A stretch of 64,000 nucleotides of DNA from Candidatus Scatomorpha intestinavium (GTDB taxonomy: Bacteria > Bacillota > Clostridia > Oscillospirales > Oscillospiraceae): positions 1 through 64,000 of the forward strand of contig DVGA01000114.1 of assembly GCA_018712985.1 (NCBI GenBank). The letters run 5' to 3'. Positions within the stretch are counted from its first letter, which is position 1; every line of letters begins with the position of its first letter. Positions 1 to 64,000 of the stretch are shown one piece after another. The notes under the pieces are model-generated. The model worked only from the letters and a program-made list of their open reading frames with translations, was not told the origin of the DNA and ran no database searches. A program made the position numbers and the translations under genes.

Positions 1-650
1 GAGCCCACAAGCCCCGCGCGGCCCGAGGCCGCTATGAGTATGTCCGCCTCCCGGCATATGGCGGGCGCGTCCGGGGTCTTGCTGTGGCAGATGGTCACAG
101 TCGCGTCGCGCTCAAGCAGCAGCATTGCCGCTGGCCGTCCCACAACAAGGCTGCGTCCAATGACCGCGACGCGCTTCCCGGCCATGGCGATCCCATAGTA
201 ATCGAGCATTTCAATGCACGCGCGGGCCGTGCACGGCGCAAAGCGCAACTTTTCGCCCGTAAAAACCCCGCAGAGCGACGCGGCGGTGATGCAGTCCACG
301 TCCTTCTCCGCCGCGAGTGCCTCGCAGGAGGCGTGCTCGTCCATCTGCCCCGGCAGCGGGCGCAGCAGCAGGCAGCCGTGTATGCCATCATCTCGGTTTA
401 CGCCGTCTATCGCCGCCATGAGCTCCGCCTGTGCGGCGTCAGCCCTGAGCGCATACTTCCGGACCTCTATCCCCAGCGCCAGGCAGCGCTTCACGGCCCC
501 GCGCTCGTATGACATGTCGTCCGGCCGCTCCCCGACCCTGATTATCGCCAGCGTGGGCGTCACGCCGCGCGCTCTCAGCCTTGCCGCCCTCGCGGCCGTC
601 TCCGCCGAAAGCGCCTCCGCCACCGGCTCGCCGTACAGTATTTTCGCCAT
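1..650 (-). CDS. folD: Bifunctional methylenetetrahydrofolate dehydrogenase/cyclohydrolase FolD, 3' end cut by window edge
   Basis: Reverse-strand translation MAKILYGEPVAEALSAETAARAARLRARGVTPTLAIIRVGERPDD...GIAMAGKRVAVIGRSLVVGRPAAMLLLERDATVTICHSKT; typical FolD motifs. Absent from the ORF track because it runs off the window. Confidence 0.93.
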   Translation of the reverse strand, partial: MAKILYGEPVAEALSAETAARAARLRARGVTPTLAIIRVGERPDDMSYERGAVKRCLALGIEVRKYALRADAAQAELMAAIDGVNRDDGIHGCLLLRPLPGQMDEHASCEALAAEKDVDCITAASLCGVFTGEKLRFAPCTARACIEMLDYYGIAMAGKRVAVIGRSLVVGRPAAMLLLERDATVTICHSKTPDAPAICREADILIAASGRAGLVG

Positions 651-721
651 ATTTCCCTCCAAAAAGGTCAGGCACGCCCCGCCGCGTGCCTGGCCGGTTT
701 GATTTTTTTGCGTTCCGCCGC

Positions 722-1456
722 TCAGCCGTACGGGCAGACGGCAATGCAGCGCGCCGTAAAGCCGGTTATACCATTTCCCCGCGGGAAACCGCAAAATATA
801 ATGCTCCCCACCGGCGGCACCTTGTCAAGATTCTTCATCAGCTCAATCTGATAGCGGTTTTGCTCAAGGATATAATACTCGCAGACAAGCCCCTCTTTTG
901 CGGAGCGCACTGCAACGTCCGTGTCGCTCGTCTCATGGCCGATCGCAGCAACGTCACGTTCTTCAACAAGGAACCTCAGGGCCTCCATGCTCCAGCCGGG
1001 ATAATGCTTTTGTCCGGCCTCATCCATATTATCCATGTCGGACCTTTTGCTCCAGTCAGTCCTTGCCGCCACAAAGCATTTCTCCGGGATTTTGCCATAG
1101 CGCGCCTCAAAATCACGTATATCATCTACGGTTACGGCATAGTCGCAATCCTGAGCGGCTTTCTGGCTTATGTCCAACACGCAGAGCGGCAGGATAAGCT
1201 CTTCCGCGTTCAGCTCGTTTAACATGCGCGCTCCACGAACGAAATGCCCGGGCGCGTCGACATGCGTGCCGTACTGGGTCACGACTTCGACCTTGTGGAC
1301 AAGCGAGCCTTCGGGATAGTCGGACAGCACCTCGGAACGAAGGGACGGAAACCCCGGCCAGCGCACCGTATTGGCCGAGAGCTCATGCGAAAGCTCAACA
1401 AATCTGCATCTGTCCTTCAGCTCACCGAGGACCTGCCACAGCCCAAATTCAGCCAT
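722..1456 (-). CDS. Cyclase family protein (kynurenine formamidase-like)
   Basis: ELSHELSANTVRWPG...THVDAPGHFV motif; start placed at MAEFGL with upstream AGGAG. Confidence 0.8.
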   Translation of the reverse strand: MAEFGLWQVLGELKDRCRFVELSHELSANTVRWPGFPSLRSEVLSDYPEGSLVHKVEVVTQYGTHVDAPGHFVRGARMLNELNAEELILPLCVLDISQKAAQDCDYAVTVDDIRDFEARYGKIPEKCFVAARTDWSKRSDMDNMDEAGQKHYPGWSMEALRFLVEERDVAAIGHETSDTDVAVRSAKEGLVCEYYILEQNRYQIELMKNLDKVPPVGSIIFCGFPRGNGITGFTARCIAVCPYG

Positions 1457-1488
1457 CTGTTTCTCCTGTCTGCCCTTTTCAGGCATAT

Positions 1489-2685
1489 TTACAGCTTGCT
1501 CTTAATCAGCGCGCCGAGGCGCTCGATCCCCTTTTCTATCTTCTCGGGCGTGACGTTGCCGAAGCTGACGCGCATGCAGTTGCTTCCCTTGCCATTGCCC
1601 TCAACGAAGAACCCGGCCCCGGCTATGTAGTGCAGCTTGTTGGCGTTGGCCTCCGGCAGGAGCGCCCCTGTATCTATGCCGCCCGGCAGCTCTACCCAGG
1701 TGAACAGCCCTCCGTCGGGATACACCCACTTCGTGCCCTCGGGCATGTACTTCGCAAGGCAGTCCATCATGACGTCGCGCCTCTCGCGGTGTATATCGCA
1801 CACCTTTTTCAGGTGCTCCGGGAAGAGCCCGCGGTTGAAATACTCGGCGCAGACCACCTGCACAAGGTTGGACGTGTGCGAGTTGGTCGCGGTCTTTGCG
1901 TCGAACAGCCTTGCTATCATGTCACGCCCGGCGTAGCAGAAGCCGAGGCGAGAGCCGGGCGAGAATATCTTCGAAAAGCTGTTGGCATAGACCGTGTTAC
2001 CAGTTTTGTCGTAGTACTTTATCGGCCTGAGCGCCTTGCCGCTGTAACGCAGCTCCTGATATGGGTCGTCCTCGAGTATTATGACGTCGTACTCACTGCC
2101 CTGCTCCGCCAGCCGCCTGCGCCTGTCCTCGGGCAGGGTCTTTCCTGTGGGATTCTGGAACGTGGGTATAACATATACGAATTTGGGGTGTAGTTCCTTT
2201 ATTTTCCGCTCCACGTCCTCGACGACCATGCCCTTGTCGTCGCACTCAACCGCGACGCACTTCGCCTGGAACATCTCGAAGATCTCCACGCAGTGCACAA
2301 ACGTCGGGGATTCAACGAGTATGACATCCCCCGGATCGATATAGAGCTGGCACATCAGGTTCATCGTCTCGAGCCCGCCGTTGACTATGATTATCTCGTC
2401 GCTGGAGGCGTCTATCCCCTTCGGCTTGAGCAGCGTATCCGCCACCGCCTGCCGTAGGTCCGGCACGCCGAGCACGGAGCCGTACTGCAGGGCTTCAACG
2501 CCGCGCCTTTCGCGCGTAAGCACCTCGCTGCATATCTCCCTCACTTCCTCAACCGGCAGTCCCTCGCTGGCGGGCGCGCCGCCGCCGAAGGATATCATGT
2601 CCGGCGAGCCCATCGCGCTGAAAAGCGCGCGGATTATGGAGGCGGTCCCCTCCATATCGTACATTCTCTGCGCCAATTTCGGCAT
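1489..2685 (-). CDS. PLP-dependent aminotransferase, class I/II (2-aminoadipate/MocR-type fold)
   Basis: ISFGGGAPASEGLP, PTFQNPTGKTLPEDRR, NSFSKIFSPGSRLGF, RVSFGNVTPEKIEKGI. Confidence 0.88.
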   Translation of the reverse strand: MPKLAQRMYDMEGTASIIRALFSAMGSPDMISFGGGAPASEGLPVEEVREICSEVLTRERRGVEALQYGSVLGVPDLRQAVADTLLKPKGIDASSDEIIIVNGGLETMNLMCQLYIDPGDVILVESPTFVHCVEIFEMFQAKCVAVECDDKGMVVEDVERKIKELHPKFVYVIPTFQNPTGKTLPEDRRRRLAEQGSEYDVIILEDDPYQELRYSGKALRPIKYYDKTGNTVYANSFSKIFSPGSRLGFCYAGRDMIARLFDAKTATNSHTSNLVQVVCAEYFNRGLFPEHLKKVCDIHRERRDVMMDCLAKYMPEGTKWVYPDGGLFTWVELPGGIDTGALLPEANANKLHYIAGAGFFVEGNGKGSNCMRVSFGNVTPEKIEKGIERLGALIKSKL

Positions 2686-2714
2686 TTGCGTACCTCCTTT
2701 TCCTGACGGTTATC

Positions 2715-3581
2715 TCAGTCACCGAAGAGCGGCGCCATCTCGTCGAACAGCTTCTCAAAGTCCGCCGCGTCCCCGGAAATCTTATACTTGTGCTCCGGTG
2801 CGGGGAATTCTCCGCCCTTCACCTCGCGTATGTAGTCGGACATCCCCTGCGTGGCCAGCCCCGCTATGTCGGCGTACTTCTTCGCAAACTTCGGCGTGAA
2901 GCTCTTGTACATGCCCAGCGCGTCCGCTGCGAGGAGCACCTGGCCGTCGCAGTCGGCCCCGGCCCCGATGCCGTACACCGGGATGGGCAGCATCCTGTGG
3001 ATATAGGCACAGACCTCCTCCGGCACGCCCTCGAGCAGGAGCACCCTTGCGCCCGCCTTATACACCGCTATCGCGTCCTCAATTATGGCTCTGGCGCTGC
3101 CCGTCGTGCGTCCCTGGGCCTTGAAGCCGCCCATGGAGGCTGAGCTCTGAGGCGTCAGCCCGATGTGCCCGAAAACGACCATGCCGGCGTTCACTATGGC
3201 GCGGATCTTGTCCGCCACGGCCACGCCGCCTTCGAGCTTTACGGCGTCCACGTCCGCCTCCTTATAGAAGCGCACAGCGTTGCGGACCGCGTCCTCACAG
3301 CTCGCGTGGTAAGAGCCGAAGGGCAGGTCACCGATGAGATAGGTGTTTGGCGCGCCGCGGCGCACCGCCTGGCAGTGGGCAATGCTCACATCCATCGTCA
3401 CCGGCACGGTTCCGGGAAAACCATAGACTATCATGCCCACGGAGTCGCCGCAGAGGATCATGTCCATCCCAGCATCCTCGGCGTAAGAGGCAAAACAGGC
3501 GTCATAGAGCACTATCCACGCGGCCTTTTCCCCGTTCTCCTTCATTTTATAGAGGTCGAGTATGGATTTCTTCTTGGCCAT
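2715..3581 (-). CDS. panB: 3-methyl-2-oxobutanoate hydroxymethyltransferase (PanB family)
   Basis: MILCGDSVGM, DLPFGSY, VKLEGG, GHIGLTPQS, IPVYGIGAGADCDGQVL motifs align with PanB. Confidence 0.88.
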   Translation of the reverse strand: MAKKKSILDLYKMKENGEKAAWIVLYDACFASYAEDAGMDMILCGDSVGMIVYGFPGTVPVTMDVSIAHCQAVRRGAPNTYLIGDLPFGSYHASCEDAVRNAVRFYKEADVDAVKLEGGVAVADKIRAIVNAGMVVFGHIGLTPQSSASMGGFKAQGRTTGSARAIIEDAIAVYKAGARVLLLEGVPEEVCAYIHRMLPIPVYGIGAGADCDGQVLLAADALGMYKSFTPKFAKKYADIAGLATQGMSDYIREVKGGEFPAPEHKYKISGDAADFEKLFDEMAPLFGD

Positions 3582-3756
3582 AGCTGAGCTCCTTTCACAT
3601 TAAATGGATAAATACATTGTAGCATACCGCCCGGCCATACTCAACTGCAAACAGCACTTTTGTACGCGGCATTCGTCATATCTACACCGCGTGGTGCTCA
3701 TACCTCCTGCCAGCCGCGGTGCGCGGACAACCGGCCCAATGCCGCTCAAATGTTCA

Positions 3757-3785
3757 TGGACAAAAACGTCCCGCCGTGATACTAT
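3757..3785 (+). promoter_or_regulatory. Candidate sigma-A promoter for the PEP/pyruvate-binding protein gene
   Basis: TGGACA - 17 nt - TACTAT about 70 nt upstream of the ATG at 3855. Confidence 0.5.
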
Positions 3786-3854
3786 TGTAAAAAAGTGCAC
3801 TCCCGGCGCTGCTGCGGGAGCGGAAATCCTCATACTGCCGAAAGGAGTGGAAGC

Positions 3855-6446
3855 ATGGCTTTCGAGAAAGTGCCGAGCGGCTATCCTGGCCTTGACGAGG
3901 TGCTCGACAACGTGCGCATGGGCGACAACGTAGTGTGGCAGGTCATGGACCTGTCCGAGTTCCGCCTGTTTGCCAACCCCTTTGCCCGCCGCGCCATAGA
4001 GGATGGGCGTCACGTCCTTTATTTCCGCTTTGCGCGGCACGAGCCTATACTCGAGCCCTGCGAGGGGCTGGACATCATCGCTCTGAACCCTGACGAGGGC
4101 TTCGAGCCCTTCACGGTCGCAATATACAACGCCATAACCATCGCCGGCGAGGGCGTGTTTTACATCTTCGACTGCCTCTCCGAGCTGCAGTCCGCCTGGT
4201 ACACCGACCAAATGATGGGCAACTTTTTCCGCGTCACCTGCCCGTACCTGCACGAGCTGGACACCGTTGCCTACTTCCCGCTGCTCCGCGGACGCCACTC
4301 ATACGACGCACTCGCCCGAATAAGGGATACGACGCAGGTGCTGATCGACGTCTATACCAGCGACGAAGCCGTTTATATCCACACGCTCAAGGCAGTTGAC
4401 AGGGATGCGAACAACATTTTTCTCCCGCATGTGAGCCGTGACGGCGGTCCCTTCAGGCCGCTCGACGGCGGCGTGGCCGTCAGCCGCTACTACCGCCTGC
4501 TGGACGATCTGTCCTCTCACACTCAGGACCAGAATCTCGACAGTCACGACCGCTTTTTCGCCGCCGCCAAGCTCGAATTCGGCAGCGGCCACCTCAGCGA
4601 CGAGACGGCGGACATGGTGCTCGAGAGCATGATGTCCAAAGACCCCAAGGTAAAGAGCCTGATACACCAGCTCTTTGACCCCAAAGACTTTTTCGCCCTT
4701 CGCGACCGGATGATAGGCAGCGGCTGCATCGGCGGCAAGGCCTGCGGCATGCTGCTCGCCAGGAAGATCGCCGACATCTGCCTCCCCGAGTTCCGCGACC
4801 ACACCGAGCCTCACGACTCATTTTATATCGGCTCGGACGTGTTCTACACCTATATCGTATACAACAACTGCTGGAAAACGCGCATCGAGCAGCGCACCGA
4901 CGGCGGCTACTTCTCCCGCGCGGAGGCCCTGCGCGACGCCCTGCTCGCCGGCAGCTTCCCGGAAAACATACGCGAACGCTTCCGCTCCATGCTGTCGTAC
5001 TACGGCCAGAGCCCAATAATCGTCCGCTCCTCCAGCTTTCTCGAGGATGGCTTCGGCAATGCCTTTGCCGGCAAGTACGAGTCCGTTTTCTGCGTCAACT
5101 CCGGCCCGCTCGAGCGCAGGCTCGAGGAGTTTGAAAACGCGGTCCGCAAGGTCTATGCGAGCACGATGGACATCTCGGCGCTTGAATACCGCCGCCAGCG
5201 CGGGCTTGAGAAGGTGGACGAGCAGATGAGCATCCTCGTCCAGCGCGTCTCCGGCTCATGGGCCGGGCCGTATTATCTGCCCGGCGTCGCCGGCGTGGGC
5301 TTCAGCCGCTGCCTCTACCGCACCAGCGCGGACACGGATCCCGAAGCCGGCATGCTGCGTCTTGTCGTCGGCATGGGCACAAAGGCTGTCGACAGGACGG
5401 AGGACGACTATCCGCGCATAGTGAACCTCGACCGCCCCGCCGCGAGCACGCTCACCACCCTCGCGGACCGCCACCGCTTCTCGCAGCACAACATCGACGT
5501 CATCGACCGCGAGCGCCGCGCCTTCCGCAGCGTCACGGTGGACGAGCTCGCCCCCTGCCTCCCCGCCTGGTTCCGCTCGCTGATGCTCGAGCGCGACTAC
5601 GAGGCCGAAGCGGCGCTTCGAGAGCACGGCATAAAGGACCCGGTCTGGTTCGTAAGCTGCCAGCGCCTGCTCGAGGACACCAAGTTCCCGAAAGTCATGC
5701 GCGCACTGCTAAAAACGCTTGAAAACGTCTATGGTACTCCCGTCGACATCGAGTTCGCCGTGAATACGGACGAACAGGGCGATTTCGTCATAAACATCCT
5801 CCAGTGCCGCCCGCTCTATATGGGCCTCGGCGCCGGGAAAGTAGAGCCGCCGTCCCTGCCCGCGGAAATCCTGTTTTTCGACCTCACCGGCTCCTCGATG
5901 GGCCCCTCCACGTCCACGCCGATAGACGCCGTGGTGCTCATCGACCCGCGCGGCTACTGCGAGCTGCCGTATGCCAAAAAGCCGCAGACCGCCGCCGCCG
6001 TCGGCCAGATAAACCGCTACTACAAAAGCAGCGGCAAGCATATCCTCCTGCTCGCCCCCGGGCGCATCGGCACCAGCTCGCCGGAGCTGGGCGTGCCCGT
6101 AAGGTTCGCAGACATCTCCAGCTTCACCGGCATCTGCGAGGTCTCCGACCCCGCGTCAGGCTACATGCCCGAGCTCAGCTACGGCAGCCACATGTTCCAG
6201 GACCTTGTGGAGGCGAATATTTTCTACTGCGCCATATACAACGACCACCGTACGCTCAACTACACCCCGTCGCAGCTCGATTCACTGCCGGACCGCTTTG
6301 CGGACATCTGCCCCAATATGCCGCAATTTAAGGGGCTCATCCGCGTCGTGGAGCCCGCTGGCCTGCATTTCTACCTGGACGCCGTCAACAACCACGCGGT
6401 GTGTGGCTGGCCCGGCGGCAAAAAAACGGCATATACTGCAAAATAG
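3855..6446 (+). CDS. PEP/pyruvate-binding (PPDK N-terminal, ATP-grasp) protein with degenerate KaiC/RecA-like N-terminal domain
   Basis: C-terminal PPDK_N motifs (GSGCIGGKACGMLLA, IIVRSSSFLEDGFGNAFAGKYESVF, VRKVYAS); N-term PSGYPGLDEVLDN resembles KaiC starts. RBS AAAGGAG before ATG 3855. Confidence 0.82.
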   Translation: MAFEKVPSGYPGLDEVLDNVRMGDNVVWQVMDLSEFRLFANPFARRAIEDGRHVLYFRFARHEPILEPCEGLDIIALNPDEGFEPFTVAIYNAITIAGEGVFYIFDCLSELQSAWYTDQMMGNFFRVTCPYLHELDTVAYFPLLRGRHSYDALARIRDTTQVLIDVYTSDEAVYIHTLKAVDRDANNIFLPHVSRDGGPFRPLDGGVAVSRYYRLLDDLSSHTQDQNLDSHDRFFAAAKLEFGSGHLSDETADMVLESMMSKDPKVKSLIHQLFDPKDFFALRDRMIGSGCIGGKACGMLLARKIADICLPEFRDHTEPHDSFYIGSDVFYTYIVYNNCWKTRIEQRTDGGYFSRAEALRDALLAGSFPENIRERFRSMLSYYGQSPIIVRSSSFLEDGFGNAFAGKYESVFCVNSGPLERRLEEFENAVRKVYASTMDISALEYRRQRGLEKVDEQMSILVQRVSGSWAGPYYLPGVAGVGFSRCLYRTSADTDPEAGMLRLVVGMGTKAVDRTEDDYPRIVNLDRPAASTLTTLADRHRFSQHNIDVIDRERRAFRSVTVDELAPCLPAWFRSLMLERDYEAEAALREHGIKDPVWFVSCQRLLEDTKFPKVMRALLKTLENVYGTPVDIEFAVNTDEQGDFVINILQCRPLYMGLGAGKVEPPSLPAEILFFDLTGSSMGPSTSTPIDAVVLIDPRGYCELPYAKKPQTAAAVGQINRYYKSSGKHILLLAPGRIGTSSPELGVPVRFADISSFTGICEVSDPASGYMPELSYGSHMFQDLVEANIFYCAIYNDHRTLNYTPSQLDSLPDRFADICPNMPQFKGLIRVVEPAGLHFYLDAVNNHAVCGWPGGKKTAYTAK

Positions 6447-6449
6447 CTC

Positions 6450-6478
6450 TTGAAATATCCGCCATCTTGTGGTATAGT
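6450..6478 (+). promoter_or_regulatory. Sigma-A promoter for secG
   Basis: TTGAAA - 17 nt - TATAGT, starting just after the upstream stop codon. Confidence 0.75.
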
Positions 6479-6520
6479 ACCATCTGCTATTGCTGAATAA
6501 CGCCGAAAGGAACGATATAA

Positions 6521-6748
6521 GTGCAACTCTTCCTCACTATCCTGCAGCTCATCTCCGCTGTCGCCGTCACCGCCATAGTCCTCATGCAGTCCGGCAAGCG
6601 TTCCGGCCTCTCCGGCGCCATAGCCGGCGGAGCGGACACCTTCCTCTCCAAGGGCAAGGCCAAAACGCTCGACGCACAACTGGCCAAGGCCACCAAGTGG
6701 GTCGGTCTCGCCTTCGTCGTGCTCACTCTGGCGCTGCATTTTGTCTGA
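6521..6748 (+). CDS. secG: Preprotein translocase subunit SecG
   Basis: 75 aa with two TM segments; LQLISAVAVTAIVLMQSGKRSGLSGAIAGGADTFLSKGKAKTLDAQLAKAT; GTG start. Confidence 0.9.
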   Translation: MQLFLTILQLISAVAVTAIVLMQSGKRSGLSGAIAGGADTFLSKGKAKTLDAQLAKATKWVGLAFVVLTLALHFV

Positions 6749-6755
6749 TAACTCG

Positions 6756-6785
6756 AAAAGGGCCCTTAAAAGGGCCCTTTTTCCT
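6756..6785 (+). terminator. Rho-independent terminator after secG
   Basis: aaaagggcccttaaaagggccctttttcc. Confidence 0.8.
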
Positions 6786-6798
6786 TTTATAAGCAGCG

Positions 6799-6830
6799 AA
6801 TCCGCCCCGGCCGTTTGACCGGGGCGGATT
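6799..6830. terminator. Hairpin between the convergent secG and histidine kinase genes
   Basis: aatccgccccgg-ccgtttga-ccggggcggatt, 12-bp perfect stem followed by TTTTCATTT on +. Confidence 0.7.
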
Positions 6831-6831
6831 T

Positions 6832-8532
6832 TCATTTCGCCAGCGGCAGGCTGATTTCAGCCTTGAAGAGGTCTCCGTCCGTGCTGACGGTAAAGCTGCC
6901 ATGCTGCAGCTCCGTCAGGCTTTTCGCTATGCTCAGCCCGAGCCCGGAACCCTCCGTGGAGCGCGATGTGTCGCCGCGCACGAAGCGTTCCATGAGCTCA
7001 TCCGCGCTTATATTCAGCGCCGCGCGGGAGATGTTTTTCACAGCTATCACGGCGTTGTCCCCCGCGGTGCTCACGTCCACATACACCCTCGTCTCCGGCA
7101 TCGCGTATTTTACAACGTTGCTGAACAGGTTGTCGATGACCCTCCAGAGCAGCCGGCCGTCCGCGCGCACCATCGGCGCGGTGTCCGGCGCGTTTACGAT
7201 GACGGAGAGCTTCCCCGCCTCCATCCTCTGGCCGTACTCCGCCAGCGACTGGTTGATTATCTCTATCGTGCTCGTCGGCGCGAGCGTCACGCTGATGTTG
7301 CCTGTCGAGGCCTTGGACGCCTCCACAAGGTCCTCCGTGAGTTTTTTCAGCCTCTTTGACTGCCGCTCGAGCACCTCAAGGTACTCCCTGCCCTCCTCGT
7401 CGGAGTGAGGCCGCTCAAGCAGGTCGACGTAGTTGATTATGGAGGTCAGCGGCGTCTTTATGTCGTGCGACACGTTCGTTATCAGCTCCGTCTTGAGCCG
7501 CTCGGACTTCATCCGCTGCTCCACGGCCGCGGCCATGCCGTCGCCTATGGAATTCAAATTCTCCGCGTGGTGTTTGAACTCCCAGTACATATGCTTGGTG
7601 TCTATTTTGTACTCAAACTCTCCCGCCGCGAGCTTTTCCCCCGCCGCCTTCAGGCTCCTCATCTGCCAGGCCCCGAAGCACGCCAGCAGGAAAATCAGCG
7701 CCAGCAGTACCAGCCAGCAGAAGAGCGCGAAGCCGCTGTAGCGTATGCTTATGGCCAGGCAAAAGTTTGTGACGAGCACTACCAGGACGATCAGCGCCGT
7801 GCGCCAGACTATGGGTATCTTCGTCGTCATGTACCACACGCCGCGGCAAAAGGCCTTTATCTTATCCCAGCACCAGCGCAGGACGTGCAGACACAGCCGC
7901 AGGGCCATGTATATGACCGTGTTCCGCCACCATATGCCGCCGCCTGCTTTTACCCGCGTTGCGAAGGAGAGGAACGGCGCCAGCGCCACGATCCCCGCCA
8001 GATAGAACACCAGCATGGCGAACGCAAGGAATGTCAGCCCCTCCGGGCTGAAGGCGAAGAAGAACTCCATGCTCTCTGTCATGTCCACGAAAAGCAGCAG
8101 CCAGACAAACGCCAGCGCGAAACAGCCCGCAGCGTACAGATCCAGCGGGATTTTATCCAGCAGATTCAGCCTGACGCCCTCTTGCCCCCTCCTGCGGCCC
8201 GCCGCCATGAAGAGGAACACAAGGCAGGCTATGGAACCCGCCGCTCCCACGAGCACCGCGGCCAGCCACCAGCCGGACAGGTTGTAGATAAGCCGCATAA
8301 GGTCCCCGGCAAATTCCCGCTGCTGCGCGTTCAGGACGTCGTAACCGTACATGTATTCGAGCGAACGGGCAAATTCGTCCGCGCTGGAGTACACAGAGAG
8401 CTCGCTGTACTGCATGAGCGCCTCAAACACCCCGGCGGCAAGCACCGCCAGAAATATGCACAAAAGTACAAATGCGAGCATCTTTGCCCACAGCGAATGC
8501 GTGAGCTTCGCCTTTCCTTTATTTTCCATCAC
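6832..8532 (-). CDS. Multi-TM sensor histidine kinase
   Basis: LITNVSHDIKTPLTSIINYVDLL H-box, DNLFSNVVKYA N-box, GSGLGLSIAKSLTELQHG; several hydrophobic N-terminal segments. Confidence 0.92.
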   Translation of the reverse strand: MMENKGKAKLTHSLWAKMLAFVLLCIFLAVLAAGVFEALMQYSELSVYSSADEFARSLEYMYGYDVLNAQQREFAGDLMRLIYNLSGWWLAAVLVGAAGSIACLVFLFMAAGRRRGQEGVRLNLLDKIPLDLYAAGCFALAFVWLLLFVDMTESMEFFFAFSPEGLTFLAFAMLVFYLAGIVALAPFLSFATRVKAGGGIWWRNTVIYMALRLCLHVLRWCWDKIKAFCRGVWYMTTKIPIVWRTALIVLVVLVTNFCLAISIRYSGFALFCWLVLLALIFLLACFGAWQMRSLKAAGEKLAAGEFEYKIDTKHMYWEFKHHAENLNSIGDGMAAAVEQRMKSERLKTELITNVSHDIKTPLTSIINYVDLLERPHSDEEGREYLEVLERQSKRLKKLTEDLVEASKASTGNISVTLAPTSTIEIINQSLAEYGQRMEAGKLSVIVNAPDTAPMVRADGRLLWRVIDNLFSNVVKYAMPETRVYVDVSTAGDNAVIAVKNISRAALNISADELMERFVRGDTSRSTEGSGLGLSIAKSLTELQHGSFTVSTDGDLFKAEISLPLAK

Positions 8533-9230
8533 TTTCGGTCCTCCATCTTATAGCCCTGCCCCCAGACGACCTTGATATATCTCGGGTCGCTGGGATTGAT
8601 TTCGATTTTTTCGCGCAGATGCCGTATGTGCACGGCCACCGCCCCCTCGGAGCCGTAGGCGTTTTCGTTCCACACCATCTCATATATCTGCGTGGAGGAA
8701 AACACGCGGTTCGGGTTGCGCATGAGCAGCAGGAGTATGCTGTACTCGATCGGCGTCAGGTTCACCCTCTCGCCGTCCACCGTCACCGCCTTTTCGGCGT
8801 CGTTCAGCTCGATGCCGCCTATGGTGATCACGTCCGGCCTCCGTTCCGCCTTCTGCTGCCCGCCGAGGCGCATATACCGTCTGAGCTGGCTCCGCACGCG
8901 CGCCTGCACCTCCACCGGGTCGAACGGCTTTGTGATATAGTCGTCCGCGCCGATGTTCAGCCCGAGCACCTTGTCGGAGCTCTCGCTCTTGGCCGTCAGC
9001 AGTATAACGGGGATGTTATACTCCTCGCGCAGCTTCGCCGTGGCGGTTATGCCGTCCATCTCCGGCATCATGATGTCCATGAGCACAAGGTCTATCTCGT
9101 TCTCACGCACGCACTTTAGCGCTTGTGCGCCGGTGTACGCCGTGAAGATTTTGTAGTCCTCGCTGGAGAGGTAGATTTTCAGCGCCGCGACTATGTCGAG
9201 CTCGTCGTCACAGATAAGTATGTTTGCCAT
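8529..9230 (-). CDS. OmpR-family response regulator, partner of the histidine kinase at 6832-8532
   Basis: ILICDDELDIVAALK receiver; IMMPEMDG; GADDYITKPF; winged-helix C-terminus; 4-nt overlap with kinase. Confidence 0.93.
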   Translation of the reverse strand: MANILICDDELDIVAALKIYLSSEDYKIFTAYTGAQALKCVRENEIDLVLMDIMMPEMDGITATAKLREEYNIPVILLTAKSESSDKVLGLNIGADDYITKPFDPVEVQARVRSQLRRYMRLGGQQKAERRPDVITIGGIELNDAEKAVTVDGERVNLTPIEYSILLLLMRNPNRVFSSTQIYEMVWNENAYGSEGAVAVHIRHLREKIEINPSDPRYIKVVWGQGYKMEDRK

Positions 9231-9286
9231 GCCCTCACCTCATGCTCATTGTACTCCCGGGCCAATTTAAGATAAAAGTGGCCAAA

Positions 9287-9304
9287 TCATTAAGGATTCA
9301 TTAA
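9287..9304. promoter_or_regulatory. Candidate OmpR/VanR-type operator (direct repeat)
   Basis: TCATTAA repeated at 9287-9293 and 9298-9304, 11-bp start-to-start, between two divergent response regulator genes. Confidence 0.45.
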
Positions 9305-9383
9305 CATTATATCATGCCCCGCTCCGCTTGCAAGCCGTGCGCCGATGTGATAAGCTATAGCCACACTGTACAGGAGGCAGATT

Positions 9384-10082
9384 ATGCCGCAGACGATACT
9401 TGTAGTTGACGATGAACGCGAAATTGCCGACCTTGTGGAACTCTACCTGAAAAACGAGGGCTTTGCCGTCCGCAAATTCTATAACGCCTCCGAGGCGCTC
9501 GAGTGCGTACGCACGGAGACGCTCGACCTCGCCATACTGGACGTCATGCTCCCGGATATGGACGGTTTCACGCTCTGCGCACGCATACGCGAGGAGCATT
9601 TCTGGCCAATAATCATGCTCACGGCCCGCGTGGAGGACATAGACAAGATCATGGGCCTCACCATCGGCGCAGACGACTATATCACAAAGCCGTTCAACCC
9701 CCTTGAGCTCGTCGCCCGCGTCAAAACGCAGCTCCGGCGCTACACGCGCTATAACCACCCAGGCGAGGAGGCTCCCACAAACGAAAATGAATACGACATC
9801 CGCGGCCTTGTGATAAACAAGGACACGCACAAGTGCACGCTCTACGGCAAGAACATCGCGCTCACACCGATAGAGTTCGGCATACTCTGGTATCTGTGCG
9901 ACAACCGCGGCCGCGTCATTTCCTCGGAGGAGCTGTTTGAGGCCGTCTGGGGCGAGAAATACCTCGACAACAACAATACGGTAATGGCACACATAGGCCG
10001 CCTGCGCGAAAAGCTGGGCGAGCCGCCGCGCAAGCCGCGTTTTGTCAAAACCGTCTGGGGGGTGGGTTATCAGGTTGAGTGA
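9384..10082 (+). CDS. vanR: VanR-type response regulator (vanG cluster)
   Basis: EIADLVELYLKNEGF, LAILDVMLPDMDGFTLC, PIIMLTARVEDIDKIMGLTIGADDYITKPFNPLELVARVKTQLRRYTRYN closely follow VanR_G as I recall it. Confidence 0.92.
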   Translation: MPQTILVVDDEREIADLVELYLKNEGFAVRKFYNASEALECVRTETLDLAILDVMLPDMDGFTLCARIREEHFWPIIMLTARVEDIDKIMGLTIGADDYITKPFNPLELVARVKTQLRRYTRYNHPGEEAPTNENEYDIRGLVINKDTHKCTLYGKNIALTPIEFGILWYLCDNRGRVISSEELFEAVWGEKYLDNNNTVMAHIGRLREKLGEPPRKPRFVKTVWGVGYQVE

Positions 10083-11208
10083 ATATGAAAACACCCCCGC
10101 CGCCCAGGTGCAGGCGGCCCCAATGCGCCGCTTCCGGCGCTCGCTCACCCGCCGGGTGCTCACGCGCTTCGTCGTGGCAATCGTGCTGTATACGATCCTC
10201 GTCTTCGTCGGGCTGTTCGTCAGCGTCATGGTCTGCGCCGCCATCAACTGGGACTATACGAACCCGATCTACCGCCTGCTGCAGTGGATAAGCAGCTATC
10301 TTCCCCTCGTAGTCATCATCGTGCTCGCCGCGGGGTATATCGTCCTGTTCATGCACTACTGGGCGCGCACGCTCGGCTATCTGGAGGACATAGTCTCCGC
10401 CACCGAGCAGATCTACAAATCCGGCAACGAGCCCATCTCGCTTCCCGACGACCTGCAGGTGGTCGAAAACCAGATGAACCGCATTAAGCTGGACATGCTC
10501 GCCAGCCGCCGCGCGGCTCAGGAGGCGGACCAGCGCAAAAACGACCTTGTCGTCTATCTCGCGCACGATCTTAAAACGCCGCTGACCTCCGTTATCGGCT
10601 ACCTCACGCTGCTGCGAGACGAGCAGGGCATCTCCCCGGAGCTGCGCGAGCACTATCTCTCCGTGGCCCTGGACAAGGCCGAGCGGCTCGAGGACCTGAT
10701 AAACGAGTTTTTCGACATCACACGTTTCTCGCTGACGAGCCTCACCCTCGAGCTGAAAACCGTCAGCCTCTCGCGCATGTTAGAGCAGACGGCGGACGAA
10801 TTCGCCCCGCTCCTCGCGGAAAAGGGCCTCGCCTGCCGCGTCATCGCCCCGCCGGATGTCAGCATCACCTGCGACCCGGACAAGCTCGAGCGCGTGTTCG
10901 ACAACCTGCTCCGCAACGCGATAAACTACAGCCACGAGGACACGGACATCACCGTCACGCTCGCCGTTGACGGCAAAGCCGCCCGCCTGACCTTCACAAA
11001 CGAGGGCGACGACATACCCAAGCACAAGCTGGAGCGGATCTTCGAGCAGTTTTACCGCCTGGACACCGCCCGCGGCAGCCGCACCGGCGGCGCAGGCCTC
11101 GGCCTCGCCATAGCAAAGGAGATCGTCGAGCTCCACGGCGGCACGATAAGCGCCGAGAGCGCGAACGGCCTGATCACCTTCCGCATTTCCCTCCCGCTCC
11201 ATCCGTGA
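10075..11208 (+). CDS. vanS: VanS-type sensor histidine kinase
   Basis: LVVYLAHDLKTPLTSVIGYLTLL, DNLLRNAINYS, FEQFYRLDTARGSRTGGAGLGLAIAKEIVELHGG; TTG start overlapping the vanR stop. Confidence 0.88.
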   Translation: MSEYENTPAAQVQAAPMRRFRRSLTRRVLTRFVVAIVLYTILVFVGLFVSVMVCAAINWDYTNPIYRLLQWISSYLPLVVIIVLAAGYIVLFMHYWARTLGYLEDIVSATEQIYKSGNEPISLPDDLQVVENQMNRIKLDMLASRRAAQEADQRKNDLVVYLAHDLKTPLTSVIGYLTLLRDEQGISPELREHYLSVALDKAERLEDLINEFFDITRFSLTSLTLELKTVSLSRMLEQTADEFAPLLAEKGLACRVIAPPDVSITCDPDKLERVFDNLLRNAINYSHEDTDITVTLAVDGKAARLTFTNEGDDIPKHKLERIFEQFYRLDTARGSRTGGAGLGLAIAKEIVELHGGTISAESANGLITFRISLPLHP

Positions 11209-11238
11209 GAAAATCGTAAGATTTGCTTCATAAAATAT

Positions 11239-11348
11239 TGGGTGTTTGTACATCCCGCGCGGAAAAACTCCGCTTCTGAACCTGATAGTATATCGCTGTC
11301 AGGACAAAGAAGCGGAGTTTCCGCTTTATTTACAGGAGGCAACACCCA
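11239..11348 (+). promoter_or_regulatory. Structured vanG leader: nested hairpin plus outer 8-bp helix reaching the start codon
   Basis: Stem GCGG-aa-AAACTCCGCTTCT (11259-11277) / AGAAGCGGAGTTT-CCGC (11308-11324); inner stem CCTGATAG (11281-11288) / CTGTCAGG (11296-11303); outer TGGGTGTT (11239-11246) / AACACCCA (11341-11348). Confidence 0.55.
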
Positions 11349-12400
11349 TGGAAAAGAAAAAGATAGCGGTAATTTTCGGCGGCTGCTCCCCGGAGCACAC
11401 GGTCTCTCTCACCTCGGCCGCCGCCGTTATAAGGCATATCGACACCGAAAAGTATGAGGTCGTCCAGCTCGGCATTACCGAGGGCGGCGAGTGGTTCCGC
11501 TTTTACGGCTCCCCGGATGACATAGAGGCCAACACCTGGCGCGCCGACCGCACAAAGTGCATCCCCGCCGTGATCTCCCCCGACCGCGACCAGCACGGCA
11601 TACTTGAGTTCCGCATGTCCGGCGTCCGCACGACGCGGCTCGACGCCGCTTTCCCTGTCCTGCACGGCCGCAACGGCGAGGACGGCACGGTGCAGGGCCT
11701 CTGCGAGCTCGCCGGCATCCCGCTTATAGGCTGCGGCACGCTCTCCTCCGCCCTCTGCATGGACAAGGACCGCGCGCACAAGCTCGTAATGCTCGCCGGG
11801 ATCGCCGTACCGCGCTCGGTGCTCCTTGAAAAGCTGCCCGCGAGCCCGGAGCTCGCCACCCTCGCCGAGGATATAGGCTACCCCCTGTTCGTCAAGCCCG
11901 TGCGCGCCGGCTCCTCCTTCGGCGTCACCCGCGTGGAGTCCGCCGCCGGCCTCCGCGCCGCGGTCAGGGAGGCCTTCAGGTACGACACCTCCGTTCTGAT
12001 AGAGGAGGCCGTCCCCGGTTTTGAGGTCGGCTGCGCCGTCATGGGCAACGGCAATTTGATAACCGGCAGGGCGGATGAGATCGAGCTAAGCGGCGGATAC
12101 TTCGACTTTGAGGAGAAGTACACGCTCAAAACTTCAAAAATACATATGCCCGCTCGCGTGGACGAGCCCACCGAGCGCCGCCTGCGCGATACGGCCTGCC
12201 GGATATACCGTACCCTCGGCTGCCGCGGCTTCGCCCGCGTGGACATGTTCCTCACGCCAGGCAGGCGCATCGTGTTCAACGAGGTGAATACGATTCCTGG
12301 CTTCACCTCCCACAGCCGCTTCCCAAAGATGATGTCCGGCGTCGGCTACGACTTTGCCGCGCTTGTCGACGCCCTGATAAGCCTCGGGCTGGAGGTGTGA
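11348..12400 (+). CDS. vanG: VanG-type D-alanine--D-serine ligase
   Basis: KIAVIFGGCSPEHTVSLTSA, FPVLHGRNGEDGTVQGLCELAGIPLIGCGTLSSALCMDKDRAHKLV, VKPVRAGSSFGVT, EKYTLKTSKIHMPARVD, FNEVNTIPGFTSHSRFPKMM match recalled VanG. RBS AGGAGG 11334-11339. Confidence 0.93.
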   Translation: MEKKKIAVIFGGCSPEHTVSLTSAAAVIRHIDTEKYEVVQLGITEGGEWFRFYGSPDDIEANTWRADRTKCIPAVISPDRDQHGILEFRMSGVRTTRLDAAFPVLHGRNGEDGTVQGLCELAGIPLIGCGTLSSALCMDKDRAHKLVMLAGIAVPRSVLLEKLPASPELATLAEDIGYPLFVKPVRAGSSFGVTRVESAAGLRAAVREAFRYDTSVLIEEAVPGFEVGCAVMGNGNLITGRADEIELSGGYFDFEEKYTLKTSKIHMPARVDEPTERRLRDTACRIYRTLGCRGFARVDMFLTPGRRIVFNEVNTIPGFTSHSRFPKMMSGVGYDFAALVDALISLGLEV

Positions 12401-13122
12401 ACATGGTAGGAGTACACAGCGGCTGCCTCGTCCTCGTAAATGCGCGGCATCCCATCCGCGATACTTCGCGCCCCGCTCTCGCCCCCGCCGCGCCGGGCAG
12501 CGGCGTGCTGCTCGAAAAGCGCGCCTCCGCCATGCTCACCGGCGCCCTTGAGCGCCTCGGCGCCGTTGGGGAGATAGTCCCCGTGAGCGGCTACCGCTCC
12601 GAGGCCGAGCAGCGCGAGATCTGGGACTCGTCCATGGCGGAAAACGGCGAGGACTTCACCCGCAAATTCGTCGCCGCCCCCGGCTGCAGCGAGCACCAGA
12701 CGGGCCTTGCCATAGACCTTGCCCTGCGGGCGGAAGACATAGACTTCATCCGCCCGGATTTCCCGTATGGCGGCGTCTGCGGCCGCTTCCGTGAAATAGC
12801 GCCCGACTACGGCTTTATTGAGCGCTACCCCGCCGGGAAGGAGGACATAACCGGCATAGCGGCCGAACCGTGGCACTTCAGGTATGTAGGCCGTCCCCAC
12901 GCCAGGCTGATGCGTGACATGGGCCTCACGCTTGAGGAATACGTCGAGTTCCTGCGCGGCTACCCATACCCCGGACGGCTGCTCAGCACCTCCAACGGCG
13001 GCTACGACGCCCTCATCGGCTTTGCCTGCAGCTATGAGCCGGAGGAGCACCGCGCGCCCTGCCAGGTCTCCGGCAACAACGTCGACGGATATATCCTCAC
13101 GCTCTGGAGGCTGCCGGCATGA
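12397..13122 (+). CDS. vanXY: VanXY-type D,D-dipeptidase/D,D-carboxypeptidase (M15)
   Basis: VPVSGYRSEAEQREIWDSS, GEDFTRKFVAAPGCSEHQTGLAIDLAL, GFIERYPAGKEDITGIAAEPWHFRYVG; 4-nt overlap with vanG. Confidence 0.92.
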   Translation: MNMVGVHSGCLVLVNARHPIRDTSRPALAPAAPGSGVLLEKRASAMLTGALERLGAVGEIVPVSGYRSEAEQREIWDSSMAENGEDFTRKFVAAPGCSEHQTGLAIDLALRAEDIDFIRPDFPYGGVCGRFREIAPDYGFIERYPAGKEDITGIAAEPWHFRYVGRPHARLMRDMGLTLEEYVEFLRGYPYPGRLLSTSNGGYDALIGFACSYEPEEHRAPCQVSGNNVDGYILTLWRLPA

Positions 13123-15215
13123 GCGCAAGAAACTACCGCGGCATCGACCTCTTCCGAATAGCCGCCGCGTTCCTCGTCGTGGCTATACACACCTCGCCCC
13201 TCGCCTCCTACAGTGAAACCGCGGACTTCATACTGACAAGGGAGATCGCCCGCACGGCGGTGCCGTTTTTCTTCATGACCACCGGCTTCTTCGTCCTCGG
13301 CGACTTTCGCCGCACAAAGGCCTTCCTGAAAAAGACCGCGCTTATCTACGCCGCCTGCGTCGCTCTCTATCTGCCCGTAAATGTCTACGCCGGGCGCCTC
13401 GACGGCCTCACTCTCGGAGGACTGTTCACGCAGCTCTTTTTTGAGGGCACGTTTTACCACCTCTGGTATCTCCCCGCCGCGCTGTTGGGCGTGCTGCTGG
13501 CCTCCTTCCTGCTCGACCGGCTCGGGCTCAAGGGCGCTCTGGCCGCCGCGGCCGCGCTCTACTGCGCCGGCCTGCTCGGGGACAGCTATTACGGTCTGAT
13601 TTCAAATGTCCCGCCGCTGAAAGCCGCCGTCAATGCGGCCATCTCGGTCACTGGGTATACGCGCAACGGCATCTTCTTCGCCCCGCTGTTTTTGCTGCTT
13701 GGCCACAGGATAAAAATCTCCGCCGCTCCCCGCCCGACCTTCAGCGCCGCAGCGCTCGCCGTCTCCGGCGCGCTGCTCATCGCCGAGGGCCTTGTCCTGA
13801 GGCACTTCAGCTTGCAGTACCACGACAGCATGTATGTTTTTCTGCCTGTTGTCATGTATTTCCTCTTCGCGCTCCTCTCCACCGTCCACGGGAGGTGCCC
13901 GGGCTGGGCGGCAAACTTTTCCCTGCTCGTCTATGTGCTGCACCCCGCGGTGATAATCGCCGTGCGCGGAGCCGCGCGCATACTCGGGCTGTGGGAGATG
14001 CTTGTGGAAAACAGCGTCGGGCACTATGCCGCGGTCTGCGCGGCGACCGGCCTGATTTCCGCCCTACTGCTGCTGATTTCCCGCCGTTTCACCGCCAAAG
14101 CCTCGCCTTTTTCCCGCGCGTATGTTGAGGTTGACACCGCCGCCTACCGCCGGAACGCACGGGCTCTGATGTCGCTCCTGCCGCCCGGCTGCCGTCTCAT
14201 GGCCGTGCTGAAGTCCAACGCCTACGGCCTCGGAGCGGAGCAGGCCGTGCAGGCCCTCAGGGCCGAGGGCGTGGAAAACTGGGCCGTTGCCACTGCCTCC
14301 GAGGGCGCGGCGCTCAGAAAATACGGCGCCCTCGGCACTATCCTCGTCCTCGGGCGCACCCCTTCATCGGATATCGGGGTGCTGACGCGCTATCGCCTGA
14401 CGCAAACCGTCGTCTCACTTGAATACGCGCGCGAGCTCTCTTCCATGCGCCGCCGCGTGGACGTACACATCAAAGTGGACACCGGGATGCACCGCCTCGG
14501 CATCGCCTGGACGGATATAGACGCCATGGACGCCGTGTTTTCCCTGCCCCATCTGCGCGTGACAGGTATGTTCACGCATTTTTCCTCCGCCGACAGCGCA
14601 GAAAACAGCGCAGCGGACTTCACACGCGGGCAGGCCGAGCGCTTTTTTGCCGCCGCCTCCGCACTCCGCGAACGCGGGCATGACACCGGCGAGCTGCACA
14701 CGCAGAGCAGCTACGGGCTGCTGAATTATCCCGACGAGCGCTGCACGCTTGTCCGCGCCGGCATCGCCCTATGCGGGGTAAAGAGCTCGCGGTCCGACCT
14801 CACGGAGCGCTGGCCCGGCCTTGAGCCGGTGCTCAGCCTCAGGGCACGGGTTTCGGAAGTGCGCGATATCCCGGCAGGCGAGGGCGCCGGCTACGACCTC
14901 GCTTTCAGGGCGGAGCGGCCCACGGTGCTCGCCGCCGTCCCCATCGGATATGCCGACGGCATATTCCGCTGCCTCCAGGGCGGTTATGCCCTGATAAACG
15001 GGCACAGAGCACCCGTAGCCGGGCGCATCTGCATGGACCAACTGCTGGTAGACGTCACCGAATGCGGCAGCGTCTGCCCCGGGGACACTGTAACTTTCAT
15101 CGGCCGTGACGGCGGTTTGGAGATAACCGCCGAAGAGCTCACGGAGCGCAGCGGCACGATAACCAACGAGCTTTTCAGCCGCCTTGGCCCGCGTCTGCCT
15201 CGCGTGTGGCGCTGA
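13119..15215 (+). CDS. vanT: VanT-type membrane serine/alanine racemase (acyltransferase_3-like membrane domain + PLP racemase)
   Basis: N-term RGIDLFRIAAAFLVVAIHTSPLASYSETADFI; C-term YVEVDTAAYRRNARALMSLLPPGCRLMAVLKSNAYGLGAE racemase PLP-lysine motif. Confidence 0.93.
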   Translation: MSARNYRGIDLFRIAAAFLVVAIHTSPLASYSETADFILTREIARTAVPFFFMTTGFFVLGDFRRTKAFLKKTALIYAACVALYLPVNVYAGRLDGLTLGGLFTQLFFEGTFYHLWYLPAALLGVLLASFLLDRLGLKGALAAAAALYCAGLLGDSYYGLISNVPPLKAAVNAAISVTGYTRNGIFFAPLFLLLGHRIKISAAPRPTFSAAALAVSGALLIAEGLVLRHFSLQYHDSMYVFLPVVMYFLFALLSTVHGRCPGWAANFSLLVYVLHPAVIIAVRGAARILGLWEMLVENSVGHYAAVCAATGLISALLLLISRRFTAKASPFSRAYVEVDTAAYRRNARALMSLLPPGCRLMAVLKSNAYGLGAEQAVQALRAEGVENWAVATASEGAALRKYGALGTILVLGRTPSSDIGVLTRYRLTQTVVSLEYARELSSMRRRVDVHIKVDTGMHRLGIAWTDIDAMDAVFSLPHLRVTGMFTHFSSADSAENSAADFTRGQAERFFAAASALRERGHDTGELHTQSSYGLLNYPDERCTLVRAGIALCGVKSSRSDLTERWPGLEPVLSLRARVSEVRDIPAGEGAGYDLAFRAERPTVLAAVPIGYADGIFRCLQGGYALINGHRAPVAGRICMDQLLVDVTECGSVCPGDTVTFIGRDGGLEITAEELTERSGTITNELFSRLGPRLPRVWR

Positions 15216-15223
15216 AGCATGAA

Positions 15224-15249
15224 AAAAGGCCGCCGTAAGGCGGCCTTTT
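15224..15249. terminator. Bidirectional terminator between vanT and spoIVA
   Basis: aaaaggccgcc-gtaa-ggcggcctttt. Confidence 0.85.
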
Positions 15250-15250
15250 A

Positions 15251-16726
15251 CTAAAACACGATACATATCAGGCTCCCGCTGCCCTCGTTCACGATACGCT
15301 GCATGGTATTGCGCAGCTTGTTGCGCACAGGCGCGGGGACACGCTTTATCTTGGACTCAAGCCCCTCCTCCGCTATGTCGTAGAGCGACTTGCCGAAGAT
15401 GTTGGATTCCCATATCCGGCTCACGTCGCCGTCGAAGCCCTGCAGCAGGAAGCCCATTATCTCCTCGCTGGCCTTTTCCCCGCCGAGCGCAGGCGTGACC
15501 TCTGTTTCTATGTTGGTCATCATCATGTGTATACTCGGCGCGCTGGCCTTGAGCCGCACACTGTATCTGCCTCCGGTGCGGACGATCTGCGGCTCTTCGA
15601 GCTTCAGCTCCCCTGGCAGCGGCATCACCACGCCGTATCCGGTCTCCCGCACGCTTCTCAGCGCGTCGCTTATGTGGTCATAGTCGGTTTTGATTTCGCG
15701 CATATGAGTCAGGAGCGTCATCAGGTCACCGTCGTCGGCGATGTCAAAGCCGCTCTGCTCGCTGATGGTCTTGTAATATAGGCTGCGCGGCATATCTATC
15801 TCGGCGGTCACCTGTCCTGTCCCCATTTCAACGCGCTTTACGCCCGCGGCGCTGACGTCTTCTCGCATGCCGAGCTCATCCATTATGCTGAAAGCGTCCC
15901 GGACCCTCCCCATCTGGGCCGCCGCGGAGGCTATGCCCTCATACAGCCCGGTCTTAAGCGCCGCGTCCTGCGGCAGGGCATCCAGCCACGGCGGCAGGAA
16001 TATGCCAAGCTCCGCAATCGGGAACTCGTACAGCGCGAATTTAAGTATCTCCTCAATATCCTTCTGTCCGAGGTCAACGCAGGACACCGCGAGGCAGGTT
16101 ACAGCGTATTTTTCCGATAGCTCCTGCCTTAGCGCCTCTGCCTCCTCGCTCTGGGGAGAGGCGCAGTTGAGCAGCAGCACAAACGGCTTGCCGATGGCGC
16201 GCAGCTCGTTTATCACGCGCTCCTCTGCCTCTACATAGTTCTCGCGCGGAATGCCGCAGATGCTCCCGTCCGTAGTCATGACTATGCCGAGGGTGGAGTG
16301 CTCGGCTATAACGCGGCGCGTGCCCTCCTCGGCCGCTTCGGAGAGGCTCACCTCGTGGTCAAACCACGGAGTGGTCACCATGCGCTCCTCTCCCTCTTCA
16401 AGCTGCCCGGCGGCCCCCTGGACCATGTAGCCCACGCAGTCTATCAGGCGGACGGAAAACGTTACTCCGCCCTCAAGCTCCACTTTTGCGGCGTCCTCCG
16501 GGACAAATTTCGGCTCCGCCGTCATTATAGTCCTGCCTGAGCCGGACTGAGGCAGCTCATCCTTCGCCCTCTCGCGGGCGTAGGCGTCGGCAATGTTCGG
16601 GATGACAAGCGTCTCCATGAAGCGCTTGATAAACGTGGACTTACCCGTCCGCACCGGGCCTACGAGGCCGATATAGATGTCTCCCCCGGTTCGCGCGGCC
16701 ATATCCTGGTATATAGAAGTATTCAT
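15251..16726 (-). CDS. spoIVA: Stage IV sporulation protein A
   Basis: MNTSIYQDMAARTGGDIYIGLVGPVRTGKSTFIKRFMETLVIPNI, typical SpoIVA P-loop N-terminus. Confidence 0.97.
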   Translation of the reverse strand: MNTSIYQDMAARTGGDIYIGLVGPVRTGKSTFIKRFMETLVIPNIADAYARERAKDELPQSGSGRTIMTAEPKFVPEDAAKVELEGGVTFSVRLIDCVGYMVQGAAGQLEEGEERMVTTPWFDHEVSLSEAAEEGTRRVIAEHSTLGIVMTTDGSICGIPRENYVEAEERVINELRAIGKPFVLLLNCASPQSEEAEALRQELSEKYAVTCLAVSCVDLGQKDIEEILKFALYEFPIAELGIFLPPWLDALPQDAALKTGLYEGIASAAAQMGRVRDAFSIMDELGMREDVSAAGVKRVEMGTGQVTAEIDMPRSLYYKTISEQSGFDIADDGDLMTLLTHMREIKTDYDHISDALRSVRETGYGVVMPLPGELKLEEPQIVRTGGRYSVRLKASAPSIHMMMTNIETEVTPALGGEKASEEIMGFLLQGFDGDVSRIWESNIFGKSLYDIAEEGLESKIKRVPAPVRNKLRNTMQRIVNEGSGSLICIVF

Positions 16727-16805
16727 GTTCCGCCCTCTTTCCCCTGAACTCTTGATAGACGATATGATGTCCCGGACGGAATTATTACCCCCATGTCCAA
16801 AAACG

Positions 16806-16840
16806 CACCGGCGGCCCCGCCTGAAGCGGAACCGCCGGTG
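16806..16840 (-). terminator. Terminator downstream of the TIGR01440 family gene
   Basis: caccggcgg...ccgccggtg, with GTTTTTGG following on the minus strand. Confidence 0.65.
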
Positions 16841-16856
16841 GCATGGATTTATATTG

Positions 16857-17405
16857 TCAGACCTTCTCAGGATACACGGCCCTCGCCCCGCCGATGAGCT
16901 TTGGGCGCGTCCTCGCCGCGTTCACCGCGGCCTCGCCGACCTTTTTGACGCTCAGGCGCAGCGGCACGGCGACTTCACGCAGGTGCATGCCTATCATCGT
17001 GCAGCCGATGTCCAGCCCCGCGTGCGCGCGCACGTGCTCCACCGCCACCGGGTCCGCCATGTGTTTCCACGCGGCCGTGGCGAAGGAACCGCCGGCTTTC
17101 GGCTGAGGGATGACGCAGACCGGGTCGTAACCGAACTTCTCCGCGGCCTCGCGCTCGATTATCAGCGCGCGGTTCAGGTGCTCGCAGCATTGCGCGGCCA
17201 GGTACAGCCCGCGCTCCTTCAAGAGTGGCATTATGCCCTCAATAACGGCCTCGGCCGCCTCCGGCGTGCTGCCCTTGCCTATTTTGGCCCCCATTATCTC
17301 GCTCGATGAACAGCCCACGACCACAAGGCCTCCGGCCGGGACGCAGGCTGCGTCCAGCAGCTCGCGCATCGCCGATGCGGCCTGTTCCTTTATATCCTCA
17401 TACAT
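16857..17405 (-). CDS. TIGR01440/UPF0340 (YwlG-like) family protein
   Basis: MYEDIKEQAASAMRELLDAA...VVGCSSSEIMGAKIGKGS...QCCEHLNRALIIERE. Confidence 0.88.
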   Translation of the reverse strand: MYEDIKEQAASAMRELLDAACVPAGGLVVVGCSSSEIMGAKIGKGSTPEAAEAVIEGIMPLLKERGLYLAAQCCEHLNRALIIEREAAEKFGYDPVCVIPQPKAGGSFATAAWKHMADPVAVEHVRAHAGLDIGCTMIGMHLREVAVPLRLSVKKVGEAAVNAARTRPKLIGGARAVYPEKV

Positions 17406-17456
17406 GAAAAGCGCCTCCTTTTCTGTGTAAGTATATTCTACCACCCCTTGACGGGT

Positions 17457-17485
17457 TTGACAACCACCCCGCTCTGGAGTATTAT
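17457..17485 (+). promoter_or_regulatory. Sigma-A promoter for the DUF3048 lipoprotein gene
   Basis: TTGACA - 17 nt - TATTAT. Confidence 0.8.
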
Positions 17486-17521
17486 ACATAAACAGACTAC
17501 AGACAGTTGTGAGGTATTGAT

Positions 17522-18622
17522 ATGAAGCGAATCCTTGCCGCCCTGCTTGCCGCGGCCCTGCTGCTCGGCCTTGCCGCCTGTGGTGCGGAGATTGACGACC
17601 TTGTCCCCTCTCCCTCCGTCACCCCCACGGCCACGCCGCGGCCCACTCCAACGCCGACCCCGACCCCTGAGCCGACGCCGACTCCGCTGCCGTACACAAA
17701 CCCGCTGAGCGGCGAGGGCATGGCCGAGGATATCAGCTCGCTCCGCCCATGGGCCATAATGATAAACAACATCCAGCAGGCCCTGCCGCAGTGCGGCGTG
17801 TCCGACGCCGAAATAATCTACGAAATCCCCGCCGAGGGCGGCGTGACGCGCATGATGGCCATCTTCACTGACATTTCCGACGTTGAAAAAATCGGTAGCC
17901 TGCGCAGCATACGCCCGTATTACGCCGACGTCGGCATATCCTACGACGCGATAGTCGTCCACGCCGGCGGCAGCGAGGAAAGCTACACCGAAATGTCCGG
18001 CTACAGCGTCGATCACCTCGACGGCGTGCTCGGCACCTACACCGAAGGCGCCTTTTACCGCGACCCGGACAGGATGCAGTACGGCCTTGAGCACAGCATG
18101 TTCTCCAAAGGAAGCGCACTGATGCAGGCCGCCGAGGACGAGGGCTTCCCGCTTGAGCACGATGGCGGGGCTTACGATTACGGCCTCACCTTTTCCGAGG
18201 ACGCCGCGGAGCAGTGCACGGAAACCGCCGATTACGTCACCGTCCAGTTCAACGGCTACAAGTCCACCGTTTTCGAATACGACGAGGAAAGCGGCAAATA
18301 TCTCGCCTACCAGTACGGCGAGGAATATATCGACTCCGACACCGGCGAGCAGATGAGCTTCACCAATTTGCTCGTGCTAAACACCTCTATGTCCGTGCTC
18401 GACAGCGTGGGCCGCCTCTCCGTCCGTACCACCGGCGAGGGCGAGGGGTATTTCATGTGCGGCGGCAACTACGTCCCCATAACCTGGACCCGCGCGGACA
18501 ACACCTCTCCGTTTATTTACTATCTCGCCGACGGCACGCAGCTCGATTTCGGAATCGGCAACAGCTATATCGCCTTCATTGCCTCCTACAGCTCCGTCTC
18601 CTTCACTCAGGAAGCGGAATAA
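17522..18622 (+). CDS. DUF3048 (YerB-like) lipoprotein
   Basis: Lipobox LGLAACG; TPTPTPTPEPTPTP linker; ARPWAIMINN-like RPWAIMINNIQQALPQCGVSDAEIIYEIPAEGGVTRMMAIF. Confidence 0.88.
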   Translation: MKRILAALLAAALLLGLAACGAEIDDLVPSPSVTPTATPRPTPTPTPTPEPTPTPLPYTNPLSGEGMAEDISSLRPWAIMINNIQQALPQCGVSDAEIIYEIPAEGGVTRMMAIFTDISDVEKIGSLRSIRPYYADVGISYDAIVVHAGGSEESYTEMSGYSVDHLDGVLGTYTEGAFYRDPDRMQYGLEHSMFSKGSALMQAAEDEGFPLEHDGGAYDYGLTFSEDAAEQCTETADYVTVQFNGYKSTVFEYDEESGKYLAYQYGEEYIDSDTGEQMSFTNLLVLNTSMSVLDSVGRLSVRTTGEGEGYFMCGGNYVPITWTRADNTSPFIYYLADGTQLDFGIGNSYIAFIASYSSVSFTQEAE

Positions 18623-18629
18623 GCAAGCC

Positions 18630-18656
18630 AAAGCGCCCGCTCCAAGCGGGCGCTTT
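18630..18656. terminator. Bidirectional terminator
   Basis: aaagcgcccgc-tccaa-gcgggcgcttt. Confidence 0.8.
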
Positions 18657-18662
18657 TCTTTT

Positions 18663-19979
18663 TCAGCTCTGCTCGGAGACGTAAAGGCTCACGCGCTCCT
18701 GCACCCGTGCCGCCGCTTCCTCCGCCGTGCGGTTCCCGGCGAAATACTCCTCGGCCTCCTCAATTATTATGTCAACCACCGTCTCGTCGTATATGGCCAT
18801 TTTTTCGGGCCGCTCTATCAGCTCGTACAAATCGAGTACGTCCTGCCAGCTCTCCATTTTCACACCCTGATAGTCTTCGGAGCGATACAGGTTGATAGCC
18901 GAGGCCAGTTTTGGCTTGTACAGCGGCAAGTACGTCATATATGTGCTCAGTTCCGGGTTTTTAACGTAGTATTTTACAAATTCCCAGCAGGCGTCCTTGT
19001 GTTGGCTGTTTACGCTTATACCTACCGGGTTGAGCAAATCAAAGTCCGTTCCGCAGCTGCCGTCTGGCGTTGGTCAGCCAATATATGTAAGTTTGCTGCC
19101 AGAGAGCATTTCATCTTCTTTGATTGAAGATGGGTTTGAAATATATGAGGCGCTGACAATCAATTGGCCTGTTCCAATTCTCTGCCAAGCCGATGTAAAA
19201 GAATCCACAGTCTCAAAGTCTTCTGTATTGTCGTCTTTTACTCTGCCAGCTGCTTCCAATATAGCTGTAAACTCACTGTTATCGAAATTACAGCTGCCGT
19301 CTTCCCAATTAATAGCATGGCGAGAATATCGCCCGCTGACATTCTCTAAGAAATAATAATCGTTCATATAGTAGCACATCGATTGCCAAGTCTCGAGCGA
19401 TTCTTCAATATCTAAGTATTCCTGTATTGTCCAGCTCGTGCGATTTTCAAACCTTTCGCGGAGCACCATTGCCGTATTAATTCTAAATCCATCCCCAAGG
19501 ATGTAAACGCCGCCAAATTCGTTGAGCGCATCAAAATTCACTAAGTTTTCAGATGACAATCCGTCATCCTCGGCCAAATAATTGCTCATATCTTCAAGCC
19601 ATCCGCGCGACATATAAGAGAGATGTGCAATTCCCGGTATTTCCATTGATTTACTTCTACCATCTGCAAAGGCAATCATATCAGGGCCCCCTCCTGCCCC
19701 GAGTTCGGAATTCAGGCGCAATACGGCCTGATCCATGCTTATGCCTCCGTCGCAGTAATCAACAACATCTATTCTGAAGTCTGAGGCGTATGCGCTGAGG
19801 TTAAAGCGGGCTGCCGCATTGGTAAGTGTCTGATATCCATTGCCGAAAACAGCCAAAGTCACGCTTGTCCGCGTGTCCTCCGGCGAAGCCGCCGACGCCC
19901 CCTCCGCCTCAGCGCCCTCCACGCCGCAGGAACTTAACGCCATACAAAGCAGAAGCGCCAAAGCAATGTATTTTTTCAC
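18663..19979 (-). pseudogene. Extracellular solute-binding lipoprotein interrupted by in-frame TGA (19074-19076)
   Basis: ORFs 19074-19979 and 18663-19037 are in the same frame, with no other stop: ...SGSKLTYIG[TGA]PTPDGSCGTDFDLLNPVGISVNSQHKDACWEFVKYY... Lipobox LCMALSSCG. Confidence 0.75.
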
Positions 19980-19996
19980 TTTGCCCTCCTTGTAAG

Positions 19997-20032
19997 AATG
20001 CGGCCCGTAGGAGATTAGCCCAGGGCCGCATT
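19997..20032. repeat. Inverted repeat/hairpin in the 5' leader of the solute-binding protein gene
   Basis: AATGCGGCCC (19997-20006) / GGGCCGCATT (20023-20032), perfect 10-bp arms. Confidence 0.7.
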
Positions 20033-20055
20033 AGTTGCAATTTAGAATTCAAGCT

Positions 20056-20115
20056 CAATAGACATTATTTTAATCTATGGTTATATTATACATTAAATCT
20101 TCAAAATGTCTATTG
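20056..20115. repeat. Inverted repeat in AT-rich intergenic DNA
   Basis: CAATAGACATT (20056-20066) / AATGTCTATTG (20105-20115), perfect 11-bp arms. Confidence 0.7.
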
Positions 20116-20177
20116 CTATATATAACAAAACAGCCTTTTAAAATAGCACAGATTAACCAACTTGTTTCGTTAATAAA

Positions 20178-20212
20178 AAACCCGGCTGGGATGAAAATCC
20201 CGGCCGGGTTGA
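20178..20212 (-). terminator. Terminator of the tyrS-membrane protein transcription unit
   Basis: Aacccggctggga-tgaaaa-tcccggccgggtt; T-run on minus strand. Confidence 0.75.
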
Positions 20213-20215
20213 TCC

Positions 20216-20776
20216 TTATTCTTCTGTCTCGGCCTGCTCCCAGCTCACGCCGTCGAGCGTGAAGCTGACGGTTTCGGGCACATAGCCCCTGCCGAAGCCG
20301 ATGCTCTCAAGGGTAAGCACAGACCCGTCGTCCGCAACAAAGTCGTCCGGCAGGTCGTACTGCCCTGTGAACATGTCCACGATGCCCTCAAAAAAGCCTA
20401 TTTCGTTGCCGGTCTCACCGCCGTCGGAGGTATAGGTGACGCCGTTTATCGTGATGTCGCCGCTGAACACCCCCGGCCTGGTGAGCGAGCGCTGAAGTAT
20501 CAGGTCAAACTCCGCGTCGAACTCCTCGCCCGTGCCGGAGACGACTGCCAGCGTCCCGACGGCCTCCTGCGGGCGGAGGTTCAGAAGCGCCACGATGATG
20601 CAGAGCACGACCGCAATGCCGATGAGTATCCACTCGCCCCTCGTCATCTTCCAGCTTTTTTTGACCTTGGGCGCCTGTTCTGGCTTTTTCTCCGGCGCTT
20701 TTGCGGCGCCGTCCTTGTTTTCCTGCGCCGCTTCGGGCGCCGCCGTTTCTTCGGCCTGCTTTATCTCGTCACTCAC
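20216..20776 (-). CDS. Hypothetical single-TM protein with charged N-terminus
   Basis: Ala/Glu/Lys-rich N-term, one TM segment (WILIGIAVVLCIIVALLNL); 4-nt overlap with tyrS stop. Confidence 0.65.
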   Translation of the reverse strand: MSDEIKQAEETAAPEAAQENKDGAAKAPEKKPEQAPKVKKSWKMTRGEWILIGIAVVLCIIVALLNLRPQEAVGTLAVVSGTGEEFDAEFDLILQRSLTRPGVFSGDITINGVTYTSDGGETGNEIGFFEGIVDMFTGQYDLPDDFVADDGSVLTLESIGFGRGYVPETVSFTLDGVSWEQAETEE

Positions 20777-21996
20777 TTCAGCACAACCCTGTTGAAATTT
20801 TTCTTGCCGCGGCGGAGTATGACGCCCGCCCTGAGCTCATCGGCCGTGTAGGCCCTGGCGATGTCGTCAACCTTCTCATCGTTCGCGGTAACGCCGCCCT
20901 GCTGCACATTGCGGCGCGCGTCGCTCTTGCTGGAGCAGAGCCCGGACTTGACGAGCAGGGTGAGTATGTCCGCCGCCCCGTCGGTCAGATCTTCGTCGGT
21001 GAGCTCGGTCTCCGGCATGTGTTCGGCCGCGTTGCCGCCGCCGAATATGGCCCTCGCGCCCTCACGCGCCTTATTAGCCTCCTCCTCGCCGTGGACAAGG
21101 CTGGTGAGCTCGGTGGCGAGGATCTCCTTGGCCTCGTTGAGCTTGGCGTCCTTCCAGGTCGCCATTTCGTCGATCTGCTCAAGGGGCAGGAAGGTCATTT
21201 TGCGCAGGCAGTTCATGACGTCCGCATCGTCGATGTTGCGCCAGTACTGATAGAACTCGTACGGGCTCGTCTTGTTCGGGTCGAGCCATACGGCGCCGGC
21301 CTGCGTCTTGCCCATCTTCTTGCCCTCGCTGGTGAGCAGCAGCGTTATGGTCATGCCGTAGGCGTTCTTGCCGAGCTTGCGGCGGATGAGCTCTGTGCCG
21401 CCGAGGATATTGGACCACTGGTCGTCGCCGCCGCACTGCATCACGCAGCCGTACTCCTTGAACATGTGATAGAAGTCGTAGCTCTGCATGATCATATAGT
21501 TGAACTCAAGGAAGCTCAGGCCCTTTTCCATGCGCTGCTTGTAGCACTCGGCGCGGAGCATGTTGTTCACGGAAAAGCACGCGCCGACATCGCGCAGTAG
21601 CTCTATATAGTTCAGCTTGAGCAGCCAGTCCGCGTTGTCGAGCATGAGGGCCTTCCCCTCGGAAAAGTCGATGAACTTGCTCATCTGCACCTTGAACTTG
21701 GCGGCGTTGGCCTGTATCTGCTCCTGGGTGAGCATCTGGCGCATATCGGAGCGGCCGGAGGGGTCGCCCACCATCGTCGTGCCGCCTCCGAGCAGCGCTA
21801 TCGGCCTGTTGCCCGCAAGCTGCAGCCTGCGCATCAGGTTAAGGGCCATGAAGTGGCCGATGTGCAGGGAATCGGCGGTCGCGTCAAAGCCGATGTAGAA
21901 TGTGGCCTTCCCTGCGTTGATGAGGTCGCGGATTTCCTCTTCATCCGTGAGCTGCGCGATAAGTCCTCTCGCCTTGAGTTCCTCGAAAATCTGCAT
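20773..21996 (-). CDS. tyrS: Tyrosyl-tRNA synthetase
   Basis: YIGFDATADSLHIGHFMALNLMRRLQ; KMGKTQAGAVWLDPNKTSPYEFYQYWRN; C-terminal S4 domain. Confidence 0.97.
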   Translation of the reverse strand: MQIFEELKARGLIAQLTDEEEIRDLINAGKATFYIGFDATADSLHIGHFMALNLMRRLQLAGNRPIALLGGGTTMVGDPSGRSDMRQMLTQEQIQANAAKFKVQMSKFIDFSEGKALMLDNADWLLKLNYIELLRDVGACFSVNNMLRAECYKQRMEKGLSFLEFNYMIMQSYDFYHMFKEYGCVMQCGGDDQWSNILGGTELIRRKLGKNAYGMTITLLLTSEGKKMGKTQAGAVWLDPNKTSPYEFYQYWRNIDDADVMNCLRKMTFLPLEQIDEMATWKDAKLNEAKEILATELTSLVHGEEEANKAREGARAIFGGGNAAEHMPETELTDEDLTDGAADILTLLVKSGLCSSKSDARRNVQQGGVTANDEKVDDIARAYTADELRAGVILRRGKKNFNRVVLK

Positions 21997-22170
21997 CGAT
22001 CTTTCTCCTTCATTATAGATTATGCCTGTCCTGTCCCCAACGGGCCGCTTGCCGGCCCGGCTTCAGCGTATTGAATCCACGCACCGGGATTCATGGCGGC
22101 CAGGCCTGCATAAAGTCGCTCTGCCGCCGTTTCAGGGCAGGGCCGCCGCCCCCGCTCGCCGACAGATACG

Positions 22171-22578
22171 TCATTTCCCCTCGTGTCCGTCTATTATCCC
22201 GGCGGCGTTCTCGGCGCAGTAGGCCATGTATTGCCTGCACACGCTCTTGTCCCCGCCGTTCTTTTCCATAAGGTCCGCGCAGCGGATAGCGCCGAACTGC
22301 TCCTTAAAGCCCTTTGCGAAGTCCGATATCCAGCCCGCAAGCGGGGCGTCCGGCTCGCCGGCCTTCTCCCCCTCGGCAAGGGCCATGCTTATTGCAAGCA
22401 CAGCGCCACAATAGGCCCCGCAGGCCTCGCCCGCGCGCAACCCGCCGCCGAGCCCGGCGCTGAGGCGCCTGGCCGTGTCCGTATCCAGCCCGATGCGCCC
22501 GGACAGCGCGCAGAGTGTGCTTTGCGCGCAGTTGCAGCCCCTCTGGCGGAATTCCAAAGCCTTTTCCCCGTAGTTCAT
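22171..22578 (-). CDS. C_GCAxxG_C_C family putative redox-active protein
   Basis: GCNCAQSTLCAL...GEACGAYCGAVLA.. with conserved C-terminal Cys residues. Confidence 0.82.
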   Translation of the reverse strand: MNYGEKALEFRQRGCNCAQSTLCALSGRIGLDTDTARRLSAGLGGGLRAGEACGAYCGAVLAISMALAEGEKAGEPDAPLAGWISDFAKGFKEQFGAIRCADLMEKNGGDKSVCRQYMAYCAENAAGIIDGHEGK

Positions 22579-24260
22579 GCCTTCTCCTCCTGCTTGTATT
22601 TCACCGCCGCGTCAAGCTGCTCAGCAGCGCTGGCAAGCGTGGTGTCCGTTATGTTGTCGCCGCCGTGCAGCCGCGCGATTTCCCTTATCCTTCCGTCCCG
22701 GTCAAGGGGCGTGACCGCCGTATATGTCCGGCCGCCGCGCTCCCGCTTTTCTATGTGGAAGTGCGTATCGGCCATCGCAGCTATCTGCGGGAGGTGCGTC
22801 ACGCAGATGACCTGCTTGCGGCGCGAGAGACGCGCGAGCTTTTCGGCCACCCTCTGCGCCGCTATGCCGGAGACGCCCTCGTCTATCTCGTCAAAGACGA
22901 GCGTGCCCACCTCGTCCCTCTCGCTCAGCACGTCCTTCATGACGAGCATTATACGCGCCAGCTCGCCGCCCGAGGCGATTTTTGAAATGCGCCCGGGTGT
23001 CTCGCCCGCGTTGGCGCTCATGAGGAAGCGCACCTCGTCGCAGCCGGTCTCGTCGAACCCCGGGCTGCCCGCCTTCGGCGTTATCTCGACCACAAAGCGC
23101 ACGGACGGCATGGAGAGCTCGCTGAGCCCCTTCTGAATACGGCGCTGCAGCTCCTCGGCGGCGGCAGACCGCTTTTTGGAAAGGCCCTTTGCGGCATTAT
23201 ACGCCGCCTCGGCTTTTTTCGCAAGCTCGGACGCGAGTTTTTCCCGCCGCTCGTCGGAATACTCTATCTCCTCGAGGCCCTTCCGGCTCTCCTCGAGTAT
23301 TGCGATAAGCCCGGATTCGTCGGCGGCATATTTTTTCTCAAGCCTGTGGAGCTGCGCCAGGCGCGTCTCGAGCGCATCGTACTCCTCCGGGGAAAAATCC
23401 AGGCTCTCCCGCAGGTCCCTAAGCCGCTCCGCCGCGTCCTCCAGCGTCATTCTCGCGCCGTCGATCTCCGACGCTGTCTCGCCGAGCTCGCTGGCCCAGT
23501 TTGCCGCGCGGGCCACCTGGGCCGAGGCCTCGCCCGCCAGCTCGCAGGCGCTGCCGTCCGCCCCGTAGAGCGCGTCGTACGCCGCGTCAAGGGCATCCGT
23601 CAGCCTGCCGGCGTTGCGCAGCAGGTCGCGCCTCGCACTCAGCTCGGCCTCCTCGCCCTCGCGCAGCTCCGCGGCCTCAAGCTCCTCCACGCGGTAGCGG
23701 TAGGCGTCCGCCAGGCGGCGTTTCTCGTCATCTCCCATATTCAGCCGTTCGAGCTCCCTCTTTGCGTCCGCATATTCTCCGTAAGCCCGCCTGTACTCCT
23801 CCAAATCCGCGACGAGCGCCCCGAAGGAGTCCAGATACGCGCGGTGCCTTGACTCATCCATGAGCTGGCGTCCGTCGTTCTGGCCGTGTATGTCCAGCAG
23901 CTTCACGCCTATCGCGCGCAGCTCGGAAGCCGTTACCGGCATGCCGCAAACCGAAGCGGAGCTCTTCCCGTCGGCGGAAATTCGGCGGCGGATGACCACC
24001 GCCTCTTCCTCCTCAAGGCCGTTCTCCCCGAGCCAGCCCGAGAGCGTCTCGGCCGTGAAGCTCGCGGCCACCGCCGCCTTTGCGGCCCCTGTGCGCACCA
24101 GCTCCCGGCTTGTCCTGCCCCCGAGCACGGCCTGCAGCGAGTCGATGACTATGCTCTTGCCCGCGCCAGTTTCGCCGGTAAGCACGTTCAGCCCCGGCCC
24201 CGGCTCTATGTCCGCGCGCTCGATTACCGCTATGTTCTCAATATGGAGCTCTGTAAGCAT
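22575..24260 (-). CDS. recN: DNA repair protein RecN
   Basis: MLTELHIENIAVIERADIEPGPGLNVLTGETGAGKSIVIDSL; ASGGELARIMLVMK; VFDEIDEGVSG. Confidence 0.96.
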   Translation of the reverse strand: MLTELHIENIAVIERADIEPGPGLNVLTGETGAGKSIVIDSLQAVLGGRTSRELVRTGAAKAAVAASFTAETLSGWLGENGLEEEEAVVIRRRISADGKSSASVCGMPVTASELRAIGVKLLDIHGQNDGRQLMDESRHRAYLDSFGALVADLEEYRRAYGEYADAKRELERLNMGDDEKRRLADAYRYRVEELEAAELREGEEAELSARRDLLRNAGRLTDALDAAYDALYGADGSACELAGEASAQVARAANWASELGETASEIDGARMTLEDAAERLRDLRESLDFSPEEYDALETRLAQLHRLEKKYAADESGLIAILEESRKGLEEIEYSDERREKLASELAKKAEAAYNAAKGLSKKRSAAAEELQRRIQKGLSELSMPSVRFVVEITPKAGSPGFDETGCDEVRFLMSANAGETPGRISKIASGGELARIMLVMKDVLSERDEVGTLVFDEIDEGVSGIAAQRVAEKLARLSRRKQVICVTHLPQIAAMADTHFHIEKRERGGRTYTAVTPLDRDGRIREIARLHGGDNITDTTLASAAEQLDAAVKYKQEEKA

Positions 24261-24288
24261 CCGCCGTCCTCCGAAAGTGCCGTCCCTA

Positions 24289-24747
24289 TCAGAACAGCTT
24301 TTTTATCTCCTCGCACAGCGATTCAGCGCTCTTAACATCGCGCATGGCCAGAAAGGCTGTGTCGTCTCCCGCGACAGAACCGACGAGGGCAGGAATATCC
24401 ATGCCGTCAAGCGCCGAGCTTGCGGCCATCGCAAGGCCGGGCAGGGTCTTGATCACGATTATATTCATCGCGGTTTCGCAGCTCACGACGCCCTCCTTGA
24501 AGATCTTTTTCAGACGCTCGCTGTGGTCTCCCGCCTCGTCATGAGACGCGGGAGCGTAGCGGTAGCGCCCGCTGGGCGCGAGCTCCTTCACAAGGCGCAG
24601 CTCCTTTATATCTCTCGAGAGCGTGGCCTGCGTACTGCTGACGCCCCTGGCGGCAAGCGCCTGCATCAGCTGGTTCTGGGTTTCGATATCGCTGGAAGCA
24701 ATGATCTCCAAGATTACATTTTGCCTTGCGGACTTCATTATCAACAC
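24289..24747 (-). CDS. argR: Arginine repressor
   Basis: ETQNQLMQALAARGVSSTQATLSRDIKELRLVK; C-term GSVAGDDTAFLAMRD. Confidence 0.93.
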   Translation of the reverse strand: MLIMKSARQNVILEIIASSDIETQNQLMQALAARGVSSTQATLSRDIKELRLVKELAPSGRYRYAPASHDEAGDHSERLKKIFKEGVVSCETAMNIIVIKTLPGLAMAASSALDGMDIPALVGSVAGDDTAFLAMRDVKSAESLCEEIKKLF

Positions 24748-24800
24748 TCCCTGTCAGCATTTTTTGGGGTCCGTTCCGCTTCCTGCGGGTCATGTCATTG

Positions 24801-25643
24801 CTATTTACCAGTGAGTTTATTCATGGCGGACTCGTAAAATGTAGTTACTCCCATGTCCGCCATGACGACGGTCTTCGAGCTCCTTCGTATAAGGACCTCG
24901 TCGCCTGCCTCCATGCGCACGGCCTCCGTGCCGTCAACCGAGAGAAGCGTCACATGCGAGCGCTCCCAGTCTGGCCTGACGGCCACGCGCCTTGCCGGCG
25001 AGAGCACAAAGCTCTTTGCCGCCATTATGTGCGCGCAGATCGGGGTGATTATGATATTCTCGGCCTCCGGCTCCACTATCGGCCCTCCGGCCGACATGGA
25101 ATACGCCGTCGAGCCCGTGGGCGTTGAGACAATAACGCCGTCGCCCAGAAAATCCGTGACGTTTACGCCGTCGGCCGTGATGGCAAGGCCGATGCAGCTC
25201 ACGTCGCTCTTGACCACCACATCGTTCAGCGCGCAGTCGAGCACGCTCTCCCCGTTTGCGCGCCTGAGCTCCACGTCTATCAGCATCCTGCGGCTGCGGC
25301 GAAACTCGCCCGCCGCGGCCCTGCGTACGAGGCCGATATCCTCCGGCTCAAGCGACGCCATAAAGCCCTTTGTGCCCATATTGACGCCCAGCATGGGGAT
25401 TTGAAGGTCCATCACCTGCCGCGCTACGTGCAGGAAAGTGCCGTCTCCGCCGAAGGAGATTATCAGCTCCGCGTCCTCGGCCGCCCGCCGCAGCGGGATC
25501 ATGCTGGAGTCCCCGGGCACGTCAACAAACACCGGGCTTATAACGGTCTCCCTCCCGTCCGCCTCAAGGAATGCCTTGGCGCGCATTGTGAGCGCGAGGC
25601 TCCTGTCGCGGTACGGATTCGGGGAGAGGATAATTTTTTTCAT
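24801..25643 (-). CDS. nadK: NAD kinase
   Basis: ISFGGDGTFLHVAR; LGVNMGTKGFMA; GDGVIVSTPTGSTAYSMSAGGPIV. Confidence 0.95.
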   Translation of the reverse strand: MKKIILSPNPYRDRSLALTMRAKAFLEADGRETVISPVFVDVPGDSSMIPLRRAAEDAELIISFGGDGTFLHVARQVMDLQIPMLGVNMGTKGFMASLEPEDIGLVRRAAAGEFRRSRRMLIDVELRRANGESVLDCALNDVVVKSDVSCIGLAITADGVNVTDFLGDGVIVSTPTGSTAYSMSAGGPIVEPEAENIIITPICAHIMAAKSFVLSPARRVAVRPDWERSHVTLLSVDGTEAVRMEAGDEVLIRRSSKTVVMADMGVTTFYESAMNKLTGK

Positions 25644-26446
25644 TTGACAGCATCACCCCCGTGCGAGGCGGCCACGACATCCACGACGGAGAGCTGCGGC
25701 GCGTCGTGCTCGCCCTTTTTGAGCCATGCGAGGTACTCTATATTCCCCTCGGGCCCGCGTATAGGAGAAAAATCCAGGCCCATCAGGGTGCAGCCCGCCG
25801 ACGGGACAAATCCCATGAACTCGAGGAGCACGCGCTCGTGCACCGCGGCGTCGCGCACGACCCCTTTTTTGCCCACGTCCGCCTTTCCGGCCTCGAACTG
25901 AGGCTTTATCAGGCATATCACATCTCCGTTATCCTTCAGCAGCGGGACGACGGCAGGTATTATCAGCCTCACCGAGATGAACGACAGGTCCATGACGGCC
26001 AGGTCCATAGCCTCCCCGAACATGTCCGGCTTCAGGTTCCGCGCGTTCGTGCGCTCCATAACCACCACGCGGCCGTCCTGCCGCAGGCTCCAGGCGAGCT
26101 GCCCGTAGCCCACGTCCACGGCATAGACCTTCGCCGCTCCGTTTCTGAGCAGCACGTCCGTAAATCCGCCGGTCGAGGCACCGCAGTCGATGCAGGTTTT
26201 GCCCTCCGCGGAAACGGGGAACACCTCAAGCGCCTTTTCGAGCTTGAAGCCCCCGCGCGAAACATAGGGGCAGGCCGTCCCCCTCAGCTCAATTTTCGCG
26301 TCCGCTGCCACCGGCATCCCGGGCTTTGTGGCCTTCTGCCCGTTGACATAGACGAGTCCGCTCATTATATCCGCCCTCGCGCGCTCGCGGCTCTCCGCGA
26401 GCCCGAGCGCCGTGACGGCGACGTCAAGTCGCTCCTTTGCCATCAC
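25640..26446 (-). CDS. tlyA: TlyA family rRNA 2'-O-methyltransferase
   Basis: S4 domain then YVSRGGFKLEKAL, CIDCGASTGGFTDVLLRNGAAKVYAVDVGYGQLAW. Confidence 0.93.
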   Translation of the reverse strand: MMAKERLDVAVTALGLAESRERARADIMSGLVYVNGQKATKPGMPVAADAKIELRGTACPYVSRGGFKLEKALEVFPVSAEGKTCIDCGASTGGFTDVLLRNGAAKVYAVDVGYGQLAWSLRQDGRVVVMERTNARNLKPDMFGEAMDLAVMDLSFISVRLIIPAVVPLLKDNGDVICLIKPQFEAGKADVGKKGVVRDAAVHERVLLEFMGFVPSAGCTLMGLDFSPIRGPEGNIEYLAWLKKGEHDAPQLSVVDVVAASHGGDAVK

Positions 26447-28269
26447 ATCAGCTCCATAGCAGCTTTTACAATGCCGGCGGCGTCGATTCCGGCGGCGGCG
26501 CGCAGCTCCGCCGTCGTGCCCTGCTGGGCTATGCCGCTCCCGAGGTTCAGCAGCCGGGCTGCAAACTTAAGTTTGCCGGCCGCGCACGCAAGTATATTCA
26601 TGCCTGCGCTCCCCGCGGCGCAAACCTCCTCAGCAATTACAATCCTGCCCGTTTTTTTCAGGGATGAGTACACGCTCCCGGTGTCTATCGGGCACACCTG
26701 TCCGAGCTTTATCACCTCGGCCGAAACGCCCCGCCCGGACAGCTCCTCCGCCGCCTCAAGCGCTTCGTTAATCATCGTGCCGTAAGCTACAAGCGTCACG
26801 TCCGTCCCCTCGCGGAGCAGCGCGGCGCGCTCCGCGCGGCAGTCCCTGTACCTGCCCTCGCCTCCGCGCGGATAGCGGACGGCTACAGGCCCGTCCATGT
26901 CCTCAACGGCGGAGCGGAGCATCTCCCGCAGCTCGGCGAACGAGGCGGGACACAGCACCTTCATCCCCGGCACCGTGGAGAGGTACGCCACGTCGAAAAC
27001 CCCGTGGTGGGTTTCTCCGTCCTCCCCGACGAGCCCGGCGCGGTCGACCGCAAAGACGACGTGCAGCCCGAGCAGCGAGACGTCGTGTATCAGTTGGTCG
27101 TATGAGCGCTGCAAAAAAGTTGAATATACGGCCACGACCGGCACAAGGCCCTGTTTCGCCATCCCGGCAGCCATTGACACCATGTGCTCCTCAGCTATGC
27201 CGCTGTCGAAAAACCGGTTCGGAAACTTCTCCGCAAAGCGCGAAAGGCCCGTCCCGTCCTCCATTGCCGCGGTGAGTGCCATTACCCGGCCGTTCCCTTC
27301 GGCGATCCGGCAGAGCGTATCGCCGAATTCGGCGGAAAAAGTCCTTCCCCCGCTTTTGATAACTCCCGTCTGCAGGTCAAACGGTCCCACGCCATGGTAC
27401 TTGTCCGGATGCAGCTCGGCAAAGGGATAGCCCCTCCCCTTCTTTGTCAGCACATGTACCAGCACCGGCACGCGCATATCCCTGGCCCAGGAAATTGCAC
27501 TCTCAAGAGCAGCGATATCGTGCCCGTTCACCGGCCCGAGATAGTAAAAGCCAAGGTCATCAAACATGTTCCCGGGCAGGACCGCGTCCTTGACGCCCTC
27601 CTTAACACGGTGTATGGCATTGTAAAGCGGCTTGATGCGCCCGACCGTGGAACGGTACCAGCGCTTGAAGCCTATATACCCCGGCTTAACCCTCATGCGG
27701 GAGAGCAGGCGCGCCATCCCGCCGACATTGCTGCCGATCGACATTGCGTTGTCGTTAAGTACAACCACCAGCGGCTCGCCCGACTGCCCGGCGTTGGAAA
27801 GGCCCTCATAAGCGAGCCCGCCTGTCAGCGCGCCGTCGCCGATAACGGCGACGACGTCATAGTCCCCTCCCAGATTAGTCCGCGCACGGGCCATGCCGAG
27901 AGCGATGGACACAGAGTCGGAAGCATGTCCGGCAACAAAGGCATCAGCCATGCTCTCCCCCGGCTTCGGGAAACCGGAAACCCCGCCCGATTTGCGCAGC
28001 CGGTCAAATCCGGAGCGCCGCCCGGTGAGCAGCTTATGGGTGTAGCTCTGGTGCCCCACGTCAAAAACAATGCGATCCCTCATCGGGTCGTACACCCGGT
28101 GCAGCGCCACTGTGAGCTCCACCGCTCCGAGGTTCGACGCGAGGTGCCCTCCGGTTTTTGAAATGGTCTCTATTAAAAACCGGCGTATTTCAGAGCACAG
28201 CTCCGGCAGTTTTTCCTCCGGAAGGCTTCTCAGGTCTGGATTTGTATTTATTTCGTTAAGTATATGCAA
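26443..28269 (-). CDS. dxs: 1-deoxy-D-xylulose-5-phosphate synthase
   Basis: HLASNLGAVELTVALHRVYDP, GHQSYTHKLLTGR, VIGDGALTGGLAYEGLSNAG; likely TTG start (MHILNEINTNPDL). Confidence 0.95.
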   Translation of the reverse strand: MHILNEINTNPDLRSLPEEKLPELCSEIRRFLIETISKTGGHLASNLGAVELTVALHRVYDPMRDRIVFDVGHQSYTHKLLTGRRSGFDRLRKSGGVSGFPKPGESMADAFVAGHASDSVSIALGMARARTNLGGDYDVVAVIGDGALTGGLAYEGLSNAGQSGEPLVVVLNDNAMSIGSNVGGMARLLSRMRVKPGYIGFKRWYRSTVGRIKPLYNAIHRVKEGVKDAVLPGNMFDDLGFYYLGPVNGHDIAALESAISWARDMRVPVLVHVLTKKGRGYPFAELHPDKYHGVGPFDLQTGVIKSGGRTFSAEFGDTLCRIAEGNGRVMALTAAMEDGTGLSRFAEKFPNRFFDSGIAEEHMVSMAAGMAKQGLVPVVAVYSTFLQRSYDQLIHDVSLLGLHVVFAVDRAGLVGEDGETHHGVFDVAYLSTVPGMKVLCPASFAELREMLRSAVEDMDGPVAVRYPRGGEGRYRDCRAERAALLREGTDVTLVAYGTMINEALEAAEELSGRGVSAEVIKLGQVCPIDTGSVYSSLKKTGRIVIAEEVCAAGSAGMNILACAAGKLKFAARLLNLGSGIAQQGTTAELRAAAGIDAAGIVKAAMELM

Positions 28270-28344
28270 AGATATGACCTCTTTGATAATCTCTTTTGCA
28301 ATAATCGTACGAGTCAAAACTTCCTCACCATTAATATAGCAAAA

Positions 28345-28375
28345 ATCGCCCGCTATTTCAATATAGCAGGGCGAT
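28345..28375 (-). terminator. Terminator after ispA
   Basis: Imperfect stem ATCGCCC-GCTAT / ATAGC-a-GGGCGAT followed by T-run on the minus strand. Confidence 0.6.
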
Positions 28376-28401
28376 ATTTGAATATATTCATTCGAACGCT
28401 T

Positions 28402-29280
28402 TTAGCCGCGCCTTGTCGCCATTTTGGCCGCGAGCTCCCTCAGGAAACCGTTCGTATCCATCTTCTCAACCGTGCTGCAGGCAAGGGCTGTAATCTTTTC
28501 AACCATGCGTGAACACCCTGCCTCGCCGTAGAGGCTCATGAAGGTCGTCTTTCCCTCGCGCTTGTCGCTGCCAATTGGCTTACCGAGCTCGCCTACCGTG
28601 CTCAGCACGTCGAGCATGTCGTCGCGTATCTGGAAGGCTGCGCCGAGCTGCGCGCCGTACTGCGATGCGGTGTCTATGTCCTCGTCGCACGCCCCGGCCG
28701 CAGCTGCGCCGAGCATGCACGCGCCGGAGAGCAGCGCGCCGGTCTTGCGCGCCTGCAGGTCGCTGAGCTCGTCGGCGGAAAGGGCGTGGCCCTCGGCCGA
28801 AAGGTCCATGTACTGCCCGCCGCAGATGCCATCGACTCCGGCGGCGCCGGCGAGTATTTCCGCGCACTTCGCCCTCACCTCAGCGGGCAGGCCGCTGCGG
28901 AGTATCGTGCCGAAGGCCTCAGCCTGCAGCGCATCGCCCGCCAGCACCGCAGTGCTCTCGCCGAAAACCTTGTGGTTCGTCGGCTTGCCGCGCCGCAGAT
29001 CATCGTTGTCCATGCAGGGCAAATCGTCGTGTATCAGCGAATAGGTGTGCAGCATCTCCACCGCGCAGGCCACGGGCAGGGCCTTTTCGGGCTCAAGGCC
29101 GTTCAGGCGTGCGAACTCAAGCACCAGCACCGGCCTTATACGCTTGCCCCCGGCCGTCAGGCTGTAGCTCATGGCGTCCAGCAGCCCGTCAAATTCAAAT
29201 CCGCGCTGGCTGTTGAAAGCGGACTTGAGCGCGGGTTCGATCAGCGCGAGGTATCTCCTGTATCTCTCGTCGTATGTCAT
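28402..29280 (-). CDS. ispA: Polyprenyl synthetase (farnesyl/geranyl diphosphate synthase)
   Basis: GGKRIRP, LIHDDLPCMDNDDLRRGKPTNHKVFGE, FQIRDDMLD. Confidence 0.95.
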   Translation of the reverse strand: MTYDERYRRYLALIEPALKSAFNSQRGFEFDGLLDAMSYSLTAGGKRIRPVLVLEFARLNGLEPEKALPVACAVEMLHTYSLIHDDLPCMDNDDLRRGKPTNHKVFGESTAVLAGDALQAEAFGTILRSGLPAEVRAKCAEILAGAAGVDGICGGQYMDLSAEGHALSADELSDLQARKTGALLSGACMLGAAAAGACDEDIDTASQYGAQLGAAFQIRDDMLDVLSTVGELGKPIGSDKREGKTTFMSLYGEAGCSRMVEKITALACSTVEKMDTNGFLRELAAKMATRRG

Positions 29281-29540
29281 TCCGACGCCTCCTCAAACGG
29301 GAGCTCCTGCGGCTCCCCGTCCGGCCCCTTGCGGAGCTTGACGACCCGCTGCTCCGCCTCGTCAAGGGCCCTGGTGCAGCTTGTCACAAGGCCCGCGCCC
29401 TCCTCAAAGAGCTTGAGCGAGTCGGCCAGCGGCGCGTCGCCCTTTTCAAGCGTGCGGACGATTTCCCCGAGCCTTTCGAGGCTGCTTTCAAAGCTCTGCT
29501 GCTTTTTCTGTGCCATCTGTGTCTCCTTTAACGCTGTCAA
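29277..29540 (-). CDS. xseB: Exodeoxyribonuclease VII small subunit
   Basis: QSFESSLERLGEIVRTLEKGDAPLADSLKLFEEGAGLVTSC. Confidence 0.93.
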   Translation of the reverse strand: MTALKETQMAQKKQQSFESSLERLGEIVRTLEKGDAPLADSLKLFEEGAGLVTSCTRALDEAEQRVVKLRKGPDGEPQELPFEEASE

Positions 29541-30726
29541 CCGTGCACTCCGCCTCGCCCTTTGAGAGAAGCAGGCGGATTTTATCCCCAGTAGAGAGCT
29601 CGCGCGCTTCGCGCAGCGCCCGGCCCTCGCCGCTCATTGCGATCGAATAGCCGCGCCCGAGCACCTTGAGAGGGCTGAGCGCGTCTAACTTCGCCGCAAG
29701 CGAGGCGTACTGCGCCCTGCAGGCGGATATCCTGCGTTCCGCCGCTGCGTCCAGCCTGAGCCGAACGGCGTCCAGCTCCAGCCTGCGCTGGTCGATAAAG
29801 CCCGTCGGGCTCTGCATCACCCGCCGCGAGGATAAATCCTCAAGCGCCGTGCGCCGAGATTTTATCTGCTTGGTGACGGCCTGATACAGCCGCGCCCCGG
29901 CGCTCGCTATGGCCTCGCGCAACTCGGCAGCGTCCGGCGCGGCGAGCTCCGCCGCGTTTGACGGGGTTGCCGCCCGCAAATCCGCCACATAGTCGGCGAT
30001 TGTCACGTCCGGCTCGTGGCCAACGGCGGATATGACCGGTATTTCGCAGTCATATATCGCCCGCGCCACCCGCTCGTCGTTAAATGCCCAGAGATCCTCC
30101 ATCGAGCCGCCGCCCCTTCCGGCGATCAGCACGTCCGCCACGCGGTGCCTCCCGGCGTAGCGAATCGCCCCGGCTATCTCCGGCGGGGCCTCGGCCCCCT
30201 GCACACGGACGGGCAGCAGCAGCACCTTTGCCATAGGCCAGCGCTTTCTAAGCACGCGGATGATGTCGTGCACCGCCGCGCCTGCCTCGCTGGTCACCAC
30301 CGCGACGCGCTCCGGGCATCGCGGTATCGGCCTCTTGTGAGCCCTGTCGAACAGGCCCTCCTTCTCGAGCTTTGCCTTTAGCTGCTCAAAGGCGGCCTGC
30401 AGGTCCCCCGCGCCGCCGGGCAGCAGCTCGTCGCAGTAGAGCTGATATGCCCCGTCCCGCGGATAGACGGACACCCTGCCGATTGCGGTGGCGGACATCC
30501 CGTTTTCCGGCCTGAAGCGCAGCTTGGACGCCGAGCTGCGGAACATCACGCAGCGGAGGCTCGAATCCTGGTCCTTCAGCGTAAAATAGTGGTGCCCGGA
30601 GGGGTAGATCTTGTAATTTGAAAGCTCCCCGCGCACGGCTACAGCGCCGAGCACGGGGTCGGAGTCCACAAGCAGCTTTATGTGCGCGTTGAGCTCCGAT
30701 ACGCTTATTGGCTCTGAGCGATTCAC
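29488..30726 (-). CDS. xseA: Exodeoxyribonuclease VII large subunit
   Basis: SVSELNAHIKLLVDSDPVLGAVAVRGELSNYKIYPSGHHYFTLKD; VLIAGRGGGSMEDLWAFNDE. Confidence 0.96.
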   Translation of the reverse strand: MNRSEPISVSELNAHIKLLVDSDPVLGAVAVRGELSNYKIYPSGHHYFTLKDQDSSLRCVMFRSSASKLRFRPENGMSATAIGRVSVYPRDGAYQLYCDELLPGGAGDLQAAFEQLKAKLEKEGLFDRAHKRPIPRCPERVAVVTSEAGAAVHDIIRVLRKRWPMAKVLLLPVRVQGAEAPPEIAGAIRYAGRHRVADVLIAGRGGGSMEDLWAFNDERVARAIYDCEIPVISAVGHEPDVTIADYVADLRAATPSNAAELAAPDAAELREAIASAGARLYQAVTKQIKSRRTALEDLSSRRVMQSPTGFIDQRRLELDAVRLRLDAAAERRISACRAQYASLAAKLDALSPLKVLGRGYSIAMSGEGRALREARELSTGDKIRLLLSKGEAECTVDSVKGDTDGTEKAAEL

Positions 30727-31178
30727 CTCTCGCCCTCTCCGCGCATGTAGCCGCCGAGGACGCCGTTGATGAACGATACCGTCTCCGGCTCCTCATAGGC
30801 CTTGGCGAGCTCCACGGCCTCGTTGATGGCGACGGCGGGCGTCACGTCCTCGTCCTTCAGGTAGACTATCTCAGCCAGCGCGCAGCGGAGCACGGCCGCC
30901 GCCGTGCGCGAGATGCGCTCCGGCCGCCAGCCGGTGGAATACCTGGCTATGATGTTGTCAAGCTCGTCGCGGTGCTCCGCGCAGGCGGCGACAAGGCGGC
31001 GTATGTACTCCATCTGTGCCTCATTTGGCGCGGAGGCAAAGAGCTCGTCCTCCCCGGAAAGGGAGGCAAAATGCTCCTCGTCGAAAAAACCGTCCAGGAT
31101 TTCCGCCGCGTCCCCGTCGGAAGCCCCCTGGGCGTATATGAGCCTTACGGCCAGCTCCCGGGCCTTTGTCCTCGTCAT
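30723..31178 (-). CDS. nusB: Transcription antitermination factor NusB
   Basis: TRTKARELAVRLIYAQGAS; AVAINEAVELAKAYEEPETVSFINGVLGGY. Confidence 0.93.
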   Translation of the reverse strand: MTRTKARELAVRLIYAQGASDGDAAEILDGFFDEEHFASLSGEDELFASAPNEAQMEYIRRLVAACAEHRDELDNIIARYSTGWRPERISRTAAAVLRCALAEIVYLKDEDVTPAVAINEAVELAKAYEEPETVSFINGVLGGYMRGEGER

Positions 31179-31537
31179 TTGTCGAAAGCCACGCCGGAGA
31201 CGTGGACGTTTACCACCGGGCTGCCCATGCCTGTCATGGACTCCACGGCAGAGGTCACCTTGTCCTGCACCTCTTTGGCGACGCTGACGACGTTGCAGCC
31301 GTAGCGCACCATGATAATGGCGTCGACGGTTATGACCCCGTCGTTTATCTGCACCTTGACGCCCTTGGAGGCGGATTTTATGCCGAGCAGCTCGGCCAGC
31401 TCGGTGCCGGCGTTGTTTACAATGGAGGCCACGCCGTCGATCTCGTTTATCACGGCGCGCACCATGGAGAGGAGCACGTCCTCAGATATGTTTATGCTGC
31501 CCTTTTCAGCCTGGCAGGTGATGTAGTTCTCGCCCAT
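31175..31537 (-). CDS. Asp23/Gls24 family envelope stress response protein
   Basis: GSINISEDVLLSMVRAVINEIDGVASI...VKVQINDGVITVDAIIMVRYGCNVVSVAKEVQDKV. Confidence 0.92.
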   Translation of the reverse strand: MGENYITCQAEKGSINISEDVLLSMVRAVINEIDGVASIVNNAGTELAELLGIKSASKGVKVQINDGVITVDAIIMVRYGCNVVSVAKEVQDKVTSAVESMTGMGSPVVNVHVSGVAFDK

Positions 31538-31611
31538 TGTGAGCCCTCCTTTGAGTTATGGCAATACAGTATAGCATATCCCGGCGGGAAAATAAAGCGT
31601 TTTGTTCAGGC

Positions 31612-31944
31612 TCATTCCCAGTTCTTCCAGACTTCCGGCCTGTACCCCACGGTGGCCTGGCGCCCGTTGCGCACAACCGGCGTGCGGATATTGTCCGGGT
31701 ATTCAAGCAGGCGCTCGAACCGGTCGGCGTCCGACGCCATGTACTTAATCAGGTCGCAATCCGGGGCCTTTTCGTCTATCAGGGCGTCGAGCCCCACCGC
31801 CGCCCGGACGCTCTCCAGCTCCCGGCGGCTCATGCCTATCCGCGGCAGGTCGATCAGCTGGTATTTGATCCGCCGTTCCTTGAAATAGCGCTCGGCCTTT
31901 TTCGTATCGAAGCATTTGTTGCGGCCGAAAATCTGTATGTTCAT
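31612..31944 (-). CDS. ArsC/Spx-family (thioredoxin-fold) protein
   Basis: MNIQIFGRNKCFDTKKAERYFKERRIKYQLIDL...PVVRNGRQATVGYRPEVWKNW. Confidence 0.88.
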   Translation of the reverse strand: MNIQIFGRNKCFDTKKAERYFKERRIKYQLIDLPRIGMSRRELESVRAAVGLDALIDEKAPDCDLIKYMASDADRFERLLEYPDNIRTPVVRNGRQATVGYRPEVWKNWE

Positions 31945-32843
31945 TCCGTCCTCCCCAAAATACGCAGGAGATTGCCGTAAAATATGTCCCTCACAAGCTC
32001 CTCGCTGTGTCCCCGGGCAAGCAGCGCCTCATACAGCCTCCACATGTCCTGCACGCCATACAGCCCGCGCGGCACGGCGGCAATGCCGTCGAAATCCGAG
32101 CCGAGGAACACGCTTTTTTCCCCTCCGAGGGCGAGGAAGTGCTCCAGATGAGCGCAGCAGGCTCCGATGTCCCGGCCGAGGCCGACAAAATCCGCGCAGA
32201 GGTTCAGCCCCGCTCCGCCGCCGCACTTCACCAGCGCGGCAAACTGCCCGTCGGTCAGGTTGCGTGGGAACTCGCTCGAGAGCGCCGCGGCGTTCGAGTG
32301 GCTGGCGATCACCGGCTTTTCCGCAATCTCCAAAACGTCCCAGAACGCTCTCTCAGAGGCATGGGACAGATCCACGGCGACTCCGCAGCCCTGCGCCGCG
32401 CGGACAAATTCGCGGCCATTGTCCGTCAGCCCTCCGCCGCCGCCGAGCGCCGCGCCGCACAGCGCATTGTCGCTGTTCCAGCACAGGTTCACCATCACTA
32501 TCCCGTCGCTGTGCCGCGCTGAGCGCAGCCGCTCCGGCGAGCAGTCCAGCAGCTCCGCCCCCTCGACGGAGAGCAGCACGGCTACCTTGCCGGCGGCGTT
32601 TGCCGCCATTATCTCCCCGGCCGTGCGGCAAAGGGCAACGCGCTTATCCCGCGCGGCCTCACGACGGAGGAGGGCGAGCTTTTTCTCGTAGTCCCCGCCC
32701 CATATCGCGAAAACCTGTGCCGAGGGCGAATACTTGGAGAGCCTGTCGAAGTCCGCCTGCGCGGCGTTGCTCCCAAGCGCCCAGCCTCGCCCGGCGGCCA
32801 CGGTGAGCGTGTCGCAGTGTGCGTCAAAATAGGGTATTGCCAA
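31941..32843 (-). CDS. Membrane dipeptidase family (M19) protein
   Basis: YFDAHCDTLTVA; VDLSHASERAFWDVLEIAEKPVIASHSNAAAL; VFLGSDFDGI. Confidence 0.92.
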   Translation of the reverse strand: MAIPYFDAHCDTLTVAAGRGWALGSNAAQADFDRLSKYSPSAQVFAIWGGDYEKKLALLRREAARDKRVALCRTAGEIMAANAAGKVAVLLSVEGAELLDCSPERLRSARHSDGIVMVNLCWNSDNALCGAALGGGGGLTDNGREFVRAAQGCGVAVDLSHASERAFWDVLEIAEKPVIASHSNAAALSSEFPRNLTDGQFAALVKCGGGAGLNLCADFVGLGRDIGACCAHLEHFLALGGEKSVFLGSDFDGIAAVPRGLYGVQDMWRLYEALLARGHSEELVRDIFYGNLLRILGRTE

Positions 32844-32883
32844 CTGCTTCCCCTTTCCCGCGCGGCACTGCGCAGCGCGTCAC

Positions 32884-34539
32884 TCAGATTTCATTGATCA
32901 CCGGCAGTATCATCGGGCTGCGCCTGGTGGCCTTGTACAGATAGCCCGTGAGGTTCGTGCGGATTTTATTCTTTATGGCCTGATAGTCCGTCACGCGCTG
33001 GTGGCGGCAGCTCGCAAGGCTCTCGTGCACCACGCGCTTCATCTCGTCTATCAGGGCGTCGGCCTCCCGCTCATAGACGAAGCCGCGCGTGACGATCTCC
33101 GGCCCGGAGAGCAGCGAGCGGTCCTCGTCCGAGAGCGTGAGCGCGACAACTATCACGCCGTCCTCGGCCAGATGCTTCCTGTCGCGCAGCACCACACTGC
33201 CCACGTCGCCGACTCCGGCGCCGTCCACAAGCACACGCCCGGCCTGTACGCTCTCTCCTGTCTTTATGCTCTTGCGGCTGAGTTCTATTACCGAGCCGTT
33301 TTCGGCAATGACAACGTTGTTCTTCTCCACGCCCATCATATGCGCGAGCTCGCGGTGCTTGCACAGCATCCTGTATTCGCCGTGAATCGGGATGAAGAAC
33401 TTGGGCTTTACGAGCGCCAGGATCATCTTCTGCTCCTCCTGGCAGGCATGGCCCGAAACGTGCAGCCCGAGCCGGCGGTCGTAAATAACCTCCGCGCCCT
33501 TGTGGAAGAGCTCGTCAATCACCCGGGAAATGGTCGTCTCGTTGCCCGGAATGGCGGAAGCGGATATGATGACCCTGTCGCCCGCGTCTATGTTTATCTG
33601 TTTGTGCTCGTTGAAGGCCATGCGGTAGAGCGCGGACATATTTTCGCCCTGGCTGCCGGTGGAGAGGATGACTGTCCGCTCCTTGGGCTGGCTCTTTATC
33701 TGTGTCAGGTCCATGAGCACGCCGTCCGGCACGTCGAGATAGCCGAGCGTCATGGCGACCTTCATCATGTTCTCCATGCTCCGCCCGGTGACGGCCACCT
33801 TGCGCTTATACTTTGCCGCGCTGTTGACTATCTGCTGCATGCGCTGCACGTTGGAGGCGAAGGTCGTGACGATTATGCGCTTGTCGCAGCCGTTGAACAG
33901 CTCGTCGAACTTTGCGGCGACCATGCGCTCAGATTCGGAATAACCCGGGCGCTCCACGTTCGTGGAGTCCGAAAGCAGCGCGAGCACGCCCTGCCTCCCA
34001 AGCTGTCCGAGGCGCACAAGGTCGATCATCTCGCCCTGTATGGGCGTGAGGTCTATCTTGAAGTCGCCCATATGCACTACGGTGCCCACCGGCGTCCTTA
34101 TCGCCAGCGCCACGGAGTCCGCTATGGAGTGGTTGACGTGGATGAACTCGATCTCAAAGCAGCCGAGGCGGAACTTGTCCCCCGCCTTTTTGGTGAAGAT
34201 CTGCGTATTGTACAGCAGGTCGAACTCCTCGAGCTTCAGCTCGATTATGCCCGCGGTGAGCTGCGTCGCGTAAATCGGTATGTCGAGCTCCCTCAGGACA
34301 TAAGGTATGGCCCCGATGTGGTCCTCGTGGCCGTGGGTTATCACCATGCCCCTTATGCGGTCGGCGTTCTGCCGCAGGTAGGTGATATCCGGGATCACGA
34401 CATCGACGCCGTACAGCTCCTCATCGGGAAAGCCGAGGCCGCAGTCGACGATAACGATGTCCTGCCCGTATTCGTACACAGTGAGGTTTTTGCCTATCTC
34501 ACCGAGTCCGCCGAGAGGAATGATTTTTAATTTTGCCAT
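32884..34539 (-). CDS. rnj: Ribonuclease J
   Basis: IIPLGGLGEIGKNLTVYEYG, THGHEDHIGAIPYVL, LSDSTNVERPGYSESE, STGSQGENMSALYRMA. Confidence 0.95.
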   Translation of the reverse strand: MAKLKIIPLGGLGEIGKNLTVYEYGQDIVIVDCGLGFPDEELYGVDVVIPDITYLRQNADRIRGMVITHGHEDHIGAIPYVLRELDIPIYATQLTAGIIELKLEEFDLLYNTQIFTKKAGDKFRLGCFEIEFIHVNHSIADSVALAIRTPVGTVVHMGDFKIDLTPIQGEMIDLVRLGQLGRQGVLALLSDSTNVERPGYSESERMVAAKFDELFNGCDKRIIVTTFASNVQRMQQIVNSAAKYKRKVAVTGRSMENMMKVAMTLGYLDVPDGVLMDLTQIKSQPKERTVILSTGSQGENMSALYRMAFNEHKQINIDAGDRVIISASAIPGNETTISRVIDELFHKGAEVIYDRRLGLHVSGHACQEEQKMILALVKPKFFIPIHGEYRMLCKHRELAHMMGVEKNNVVIAENGSVIELSRKSIKTGESVQAGRVLVDGAGVGDVGSVVLRDRKHLAEDGVIVVALTLSDEDRSLLSGPEIVTRGFVYEREADALIDEMKRVVHESLASCRHQRVTDYQAIKNKIRTNLTGYLYKATRRSPMILPVINEI

Positions 34540-34616
34540 ATAATACTCCTTATCCTTCAGTTCTTTATGTACTACGGTTATCCAGCATTATAACCGCTGT
34601 GTCCGGCAAATATGCC

Positions 34617-35216
34617 TTACATCTCAACGCGCCCCTCGAGCGCGCGGCTAAGCGTGGCGTCGTCCGCGAATTCGAGGTTCGATCCCACGGGTATGCCGTA
34701 GGCCAGGCGCGTGACCTTGACGCCGAAGGGCTTCAGAAGGCGTGAGATGTACATTGAGGTCGTCTCCCCCTCCGTGTCCGGGTTCAGGGCCATGATGACC
34801 TCCTCCACGCCGCCGGCGGCGACGCGGGAAACGAGCTCCGATATGCGCAGGTCGTCCGGGCCGACGTGGTTCATCGGCGAGAGGACGCCATGCAGGACGT
34901 GATAGACCCCGTCGTACTCCCTGCCCCGCTCGAACGAGGCCACGTCCCTCGGCTCCGCTACCACGCATATGACGCTCTTGTCGCGCTTGTCGCTCGAGCA
35001 TATCGGGCAGATGTCCGAATCCGTCAGGTTCTGGCACACGGAGCAGCAGTGCACGCTGCCGCGTGCGTCCAGTATGGCCGCGGCGAAGCTCTCCGCCTCC
35101 CCCTCCGGCAGGGAGAGCACGAAAAAGGCCAGGCGCTGTGCGCTCTTGCGGCCTATCCCGGGGAGCATTGCGAATTTCTCTATAAGCGTCTCAAGAGCCG
35201 CTGGAAAAAAAGACAT
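34617..35216 (-). CDS. recR: Recombination mediator RecR
   Basis: LETLIEKFAMLPGIGRKSAQRLAFFVL, CSVCQNLTDSDICPICSSDKRD, ALNPDTEGETTSMYISRLLKPFGVKVTRLAYGIPVG. Confidence 0.96.
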   Translation of the reverse strand: MSFFPAALETLIEKFAMLPGIGRKSAQRLAFFVLSLPEGEAESFAAAILDARGSVHCCSVCQNLTDSDICPICSSDKRDKSVICVVAEPRDVASFERGREYDGVYHVLHGVLSPMNHVGPDDLRISELVSRVAAGGVEEVIMALNPDTEGETTSMYISRLLKPFGVKVTRLAYGIPVGSNLEFADDATLSRALEGRVEM

Positions 35217-35233
35217 ATCGTCCTACCTCGATC

Positions 35234-35908
35234 TCAAAAATCTGGCTTTACCGCCGCCGCCATACGCAGCGCCTCAACTGCGGCTGCCCTGTCGGCCTTT
35301 CCGAACACGGCGCTGCCGGCGACGAGCACATTCGCCCCGGCGTCCACCACCAGCGGGGCCATGGACGGGTCTATGCCTCCGTCCACCTCTATCTCGCACG
35401 CCGGGTTCATCTGCTCGACAAGCGCGCGCAGCCCGCGTATCTTGGGCAGCTGCCCGGCCATGAAGCTCTGCCCGCCGAAGCCCGGCTCCACCGTCATCAC
35501 GAGCGCCATATCAAGCTGGGCAATGTACGGCAACAGCACTGTGGCCGGGGTTTTCGGCTTTATTGCAAGGGCGCATTTCTTGCCCCTGCCCTTTATCTCA
35601 TCTATCGCGGCGAGTATGTCCTGCGGCTCATCTGCCTCCGCGTGGAAGCAGACGAGGTCCGCCCCCGCGTCGCAGAATGCGCCCACGTAGCGGTGCGGAC
35701 GGTCTATCATGAGGTGTACGTCGAGGAACATGTCCGTTTCACCCCTCAGCGACTTCACAACCGGTATCCCGATGGATATGTTGGGCACAAACAGCCCGTC
35801 CATCACGTCAACGTGTATATAATCGGCCCCAGCGGCCTTCGCCTCCCCGACTTCGGCGGCAAGCCTGCCGAAATCCGCGGAGAGTATAGACGGGGCTATT
35901 TTTATCAT
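35234..35908 (-). CDS. rpe: Ribulose-phosphate 3-epimerase
   Basis: MIKIAPSILSADFGRLAAEV, DYIHVDVMDGLFVPNISIG, VMTVEPGFGGQSFM, EVDGGIDPSMAPLVVDAGANVLVAGSAVFG. Confidence 0.96.
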   Translation of the reverse strand: MIKIAPSILSADFGRLAAEVGEAKAAGADYIHVDVMDGLFVPNISIGIPVVKSLRGETDMFLDVHLMIDRPHRYVGAFCDAGADLVCFHAEADEPQDILAAIDEIKGRGKKCALAIKPKTPATVLLPYIAQLDMALVMTVEPGFGGQSFMAGQLPKIRGLRALVEQMNPACEIEVDGGIDPSMAPLVVDAGANVLVAGSAVFGKADRAAAVEALRMAAAVKPDF

Positions 35909-36015
35909 AAAAGTCCTCCTGCCGTACGGCTTCGTCAAAATGCTCCTGTGGAACAACACGTTAATCAGTTTATTATACATCTGCACAGCTTTTCATGCAA
36001 CAGTTTTAGTTTTTC

Positions 36016-36044
36016 TTGACGCACTATATTTTTAGATATAAAAT
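36016..36044 (+). promoter_or_regulatory. Sigma-A promoter for the XpaC/TelA cluster
   Basis: TTGACG - 17 nt - TAAAAT. Confidence 0.75.
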
Positions 36045-36078
36045 GTGTATAAGCCAGTTGGGCAGGAGGTAGCAAGCC

Positions 36079-36822
36079 TTGAAACGCAAAAAACGCGGCT
36101 CCGCCGCACCGATATACGCATTCACAGCCGCGTGGATAATCTGTGCCGTCATATTCCCGCTGTACGAGCTCGTATGGCTGATATTGTCATTCGCCGTCTC
36201 CCTCGCCGCAGGCATAGCGACCGCGGCGGTAATCGGCAGGCGCCCCGCCGTCGGCGGCGATTCCTCTGCGGGCAAAAATCCCTCCGGGCAGACTGAAAGC
36301 CCCGCGCAGGAGACGAAGCCGCAGTACAGCCCGGAGGTTCAGAAGATCATGGATGACGGCAAGCTCGCCATGCGGGAAATGGGCCGCCTGTATTCCACGA
36401 TAGACAACGCCGAAGTGCGCAAAAAGATAAACGAGATCATGCGCATCTCGGACAAAATAGTCCAGGACGCCGTGCAGGACGAGTCAGACGTGCCGCAGAT
36501 AAGAAAGTTCCTCGACTATTACCTGCCCACCACGATAAAGCTGCTCAACGCCTATGACCGCATGAGCGACCAGGGCATAGCCGGCGACAACCTCACCCGC
36601 TCGATGAAGAGCATAGAGGACATGCTCGACACGGCGATCGAGGCCTATAAAAAGCAGCTCGACTCGCTGTTTGAAAACCAGGCTCTCGACATCGAGACCG
36701 ACATAAGCGTCATGAACCAGATGCTCGCGCGCGAGGGCCTCACCGGCGGCGGCGGGCTTGACGACCTGATAACAAAGGCAGCGCGCTCCGGCTCCGGCAG
36801 CGCAGGGCCGGATAACGAATAA
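36079..36822 (+). CDS. XpaC-like (5-bromo-4-chloroindolyl phosphate hydrolysis) family protein
   Basis: Two N-term TM segments; KINEIMRISDKIVQDAVQDESDVPQIRKFLDYYLPTTIKLLNAYDRM. Confidence 0.82.
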   Translation: MKRKKRGSAAPIYAFTAAWIICAVIFPLYELVWLILSFAVSLAAGIATAAVIGRRPAVGGDSSAGKNPSGQTESPAQETKPQYSPEVQKIMDDGKLAMREMGRLYSTIDNAEVRKKINEIMRISDKIVQDAVQDESDVPQIRKFLDYYLPTTIKLLNAYDRMSDQGIAGDNLTRSMKSIEDMLDTAIEAYKKQLDSLFENQALDIETDISVMNQMLAREGLTGGGGLDDLITKAARSGSGSAGPDNE

Positions 36823-36840
36823 GAAAGGACGCAACTCACA

Positions 36841-38007
36841 ATGGACGAGAATAAAGAATTCATCCCCTCCCTAACGCTCGACCCCAACGCGGCCAGCGCC
36901 GCGGCCGAGGCGATTGCCGAGCCCGTGTTCGAAGCGCCCGCCGAAAAAAAGGAAGTCCCCGCCGAAAAGCTCGACATCGACCGCCTCTCCCCCGCCGAGC
37001 AGGCCGCCGTGCGTGAGTTTGCCAAGCAGATTGACGTCACGAACGCCGAACAGATACTGAATTACGGCTCCGCGGCGCAGAAGAACGTCGCCGATTTTTC
37101 GGACGCCGCGCTCAGCAAGGTCCGCACCAAGGACATGGGCGAGATAGGCCAGGAACTCTCTGACCTTGTCGTGGAGCTTCAGGGGCTCGACTTTGACGAG
37201 GCCGAGGAGAAAAAGGGCTTCATGGGCCTTTTCAAAAAGACCCGTCAGAACATCGCCTCGCTCAAGGCGCAGTACGACAAAGCCGAGGAGAACGTCGACA
37301 AGATAACCGCCGAGCTTGAAAAGCACGAGCTCACGCTCATGAAGGACATCGCCATGATGGACAAGCTCTATGAGCGGAACCAGCAGTATTACAAGGAGCT
37401 CACCATGTACATCGTGGCGGGTAAGCTCCGCTGCGAGGAGCTGCGCTCCAGGGACCTGCCGGAGGCACAGCGCAAGGCGCAGGAGAGCGGCCTTCCCGAG
37501 GACGCCCAGGCCGCCAACGACCTTGCCAACATGATCGGCCGCTTTGAGAAAAAGCTGCACGACCTTGAGCTGACGCGCATGATTTCCGTCCAGATGGCCC
37601 CGCAAATCAGGATGATACAATCCAACGACGCCGTCATGAGCGAAAAGATTCGCTCGTCCATAGTGAACACCATCCCGCTCTGGAAGAGCCAGATGGTCCT
37701 TGCCCTCACGCTGCACCACTCCCAGCAGGCCATGGAGGCCCAGCGCGAGGTGAATGACGTCACGAACCGCCTTCTCCGCTCCAACGCCGAGAAGCTGCAC
37801 CAGGGCAGCGTGGACATCGCGCGCGAGAGCGAACGCGGCATAGTGGACATCGAAACTCTGCAAAAAACCAATCAGGAGCTCATCGCCACGCTCGAGGAGG
37901 TTCGTCAGATACAGGCGGACGGCGCGAAAAAGCGCGCGGAGGCCGAGGTGGAGCTCGGCCGAATAGAGGGCGAGCTCAAGCAGAAGCTCCTGGAGCTGAG
38001 GGGCTGA
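36841..38007 (+). CDS. TelA-like toxic anion resistance protein
   Basis: NYGSAAQKNVADFSDAALSKVRTKDMGEIGQELSDLVVELQGLD...KGFMGLFKKT. Confidence 0.92.
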   Translation: MDENKEFIPSLTLDPNAASAAAEAIAEPVFEAPAEKKEVPAEKLDIDRLSPAEQAAVREFAKQIDVTNAEQILNYGSAAQKNVADFSDAALSKVRTKDMGEIGQELSDLVVELQGLDFDEAEEKKGFMGLFKKTRQNIASLKAQYDKAEENVDKITAELEKHELTLMKDIAMMDKLYERNQQYYKELTMYIVAGKLRCEELRSRDLPEAQRKAQESGLPEDAQAANDLANMIGRFEKKLHDLELTRMISVQMAPQIRMIQSNDAVMSEKIRSSIVNTIPLWKSQMVLALTLHHSQQAMEAQREVNDVTNRLLRSNAEKLHQGSVDIARESERGIVDIETLQKTNQELIATLEEVRQIQADGAKKRAEAEVELGRIEGELKQKLLELRG

Positions 38008-38011
38008 GAGG

Positions 38012-38560
38012 ATGGATTTTTTCAAATCTAAGGCCGGCGCGCTGCTGCTCGCCGTGCTCGTTGTTGCTGGCTCCACGCTGCTGAACACCCGCGTGAAGCT
38101 TGGCTCCGCTGTCAACGAGATCGAGGACAAATTCTACACCGACATTGAGGGCGAGCGCAGCATCTACTCCCGCCTGGAGGAAAAGCTGTCCGCCTCGAAC
38201 GGCTACGCCGCCGTGCTCTCGTCCTATGACAAGGAGGCCGCGGACGCGCTCTATGAGGAGCGGGACAGCCTTCTCTGGGCAACCGAGGGCGACGATATCG
38301 ACTATATGGCCTATTGCAGCGAAAGCCTCGACCGGGCCTTCGACGAAGCGCAGCGCTCTCTCGCCGGATATGAGCTCAGCGAAGGTGACGTCTCTGATGC
38401 AAAATACTACGCCGAAATATACGAAGGCGCGCAGAAGATGATAACGGAAAACAGCTATAACAGCGCCGTGACAGACTTCACACGCTCAGTATACAACACC
38501 TTCCCCACTGATATTCTCGCCGAGCTCGCCGGTGTTGACGAGCCTCAGCGCTTCAGCTGA
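38012..38560 (+). CDS. LemA-like membrane-anchored protein
   Basis: Single N-terminal TM then helical region; AVTDFTRSVYNTFPTDILAELAGVDEPQRFS resembles LemA C-termini. Confidence 0.6.
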   Translation: MDFFKSKAGALLLAVLVVAGSTLLNTRVKLGSAVNEIEDKFYTDIEGERSIYSRLEEKLSASNGYAAVLSSYDKEAADALYEERDSLLWATEGDDIDYMAYCSESLDRAFDEAQRSLAGYELSEGDVSDAKYYAEIYEGAQKMITENSYNSAVTDFTRSVYNTFPTDILAELAGVDEPQRFS

Positions 38561-38573
38561 GCGAAAGGCGCAT

Positions 38574-39503
38574 ATGAAAAAACGTATTATTACTTTGCTG
38601 CTCGCCATCGCCGTCCTCTCCCTCCCTGTCCTCGCCGCGGACATACCCGACGCCGGCACGGGGGACGACTTCTACGTCCACGACGAGGCCGGCACCCTCT
38701 CGGAAAGCACACGGGAGCTTATCCTCAACGCTAACGGCCCGCTTGAGCAGTACTGCTCCGGCGCGCAGCTCGTCGTGGTCACGATAAACTACCTGCCGGA
38801 CGGCTATGACAGCGAGCAGTACGCTAATCTGCTCTTCCGTTCCTGGGGCGTGGGCAGCGAAACGGAAAATAACGGCATGCTGCTTCTGCACGTCGTGCGC
38901 GAGGACCGCGGATGGCTGGTGCAGGGCTCCGGGCTGGAGAGCGCCTTCGGCACCGACGAGATAAACGACCTGCTGGACACATTTTTCTGGCCGTATTCCG
39001 ACGCCGGGGAGTACAACGAGGCCGTCGCAAACCTCGTGCCGCACCTCATCGACGTCTATGCCGGGATTTACGGCACCGACCAGCTCTATGGCGGCACCGG
39101 CGCGGCCCCTGATACGGAATACTCCAATTCATCATTTGACGAACATGTCGATGAATATCTCAGCCTGCGCAGACAGCGAAAGCTTGTCTTCACTATTACT
39201 GTCCTTGTCTTCGTGCTCATAGCTGTGTTTTTCGGCTCTCTCAACAGAAGGCGCAGCTATTACAGCGCCTATGGCACGCGGCTGCCGCTGTACTTTTTCT
39301 TCTGCGGCGGGCCGCGTGGCCCGAGGGGCCCGCGATGGCCGAGAGGGCCCCGCCCGCCGCGCGGCGGCGGAGGCTTCCACGGCGGCAGCTTCGGAGGAAG
39401 CGGCGGCTTCCGCGGAGGCGGCTTTGGCGGGGGCGGAGGCTTCCGCGGAGGCGGCTTCGGAGGCGGAGGACGTCCCTCCGGCGGCGGAGGCGGCCGCAGA
39501 TAG
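38574..39503 (+). CDS. TPM domain (YgcG-like) protein with Gly-rich C-terminus
   Basis: Signal peptide; FYVHDEAGTLSESTRELILNANGPLEQYCSGAQLVVVTINYLPDG..NGMLLLHVVREDRGWLVQGSGLE; GGGFGGGGGFRGGGFGGGG tail. Confidence 0.85.
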   Translation: MKKRIITLLLAIAVLSLPVLAADIPDAGTGDDFYVHDEAGTLSESTRELILNANGPLEQYCSGAQLVVVTINYLPDGYDSEQYANLLFRSWGVGSETENNGMLLLHVVREDRGWLVQGSGLESAFGTDEINDLLDTFFWPYSDAGEYNEAVANLVPHLIDVYAGIYGTDQLYGGTGAAPDTEYSNSSFDEHVDEYLSLRRQRKLVFTITVLVFVLIAVFFGSLNRRRSYYSAYGTRLPLYFFFCGGPRGPRGPRWPRGPRPPRGGGGFHGGSFGGSGGFRGGGFGGGGGFRGGGFGGGGRPSGGGGGRR

Positions 39504-39512
39504 CAAAAAATC

Positions 39513-39546
39513 AAACAGTCCCGGACTTTTCGTCCGGGACTGTTTT
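39513..39546. terminator. Bidirectional terminator between TPM gene and ubiD
   Basis: aaacagtcccggac-ttttc-gtccgggactgtttt. Confidence 0.85.
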
Positions 39547-39547
39547 T

Positions 39548-40888
39548 TTATACTATCTCGTACTTGCCAAGGTCAACATCCATGAAGCTGACGCGCGTGT
39601 ACTCCGCCGGCTTCGGCACCGGGTAGGTGCAGTCAAAGCCCATTTTCGCCGCCACGTTGTCTTTTACTACCGGGTTCAGCTCATGGCCGAAGGCGCCCGG
39701 GATTATGACGATGTCCTTGGCCGGGTCGCAGCGCGTGCACAGGGCGCGCTCAACATCCTCGGCGTCAAAGATGTTCACGTCACTGTTTACAACTGTGACC
39801 ATCTGCAAATCCGAAAACGCCGCAAAAGCCGCCATTATCGCGTTCTTCGCCAGGCCGTTTGAAGGCGGGTCCATCTGCAGCACGATGTGGTAGTGGCTTC
39901 CGCCGTGCGTCATATAGACGTTCTTCAGCCCCTTCACCTGACGGCTTATCGTGCGGAAAAGGTTTGCCTCAATGCCGAGGCCCTGCCCGTTCCATACCTC
40001 TTTTCCCGGGTGCAGGGTGCTGATGATCGCATTTTTCCGCATGGTCATCTTCCTTATTTTGACGACCCAGCGGTCCGCCCTCGTGGCGTAGTAGCCGCTC
40101 ACCTCACCGAAAGGCCCCTCCGGCTCCCTGACGTACGGGAGTATCTCGGCCTCCATCACCAGCTCCGCGTCGGCTATGGCCTCCACGCCCACAGAGAGCC
40201 CCGGGCAGAGCCTCGCCGGCTCGCCGAGGAGATACGACGCCACTGCGAGCTCGTCCACGTCTATCGGCGCGGCGGAGCTCGGTGTGGTAGCCGCGACGAA
40301 ATAGGCGGGGTGCACGCCGTTGTTTATGGTAATTTCCAGCGGCTCTCCCCGCGCCTCGGCGCGCTCATAATAGTCGCGCAGGTGCCGCCCCATGTCCATC
40401 AGCAGCCCAAGGCGGTCCCTGCCGCTCACCATCAGCCGGTGCACGGACGTGTTGCGGACTCCCGTGTCCGGGTCGCGGGCAATTATCACGCAGTTGGAAA
40501 AATACGGCCCGCCGTCCAGCAGCGCGTGCGTCGGAATCGGTATCTTCGTCAGATCGGGCTCATCGAATATGACCTCGCGGCAGGGCGCTTCATCAACTAC
40601 CACGGGCGCCACCGGCGCGGTTTTCAGCGAATCCACCGCGTCGGCGAAGAGCCAGGGTATATCCGCCGCCGGACGGTCAAATATTGCCGCGACGTTGTCG
40701 CGGTTCCACCACCAGCCGGTGGTCAGCGGATAGTCATAGCCCTTTACGTTCTCAAAAACAAGTGCCTTCCCGCCCTCCAGCTTCGCGCTTATGCCCGACA
40801 GCTCATGGACGGCGTCAACCGGCGTTTTAACGCGGGCAAGGCGTCCCGCAGCCTCCATTTTGTCGAGGCAGTATCTCATGTCCTTCAT
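39548..40888 (-). CDS. UbiD family decarboxylase
   Basis: GGPYFSNCVIIARDPDTGVRNTSVHRLMV; EAELVMEAEILPYVREPEGPFGEVSGYY; YHIVLQMDPPSNGLAKNAI. Confidence 0.93.
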   Translation of the reverse strand: MKDMRYCLDKMEAAGRLARVKTPVDAVHELSGISAKLEGGKALVFENVKGYDYPLTTGWWWNRDNVAAIFDRPAADIPWLFADAVDSLKTAPVAPVVVDEAPCREVIFDEPDLTKIPIPTHALLDGGPYFSNCVIIARDPDTGVRNTSVHRLMVSGRDRLGLLMDMGRHLRDYYERAEARGEPLEITINNGVHPAYFVAATTPSSAAPIDVDELAVASYLLGEPARLCPGLSVGVEAIADAELVMEAEILPYVREPEGPFGEVSGYYATRADRWVVKIRKMTMRKNAIISTLHPGKEVWNGQGLGIEANLFRTISRQVKGLKNVYMTHGGSHYHIVLQMDPPSNGLAKNAIMAAFAAFSDLQMVTVVNSDVNIFDAEDVERALCTRCDPAKDIVIIPGAFGHELNPVVKDNVAAKMGFDCTYPVPKPAEYTRVSFMDVDLGKYEIV

Positions 40889-40907
40889 GGCCTTGCACCT
40901 ACCTTTC

Positions 40908-41477
40908 TCAGTCTCCGCCCCATGGCCGGAAGCCGGACGGGATAATATCGAACTGCATCAGCGCCTTGCCGAGCACGTGGTCCGCAATGTCGCCGATGTT
41001 CTCCGGGCAGTTGTAAAAAGTCAGCATCGGCGGCACTATGGCGCAGCCGGCCTCGGCGGCGGCAAGCATGTTTTTGATGTGTATGATGCTCAGCGGCGTC
41101 TCGCGCGGCATCAGCACAACCTTCCTGCCCTCCTTGATGCACACGTCCGCGGCCCTGACGAGCAGGTTGTCGGCGTAGCCGTGCGCCACGGCGGAGAGCG
41201 TCTTCATGCTGCACGGGGCGATTATCATGCCGTCTGTACTGAATGAGCCGCTCGCCACCTCCGCGGCAGTGTCCTCCGGCTCATAGACGCGCGCGGCCAG
41301 GGCTCTGACCTCTTCCGGCTGCATGGCGCACTCTATCTGCAGGTTGCGCTCCGCCGCGCGGCTCATGATCAGCAGCGTTTCAACCTCCGGCATTCCGTTC
41401 AGCATTTTCAGCAGCCGTACGCCGAGAGAAACTCCATCCGCCCCGCTTATGCCAACTATGAGCCTCTTTTTCATCAC
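40908..41477 (-). CDS. UbiX family flavin prenyltransferase
   Basis: RLIVGISGADGVSLGVRLL; IIAPCSMKTLSAVAHGYADNLLVRAADVCIKEGRKVVLMPRETPLSIIHIKNM. Confidence 0.94.
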   Translation of the reverse strand: MMKKRLIVGISGADGVSLGVRLLKMLNGMPEVETLLIMSRAAERNLQIECAMQPEEVRALAARVYEPEDTAAEVASGSFSTDGMIIAPCSMKTLSAVAHGYADNLLVRAADVCIKEGRKVVLMPRETPLSIIHIKNMLAAAEAGCAIVPPMLTFYNCPENIGDIADHVLGKALMQFDIIPSGFRPWGGD

Positions 41478-43030
41478 TCGCCGAGGCCCATTTTCTCCGG
41501 GCGGAAGAGCCTTGCGTCCATCTCACGCAGGTCCTCGGCAATCGCGGGGGTGAACTCCATCTTACCGAGGATGTCCCGCTCGAGGTCGACGCCCGGGGCG
41601 ATTTCCGTGAGCGTCAGCCTGCCGTCGATTATCCTGAAAACGGCGCGTTCGGTGATAAACGCCACCTTCTGGTGCGTCTCTGCGGCATAGCTGCTCGAGA
41701 AGGTCACCTGCTCAAGCTCCTTTTTGAACTTAATCCCGCTGCCGTCCTTCCGGATAACGAGCTTGCCGTCCTCCACGGCTATGTCGGCCTTGCCGGAGGT
41801 GAAGGAGAAAGCGAAGCAGACTATCGGCGTGTTCTGTGAGATATTCACGAACCCGCCGGGGCCGACGCAGCGCCCGCCGAATTTGGAGACGTTCACGCTT
41901 CCGGAGGGGTCGATTTCCGCGCAGCCGAGCACGGTCAGGTCGAGTCCGCCGCCGTCATATGTTGTGAACATGTCCGCGGAGCGGGAGATGGAATCCGGAT
42001 TTACGGCCGCACCGAATAGCACGCCGTCCAGCGGCACGCCGCCGTACACGCCGGTCTCGAGGGTAAGCGTCAGCTTGCCGCTTATCCCCTCCTCGTTCGC
42101 AACGTTCGCAACCGAGGCGGGTATGCCTATTCCGAGGTTCACCAGCATTCCGGGCTTCAGCTCCATTGCGGCCCGCCGGGCTATCACCTTTTTGAACGTC
42201 ATCGGCATCGGGGCCACGCCCTGCCCCTCCGGCATACGGATGTTGCCGGTGAGCTGCGGGGAATATTCGAGCGCAGCATTGTCCTGCTTTTCCGCCCGCA
42301 CAATATAGTTAACGTACGATTTGTGTATGAGTACGTTCTTCGGGTCGAGGGAGCCAGCCCTGACCACCTCGTTTACCTCTACTATAACAGTACCGCCGTT
42401 GTTGTGCACGGCCGCGGCAAGCTCGAGCAGGTCGCTCCTGATGGGCTCGTTTTCCGCGGAAATGTTGCCGTCCTCGTCGGCATAGCTCGCATGGAGGATG
42501 CAGGCGTCGATTTTGAAGGCCTTGTAAAACAGGTAGTCCTTGCCGTCTATCTCCATCAGTCGGACAATCTCCCTGCCTTGCTCTTTGGCGCGGTCGTTTA
42601 TGCGGCATCCCTCCTGCCTGGGATCTGCATATGTGTTGAGGCCGACATGGGTAATTATTCCGGGCCTGTGCCCGCCTATCGCGGCCATGAGTTGCCCGTA
42701 TATGCCGAGCGGCATCGTATATGCCGCGATCTTGTTCTCGCTGCACGCCCTGCCGATCGCCGGGGACATGCGAAGGTGCGAAGCGATGAGGGTGTCGATT
42801 ATGCCGTCGTCCTTCACCTTGGAAAGGCCGCAGCCGTCCTCCATAAAGTCACCCGGCGCCACGCCGGAGACGATGGTAAGCGCTTTCGGCGAGCCCTTTT
42901 CGCGGAAGCTCCTGCCCATGGCGTCCAAAATGGTATCCGGCGAGGAAAAAGCCCCAAAACCGCTCACGCCGAGTGTCATGCCGTCGTGCATGAGCTCCAC
43001 TGCCTCGGCCGCTGATATTACTTTAGCCAA
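41474..43030 (-). CDS. Acyl-CoA:acetate/3-ketoacid CoA-transferase (YdiF/PCT type, fused alpha-beta)
   Basis: KVISAAEAVELMHDGMTLGVSGFG; LTLETGVYGGVPLDGVLFG; probable TTG start with upstream AGGAGG. Confidence 0.9.
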   Translation of the reverse strand: MAKVISAAEAVELMHDGMTLGVSGFGAFSSPDTILDAMGRSFREKGSPKALTIVSGVAPGDFMEDGCGLSKVKDDGIIDTLIASHLRMSPAIGRACSENKIAAYTMPLGIYGQLMAAIGGHRPGIITHVGLNTYADPRQEGCRINDRAKEQGREIVRLMEIDGKDYLFYKAFKIDACILHASYADEDGNISAENEPIRSDLLELAAAVHNNGGTVIVEVNEVVRAGSLDPKNVLIHKSYVNYIVRAEKQDNAALEYSPQLTGNIRMPEGQGVAPMPMTFKKVIARRAAMELKPGMLVNLGIGIPASVANVANEEGISGKLTLTLETGVYGGVPLDGVLFGAAVNPDSISRSADMFTTYDGGGLDLTVLGCAEIDPSGSVNVSKFGGRCVGPGGFVNISQNTPIVCFAFSFTSGKADIAVEDGKLVIRKDGSGIKFKKELEQVTFSSSYAAETHQKVAFITERAVFRIIDGRLTLTEIAPGVDLERDILGKMEFTPAIAEDLREMDARLFRPEKMGLGE

Positions 43031-43097
43031 TCTGATCCTCCTGTTCTGATAAACGGGCCGCCCAGTTCGCAGCCGGACGGCCCGCAAAGTTTAACTG

Positions 43098-43967
43098 TTA
43101 TACAAGGCAATCGAGCTCTGCAAGGCGGCAAAGCGTCTCATAGCGCCCCTTCGCCTCCGCAATAATGCGCTGCCTGATTTCCGGCGTGACCCTTCCGAAG
43201 CGCTTCTGCCCGTCGAGATACTCGTTGATGAGCTCGAAGTCAGCGGGCTTCTGGTTGATGGTGATTTTCCCGTCCTCGCGCTCAAACTGCAGCCACGCGC
43301 CGCTCTTCACTGCCAGCTTCGCAACCTCTATGGTCTGGTCCGTGGGGAATTTCCAGCCGGAGGGGCACGGGGCAAGCACATGTATGAAGCAGGGGCCGTC
43401 CTTGGTGGAGGCCTTCTTCAGCTTGCGCTTGAAGTCGGGGATATTGCCCACGGAGGCCGTCGCCTGATAGACGAGCGGCGTGTGGAGCAGCATGAAGTCT
43501 ATGTTCTTGGCGGATTCCTTCTTGCCGGTGGGCGTGGTCTTGGTGGACGCACCGAGCGTGGTGGCGCTGGAGCGCTGGTTGCCGGTGTTCATATAGGCCT
43601 CGTTGTTGTAGCAGATGAACACCGCCTTGTGGCCGCGCTCTATCGCGCCGGAGAGGGACTGAAGCCCGATGTCAAAGGTGCCGCCGTCCCCGGCGAAGCC
43701 CATGACGGTCACGTCGTCCATGCCGCGGATCTTCAGCGCCTCGGAGACGCCGGAGGCAAAGGCGGGCAGGCTCATGAGCACTGTCTGAACCGAGGGGATG
43801 CCCCAGCCGGTCTCATCCCCGCTGCCGGTGAGGATAGCCGAGCAGCTCGGCGGGGTCATGGTAATGGTCCTCGGGCCGAGAGTATCGAGCGCCGCGCGGG
43901 CAATAAGCTCCATCGGGCAGCCCTGACATGTCGTCATGCCTTTGCTGAGCAGGTCGAGTTCAGGCAT
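43098..43967 (-). CDS. 2-oxoacid:ferredoxin oxidoreductase, beta (TPP-binding) subunit
   Basis: CQGCPMELIARAALDTLG; GFAGDGGTFDIGLQSLSGAIERGHKAVFICYNNEAYMNTGNQRSSATTLGA. Confidence 0.92.
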   Translation of the reverse strand: MPELDLLSKGMTTCQGCPMELIARAALDTLGPRTITMTPPSCSAILTGSGDETGWGIPSVQTVLMSLPAFASGVSEALKIRGMDDVTVMGFAGDGGTFDIGLQSLSGAIERGHKAVFICYNNEAYMNTGNQRSSATTLGASTKTTPTGKKESAKNIDFMLLHTPLVYQATASVGNIPDFKRKLKKASTKDGPCFIHVLAPCPSGWKFPTDQTIEVAKLAVKSGAWLQFEREDGKITINQKPADFELINEYLDGQKRFGRVTPEIRQRIIAEAKGRYETLCRLAELDCLV

Positions 43968-45159
43968 TATATCTCACCTCGTCTTCCTTAAGATCAATCC
44001 AAATGGGCTCGTCGCACACCGCGCCGCTCTGGCCGAGGGCCTCCGCGCGGCTGAAAACGTCCTCAATGGTCTGCTCCCAGATATCCCTGCCGCCAAGGCC
44101 GGCAACGAAGGGATACACATTGGCGTCAATCCTTCCGCTCCTGAGGGTGGAGAGCACTTCCTCATACAGCGGCCCAAAAGAGCCCATGCCGGAGACGCGG
44201 TCTATGACGGCGACGTTCTTAGCATTTTTGAGCGCCTCGGCCAGCTCCCTGTACGGGAACGGGCGGAAAGTCGCCACGCGGGCGACGCCCACCTTCTGCC
44301 CCGCCGCACGCAGCTCGTTCACAACGTGCTTGACGGTGCCGGACATGGAGCCCATGCAGACGACTACAGTGTCGGCGTCCTCGGTCTCGTGGCACATGAC
44401 GCGCGCGTATTTGCGCCCGAACAGGCCCGCGAACTCCTCAAAGCGCTCGTCAAGCACTTTGGCAGCGGAGCGCATGCCGATGTCCTGCGACTTTTTCAGC
44501 TCCGTAAAGATGGCCGGGGACGTGAGGTTGTTCATGGCGTACGGCACGTCGGGGTCGAGCCTGGCGTTCACTGGCACAAAGTCCTTGACGAACTGCGCCG
44601 CCTCTTCAACGGTCGGTACATCAACCGGCTCGGTGAGGTGAGAGCAGAAGAAGCCGTCGATATCCACCATGGTCGGCGTCAGGACGCGCTCGTCCTCGCT
44701 CACGCGGTAAGCAATCATTACAAAATCCAGCGCCTCCTGGGGGCTCGCCGCGAAGAGCTGTATCCAGCCCTGGTCGCGCTGGGTCATGATGTCGGAGTGG
44801 TCGCACCAGAGGCTCATCGGGCCGGGGATCGCGCGGCTGACGACGGCCATTACTATAGGCAGGCGCGAAGCGGAGGCCGTGCCGGTCACCTCGTGCATCA
44901 GGGCGAGGCCGTGGGACGCGCTGGCCGTGAAGGTGCGCACGCCGGTGGACGAGGCACCTATAAGGGAGCTGAGCGCGGAGTGCTCCGACTCAACGGTTAT
45001 ATAAGTGGCGTCGTACTGCTTGGTGTCGATGAGGGACGAAATCGTCTCAACTATCGGCGTCTGCGGCGTGATTGGGTAAGCCGCCACGAGCTGCACCTTG
45101 GAGCGCATAACGCCGTGCGCGATGGCGGCGTTGCCGTCAAGAGCCTTTATAACACCCAT
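43960..45159 (-). CDS. 2-oxoacid:ferredoxin oxidoreductase, alpha subunit
   Basis: DGNAAIAHGVMRSKVQLVAAYPITPQTPIVETIS; ESEHSALSSLIGASSTGVRTFTASASHGLALMHEVTG. Confidence 0.94.
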   Translation of the reverse strand: MGVIKALDGNAAIAHGVMRSKVQLVAAYPITPQTPIVETISSLIDTKQYDATYITVESEHSALSSLIGASSTGVRTFTASASHGLALMHEVTGTASASRLPIVMAVVSRAIPGPMSLWCDHSDIMTQRDQGWIQLFAASPQEALDFVMIAYRVSEDERVLTPTMVDIDGFFCSHLTEPVDVPTVEEAAQFVKDFVPVNARLDPDVPYAMNNLTSPAIFTELKKSQDIGMRSAAKVLDERFEEFAGLFGRKYARVMCHETEDADTVVVCMGSMSGTVKHVVNELRAAGQKVGVARVATFRPFPYRELAEALKNAKNVAVIDRVSGMGSFGPLYEEVLSTLRSGRIDANVYPFVAGLGGRDIWEQTIEDVFSRAEALGQSGAVCDEPIWIDLKEDEVRYNA

Positions 45160-45160
45160 T

Positions 45161-45481
45161 TCACTCCGCCTCCTTCCTGAAATTAGATTCCTCGATAAAG
45201 TCTATCGCCTTTTTCGGACACTCAACGGTGCATATTCCGCAGCCCTTGCAGTAGGTATAGTCGATGACCATGCCGCTCTCGGTCTTTTCGATCACGCCGC
45301 AGGGGCAATAGGTGGCGCAGATGCCGCAGCGGATGCAGTCCTCATCCCTGATGACCGGCCTGCGGTATCTCCACGCTCCTGTATGTACGTCGGAGACCTT
45401 AACAGAGACAGGGCCGATGATTTCCGGCAGTGTCTCAAGCATTTTCGTACGCTGCTGCACAAGTTTCTGCATTCTGTTCAC
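45161..45481 (-). CDS. 2-oxoacid:ferredoxin oxidoreductase, delta (2x4Fe-4S) subunit
   Basis: DEDCIRCGICATYCPCGVIE..YCKGCGICTVECPKKAIDF. Confidence 0.92.
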   Translation of the reverse strand: MNRMQKLVQQRTKMLETLPEIIGPVSVKVSDVHTGAWRYRRPVIRDEDCIRCGICATYCPCGVIEKTESGMVIDYTYCKGCGICTVECPKKAIDFIEESNFRKEAE

Positions 45482-45965
45482 CAGCCTTTCCGGGAATTTT
45501 GCTCATAACGGCCTGCTTCAGGCTCTCGATGCCCACGCAGCCCGTGGCCTTCGCCAGCGCGCCGAGCATTGCGACGTTTGGCGGCACCTCTCCGAGGCGC
45601 TCATGAGTTATCTTGTCGGCGTCGATGACGCAGACCTTCTCAAAAGCATCATTGGTGTAGTGCGCGTCGTCGGTGTTGACGACGAGCGTGGAGCCGGGCC
45701 TGACGCCCTCGGTTATGTCTATCCCGAGATCCGCAAGGGACGTGTCGAAGCAGACGACGCAGTTCGGACGGTAGACATACGATTTGACGTCAATCGGGCC
45801 GTCGGCAATTCTCGCGTAGGTATAGACCGGCGCGCCCTTTCTCTCCTGGCCGTAGGAGGGTATTGCCTGTCCGTACTTACCCTCGATTATTGCGGCGTTG
45901 ATCAGGATTTTTGCGGCCGTAACCGCACCCTGCCCGCCGCGGGAATAGAACTTGAATTCCCACAT
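45435..45965 (-). CDS. 2-oxoacid:ferredoxin oxidoreductase, gamma subunit
   Basis: EFKFYSRGGQGAVTAAKILINAAIIEGKYGQAIPSYGQERKGAPVYTYARI. Confidence 0.93.
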   Translation of the reverse strand: MWEFKFYSRGGQGAVTAAKILINAAIIEGKYGQAIPSYGQERKGAPVYTYARIADGPIDVKSYVYRPNCVVCFDTSLADLGIDITEGVRPGSTLVVNTDDAHYTNDAFEKVCVIDADKITHERLGEVPPNVAMLGALAKATGCVGIESLKQAVMSKIPGKAGEQNAETCAAAYENA

Positions 45966-46014
45966 TTGGGTATTCCTCCTTTATGTGCTTTGTAGGCAAA
46001 CGGACCTTTCCACA

Positions 46015-46470
46015 TCAGTACTTGGCAACCCAGGCGGTTGTCTTGTACTGGCGTATAAGCAGGTTCGATGTTACGCTTTTAACTCCGTCTATGCTGTAGA
46101 TATACTCGTCAAGGAAATCGGAGAGCTTGTCCACGCTCTCGATATAGGCGTGCACATGCAGCCCCGCCGCGCCCGTATGCTGCGACACTATGGCGATGTC
46201 CTGGTTTTCCATCAGCTTTTTCGCCACTTTCTCGAGCTTCGTGGGCTCCACCTCCACCTCCAGGAACACAGCGGCCATTTTGTTATAGGCTTTTGCATCG
46301 ATTATGGTGGTAAATCCCCTTATTACGCCGTTGTTTTTCATCGTGGCTATGCGCTCACGCACAGCCACGCGGCTGAGGTGTACTTCCGCCGCAATATCCG
46401 AGTATGACATTCTGCCGTCTTCCTTGAGCAGCTCCAGGATCGCGTAATCGGTATCATCCATTTTGTACAT
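46015..46470 (-). CDS. Lrp/AsnC family transcriptional regulator
   Basis: MDDTDYAILELLKEDGRMSYSDIAAEVHLSRVAVRERIATMKNNGVIRGFTTIID; GGAGG RBS before MYKMDD. Confidence 0.92.
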   Translation of the reverse strand: MYKMDDTDYAILELLKEDGRMSYSDIAAEVHLSRVAVRERIATMKNNGVIRGFTTIIDAKAYNKMAAVFLEVEVEPTKLEKVAKKLMENQDIAIVSQHTGAAGLHVHAYIESVDKLSDFLDEYIYSIDGVKSVTSNLLIRQYKTTAWVAKY

Positions 46471-46531
46471 CTGCGGGACCTCCATAAACGTGTTCAAAAT
46501 ATGCAGACTGCCGCGCGCCCGGAGCGTGGCT

Positions 46532-47953
46532 TCAGCCAAGCAGGCCGGTGACGGATATCAGGTATGTCCAGACCGTGTTGATCACGACATAGCCGAGGGT
46601 GATTATCACTCCGGTTCCCATCATGTCCTTTATCTTCCAGTACCCGCCGGAATAGGTGGTATAGCAGGTCGGGTCGATGGGAACGAGCAGCAGCATGCTG
46701 GTGGACATGCACACGGGCAGGCAGACGACTATCGGGTTGAGCCCGAGCTGCAGTGCCAGCGCGCCGACAACCGGCAGGCAGAGTCCGGCGAGAGAAACGC
46801 CCTGCGGCATCGGGTAGTGCCCGACCATCATCATGAGGTTGATGACGAAGAGCAGCACTATCATACCCATGCCTGCAACGTCGGCCAGGAAGAGGTCGGC
46901 AAGTATATTGCTGAGCCATTCGCCGGTGCCGAGGTTGGAGACGACCGTGGCAAGCGCCGTGGCCGCGCCGCAGATCATAACGGCGGACCAGTCTATCTTG
47001 CCGTTCATTTCCTTCCAGTTAACCATGTTCATGCCGGGCATGGACATCACGAATATGCCGCCCCAGGCCGTCATGTACATGTCTATCCCGGTGTAGTTCG
47101 GAATGAACCACAGAACGAGCATCACGGCAAAAACGATAGTGAATTTGAGCTCGTCACCGCGCAGCGGGCCGATGGCCTTCCTCTCCTCCTTGACGGATTC
47201 AAGGCCCTTTACAACGCTTATCTCGGGCTTGAAGATGATGCAGAAGAAGAACCAGGCGAAAACCGTGCTCGCCAGAGCTACCGGCACGCCCACGATGGAC
47301 CACTGGGTAAAGCTGATTTCCACATCGCAGATACTCTTGAGCAGGGACATCGTAACCGCGTTCATGCCGCTGCCAGCGGGGGTGCCTATGCCGCCTATGG
47401 CCGCGCCGACGGGTATGCCGAGCATCATGGCCTTGCCGAACTTGGACTTGCCCGGCTCACAGCCGTTCTGCTCCAGCAGGGGCATGCAGATGCTGAAGAA
47501 TATCAGCGCAGTCGGGATGTCCGCAAGGAACATGGACACCACACATGTGCCGAGCATGACCGCCAGCAGCACCGCTTTGGGCCTGTTGCCGAACATTGGC
47601 AGCAGATAGAGGGATATTCGCTTGCCGAGACCGACCTTAGTAAAAATCTGGCCGATTATCATGGCGCCAAGCAGGAAGAAGGTGCCGGTGCCGGAGAAAC
47701 CCGCCAGGATGGTGCCTTCAGCTTCAAAACCGACCCATGCTCCGAAGAACAGCACAAAGATGGCCGTTATCGCCATCGGAACGGCCTCGGTCAGCCAGAG
47801 CAGCACCGCTACGAACAGCACGAGGAACCCGTCCCACCCGGCCTGATCCAATCCGCTCGGAACAAAATTGCGGAGAATGGCGAATCCGCCAAATATCAGG
47901 ATCAGGTAAATAGCGCGTTTAAGGCCATCCTTGCTCTTAGGTGAGTTTGCCAT
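46532..47953 (-). CDS. DASS/SLC13-family anion:sodium symporter
   Basis: Multi-TM; VLLWLTEAVPMAITAIFVLFFGAWVG; IPVGAAIGGIGTPAGSGMNAV; GHYPMPQGVSLAGLCLP. Confidence 0.85.
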   Translation of the reverse strand: MANSPKSKDGLKRAIYLILIFGGFAILRNFVPSGLDQAGWDGFLVLFVAVLLWLTEAVPMAITAIFVLFFGAWVGFEAEGTILAGFSGTGTFFLLGAMIIGQIFTKVGLGKRISLYLLPMFGNRPKAVLLAVMLGTCVVSMFLADIPTALIFFSICMPLLEQNGCEPGKSKFGKAMMLGIPVGAAIGGIGTPAGSGMNAVTMSLLKSICDVEISFTQWSIVGVPVALASTVFAWFFFCIIFKPEISVVKGLESVKEERKAIGPLRGDELKFTIVFAVMLVLWFIPNYTGIDMYMTAWGGIFVMSMPGMNMVNWKEMNGKIDWSAVMICGAATALATVVSNLGTGEWLSNILADLFLADVAGMGMIVLLFVINLMMMVGHYPMPQGVSLAGLCLPVVGALALQLGLNPIVVCLPVCMSTSMLLLVPIDPTCYTTYSGGYWKIKDMMGTGVIITLGYVVINTVWTYLISVTGLLG

Positions 47954-48178
47954 ATACTTGCTTTCTCCTTTCCATTCGTGGCCGGGCCGTCACCATTGCG
48001 TTGCGCACCGCCCTGGGACACCGCAGCCTGTGAATTCAGCCGCCGCGGCGGCTACTTCCGCTGAAAAAAGCATAGCATAAGGGCAAATTTCTTTGCGTCA
48101 GAAAATCAACGAAAAGTTGAGCAAAACGTATTCCAGACAACATTCTTACAAAACATACAACGGCAATTTGACCGCTTT

Positions 48179-48191
48179 ATGCAACTTGCAT
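48179..48191. promoter_or_regulatory. Perfect dyad ATGCAA-C-TTGCAT upstream of the DASS transporter gene
   Basis: 6-1-6 palindrome in an AT-rich intergenic region. Confidence 0.4.
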
Positions 48192-48375
48192 GAATCGGCT
48201 CAAATTATGCACTAAATCAAATCCATTTTTTCGTAAAATGCCGGGTTTTCTATATGACGCCGAGCCGCAAGAGCTTGTTCCGATTTGTAAGCTGCACGAA
48301 AAACCTGCCTCATATACGGCTGTAAACATCTCAAAACTGCACATAATTGTGCGCCGTACAGACATAAAGAAGCGC

Positions 48376-48403
48376 CCCGGGAAAGGGCCTTTCCTTTCCC
48401 GGG
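48376..48403 (-). terminator. Hairpin/terminator downstream of the LpdD-like gene
   Basis: cccgggaaagg...cctttcccggg, 11-bp perfect stem; modest T-rich tail on minus. Confidence 0.6.
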
Positions 48404-48420
48404 ACGTCAGATATGCGTTT

Positions 48421-48789
48421 TTATTTGTCAGAAATCACATCCGAGCTCAGGATGTCCTCCAAAAGCGAATCCGTACATTCGACTATCTCGCGGATCCCAT
48501 CCCTGCCCGGAGAGTCGAAATGGATGCCGCAGACAACAGTTACCGTGGCGCGGCTGCGCTCGGCGAGCGCCTTTGCGAATTTGTCGCCGACCACGTCGTC
48601 CCGGTGGTGCGGCAGGAGCAGGCTGTCTATTTTGAGCTCCCCGTTTTCAAAACGGGCCGTGCTCACGCTGCCTATATGCTCCCTGCATCCTCCAGCGACC
48701 TGCACGAGCAAATCGTCCCCGGCGCGCGTCACCGCCGCTGTGATCGGAAAACCGAGTACCTCGCGCCGAAATAGCGTGACCCTTGCCAT
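48421..48789 (-). CDS. LpdD-like (prenylated-flavin chaperone / decarboxylase subunit D-like) protein
   Basis: VAGGCREHIGSVSTARFENGELKIDSLLLPHHRDDVVGDKFAKALAERSRATVTVVCGIHFD resembles the LpdD family pattern GG..HIG.V..A...LP.H.DD.V....A..LA. Confidence 0.6.
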   Translation of the reverse strand: MARVTLFRREVLGFPITAAVTRAGDDLLVQVAGGCREHIGSVSTARFENGELKIDSLLLPHHRDDVVGDKFAKALAERSRATVTVVCGIHFDSPGRDGIREIVECTDSLLEDILSSDVISDK

Positions 48790-48792
48790 ATC

Positions 48793-49335
48793 TCAGGCTG
48801 TCATCGCCTTCAGCGTCAGTTCGGCAAGCTCCTGCACGCTTATACCAAGCATTTCCGCGCCCTTGGCAATGACCTCGCGCGAGCAGCCGGCAGCGAACTT
48901 CTTGTCCTTGAATTTTTTCATGACGCTCTTGACCTCCATGCCCTCGTAGCCCGTCGGGCGCATGAGCGCTGCTGCGCCGATGAGGCCTGTGAACTCGTCG
49001 ACGGCGAAGAGGTATTTCTCCATCAGCCTGGTGGGCTCAACGTCGCAGACAAGGCCGTATCCGTGGCTGGCCACCGCGTGGATAACTCTCTCGTCCACAT
49101 CCAGCTCTTTGAGCAGCTCCTGCGCCTTTACGCAGTGCTGTTCGGGCCACTGCTCAAAATCTATGTCGTGCAGTATGCCGACGGCGGTCCAGTAGTCCTC
49201 TTTTCCCGGGTCATACTGCGCGGCGATATAGCCCATCACCTTCCCCACGGTTTCCGCATGCTGAATGTGAAACGGCTCCTTGTTATATCTCTTTACAAGC
49301 TCAAGCGCCTGTTCCGGTGTCGGTATATAGCTCAT
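48793..49335 (-). CDS. HD-domain hydrolase
   Basis: PFHIQHAETVGKVMGYIA..WTAVGILHDIDFEQWPEQH (H..HD). Confidence 0.85.
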   Translation of the reverse strand: MSYIPTPEQALELVKRYNKEPFHIQHAETVGKVMGYIAAQYDPGKEDYWTAVGILHDIDFEQWPEQHCVKAQELLKELDVDERVIHAVASHGYGLVCDVEPTRLMEKYLFAVDEFTGLIGAAALMRPTGYEGMEVKSVMKKFKDKKFAAGCSREVIAKGAEMLGISVQELAELTLKAMTA

Positions 49336-49487
49336 GTTTCCGGCCTCCAACTTTCAGGTTTTCCAATATAATAATCCCTCCGCCCGAAAAAAGCAAGCCC
49401 CGCCCGCCGTAACCGCGAGGCGCGGCGCGGCATATCCTGAGACGAGGGCCACTCCCTCTCAGGAATTCCCAAGGAGGAAAGATAAAG

Positions 49488-49943
49488 TTGAACAGCAACA
49501 ACAATTCATCTGCCGCCTGCGATTACAAAAACGGCACGCTGCCACAGTGCGCGCCTCTCGCCGCGGCCTATGTTCCGATGCAGCAGTCCAGCGAACCGGC
49601 GTATGACAGCAGCGAGGCGCTCTCGCGAGGCACGCTCTTTCCGGGGCTCGACCTGCCTTTCATGAACATTGTCAACCAGATTCCGGCGGATAGCACTCCC
49701 CTGCGCGAGCTGATGGCGCTGAATTTCGTGCTGCAGGAGCTCGCGCTCTACCTTGACACGCACGCTTCAGACGCCGCGGCGTTCGAGACGTACAAGAGCT
49801 TTCTGCAGCTCTACAATGAGGGCAAGGCAAAGTACGTGGAGCTCTACGGGCCGATAACCCGCTCCGACCTCGCCGGCGCCTCCACCTACACCTGGCTGAA
49901 CAATCCCTGGCCCTGGGACTACACGGGCAATACGGAGGGCTGA
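49488..49943 (+). CDS. Fused CotJA-CotJB spore coat protein
   Basis: N-term APLAAAYVPMQ..SRGTLFPGLDLPFMNIVN (CotJA); C-term LRELMALNFVLQELALYLDTHASDAAAFETYKSFLQLYNEGKAKYVELYGPIT..TWLNNPWPWDY (CotJB). TTG start with AAGGAGG. Confidence 0.82.
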   Translation: MNSNNNSSAACDYKNGTLPQCAPLAAAYVPMQQSSEPAYDSSEALSRGTLFPGLDLPFMNIVNQIPADSTPLRELMALNFVLQELALYLDTHASDAAAFETYKSFLQLYNEGKAKYVELYGPITRSDLAGASTYTWLNNPWPWDYTGNTEG

Positions 49944-49946
49944 GCC

Positions 49947-50543
49947 ATGTTTGTATATGAGAAAAAGCTGCAATATCCCGTTAAAATCCGCAACACCAAT
50001 CCCGCGCTCGCAAAATTCATAATTTCACAGTACGGCGGCCCGGACGGCGAGCTCGGAGCTTCGCTGCGCTATCTCAGCCAGCGCTACGCCATGCCGAGCG
50101 CGGAGCTCAAGGGCCTGTTGACCGATATCGGCACCGAAGAGCTCGGCCATCTCGAGATGATAGGCGCGATCGTCCACCAGCTGACGCGCAGCCTCACCGT
50201 TGAGCAGATCAAGTCCGCCGGGTTCGACACCTATTTTGTCGACCACACCGCCGGCGTTTACGCCACCGCCGCCTCCGGCTTCCCCTGGAGCGCCGCGGGC
50301 ATCGGCATCAAGGGCGACGTGATCGCCGACCTGAACGAGGACCTGGCCGCGGAGCAGAAAGCGCGCGTGACCTACGACAACATCCTCCGGCTCTCCGACG
50401 ACCCGGACGTAAACGACGTAATCCGCTTCCTGCGCGAGCGCGAAATCGTGCACTACCAGCGCTTTGGCGAGGCACTGAGGACTGCACAGGAAAAGCTCGA
50501 CCAGAAAAACATCTATGCCATAAACCCTGCCTTTGACAAATGA
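49947..50543 (+). CDS. cotJC: Spore coat protein CotJC (manganese catalase family)
   Basis: MFVYEKKLQYPVKIRNTNPALAKFIISQYGGPDGELGASLRYLSQRYAMP...DIGTEELGHLEMIGAIVHQL. Confidence 0.95.
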   Translation: MFVYEKKLQYPVKIRNTNPALAKFIISQYGGPDGELGASLRYLSQRYAMPSAELKGLLTDIGTEELGHLEMIGAIVHQLTRSLTVEQIKSAGFDTYFVDHTAGVYATAASGFPWSAAGIGIKGDVIADLNEDLAAEQKARVTYDNILRLSDDPDVNDVIRFLREREIVHYQRFGEALRTAQEKLDQKNIYAINPAFDK

Positions 50544-50650
50544 CATTCGGGGGCGCCGCCCCCGGTACATATCACGCCTTGGGAATATGCCGGCATGGCG
50601 CAAAAAGGCACAGCGCTTTTGCGCTGTGCCTTCTCTTTTTATTTTGCGGT

Positions 50651-51802
50651 TCAACCGTTCAGGTAGTCCCATGCGACCTGGGCATAGGTGGCCGTGCCAT
50701 TTTCCATGGCGGTCTCGTCTATGCAGAACATGTCGCTGTGCTGAGGGGCCTCCCCGCCGCCGCCGAGGCCGGCGAAGGCGCAGGGGATGATGTGGGTATA
50801 GGCGGAAAAGTCCTCACCGCCCATGGTGCGCCTGAAGGGGGCAACATTGCCCGCTCCAACAACCTTCTCGATAGCGCCCGTCGCAATGGCGGTCATCTCC
50901 GGCTCGTTCACAAGCATGTCGCAGAGCAGGTTGTATTCCAGCGAAGCCGTGCAGCGGAATGCCGAGGCGGTGTCCTTGGCGATGCGCTCCATCATGCCGG
51001 GTATCTGCCTGTGCATCTCCTCGTCGAACAGTCGGACGGTGCCCTCGAGCTCGGCGTGGTTGGAGACGACGTTGAAGCGGGTGCCGGAGTGCAGCGAACC
51101 GACTGTGACGACAACGGGCTCCAGCGGGCTGAACTCGCGGCTGGCTATGGTCTGCAGGTTCATGACTATCGCTGCGGCAGCGACGGTGGCGTCGACGCCC
51201 CTGTTCGGCTCGGCACCGTGGCAGGTGACCCCCTCAACGCAGAGCTTATAGCTGTCCGCGGCAGGAAGGATTACGCCCGGGGTCATGCAGACAACACCTG
51301 CCGGGGCCTGGGAGAAGATGTGCATTCCGAAAGCAGCGTCAACCCCCTCAAGCGCGCCCTGGGCAATGATCGTCTTTGCTCCGGAGCCCAGCTCTTCTGC
51401 GGGCTGGAACATCAGCTTCACAGTGCCGCAGAGCTCATCCTTGACTGCGGAGAGTATTTTCGCGGCGCCGAGCAGCATTGCTGCATGCGTATCGTGTCCG
51501 CAGGCGTGCATGAAGCCCTCGTTCTCGCTGGCGTACTCAAGGCCGGTGTTCTCCTTCACGCTCAGAGCATCGATATCGGCGCGCAGGGCGATGCACTTGC
51601 CCGGCTTTCCGCCAACTATTTCGCCCAGCAGGCCGGTGGGCTCAAAGCGGCGGTAGGGTATGCCCATCTTGTCGAGCTCTTCGGCTATGCGATCCGTGGT
51701 TCGGAACTCATGATAGCTCGGCTCGGGATGGCGGTGAAAGTCTCGCCGCATTTCCACGACAAATGGCCAAACTTCTTTGGCCAGGGATTTGATATCAGGC
51801 AT
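50651..51802 (-). CDS. M20D family amidohydrolase
   Basis: RRDFHRHPEPSYHEFRT; ALRADIDALSV; MHACGHDTHAAMLLGAAKIL. Confidence 0.93.
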   Translation of the reverse strand: MPDIKSLAKEVWPFVVEMRRDFHRHPEPSYHEFRTTDRIAEELDKMGIPYRRFEPTGLLGEIVGGKPGKCIALRADIDALSVKENTGLEYASENEGFMHACGHDTHAAMLLGAAKILSAVKDELCGTVKLMFQPAEELGSGAKTIIAQGALEGVDAAFGMHIFSQAPAGVVCMTPGVILPAADSYKLCVEGVTCHGAEPNRGVDATVAAAAIVMNLQTIASREFSPLEPVVVTVGSLHSGTRFNVVSNHAELEGTVRLFDEEMHRQIPGMMERIAKDTASAFRCTASLEYNLLCDMLVNEPEMTAIATGAIEKVVGAGNVAPFRRTMGGEDFSAYTHIIPCAFAGLGGGGEAPQHSDMFCIDETAMENGTATYAQVAWDYLNG

Positions 51803-51839
51803 TTCTCTCTTCCTCCCTGGAAAATATCTGTATAAAAGC

Positions 51840-53060
51840 TCAGCTCCCGGAGCCGGCCTTAGGCAGCTTGGAAAGGATCTTTTTCGCCGTGGCCACCATG
51901 GCGGTCACGCCGTACTCGAGCGCCTCCTCCTGGAAGGTGCAGCGGCTGTCATGCAGGGAATAGGGCGCAATCCCAAGATATCCTGCGTTCAGCAGCATGA
52001 AGAGGGACGGCACACCGGCGGCCTGGCCGTAGCGCCCGAAGTCCTCGCTGAAGCTCAGAGGCTCGTCGAGGTAGTCCATATAACCCTCGCCCAGCTCCTC
52101 GGTGACGGCCTCGTCGGCTATCGAGATAAGGCGCGGGTCGTTTTCGACAGAGCTGTAGCCCTCAATGTGCTCGACGTCGAGGCGGCACTCCGAATACTCC
52201 TCAATTCCGTGGGCGATCTTCATTATCTGGTCGCGTATAATCTCGCGCGCCTCTTCGCCGTAGGTGCGGCAGACCATCTCCATGCGCACGTGGCTGGGGA
52301 TGATGTTCACCGCCTCGCCGCCGTTTATGAGGCCGACGGACACGATGGCGGTCTTTACCGGGTTGATGCGGCGCGCCACTATCTGCTGCGCGGTTACCAC
52401 GAACTGGCTCGCGGCGAGTATCGCGTCGTGCCCGCGGTGCGGCTGCGAGCCGTGCGCAGTCTGCCCGTTGACCTCGATGTTATAGAGGTCGAAGGCCGTG
52501 GTGGCTATGCCGTTATAGACGCTGAAGGAGCCGACCTTCGGCCCGCCCGGCGAGATGTGCAGCGCCATTATGGCGTCGACGGTCGGGTTTTCAAGCACCC
52601 CGGCCTCAATCAGCGGCTTCGCGCCGCCGTTCGGTGCCTTTTCCTCGGCCGGCTGGAAAATGAGCTTCACCGTGCCCTGCAGCTCGCTGCGCATCCCGCA
52701 GAGGACCTTCGCGGCGCAGAGCAGCATGGCCGCATGCGTGTCGTGGCCGCAGGCGTGCATAACGCCCTCGTTCTCGCTCGAAAACGCCAGCCCGGTGTTC
52801 TCGGTCACCGGCAGGGCGTCGATATCCGCGCGAAGCGCCACGCATCCGCCCGGCTTCTCGCCCTTTATCAGCGCAACAACGCCCGTCGGGCGCGGGCGCT
52901 CCACGCTGTCGCAGCCAAAGCTGCGCAGCAGCTCCTCGATCTTGTCGCTCGTCCTGAACTCTTCGTTGGAGAGCTCGGGATGACGGTGGAAATCGCGCCG
53001 CCAGGAGATCATGTCTTCAAAACTCTCGTGTACCTTGCTTCTGATGTCGCTCACTCTCAT
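51840..53060 (-). CDS. M20D family amidohydrolase (paralog)
   Basis: WRRDFHRHPELSNEEFRTSD; ALRADIDALPVTENTGLAFSSENEGVMHACGHDTHAAMLLCAAKVL. Confidence 0.93.
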   Translation of the reverse strand: MRVSDIRSKVHESFEDMISWRRDFHRHPELSNEEFRTSDKIEELLRSFGCDSVERPRPTGVVALIKGEKPGGCVALRADIDALPVTENTGLAFSSENEGVMHACGHDTHAAMLLCAAKVLCGMRSELQGTVKLIFQPAEEKAPNGGAKPLIEAGVLENPTVDAIMALHISPGGPKVGSFSVYNGIATTAFDLYNIEVNGQTAHGSQPHRGHDAILAASQFVVTAQQIVARRINPVKTAIVSVGLINGGEAVNIIPSHVRMEMVCRTYGEEAREIIRDQIMKIAHGIEEYSECRLDVEHIEGYSSVENDPRLISIADEAVTEELGEGYMDYLDEPLSFSEDFGRYGQAAGVPSLFMLLNAGYLGIAPYSLHDSRCTFQEEALEYGVTAMVATAKKILSKLPKAGSGS

Positions 53061-53275
53061 CTGTCCTTTCTTATTTTCTCCGGCATGGGGCAAAAACGCG
53101 GGACAGGCCCCTCGGCCGGGCACGACAGCCGACTGTCAATGAATATAAATAATATACGACATTTTCTTTCGGAATGCAATGAGCTAAACCGATGTTTGCC
53201 CGATATTATTGAACTTTAGCCAATTCCGGCCGCTCGCGCGCCGCCAAACTGTGCATATTTGAGAGGTCAAGCCGC

Positions 53276-54607
53276 CTATTTGAGTTCAAGCTTCAGCAGC
53301 GCGTCGCTTATCTCCTCGAACGCCATCGAGTGCGAGGCCTTCACGAGCACCCTGTCGCCCCGCCTGAGTATTCCAGGCAGGGCGGCGATGAGCTCCGCCT
53401 TGCTCCCGAAGTGCTCGCCGCCCATCGCGCGGCTGCGCTCGCCCGTCGTCAGCAGCACGGCCCCGGCGTCCCTCGCCGCGCGGCCAACTTCGCGGTGCAG
53501 CTGCTCTGATTCGTCCCCAAGCTCAAGCATGTCCCCGAGGACGCACACGAGCCTCCCGCCGAGCGCGGCGGCGGAGGCGATCGCCATCTTCACCGAGTCC
53601 GGGTTCGCGTTGTAGCAGTCGTCGATAACGGTCAGCGATGGGGTCTCGACGATCCTCGCCCTGCGCCCGACCGGCACATAGTCCGCGGCCCCGGCGGCTA
53701 TTTCGCCGCCGCTCAGCCCGAGCTCGAGCCCCACCGCCGCGGCGGCGAGCGCGGCGTAGGCCATGTGCCTCCCGTATGCCGGCAGCGAGAGCTCTATCCT
53801 TTGCCCTCTCGCCGCCACAGTGAGCTCGGAGCCCTCTGTCCCCCTCGCGCGGAAATTGCTTCCGCGTACGTCGCAGCTCTCGCCGAAGCCGTAGGTCAGC
53901 TTCCTGCGCCCGGGCTGCCAGGCGGCGAGCCTCTCGTCGTCCCCGTTTACGATCACCAGCCCGTCGGGCGGCATTTCGTCTATCAGCTCGCCCTTTGCCC
54001 TCAAAACGCCGTCAAGGTCCCCGAGCGCCTCCAGATGCGAGCGCCCGATGAGGGTGTAAACCGCTATGTCCGGCCTTGCCATGGCGCCGAGCCGGCGCAT
54101 TTCGCCGAAGTGGTTTATGCCGAGCTCTACAACCGCCGCGCCGTGCTCCGGGCCGACGCGGAACAGAGTCAGCGGGACGCCGAGCTCGTTGTTGAAGTTC
54201 TTCTCCGTCTTGAGCGTGTTGAATTTCCGGGAGAGCACTGCGGCGCACATCTCCTTGGCCGTCGTTTTCCCGCTGCTGCCGGTGATGCCTACAACCGGGA
54301 TGTCAAGCCTCTCCCTGCACGCGCGCGCGATTCGCGCCATTGCCGCCGCCACGTCGTCTACCAGGATCACCGGGCCGTCCACGCCTTCCGGCACGCGCAA
54401 CGCAAGGCAGCACGCCGCGCCCTTCTCAAACGCGGAGCACATATAGTCGTGCCCATCCGCCCTCTCTCCCGGCAGCGCGCAGAACATCAGCCCCGGCGCG
54501 GCCTCGCGGCTGTCGATAACGCCGCCGGCCAGCGGCAGATCCAGCGGGCAGTTGACCAGTCGCCCGCCCGCGGCCTCCGCCGCGCTGAAAACCGTCATGT
54601 CCTTCAT
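53276..54607 (-). CDS. murF: UDP-MurNAc-tripeptide--D-alanyl-D-alanine ligase MurF
   Basis: VVGITGSSGKTTAKEMCAAVLSRKFNTLKTEKNFNNELGVPLTLF; IDDCYNANPDSVKMAI. Confidence 0.95.
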   Translation of the reverse strand: MKDMTVFSAAEAAGGRLVNCPLDLPLAGGVIDSREAAPGLMFCALPGERADGHDYMCSAFEKGAACCLALRVPEGVDGPVILVDDVAAAMARIARACRERLDIPVVGITGSSGKTTAKEMCAAVLSRKFNTLKTEKNFNNELGVPLTLFRVGPEHGAAVVELGINHFGEMRRLGAMARPDIAVYTLIGRSHLEALGDLDGVLRAKGELIDEMPPDGLVIVNGDDERLAAWQPGRRKLTYGFGESCDVRGSNFRARGTEGSELTVAARGQRIELSLPAYGRHMAYAALAAAAVGLELGLSGGEIAAGAADYVPVGRRARIVETPSLTVIDDCYNANPDSVKMAIASAAALGGRLVCVLGDMLELGDESEQLHREVGRAARDAGAVLLTTGERSRAMGGEHFGSKAELIAALPGILRRGDRVLVKASHSMAFEEISDALLKLELK

Positions 54608-55650
54608 AAGTATTTCTCCATAGACGCGTCGATTATCCGCTGGCAGAGCTCAGGGTAGCTTATGCCCAGCACCGCCGCCTCCTGCGGCACAAGGCTTGTG
54701 GGCGTCATGCCGGGCAGCGTGTTTATCTCGAGGAACCACAGCCGCCCCTCCCCGTCGAGGATGAAATCCGCACGGGATATTGCGCTGAGCCCAAGGGCGT
54801 TATAGACCGTCAGCGCGCTCTGCGCCAGACGCTGCTCCGTCTCCTCGGGTATCGGCGCGGGGGTGATTTCCTCGGCCGCGCCGGCCTGATACTTGTTCTT
54901 ATAGTCGTAAAAGCCCTTCAGCGGCCTTATTTCTATGCTCGGCAGCGGCTTTCCCGCCAGGATGCCGATCTGCACCTCGCGCCCGGATATGTACTGCTCC
55001 ACCACGGCGCGCGAGCTCTCGCCCGCCGCGGCCTTCAGCGCGGAGCGCAGCTCATCTTCGGTGTGTGCGATGGAAACGCCTATGCTCGAGCCGGAATCCA
55101 CGGGCTTCACCACCGCCGGGAGCCTGCATTCCGCGCATGCGGCCTCGATGTCGAGCCCCTTCAGCTCATAAACCCTCCACTCGGGCGTCAGGATCCCCAG
55201 CGGCGCGACGATCCTCTTTGTCAGATCCTTATCCATGGCTATCGCGCTGCCGAGGTGGCCGCTTCCGGTGTATTTAATCCCCAACAGGTCGAACACCGCC
55301 TGGACGCGCCCGTCCTCCCCACACTGTCCGTGCAGCGCCATGAACACAATGTCCGCCATCGCGCAGAGCTCCAGCACCCTGTCGCCGAACTGGCTATCGG
55401 TCTTCATCCGCCGCGCGGCCCTGACGGCCTCCATATCCGGCGCCGTCTCGCCTATCGCGGTGCCGAAATCCTCCGGCGGGTTGTCAAAGATATTTTCGAG
55501 GCTCCCCTCATAGTCCTCAAGCCCGAAATACATGTCCGTCAGAACAACGGCGTGGCCCAGCTCCCTGAGCGCTGCGGCAATCATCGCGCCCGAGGAGCGC
55601 GAAACATTCCTCTCCGGCGAAAGCCCTCCGCACAAGACAACAATTTTCAT
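54604..55650 (-). CDS. ddl: D-alanine--D-alanine ligase (Ddl)
   Basis: KIVVLCGGLSPERNVSRSSG; MALHGQCGEDGRVQAVFDLLGIKYTGSGHLGSAIAMDKDLTKRI; FLEINTLPGMTPTSLVPQEA. Confidence 0.93.
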   Translation of the reverse strand: MKIVVLCGGLSPERNVSRSSGAMIAAALRELGHAVVLTDMYFGLEDYEGSLENIFDNPPEDFGTAIGETAPDMEAVRAARRMKTDSQFGDRVLELCAMADIVFMALHGQCGEDGRVQAVFDLLGIKYTGSGHLGSAIAMDKDLTKRIVAPLGILTPEWRVYELKGLDIEAACAECRLPAVVKPVDSGSSIGVSIAHTEDELRSALKAAAGESSRAVVEQYISGREVQIGILAGKPLPSIEIRPLKGFYDYKNKYQAGAAEEITPAPIPEETEQRLAQSALTVYNALGLSAISRADFILDGEGRLWFLEINTLPGMTPTSLVPQEAAVLGISYPELCQRIIDASMEKYL

Positions 55651-55818
55651 CCCGCCAGCCTCCTTTTACAAATGACCGGGACATTATATCACATCGCCTG
55701 TTCGTATTCAAAGGATATTTGCCGCCCTTTCCGCCCCTGCTGCTTGACACGCTCCGCTCAATGTGATATATTTGCCTCATAAGGTGCGAAATACACCACA
55801 TGCAAGGAGGACGTTTCC

Positions 55819-56196
55819 ATGAAATCAAGGCGCTGCTTATATGGGCTGACTGGCCTGCTCTCCCTGCTGGGATTTATCGGGATTTTCACCGAATCCAGGC
55901 TGTTCCTGGCGTTTTTCGCCTTTGCGGTCGACTTTGAGTACTTTTTTGTCAAGTCCGATGAAATGTTAGAGGAGTATATGAACAAATCTGCCTCGCGCGC
56001 GTTTTACTGCGGCATGATAACTGTGGCGCTTGTCTCCGCCGCCTGCTTCTTTTCCGGGCTGGGGGAGGAAACCGAGGCGCTTACAGCCGGCCTCGCAGCG
56101 GGCTGGGCGGTGTCCGTCGCGGTCTATGCGCTGTCCACGGCCTATTACGGCTTCCGGGAGAAATGGGGTCTTGAGCTTGATAAGGAACAGGATTAA
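55819..56196 (+). CDS. DUF3796-like small membrane protein
   Basis: [56 protein letters not shown]; several TM segments. Confidence 0.75.
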
Positions 56197-56374
56197 GGAA
56201 TACAGGGCCAGGCACGGCATGAAGCAGGAGGAGCTGGCCCGCCTGGTCGGCGTCCGCAGGGAGACAATAGGCAACCTTGAAAACGGCAGGTATAACCCTT
56301 CGCTGGTCCTGGCGTGGCGCATCGCAAAGGTTTTCGGCGTCACCATCGAGGACGTGTTCACCGTGACCGACTGA
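56177..56374 (+). CDS. HTH (Cro/CI, HTH_3) transcriptional regulator
   Basis: [63 protein letters not shown] start overlapping the DUF3796 gene. Confidence 0.85.
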
Positions 56375-56476
56375 AGTATTTTACGCAGCAGCGCCCCCGG
56401 CAGGCGCCGCGCCGCGCAAAAACAAGGGAGCGCCCCGCGGCCCGTCGAATTCCGGTATCTCGGGCGCATTTGCAGA

Positions 56477-56505
56477 TTGATATTCACATGCGCCTGTGCT
56501 ATAAT
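56477..56505 (+). promoter_or_regulatory. Sigma-A promoter for the exonuclease-trkA-trkH unit
   Basis: TTGATA - 17 nt - TATAAT. Confidence 0.8.
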
Positions 56506-56544
56506 TGCTGAGAATGTGTTTTGGGAAAAGGGGTAGGTAAGCAG

Positions 56545-57531
56545 ATGAACTATGTTGTGGTGGACCTCGAGTGGAATCAGGCGATGAACTCGAAGGCCTC
56601 CGTATTCAACAAGCTCCCCATACGCCTTCGCGGCGAGATAATAGAAATCGGCGCTGTCAAGCTCAACGAGGACATGACGCCCGGCGAGGAGTTCACCGTG
56701 GACGTCAAACCGGTCTACTTCAAGCGCATGCACTACAAGGTGAAAAAGCTCACCGGCTTCGACAAGGAACGGCTGAACAACGGCCTCCCCTTCCCCGAGG
56801 CGCTGGCAAAATTCCGCGAGTGGTGCGGCGACGGCGTCACTTTCCTCACCTGGGGCTACGACGACCGCGGGATAATGGAGCAGAACATCATAATCCATGA
56901 CCTCGACTGGGACTGGATATCCGACTGGATAAACCTTCAGATAATTTACAGTCTCCAGGTCAGCGGCGACAGGGAGCAGAAGTCCCTCGCCTCTGCCATG
57001 GAGCACTTCGGCATAGAGCAGACCCGCGTGGCACACGACGCCCTCGGCGACGCGTACAACACCGGCCTTATCTGCTCCCATCTCGATATGGAAGCCGGAC
57101 TCCGGCAGTACACCGAGGCAAGCACACGCTCCGGCGACCTGCCGAGCTCCGGCAGCAACGGCCCGGACCCGCTGGAGCACAGCTGCATTGCCGCTTTCGG
57201 CTCAAAGGGCGACGCCTTTGCGGACGAGCGCATAAGCGCCCCGGCCTGCCCCGTCTGCGGCGGACCGCTCACCCTTTCAAAGTGGGTCGACCAGGGCGAC
57301 CACCGCTATATGAGCCTTGCCGACTGCCCCGAGGACGGCAAGTTTTTGCTCAGGCTCCGCTTCCGCCGCGGCACTGACGGTAAATACTCCGTCAACCGCC
57401 TTATATACGAGGCTGACGAGGCCATGCAGAACTACTACGCCACCAAGGCCGCACAGCCCCGGCGCCGCGGCCGCAGCCATTCAAAGCGGAAGAAAAAGCT
57501 GTCACAGCAGAAAAAGGGGAGCGTTGAGTGA
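56545..57531 (+). CDS. DEDDh 3'-5' exonuclease (KapD-like) with C-terminal CxxC segment and basic tail
   Basis: VVVDLEWNQAMN...IIEIGAVKLNE...HDALGDAYNTGLI; C-term CPVCGGPLTLSKW, KRKKKLSQQKKG. Confidence 0.83.
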   Translation: MNYVVVDLEWNQAMNSKASVFNKLPIRLRGEIIEIGAVKLNEDMTPGEEFTVDVKPVYFKRMHYKVKKLTGFDKERLNNGLPFPEALAKFREWCGDGVTFLTWGYDDRGIMEQNIIIHDLDWDWISDWINLQIIYSLQVSGDREQKSLASAMEHFGIEQTRVAHDALGDAYNTGLICSHLDMEAGLRQYTEASTRSGDLPSSGSNGPDPLEHSCIAAFGSKGDAFADERISAPACPVCGGPLTLSKWVDQGDHRYMSLADCPEDGKFLLRLRFRRGTDGKYSVNRLIYEADEAMQNYYATKAAQPRRRGRSHSKRKKKLSQQKKGSVE

Positions 57532-58889
57532 ACATTATTGTCATTGGCGCCGGGCGAATGGGGCAGAGCCTCGCCGGCAGGCTCATTGAGGAGGGCCACA
57601 GCGTCACTGTCGTGGACTGGGACCCCAACAAAATAGAGCACATCTCCACTAACTACGACGTCATGGCCCTTCAGGGAAACGGCGCGGACTACGAGGTGCT
57701 CACCGAGGCCGGCGCGGAGGACGCAGACCTGCTGCTCGCCGTGACCAGCGACGACGCCGTAAACATGCTCTGCTGCCTCACCGCGCGCAAGCTCGGCGTC
57801 GGCAACACCGTTGCCCGGGTCAGGACCATGGAGTATTTCCGCCAGCTTGTATTCTTCAAGGAGGAGCTGGGCCTCTCGCTCGTGTTCAACCCCGAGCACG
57901 ACGCCGCGGCCGAAATTTCCCGCATACTCCGCATACCCTCGGCCGCCAAGGTCGAATCCTTCGCCAAGGGCCGCGCCGAGATGGTCGAGTTTACCATCAC
58001 GGCAGGGATGCCTATATGCGGCATGAAGCTCTCACAGCTCGGCGGGCGCTACGGCTCCGGCATACTCATCAGCGCCGTCCAGCGCAATTCCGACGTTGTC
58101 ATCCCCACCGGCAGCTACACGCTCGAGGCGGGCGACGTGGTGCACGTCGTCGGCGCGCCGGCCAAAATGAGCGCCTTCTTCAAGGCGATCGGCACCCACA
58201 AGCGCAGCGTGCGCGACGTTATGATCCTCGGCGGCGGGCGCATCAGCCTGTACCTCGGCCGAGAGCTGATAGACGCCGGCATCCGCGTGAAGATAATCGA
58301 AGAGGACGAGGAACACTGCGAAACCATCAAGGAAATCCTCCCGAAGGCCGAGGTACTGCTCGGCGACGGGACCGATCCTCGCCTGCTCGAGGAAGAGGGC
58401 ATCCGTACGACTGACGCCTTTGTCGCCCTCACCGGCAGTGATCAGAACAACATCATCACCTCCATGTTTGCCGCGCGCAGCGGTGCTGGAAAGGTCATAA
58501 CGAAAATAAACCAGGAAGTTTTCCGCACCATGGTCGGCTCGCACAAGCTGGACAGCTTCGTAACGCCGACAAGCATAGCCTCGGACAACATTGTGCAGTA
58601 TGTCCGTGCCATGCAGAACTCGCTCGATGCCAGCGGCATAGAATCCCTGCACGAGATAGCCGATGGCAAGGCCGAGGTCATCGAATTCCTGATTCGCAAG
58701 GATGCGCCGTACCTCAACATCCCCCTGCGTGACCTCAAGATCGGCCACGACACCCTGCTCGCGGCAATAATCCGCGGAAACACCTGCATAATCCCCGGCG
58801 GCAACGACGTAATCCGTCTGCACGACAGCGTCATCGCCGTAACCGCCCGCTTCGGCATACAGCGTTTCTCTGACATTTTCCAGGAGTAA
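57528..58889 (+). CDS. trkA: Trk potassium transporter TrkA
   Basis: NIIVIGAGRMGQSLAGRLIEEGHSVTVVDWDPNKIE; second RCK domain VMILGGGRISLYLGREL. Confidence 0.95.
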   Translation: MNIIVIGAGRMGQSLAGRLIEEGHSVTVVDWDPNKIEHISTNYDVMALQGNGADYEVLTEAGAEDADLLLAVTSDDAVNMLCCLTARKLGVGNTVARVRTMEYFRQLVFFKEELGLSLVFNPEHDAAAEISRILRIPSAAKVESFAKGRAEMVEFTITAGMPICGMKLSQLGGRYGSGILISAVQRNSDVVIPTGSYTLEAGDVVHVVGAPAKMSAFFKAIGTHKRSVRDVMILGGGRISLYLGRELIDAGIRVKIIEEDEEHCETIKEILPKAEVLLGDGTDPRLLEEEGIRTTDAFVALTGSDQNNIITSMFAARSGAGKVITKINQEVFRTMVGSHKLDSFVTPTSIASDNIVQYVRAMQNSLDASGIESLHEIADGKAEVIEFLIRKDAPYLNIPLRDLKIGHDTLLAAIIRGNTCIIPGGNDVIRLHDSVIAVTARFGIQRFSDIFQE

Positions 58890-58893
58890 GGCC

Positions 58894-60336
58894 ATGAATT
58901 ACAGGATGATTTCCAAAATCCTCAGCAGGGTCATGGGCGTTCTGGCCGTGCTGATGCTCTTTCCGGCCTTCACCGCGCTCTGCTACGGAGAGTCGCCGTC
59001 CAGCTTCCTGATAACCATGGCGATTGCCGCCACGCTGGCCGTGCTGCTCGCGCTGCCCAAGCTCACCCGCAAGGACATTTACGCCCGCGAGGGTTTTGTA
59101 AGCGTCGCCCTTGCCTGGGTGCTGATAAGCCTGGTGGGCGCGCTGCCCTTTGTTTTCGCCGGCGAAACCACAAGCTATGTGGACGCCTTTTTTGAGATAG
59201 TCTCCGGCTTCACCACGACCGGCTCCTCGATTTTCACCGATGTCGAGAGCGTCAGCCACGGGCACCTGCTCTGGCGCAGCCTGTCCCACTGGATAGGCGG
59301 CATGGGCGTGCTGGTGTTCATCATGGCCGTCGTCCCGCTGAGCGAGGAACGCAGCATGCACATCATGCGCGCCGAGGTCCCCGGCCCTACCGTCGGCAAG
59401 CTCGTCCCGAGGATACGCCGCAGCTCCGCCATCACCTATCTTATCTATGTAGTCCTCACGATCATACTGATAATCCTGCTCTGCCTGGGCGACATGCCGT
59501 TTTTCGACTCTGTAAACCACGCCATGGCCACCGCGGGTACCGGCGGCTTCAGCGTAAAGGCCATCTCGATCGGCTACTATGACAGCGCGTACATAGACAT
59601 CGTCACCGGCATCTTCATGATGCTCTTCGGCGTGAACTTCAACATCTATTTCCTGCTGCTCATCCGCAAGTTCCGCCCCGCGCTCACCAACAGCGAGTTT
59701 ATAGGCTACTTCGGCATCGCGGCCGCGGCCTCCCTGCTGATAGCTGTCGACCTCCTCGGCGATTACTACGACTCGTTCTGGACAGCCCTGCGCTATGCGT
59801 TCTTCCAGGTCTCCTCCGTGATGACCACCACCGGCTTCGCCACCACGAACTTCGACCTCTGGCCCTCGTTCTCAAAGGCGATACTGGTGCTTGTCATGTT
59901 CATAGGAGCCAGCGCCGGCAGCACCGGCGGCGGCATAAAGGTCTCCCGAATTCTCCTGCTTGCCAAGACCGCCAAGCAGGAAATTGTAAAAATGCTCAAT
60001 CCCCGCCGCACCTCCGCCGTCAGGATGGACGGCCACACGGTGGAAATAACGACCATACGCGCCGCCCTCGTGTTCTTCACGCTGTACATTACCATCACTT
60101 TTATCTCAACAGTCATAGTTGCGCTGGACGGCTTTGACCTCGTCACAACCTTTACCTCGGTGGTCACCTGCATCTCCAATGTAGGTCCCGGCCTCGGCGA
60201 AGTTGGGCCAATGGGCAATTTCAGCGCATTTTCGGATATCTCCAAGCTGATTTTGAGCGCAGACATGCTGCTCGGGCGCCTTGAGATTTTTCCGATACTC
60301 ATCCTTTTCACGCCCAGCACCTGGCGCAAAAAATAA
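58894..60336 (+). CDS. trkH: TrkH family potassium uptake protein
   Basis: FFEIVSGFTTTGSSIFTDVES; LSHWIGGMGVLVFIMAVVPL; MATAGTGGFSVK; MTTTGFATTNFDLWP. Confidence 0.95.
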   Translation: MNYRMISKILSRVMGVLAVLMLFPAFTALCYGESPSSFLITMAIAATLAVLLALPKLTRKDIYAREGFVSVALAWVLISLVGALPFVFAGETTSYVDAFFEIVSGFTTTGSSIFTDVESVSHGHLLWRSLSHWIGGMGVLVFIMAVVPLSEERSMHIMRAEVPGPTVGKLVPRIRRSSAITYLIYVVLTIILIILLCLGDMPFFDSVNHAMATAGTGGFSVKAISIGYYDSAYIDIVTGIFMMLFGVNFNIYFLLLIRKFRPALTNSEFIGYFGIAAAASLLIAVDLLGDYYDSFWTALRYAFFQVSSVMTTTGFATTNFDLWPSFSKAILVLVMFIGASAGSTGGGIKVSRILLLAKTAKQEIVKMLNPRRTSAVRMDGHTVEITTIRAALVFFTLYITITFISTVIVALDGFDLVTTFTSVVTCISNVGPGLGEVGPMGNFSAFSDISKLILSADMLLGRLEIFPILILFTPSTWRKK

Positions 60337-60366
60337 CCACGCCCTGCGCGGCGCGGAAACCGAAAA

Positions 60367-60401
60367 GCGTAAGCCCCGCTCCAAAGGAGCGGGGCTTACG
60401 C
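60367..60401. terminator. Bidirectional terminator between trkH and ribF
   Basis: gcgtaagccccgctcc-aaa-ggagcggggcttacgc, 16-bp perfect stem. Confidence 0.85.
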
Positions 60402-60423
60402 CTTATTTGCTTCATTTTTCCCG

Positions 60424-61320
60424 TTAAGACGCGAAGTACTCTCTCGTCGTCTCCGCGTCGCGCAGGATCTGCTCGCGCAGCTCCCCGGTATCCTCAAATT
60501 TCTTCTCCGGGCGGATGAAGTGGTGGAACTCAACCCGCACCGTGTGGTCGTAAAGATCGCCCTTGAAATCAAGTATAAAGCTCTCAACGCTCACACGGTC
60601 GCTGCCGGAGACTGTCGGCCTCACCCCGACATTGGTCACGGCCATGTGCTCCGCGCCGTCGTCAAGAAACACCTTTGCGGCGTACACGCCGTGCCTCGGC
60701 ACGAGCACGCCCTCCGCAAAGCGCATGTTTATCGTCGGCGTGCCGAGCTTGGCCCCGAGCTGGAAGCCGTAATGCACGGTGTCCACCAGGCAGTGGGGGT
60801 GGCCCAGCAGCCGGTTTGCCTCCTCCATGTCCCCGTCCTGGATAAGGGAGCGTATTCTCGTTGAGCTGACGACCTCCCCGTCTATCTTTACGGCGTCGAT
60901 AATGTCGCAGCCGAGCCCGTGTCTCGAGCACCACCCGGCAATGTTAAGCGCCCTTCCGTCGCCTCGATAGCCGCAGCTGAAATCGTATCCGACGACCACA
61001 TGCACAGCATGCAGCTCGTCCACGAGCGAGCGGAGGAAATCCTCCCAGGGCATCTGCATCACCGCGTGGTTGAAGTGGATGAATATGACGCTGTCAATCC
61101 CGTAAACGCGGCGGATTATCTCCGCGCGCCCCTCGGGAGAGTTGATAAGCGGCACCTCCACGCCCTTAACGAGCGTATCCGGGTGCGTGTCGAATGTCAG
61201 GACAGCCGGGGTAACCCCGCGCTCCTCGGCCCGCCGCTTCGTCATCTTCATGAGCGCGGCATGTCCGAGATGCACTCCGTCAAAAAAACCAAGGGCTATA
61301 ACTCTTTTTGTATCCGCCAT
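60424..61320 (-). CDS. ribF: Bifunctional riboflavin kinase/FAD synthetase
   Basis: VIALGFFDGVHLGHAALMKMT; GYDFSCGYRGDG; TPTINMRFAEGVLVPRHGVYA. Confidence 0.94.
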   Translation of the reverse strand: MADTKRVIALGFFDGVHLGHAALMKMTKRRAEERGVTPAVLTFDTHPDTLVKGVEVPLINSPEGRAEIIRRVYGIDSVIFIHFNHAVMQMPWEDFLRSLVDELHAVHVVVGYDFSCGYRGDGRALNIAGWCSRHGLGCDIIDAVKIDGEVVSSTRIRSLIQDGDMEEANRLLGHPHCLVDTVHYGFQLGAKLGTPTINMRFAEGVLVPRHGVYAAKVFLDDGAEHMAVTNVGVRPTVSGSDRVSVESFILDFKGDLYDHTVRVEFHHFIRPEKKFEDTGELREQILRDAETTREYFAS

Positions 61321-61323
61321 AGC

Positions 61324-62193
61324 TCAAACCTCGAAAAAACTCTTTATCGTGCGCAAAACGCCGTCCTTTGCCTCGCCGAGCATCAGGAATTCGCCGTCCC
61401 CGGCGTAAACCCTCACTTCCCCGTCCGGAGTCCCCGGCGGAGCGGGGATATCCGTGCCGTTCCGCACGGCCTTTTCCTCCCGCGCGGCCGCGAGCCTGAG
61501 CGCCGGCCTGTCCGAAAAAAGGGTATCTGCCGGCAGCAGGCAGCTTTCGACTCCACGCAGCTCTATCTCCTCAAGCGTCAGCGCGTCCTCGACGCGGAAT
61601 CCGCCCGAATACGTCCGCCTGAGCGCCGACATACAGGCACCGCAGCCGAGCGCCGCGCCGATATCCGCGCAGAGCGAGCGGATATACGTTCCCTTCGAGC
61701 ACTCGATATCCAGCGCGAAGTCGCCATTTTCCATCGGCCCGGAGCAGTCGAGACGTGTTATGTAAACCTTTCTGGCCTTTCGCTCCACTTCGCCGCCGGC
61801 CCGCGCGATCTCATAGAGCTTGCGTCCGTTCACCTTTATGGCCGAATACATTGGCGGAACCTGCTCGATGTCTCCCCGGAAACGGGGCAAAACTTCCTCA
61901 ATCTGCGCCAAAGTGGGCGAAATCCCGCTCTCGGAAAGCACATTTCCCTCCGTGTCGAGCGTATCAGTGGTCAGGCCGAAGCGTATATGCGCGCTGTAGC
62001 CCTTCCGCTGCGCCTCGGCGAATTCCGATGCGCGCGTGGCGCGTCCAAGCAGCACGACGAGGACGCCGGTTGCCATCGGGTCAAGTGTCCCCGCATGGCC
62101 CACACGGCGGATTCCCGCCAGCCGCCTGACTTTGCCCACGACGTCGTGGCTTGTCCAGTCCGCGGGCTTGTCAACAATCAGTATTCCGTTCAC
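61324..62193 (-). CDS. truB: tRNA pseudouridine(55) synthase TruB
   Basis: NGILIVDKPADWTSHDVVGKVRRLAGIRRVGHAGTLDPMATGVLVV; GTG start overlapping the nrnA stop. Confidence 0.95.
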   Translation of the reverse strand: MNGILIVDKPADWTSHDVVGKVRRLAGIRRVGHAGTLDPMATGVLVVLLGRATRASEFAEAQRKGYSAHIRFGLTTDTLDTEGNVLSESGISPTLAQIEEVLPRFRGDIEQVPPMYSAIKVNGRKLYEIARAGGEVERKARKVYITRLDCSGPMENGDFALDIECSKGTYIRSLCADIGAALGCGACMSALRRTYSGGFRVEDALTLEEIELRGVESCLLPADTLFSDRPALRLAAAREEKAVRNGTDIPAPPGTPDGEVRVYAGDGEFLMLGEAKDGVLRTIKSFFEV

Positions 62194-63140
62194 AGCTCCG
62201 GGCATTTGTCGTCGATCGCCTTCAGCATCAGCGAAAGCGCCTCCTCCACGCCGCAGCTCAGCGTAACTCCTGCCGCCATGGCGTGCCCGCCCCCGCCGTA
62301 CACGGCGCAGATGTCCGACACATTTATGCCCGGCTTGCAGCGCGCGGAGACCTTGCTGCCCTCCGGCACCTCGCGGATGGTCAGGCTTATAACGCTGCCC
62401 TTGGCCTTTCCGGCAAGGCCGGCCAGGTCGTCGCAGTCGTTCTCGCCCGCGCCGCACTCGTCCATCATGGCCTGGGTTATGATATTGACGCTTATCTTCC
62501 CGTCTTCGAAATAGCGCATGCCGGAGAGCATTTTCCCCTCGAGCGCCATGCGCGCGCGCGTCATCGTCCTGAAAAGGGCGGTGTTCAGCGCGCTGTTGTC
62601 CGCGCCGAGGTCGATCAGCTCCGCCGCCGCCCGCAGCGTGGCGGCGTTCGTGTTAGAATACTGAAAGCAGCCCGTGTCCGTGCTCACCGCGGCATAGAGG
62701 AGGTTCGCCTCCTCCGCCGTAACATCGCCGCAGAGCGCCTTGATTATGTCCAGCACCAGCTCGCCGCAGCTCGAGCGCTCGGCCGCAAGGCAGAGATTGT
62801 CCGCAAAGCGGCTGTTGGATGGATGGTGGTCGATTGCGAGCGCTATCGGCGTGCTTACCCCGTCCGGGAAAAGCCCCTCGCTCGCCACGTCCACGGTAAC
62901 CGGAGTGGACGGCGCGGAGGTGCCCTCTTCAGCGAGGAACGGCGCCACCAGCGGCCGGTAAGTATCGGTCATCTCCCTGTTTTTGATGCACCGCGCGGCC
63001 TTGCCGCGCCTTCTCAGTGCGGAGCAAAGAGCAGCGCCGGAGCAGAGAGTATCTCCGTCCGGCCTGCGGTGGCTTATTATGAGATAACCGTCGTGCGCGT
63101 CCAGCCAAGCGGCGCATTCACTCGCTGTCAGGCTCTTCAT
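62190..63140 (-). CDS. nrnA: DHH/DHHA1 phosphoesterase NrnA-like (oligoribonuclease/pAp phosphatase)
   Basis: LIISHRRPDGDTLCSGAAL; IALAIDHHPSNSRFAD; YGGGGHAMAAGVTL. Confidence 0.93.
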   Translation of the reverse strand: MKSLTASECAAWLDAHDGYLIISHRRPDGDTLCSGAALCSALRRRGKAARCIKNREMTDTYRPLVAPFLAEEGTSAPSTPVTVDVASEGLFPDGVSTPIALAIDHHPSNSRFADNLCLAAERSSCGELVLDIIKALCGDVTAEEANLLYAAVSTDTGCFQYSNTNAATLRAAAELIDLGADNSALNTALFRTMTRARMALEGKMLSGMRYFEDGKISVNIITQAMMDECGAGENDCDDLAGLAGKAKGSVISLTIREVPEGSKVSARCKPGINVSDICAVYGGGGHAMAAGVTLSCGVEEALSLMLKAIDDKCPEL

Positions 63141-63492
63141 GCCCCTCGGCCTCCTCGATCTGTTCTATCATCCTGCTGATTTTAGCGCCGTACTCTATAG
63201 AGTGATCAAGCTCAAAGGTCAGCTCCGGCGTATATCTCAGGGACAAAGTCTCTCCCAACTCATGACGCAGCCAGCCAGCGCAGCTCTTCAGCCCGCGCTT
63301 GAACTCGCGCTCGTTGAGTTCCCCAAGGACGGAGAGCCATACCTTCGCGTAGCGGAGGTCGCCCGTAGTCTCCACACGCGTCACACTTATCATGCCCTGC
63401 TGCACGCGGGGGTCCTTCACCTGGCGCAGACGGTCGGATAGAACGCGCTGGATATCGTCGTTTATGCGTCCAATCCTATTAGAATTAGCCAT
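63118..63492 (-). CDS. rbfA: Ribosome-binding factor A
   Basis: NSNRIGRINDDIQRVLSDRLRQVKDPRVQQGMISVTRVETTGDLRYAKVWLSVLG. Confidence 0.94.
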   Translation of the reverse strand: MANSNRIGRINDDIQRVLSDRLRQVKDPRVQQGMISVTRVETTGDLRYAKVWLSVLGELNEREFKRGLKSCAGWLRHELGETLSLRYTPELTFELDHSIEYGAKISRMIEQIEEAEGHEEPDSE

Positions 63493-63513
63493 ATAATTAC
63501 CTCTTAAAAGTAT

Positions 63514-63615
63514 TTAACGCTTGTATTTTTCGAAGCGGAACACTATGAACGCCACGACCGAACTTACGGTGTAAGCTGCAAATATCGTCGCAAACGTACC
63601 GCCTGACTCGCGCAT
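63514..63615 (-). CDS. Possible 33-aa single-TM small protein
   Basis: MREGSS-type read-through on minus strand gives MRESGGTFATIFAAYTVSSVVAFIVFRFEKYKR* between infB and rbfA; hydrophobic core with basic end; no clear RBS. Confidence 0.3.
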   Translation of the reverse strand: MRESGGTFATIFAAYTVSSVVAFIVFRFEKYKR

Positions 63616-63628
63616 GCACACAGCAAAT

Positions 63629-63656
63629 GGCCGAAATGCCAGAAGGCATTTCGGCC
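63629..63656 (-). terminator. Hairpin downstream of infB
   Basis: ggccgaaatgcc-agaa-ggcatttcggcc, 12-bp perfect stem; weak T-tract. Confidence 0.6.
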
Positions 63657-63663
63657 GGCAGCT

Positions 63664-64000
63664 TTATGCCTCGATCTGCTTCATCACGTAGGCCTCAATG
63701 ATGTCGCCCACGTGCTCGTCGTTGAATTTTTCTATCTGGATTCCGCACTCATATCCGGAGGCGACCTCCTTGACGTCGTCCTTGAAGCGGCGGAGCGATG
63801 CCATCTCGCCCTCGAATATAACGACTCCGTCACGCACCACGCGCACCTTGCATCCTCGCTGCACCTTGCCGTCGAGCACGTAGCAGCCGCACACCGTGCC
63901 GACCTTGCTGACCTTATAGAGCTGCCTGATCTCGATGTGAGCGATCACGGCCTCTTCGAACTTGGGGGCGAGCATGCCCTTCATTGCGGCCTCGATCTCG
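63664..64000 (-). CDS. infB: Translation initiation factor IF-2, C-terminal part (5' cut by window edge)
   Basis: [94 protein letters not shown]. Confidence 0.95.

Follow-up and report, generated by a model that had tools for sequence, protein, structure and literature searches.

Introduction

Van gene clusters are textbook examples of inducible resistance, but little attention has been given to how the resistance operon is kept silent when a regulator operon of the same orientation lies directly ahead of it. The closest described system is the E. faecalis vanG operon promoter P_YG, which in published work is described with the −35 sequence AAAACA, a 16-bp spacer and the −10 sequence TACAAT (PMC4405338). 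In the same account, the VanR footprint at P_YG covers −100 to −56 from the start, reaching −43 at higher concentration, and VanU recognises imperfect palindromes both at P_UG and at P_YG (PMC4405338). The text of that paper around P_YG makes no mention of a hairpin, a loop, a stem or read-through.

Here we analyse a vanS-vanG junction in a 64,000-nucleotide stretch of DNA (the window) and the corresponding junctions of other van loci. The hairpin, its T-rich tail, the VanR boxes, the −10 element in the loop, their fixed geometry and their recurrence across clusters were all computed. From these sequence features we consider it likely that the junction holds a VanR-activated promoter nested within an intrinsic terminator, which would insulate the resistance operon from vanRS read-through.

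Results

The van cluster of the window

The window carries a vanR-vanS-vanG-vanXY-like-vanT-like cluster in which all genes lie on the + strand:

9328-9356 (+), probable vanRS promoter P_R, TTGCAA, 17 bp, TAAGCT with extended TG, predicted from sequence
9384-10082 (+), vanR, response regulator, NCBIfam NF033117 at 399 bits (cutoff 350), Pfam Response_reg and Trans_reg_C
10075-11208 (+), vanS, histidine kinase, TTG start assumed, NCBIfam NF033091 at 386.4 bits (cutoff 400), HisKA and HATPase_c
11334-11339 (+), vanG ribosome-binding site AGGAGG, as in the earlier note
11348-12400 (+), vanG, D-Ala-D-Ser ligase, NCBIfam NF000091 VanG at 535.9 bits (cutoff 495)
12397-13122 (+), vanXY-like D,D-peptidase, NCBIfam vanXY_G at 232 and vanXY at 210 bits, both below cutoff, Pfam VanY
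13119-15215 (+), vanT-like membrane serine racemase, vanT-CELN at 556 bits (cutoff 900), vanT-G-Cterm at 459.4 bits (cutoff 460)

VanS falls just under its curated cutoff, yet VanS is its best match, and the families matched below cutoff by the vanXY-like and vanT-like genes are likewise the best for those genes. Inspection by eye showed no VanR box near P_R. Since a constitutive-looking promoter precedes vanR, its transcripts would be expected to run on into vanG unless stopped. A divergent second two-component system is also present in the window (8529-9230 and 6832-8532), and its near-consensus promoter, TTGCAA-16-TATAAT at 9306-9333 (−), stands back to back with that of vanR.

A stable hairpin with a T-rich tail follows vanS

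The gap between vanS and vanG contains the following structures:

11259-11324 (+), candidate terminator hairpin, predicted to be formed only by RNA arriving from upstream
11325-11332 (+), TTTATTTA, T-rich tail of the candidate terminator, terminator score +6.8
11309-11326 (+), short alternative hairpin AAGCGGA-GTT-TCCGCTT, about −10.5 to −10.7 kcal/mol, overlooked in the earlier note

The stems of the large hairpin agree with their first description. Its 13-bp stem, AAACTCCGCTTCT (11265-11277) against AGAAGCGGAGTTT (11308-11320), is 100% complementary, is extended outwards by GCGG (11259-11262) and CCGC (11321-11324), and encloses an inner stem of CCTGATAG (11281-11288) and CTGTCAGG (11296-11303) with one G-U pair. 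Folding of the 70-nt hairpin gave about −41 to −42.4 kcal/mol (z −9.26), and none of 200 shuffles was equally stable. The hairpin occurs once in its own genome, and a mobile or REP-like repeat was therefore rejected. A riboswitch or other known cis-regulatory RNA family was also set aside, as no Rfam family matched: the window gave no gathering-level match and the element itself only chance-level ones. A search for tRNA-like elements across the window found none.

The earlier note had seen no T-run directly after the hairpin and had hence taken it not to be an ordinary terminator. However, because the outer GCGG/CCGC pairs put the end of the stem at 11324, the tail that follows directly is TTTATTTA, with T in six of eight positions. 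The window thus has the stable stem and U-rich tract of a Rho-independent terminator, albeit with a modest tail, and a d'Aubenton-type terminator score that is weakly positive (+6.8). The interruption of the tail counts against a terminator. In 52 nonredundant elements aligned on their −10 sequences, T is enriched to 69-77% at +17 to +21; the terminator score was zero or below in 20 of the 52, partly as a result of poor hairpin trimming. The stem sequences diverge while pairing and the downstream T-rich stretch are kept, and the element is hence terminator-like in character.

In the window and the two relatives closest to it, the 3' arm could refold into the short hairpin (11309-11326) near the 5' end of vanG's own mRNA, which would then not be free of structure, a point against the nested-promoter reading; the short hairpin may be stabilising or slightly attenuating. 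A further complementarity was seen in the window fold only, between GGGTGTT (11240-11246) and AACACCA/AACACCC at the start region of vanG (11342-11348). This pairing would be possible in read-through RNA only and would cover the start codon.

A predicted VanR-type promoter reaches into the hairpin

The junction also contains promoter elements, among which the VanR boxes upstream of the hairpin and the extended −10 in its apical part had both been missed in the earlier note:

11203-11214 (+), VanR box 1, CCGTGAGAAAAT, 11/12 to consensus, overlapping the vanS stop codon, −95 from the predicted start
11214-11225 (+), VanR box 2, TCGTAAGATTTG, 9/12, −84 from the predicted start
11228-11239 (+), possible third VanR box, TCATAAAATATT, 9/12, weak
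11264-11269 (+), −35-like AAAACT, 16 bp ahead of the −10, in A-rich columns (−35 to −31) that are conserved
11283-11291 (+), extended −10, TG-A-TAGTAT, lying apically in the hairpin
11298 (+), predicted vanG transcription start (+1), placed from the −10 and the box spacing, 6 nt past the hairpin centre

The box consensus was taken from PMC4405338, and the predicted start was defined as 7 nt after TAnnnT. As expected of a VanR promoter, tandem 12-bp boxes of the form (T/C)CGTANGAAA(T/A)T with an 11-bp period lie upstream, their positions at −95 and −84 from the predicted start are inside the footprinted range of −100 to −43, and the cognate VanR and VanS genes (VanS marginally below its cutoff) are adjacent.

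The promoter layout of the window, AAAACT-N16-TAGTAT, resembles that of P_YG as published in the box consensus and position, the poor −35, the 16-bp spacer, the TAnnnT and the location at a post-vanS junction. It differs in that the first gene of the E. faecalis operon is vanY and that the repressor VanU acts there too. AAAACA-N16-TACAAT itself occurs verbatim in three of the compared loci (L067, L079 and L088), with TACAAT inside the hairpin loop.

For the hairpin to be a leader of vanG, as had been proposed, both arms should lie downstream of the start, whereas the predicted start at 11298 falls inside the hairpin. We infer that vanG transcription begins at about this position, 3' of the hairpin apex, and that vanG's own mRNA would therefore lack the 5' arm and be unable to form the hairpin. 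RNA from upstream carries both arms and RNA from the predicted start the 3' arm only; the median folding energies across loci are −25.6 kcal/mol for the full hairpin and −0.95 kcal/mol for RNA from the predicted start. Moreover, what is conserved at the level of sequence is a set of DNA promoter elements, the −95/−84 VanR boxes and the −10 that the loop carries.

The nested layout in other van loci

The comparison set consisted of loci around VanG homologues drawn from genome collections. The closest relatives that share this gene order (L022, L036 and L023, and Sporobacter L031) have a hairpin at the corresponding site, with a different stem sequence and a similar apical TGnTAGnnT. Most vanS-vanG gaps of Clostridia, and that of Bacillus norwichensis (L074), have a long hairpin with an apical TGnTAnnnT and T residues behind it, and boxes resembling GAAAATCGTAAGAATTT directly follow the vanS stop in such gaps. 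The element is still found 3' of vanS in operons that continue with a gene other than vanG (for example L035, L040, L077, L082, L084, L086, L090, L092, L093, L097, L103 and L106). Conservation of the element at the junction of vanS and vanG, where it sets vanG apart from vanRS, is upheld, while its readings as a leader and as something other than an ordinary terminator appear not to hold.

Geometry was measured on 61 hairpins downstream of vanS. The predicted start lies a median of 6.0 nt past the hairpin centre (4.5-8 nt in 54 loci), and for most loci, the window among them, the VanR boxes begin at −95 and −84. When the 52 nonredundant elements were anchored on the −10 only, without use of the boxes, sharp VanR-box columns appeared at −95 to −84 and −84 to −73, with G at −93 in 85%, at −89 in 87%, at −82 in 83% and at −78 in 92%. 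The TAnnnT of each hairpin was picked by a scoring rule that makes −12, −11 and −7 conserved by construction and biases −15/−14 towards TG; these positions were not counted as evidence because the search pattern imposes or biases them.

We then compared strong terminators (at least 12 pairs) within 330 nt downstream of vanS with those elsewhere in the same loci. The strict motif TGnTAnnnT was present in 36/48 of the former and 5/157 of the latter (Fisher p 2e-24, which is indicative only, since the loci share descent and the test overstates their independence), and three of the five cases elsewhere resemble copies of the same junction in which vanS is cut off from the locus. The element is thus like other Rho-independent terminators in having a GC-containing stem and a T-rich tail 3' of a gene, but differs in the predicted activated promoter in its loop, which is rare in the others (5/157).

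Ungapped pairing in the −10-anchored register was 68%, compared with 41-53% in slid registers. Swapping 3' halves between loci lowered pairing to 58% (sd 1.1, maximum 62, 500 swaps) from the actual 68%, a comparison likewise indicative only, as shared descent makes it overstate independence. Two-sided changes that preserve pairing averaged 4.8 per locus pair sharing at least 10 pairs.

A further 47 loci were fetched after the rule had been fixed, of which 21 have a same-strand vanS upstream (three of these, L163, L164 and L190, being close relatives of earlier loci). All 21 show the hairpin and T residues, 20 of the 21 the geometry, and 18 a −95 box with at least 9/12 matches. In all, dozens of van clusters show this arrangement; about 12 of the 67 loci with vanS upstream are without a clean copy. 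In L141, L142, L146, L054 and L066, vanS lies upstream and no hairpin with a T-tail was found after it.

Discussion

A model of a proposed nested promoter and its alternatives

In the model that we favour, vanRS mRNA from its own upstream promoter would pass the vanS stop codon and fold the entire hairpin (11259-11324), and this RNA would be released at the T-rich tail. With release at this point the resistance genes would escape read-through transcription. Upon activation, VanR-P would bind the −95/−84 boxes and RNA polymerase would initiate from the extended −10 in the hairpin apex. The RNA begun at around 11298 would have the 3' arm only, hence no terminator, and would run on into vanG-vanXY-vanT. 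Since upstream RNA has both arms and RNA from the internal start only one, the same DNA would both stop vanRS read-through and start the resistance transcript. The start site, termination efficiency, VanR binding and benefit of insulation are inferred parts of this model.

One alternative is that the hairpin lies in the 5' UTR of vanG mRNA as an attenuator, a riboswitch or an antiterminator/terminator switch, with the 11309-11326 hairpin acting as terminator. The window, L022 and L036 do have mutually exclusive folds, the large hairpin versus GCGGA-n-TCCGC with a short T stretch. However, most other taxa lack the short hairpin and have a T-run immediately after the large one, and because the mini-hairpins do not extend beyond the window and its closest relatives we treat attenuation as a rival only. 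The predicted start 3' of the 5' arm, the lack of an Rfam match, and a conserved loop sequence that is a promoter element at a fixed distance from the VanR boxes also argue against it, and we regard it as unlikely. The hairpin could instead be a plain vanRS terminator whose loop −10 is incidental, the real promoter being elsewhere, for example near TTTGTACAT (11245-11253). The vanB operon (L159) offers a precedent, its terminator coming first and its VanR-type repeats standing apart from it, but the enrichment of the −10 after vanS (36/48 against 5/157) with its extended TG, a spacing to the VanR boxes that is constant to the single base, and the fit of 20 of the 21 later-fetched loci make such a coincidence quite improbable. 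A promoter just 5' of the hairpin (TATACT-like in L022), with the hairpin as leader, was also considered; it was dropped because in every taxon it is the loop −10, and not TATACT, whose distance to the VanR boxes stays constant.

The dyad might instead function as an operator in the DNA, recognised by VanR or by some repressor, protein binding having been among the earlier suggestions. In favour of this are the imperfect palindromes bound by VanU at P_UG and P_YG in the published description of E. faecalis (PMC4405338). The arms, however, vary widely among species while pairing is kept, a T-rich stretch lies 3', and the VanR boxes are separate direct repeats upstream; as the arm sequences are not conserved across species, an operator is very unlikely. 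We give hardly any credence to a role in 5' stabilisation or RNase processing by which vanG would be tuned relative to vanRS within one common transcript: a short hairpin does lie near the predicted 5' end of vanG mRNA, but the embedded −10, the T-rich tail and the VanR boxes would all go unexplained.

Related van operons and implications

The proposed promoter nested in a terminator has a probable counterpart in the P_H region of Tn1546-type vanA (L161). Here the vanS-vanH gap contains a hairpin of −32.8 kcal/mol with an apical TAGACT and a TTTT behind its stem. When the start is placed by TAGACT, repeats resembling the boxes lie at −95 and −62. It differs in the second box, at −62 rather than −84, and in a predicted 5' UTR of 104 nt. 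TAGACT in the L161 hairpin (1405-1465) is probably the −10 of P_H. In a vanA plasmid (L158, 818-2540), IS1251 is inserted between vanS and vanH, and the TAGACT hairpin is intact downstream of the insertion. The vanB operon (L159) also has a terminator hairpin after vanS, but in an apparently serial and not a nested arrangement, with the hairpin and TTTTTTT followed by CTACAG-type repeats, putatively of the VanR type, and then the likely promoter. Its vanS-vanY gap (2236-2400) is a natural contrast to the nested layout.

We put at about even chances the broader proposal that a terminator-embedded, VanR-activated promoter is the ancestral and widely kept van architecture, shared by gut Clostridia, Bacillus and Tn1546 vanA, that gates the resistance operon by VanR-P only and is so far undescribed. 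Searches of the open-access literature found no description of a promoter in a terminator or of such a van hairpin, which is weak evidence of novelty as most older subscription papers were outside their scope, and it is possible that the vanA hairpin was described in that older literature. A promoter in a terminator would be a compact one-way gate, in which read-through RNA terminates itself and initiated RNA cannot. The model predicts which changes in the gap downstream of vanS would give constitutive and which lost expression, and the element offers a simple signature for finding the resistance promoter in unannotated van clusters.

The link of the hairpin to vanS is seen also in congeners that have no vanS before vanG (L024-L030), in which an extended −10 is present and such a hairpin absent. 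Upstream of vanG these congeners have in common a different block (TTnnTAnnAATTTCGTCTTT ... CAAAGTGnTAnAATG), which looks like another regulated promoter.
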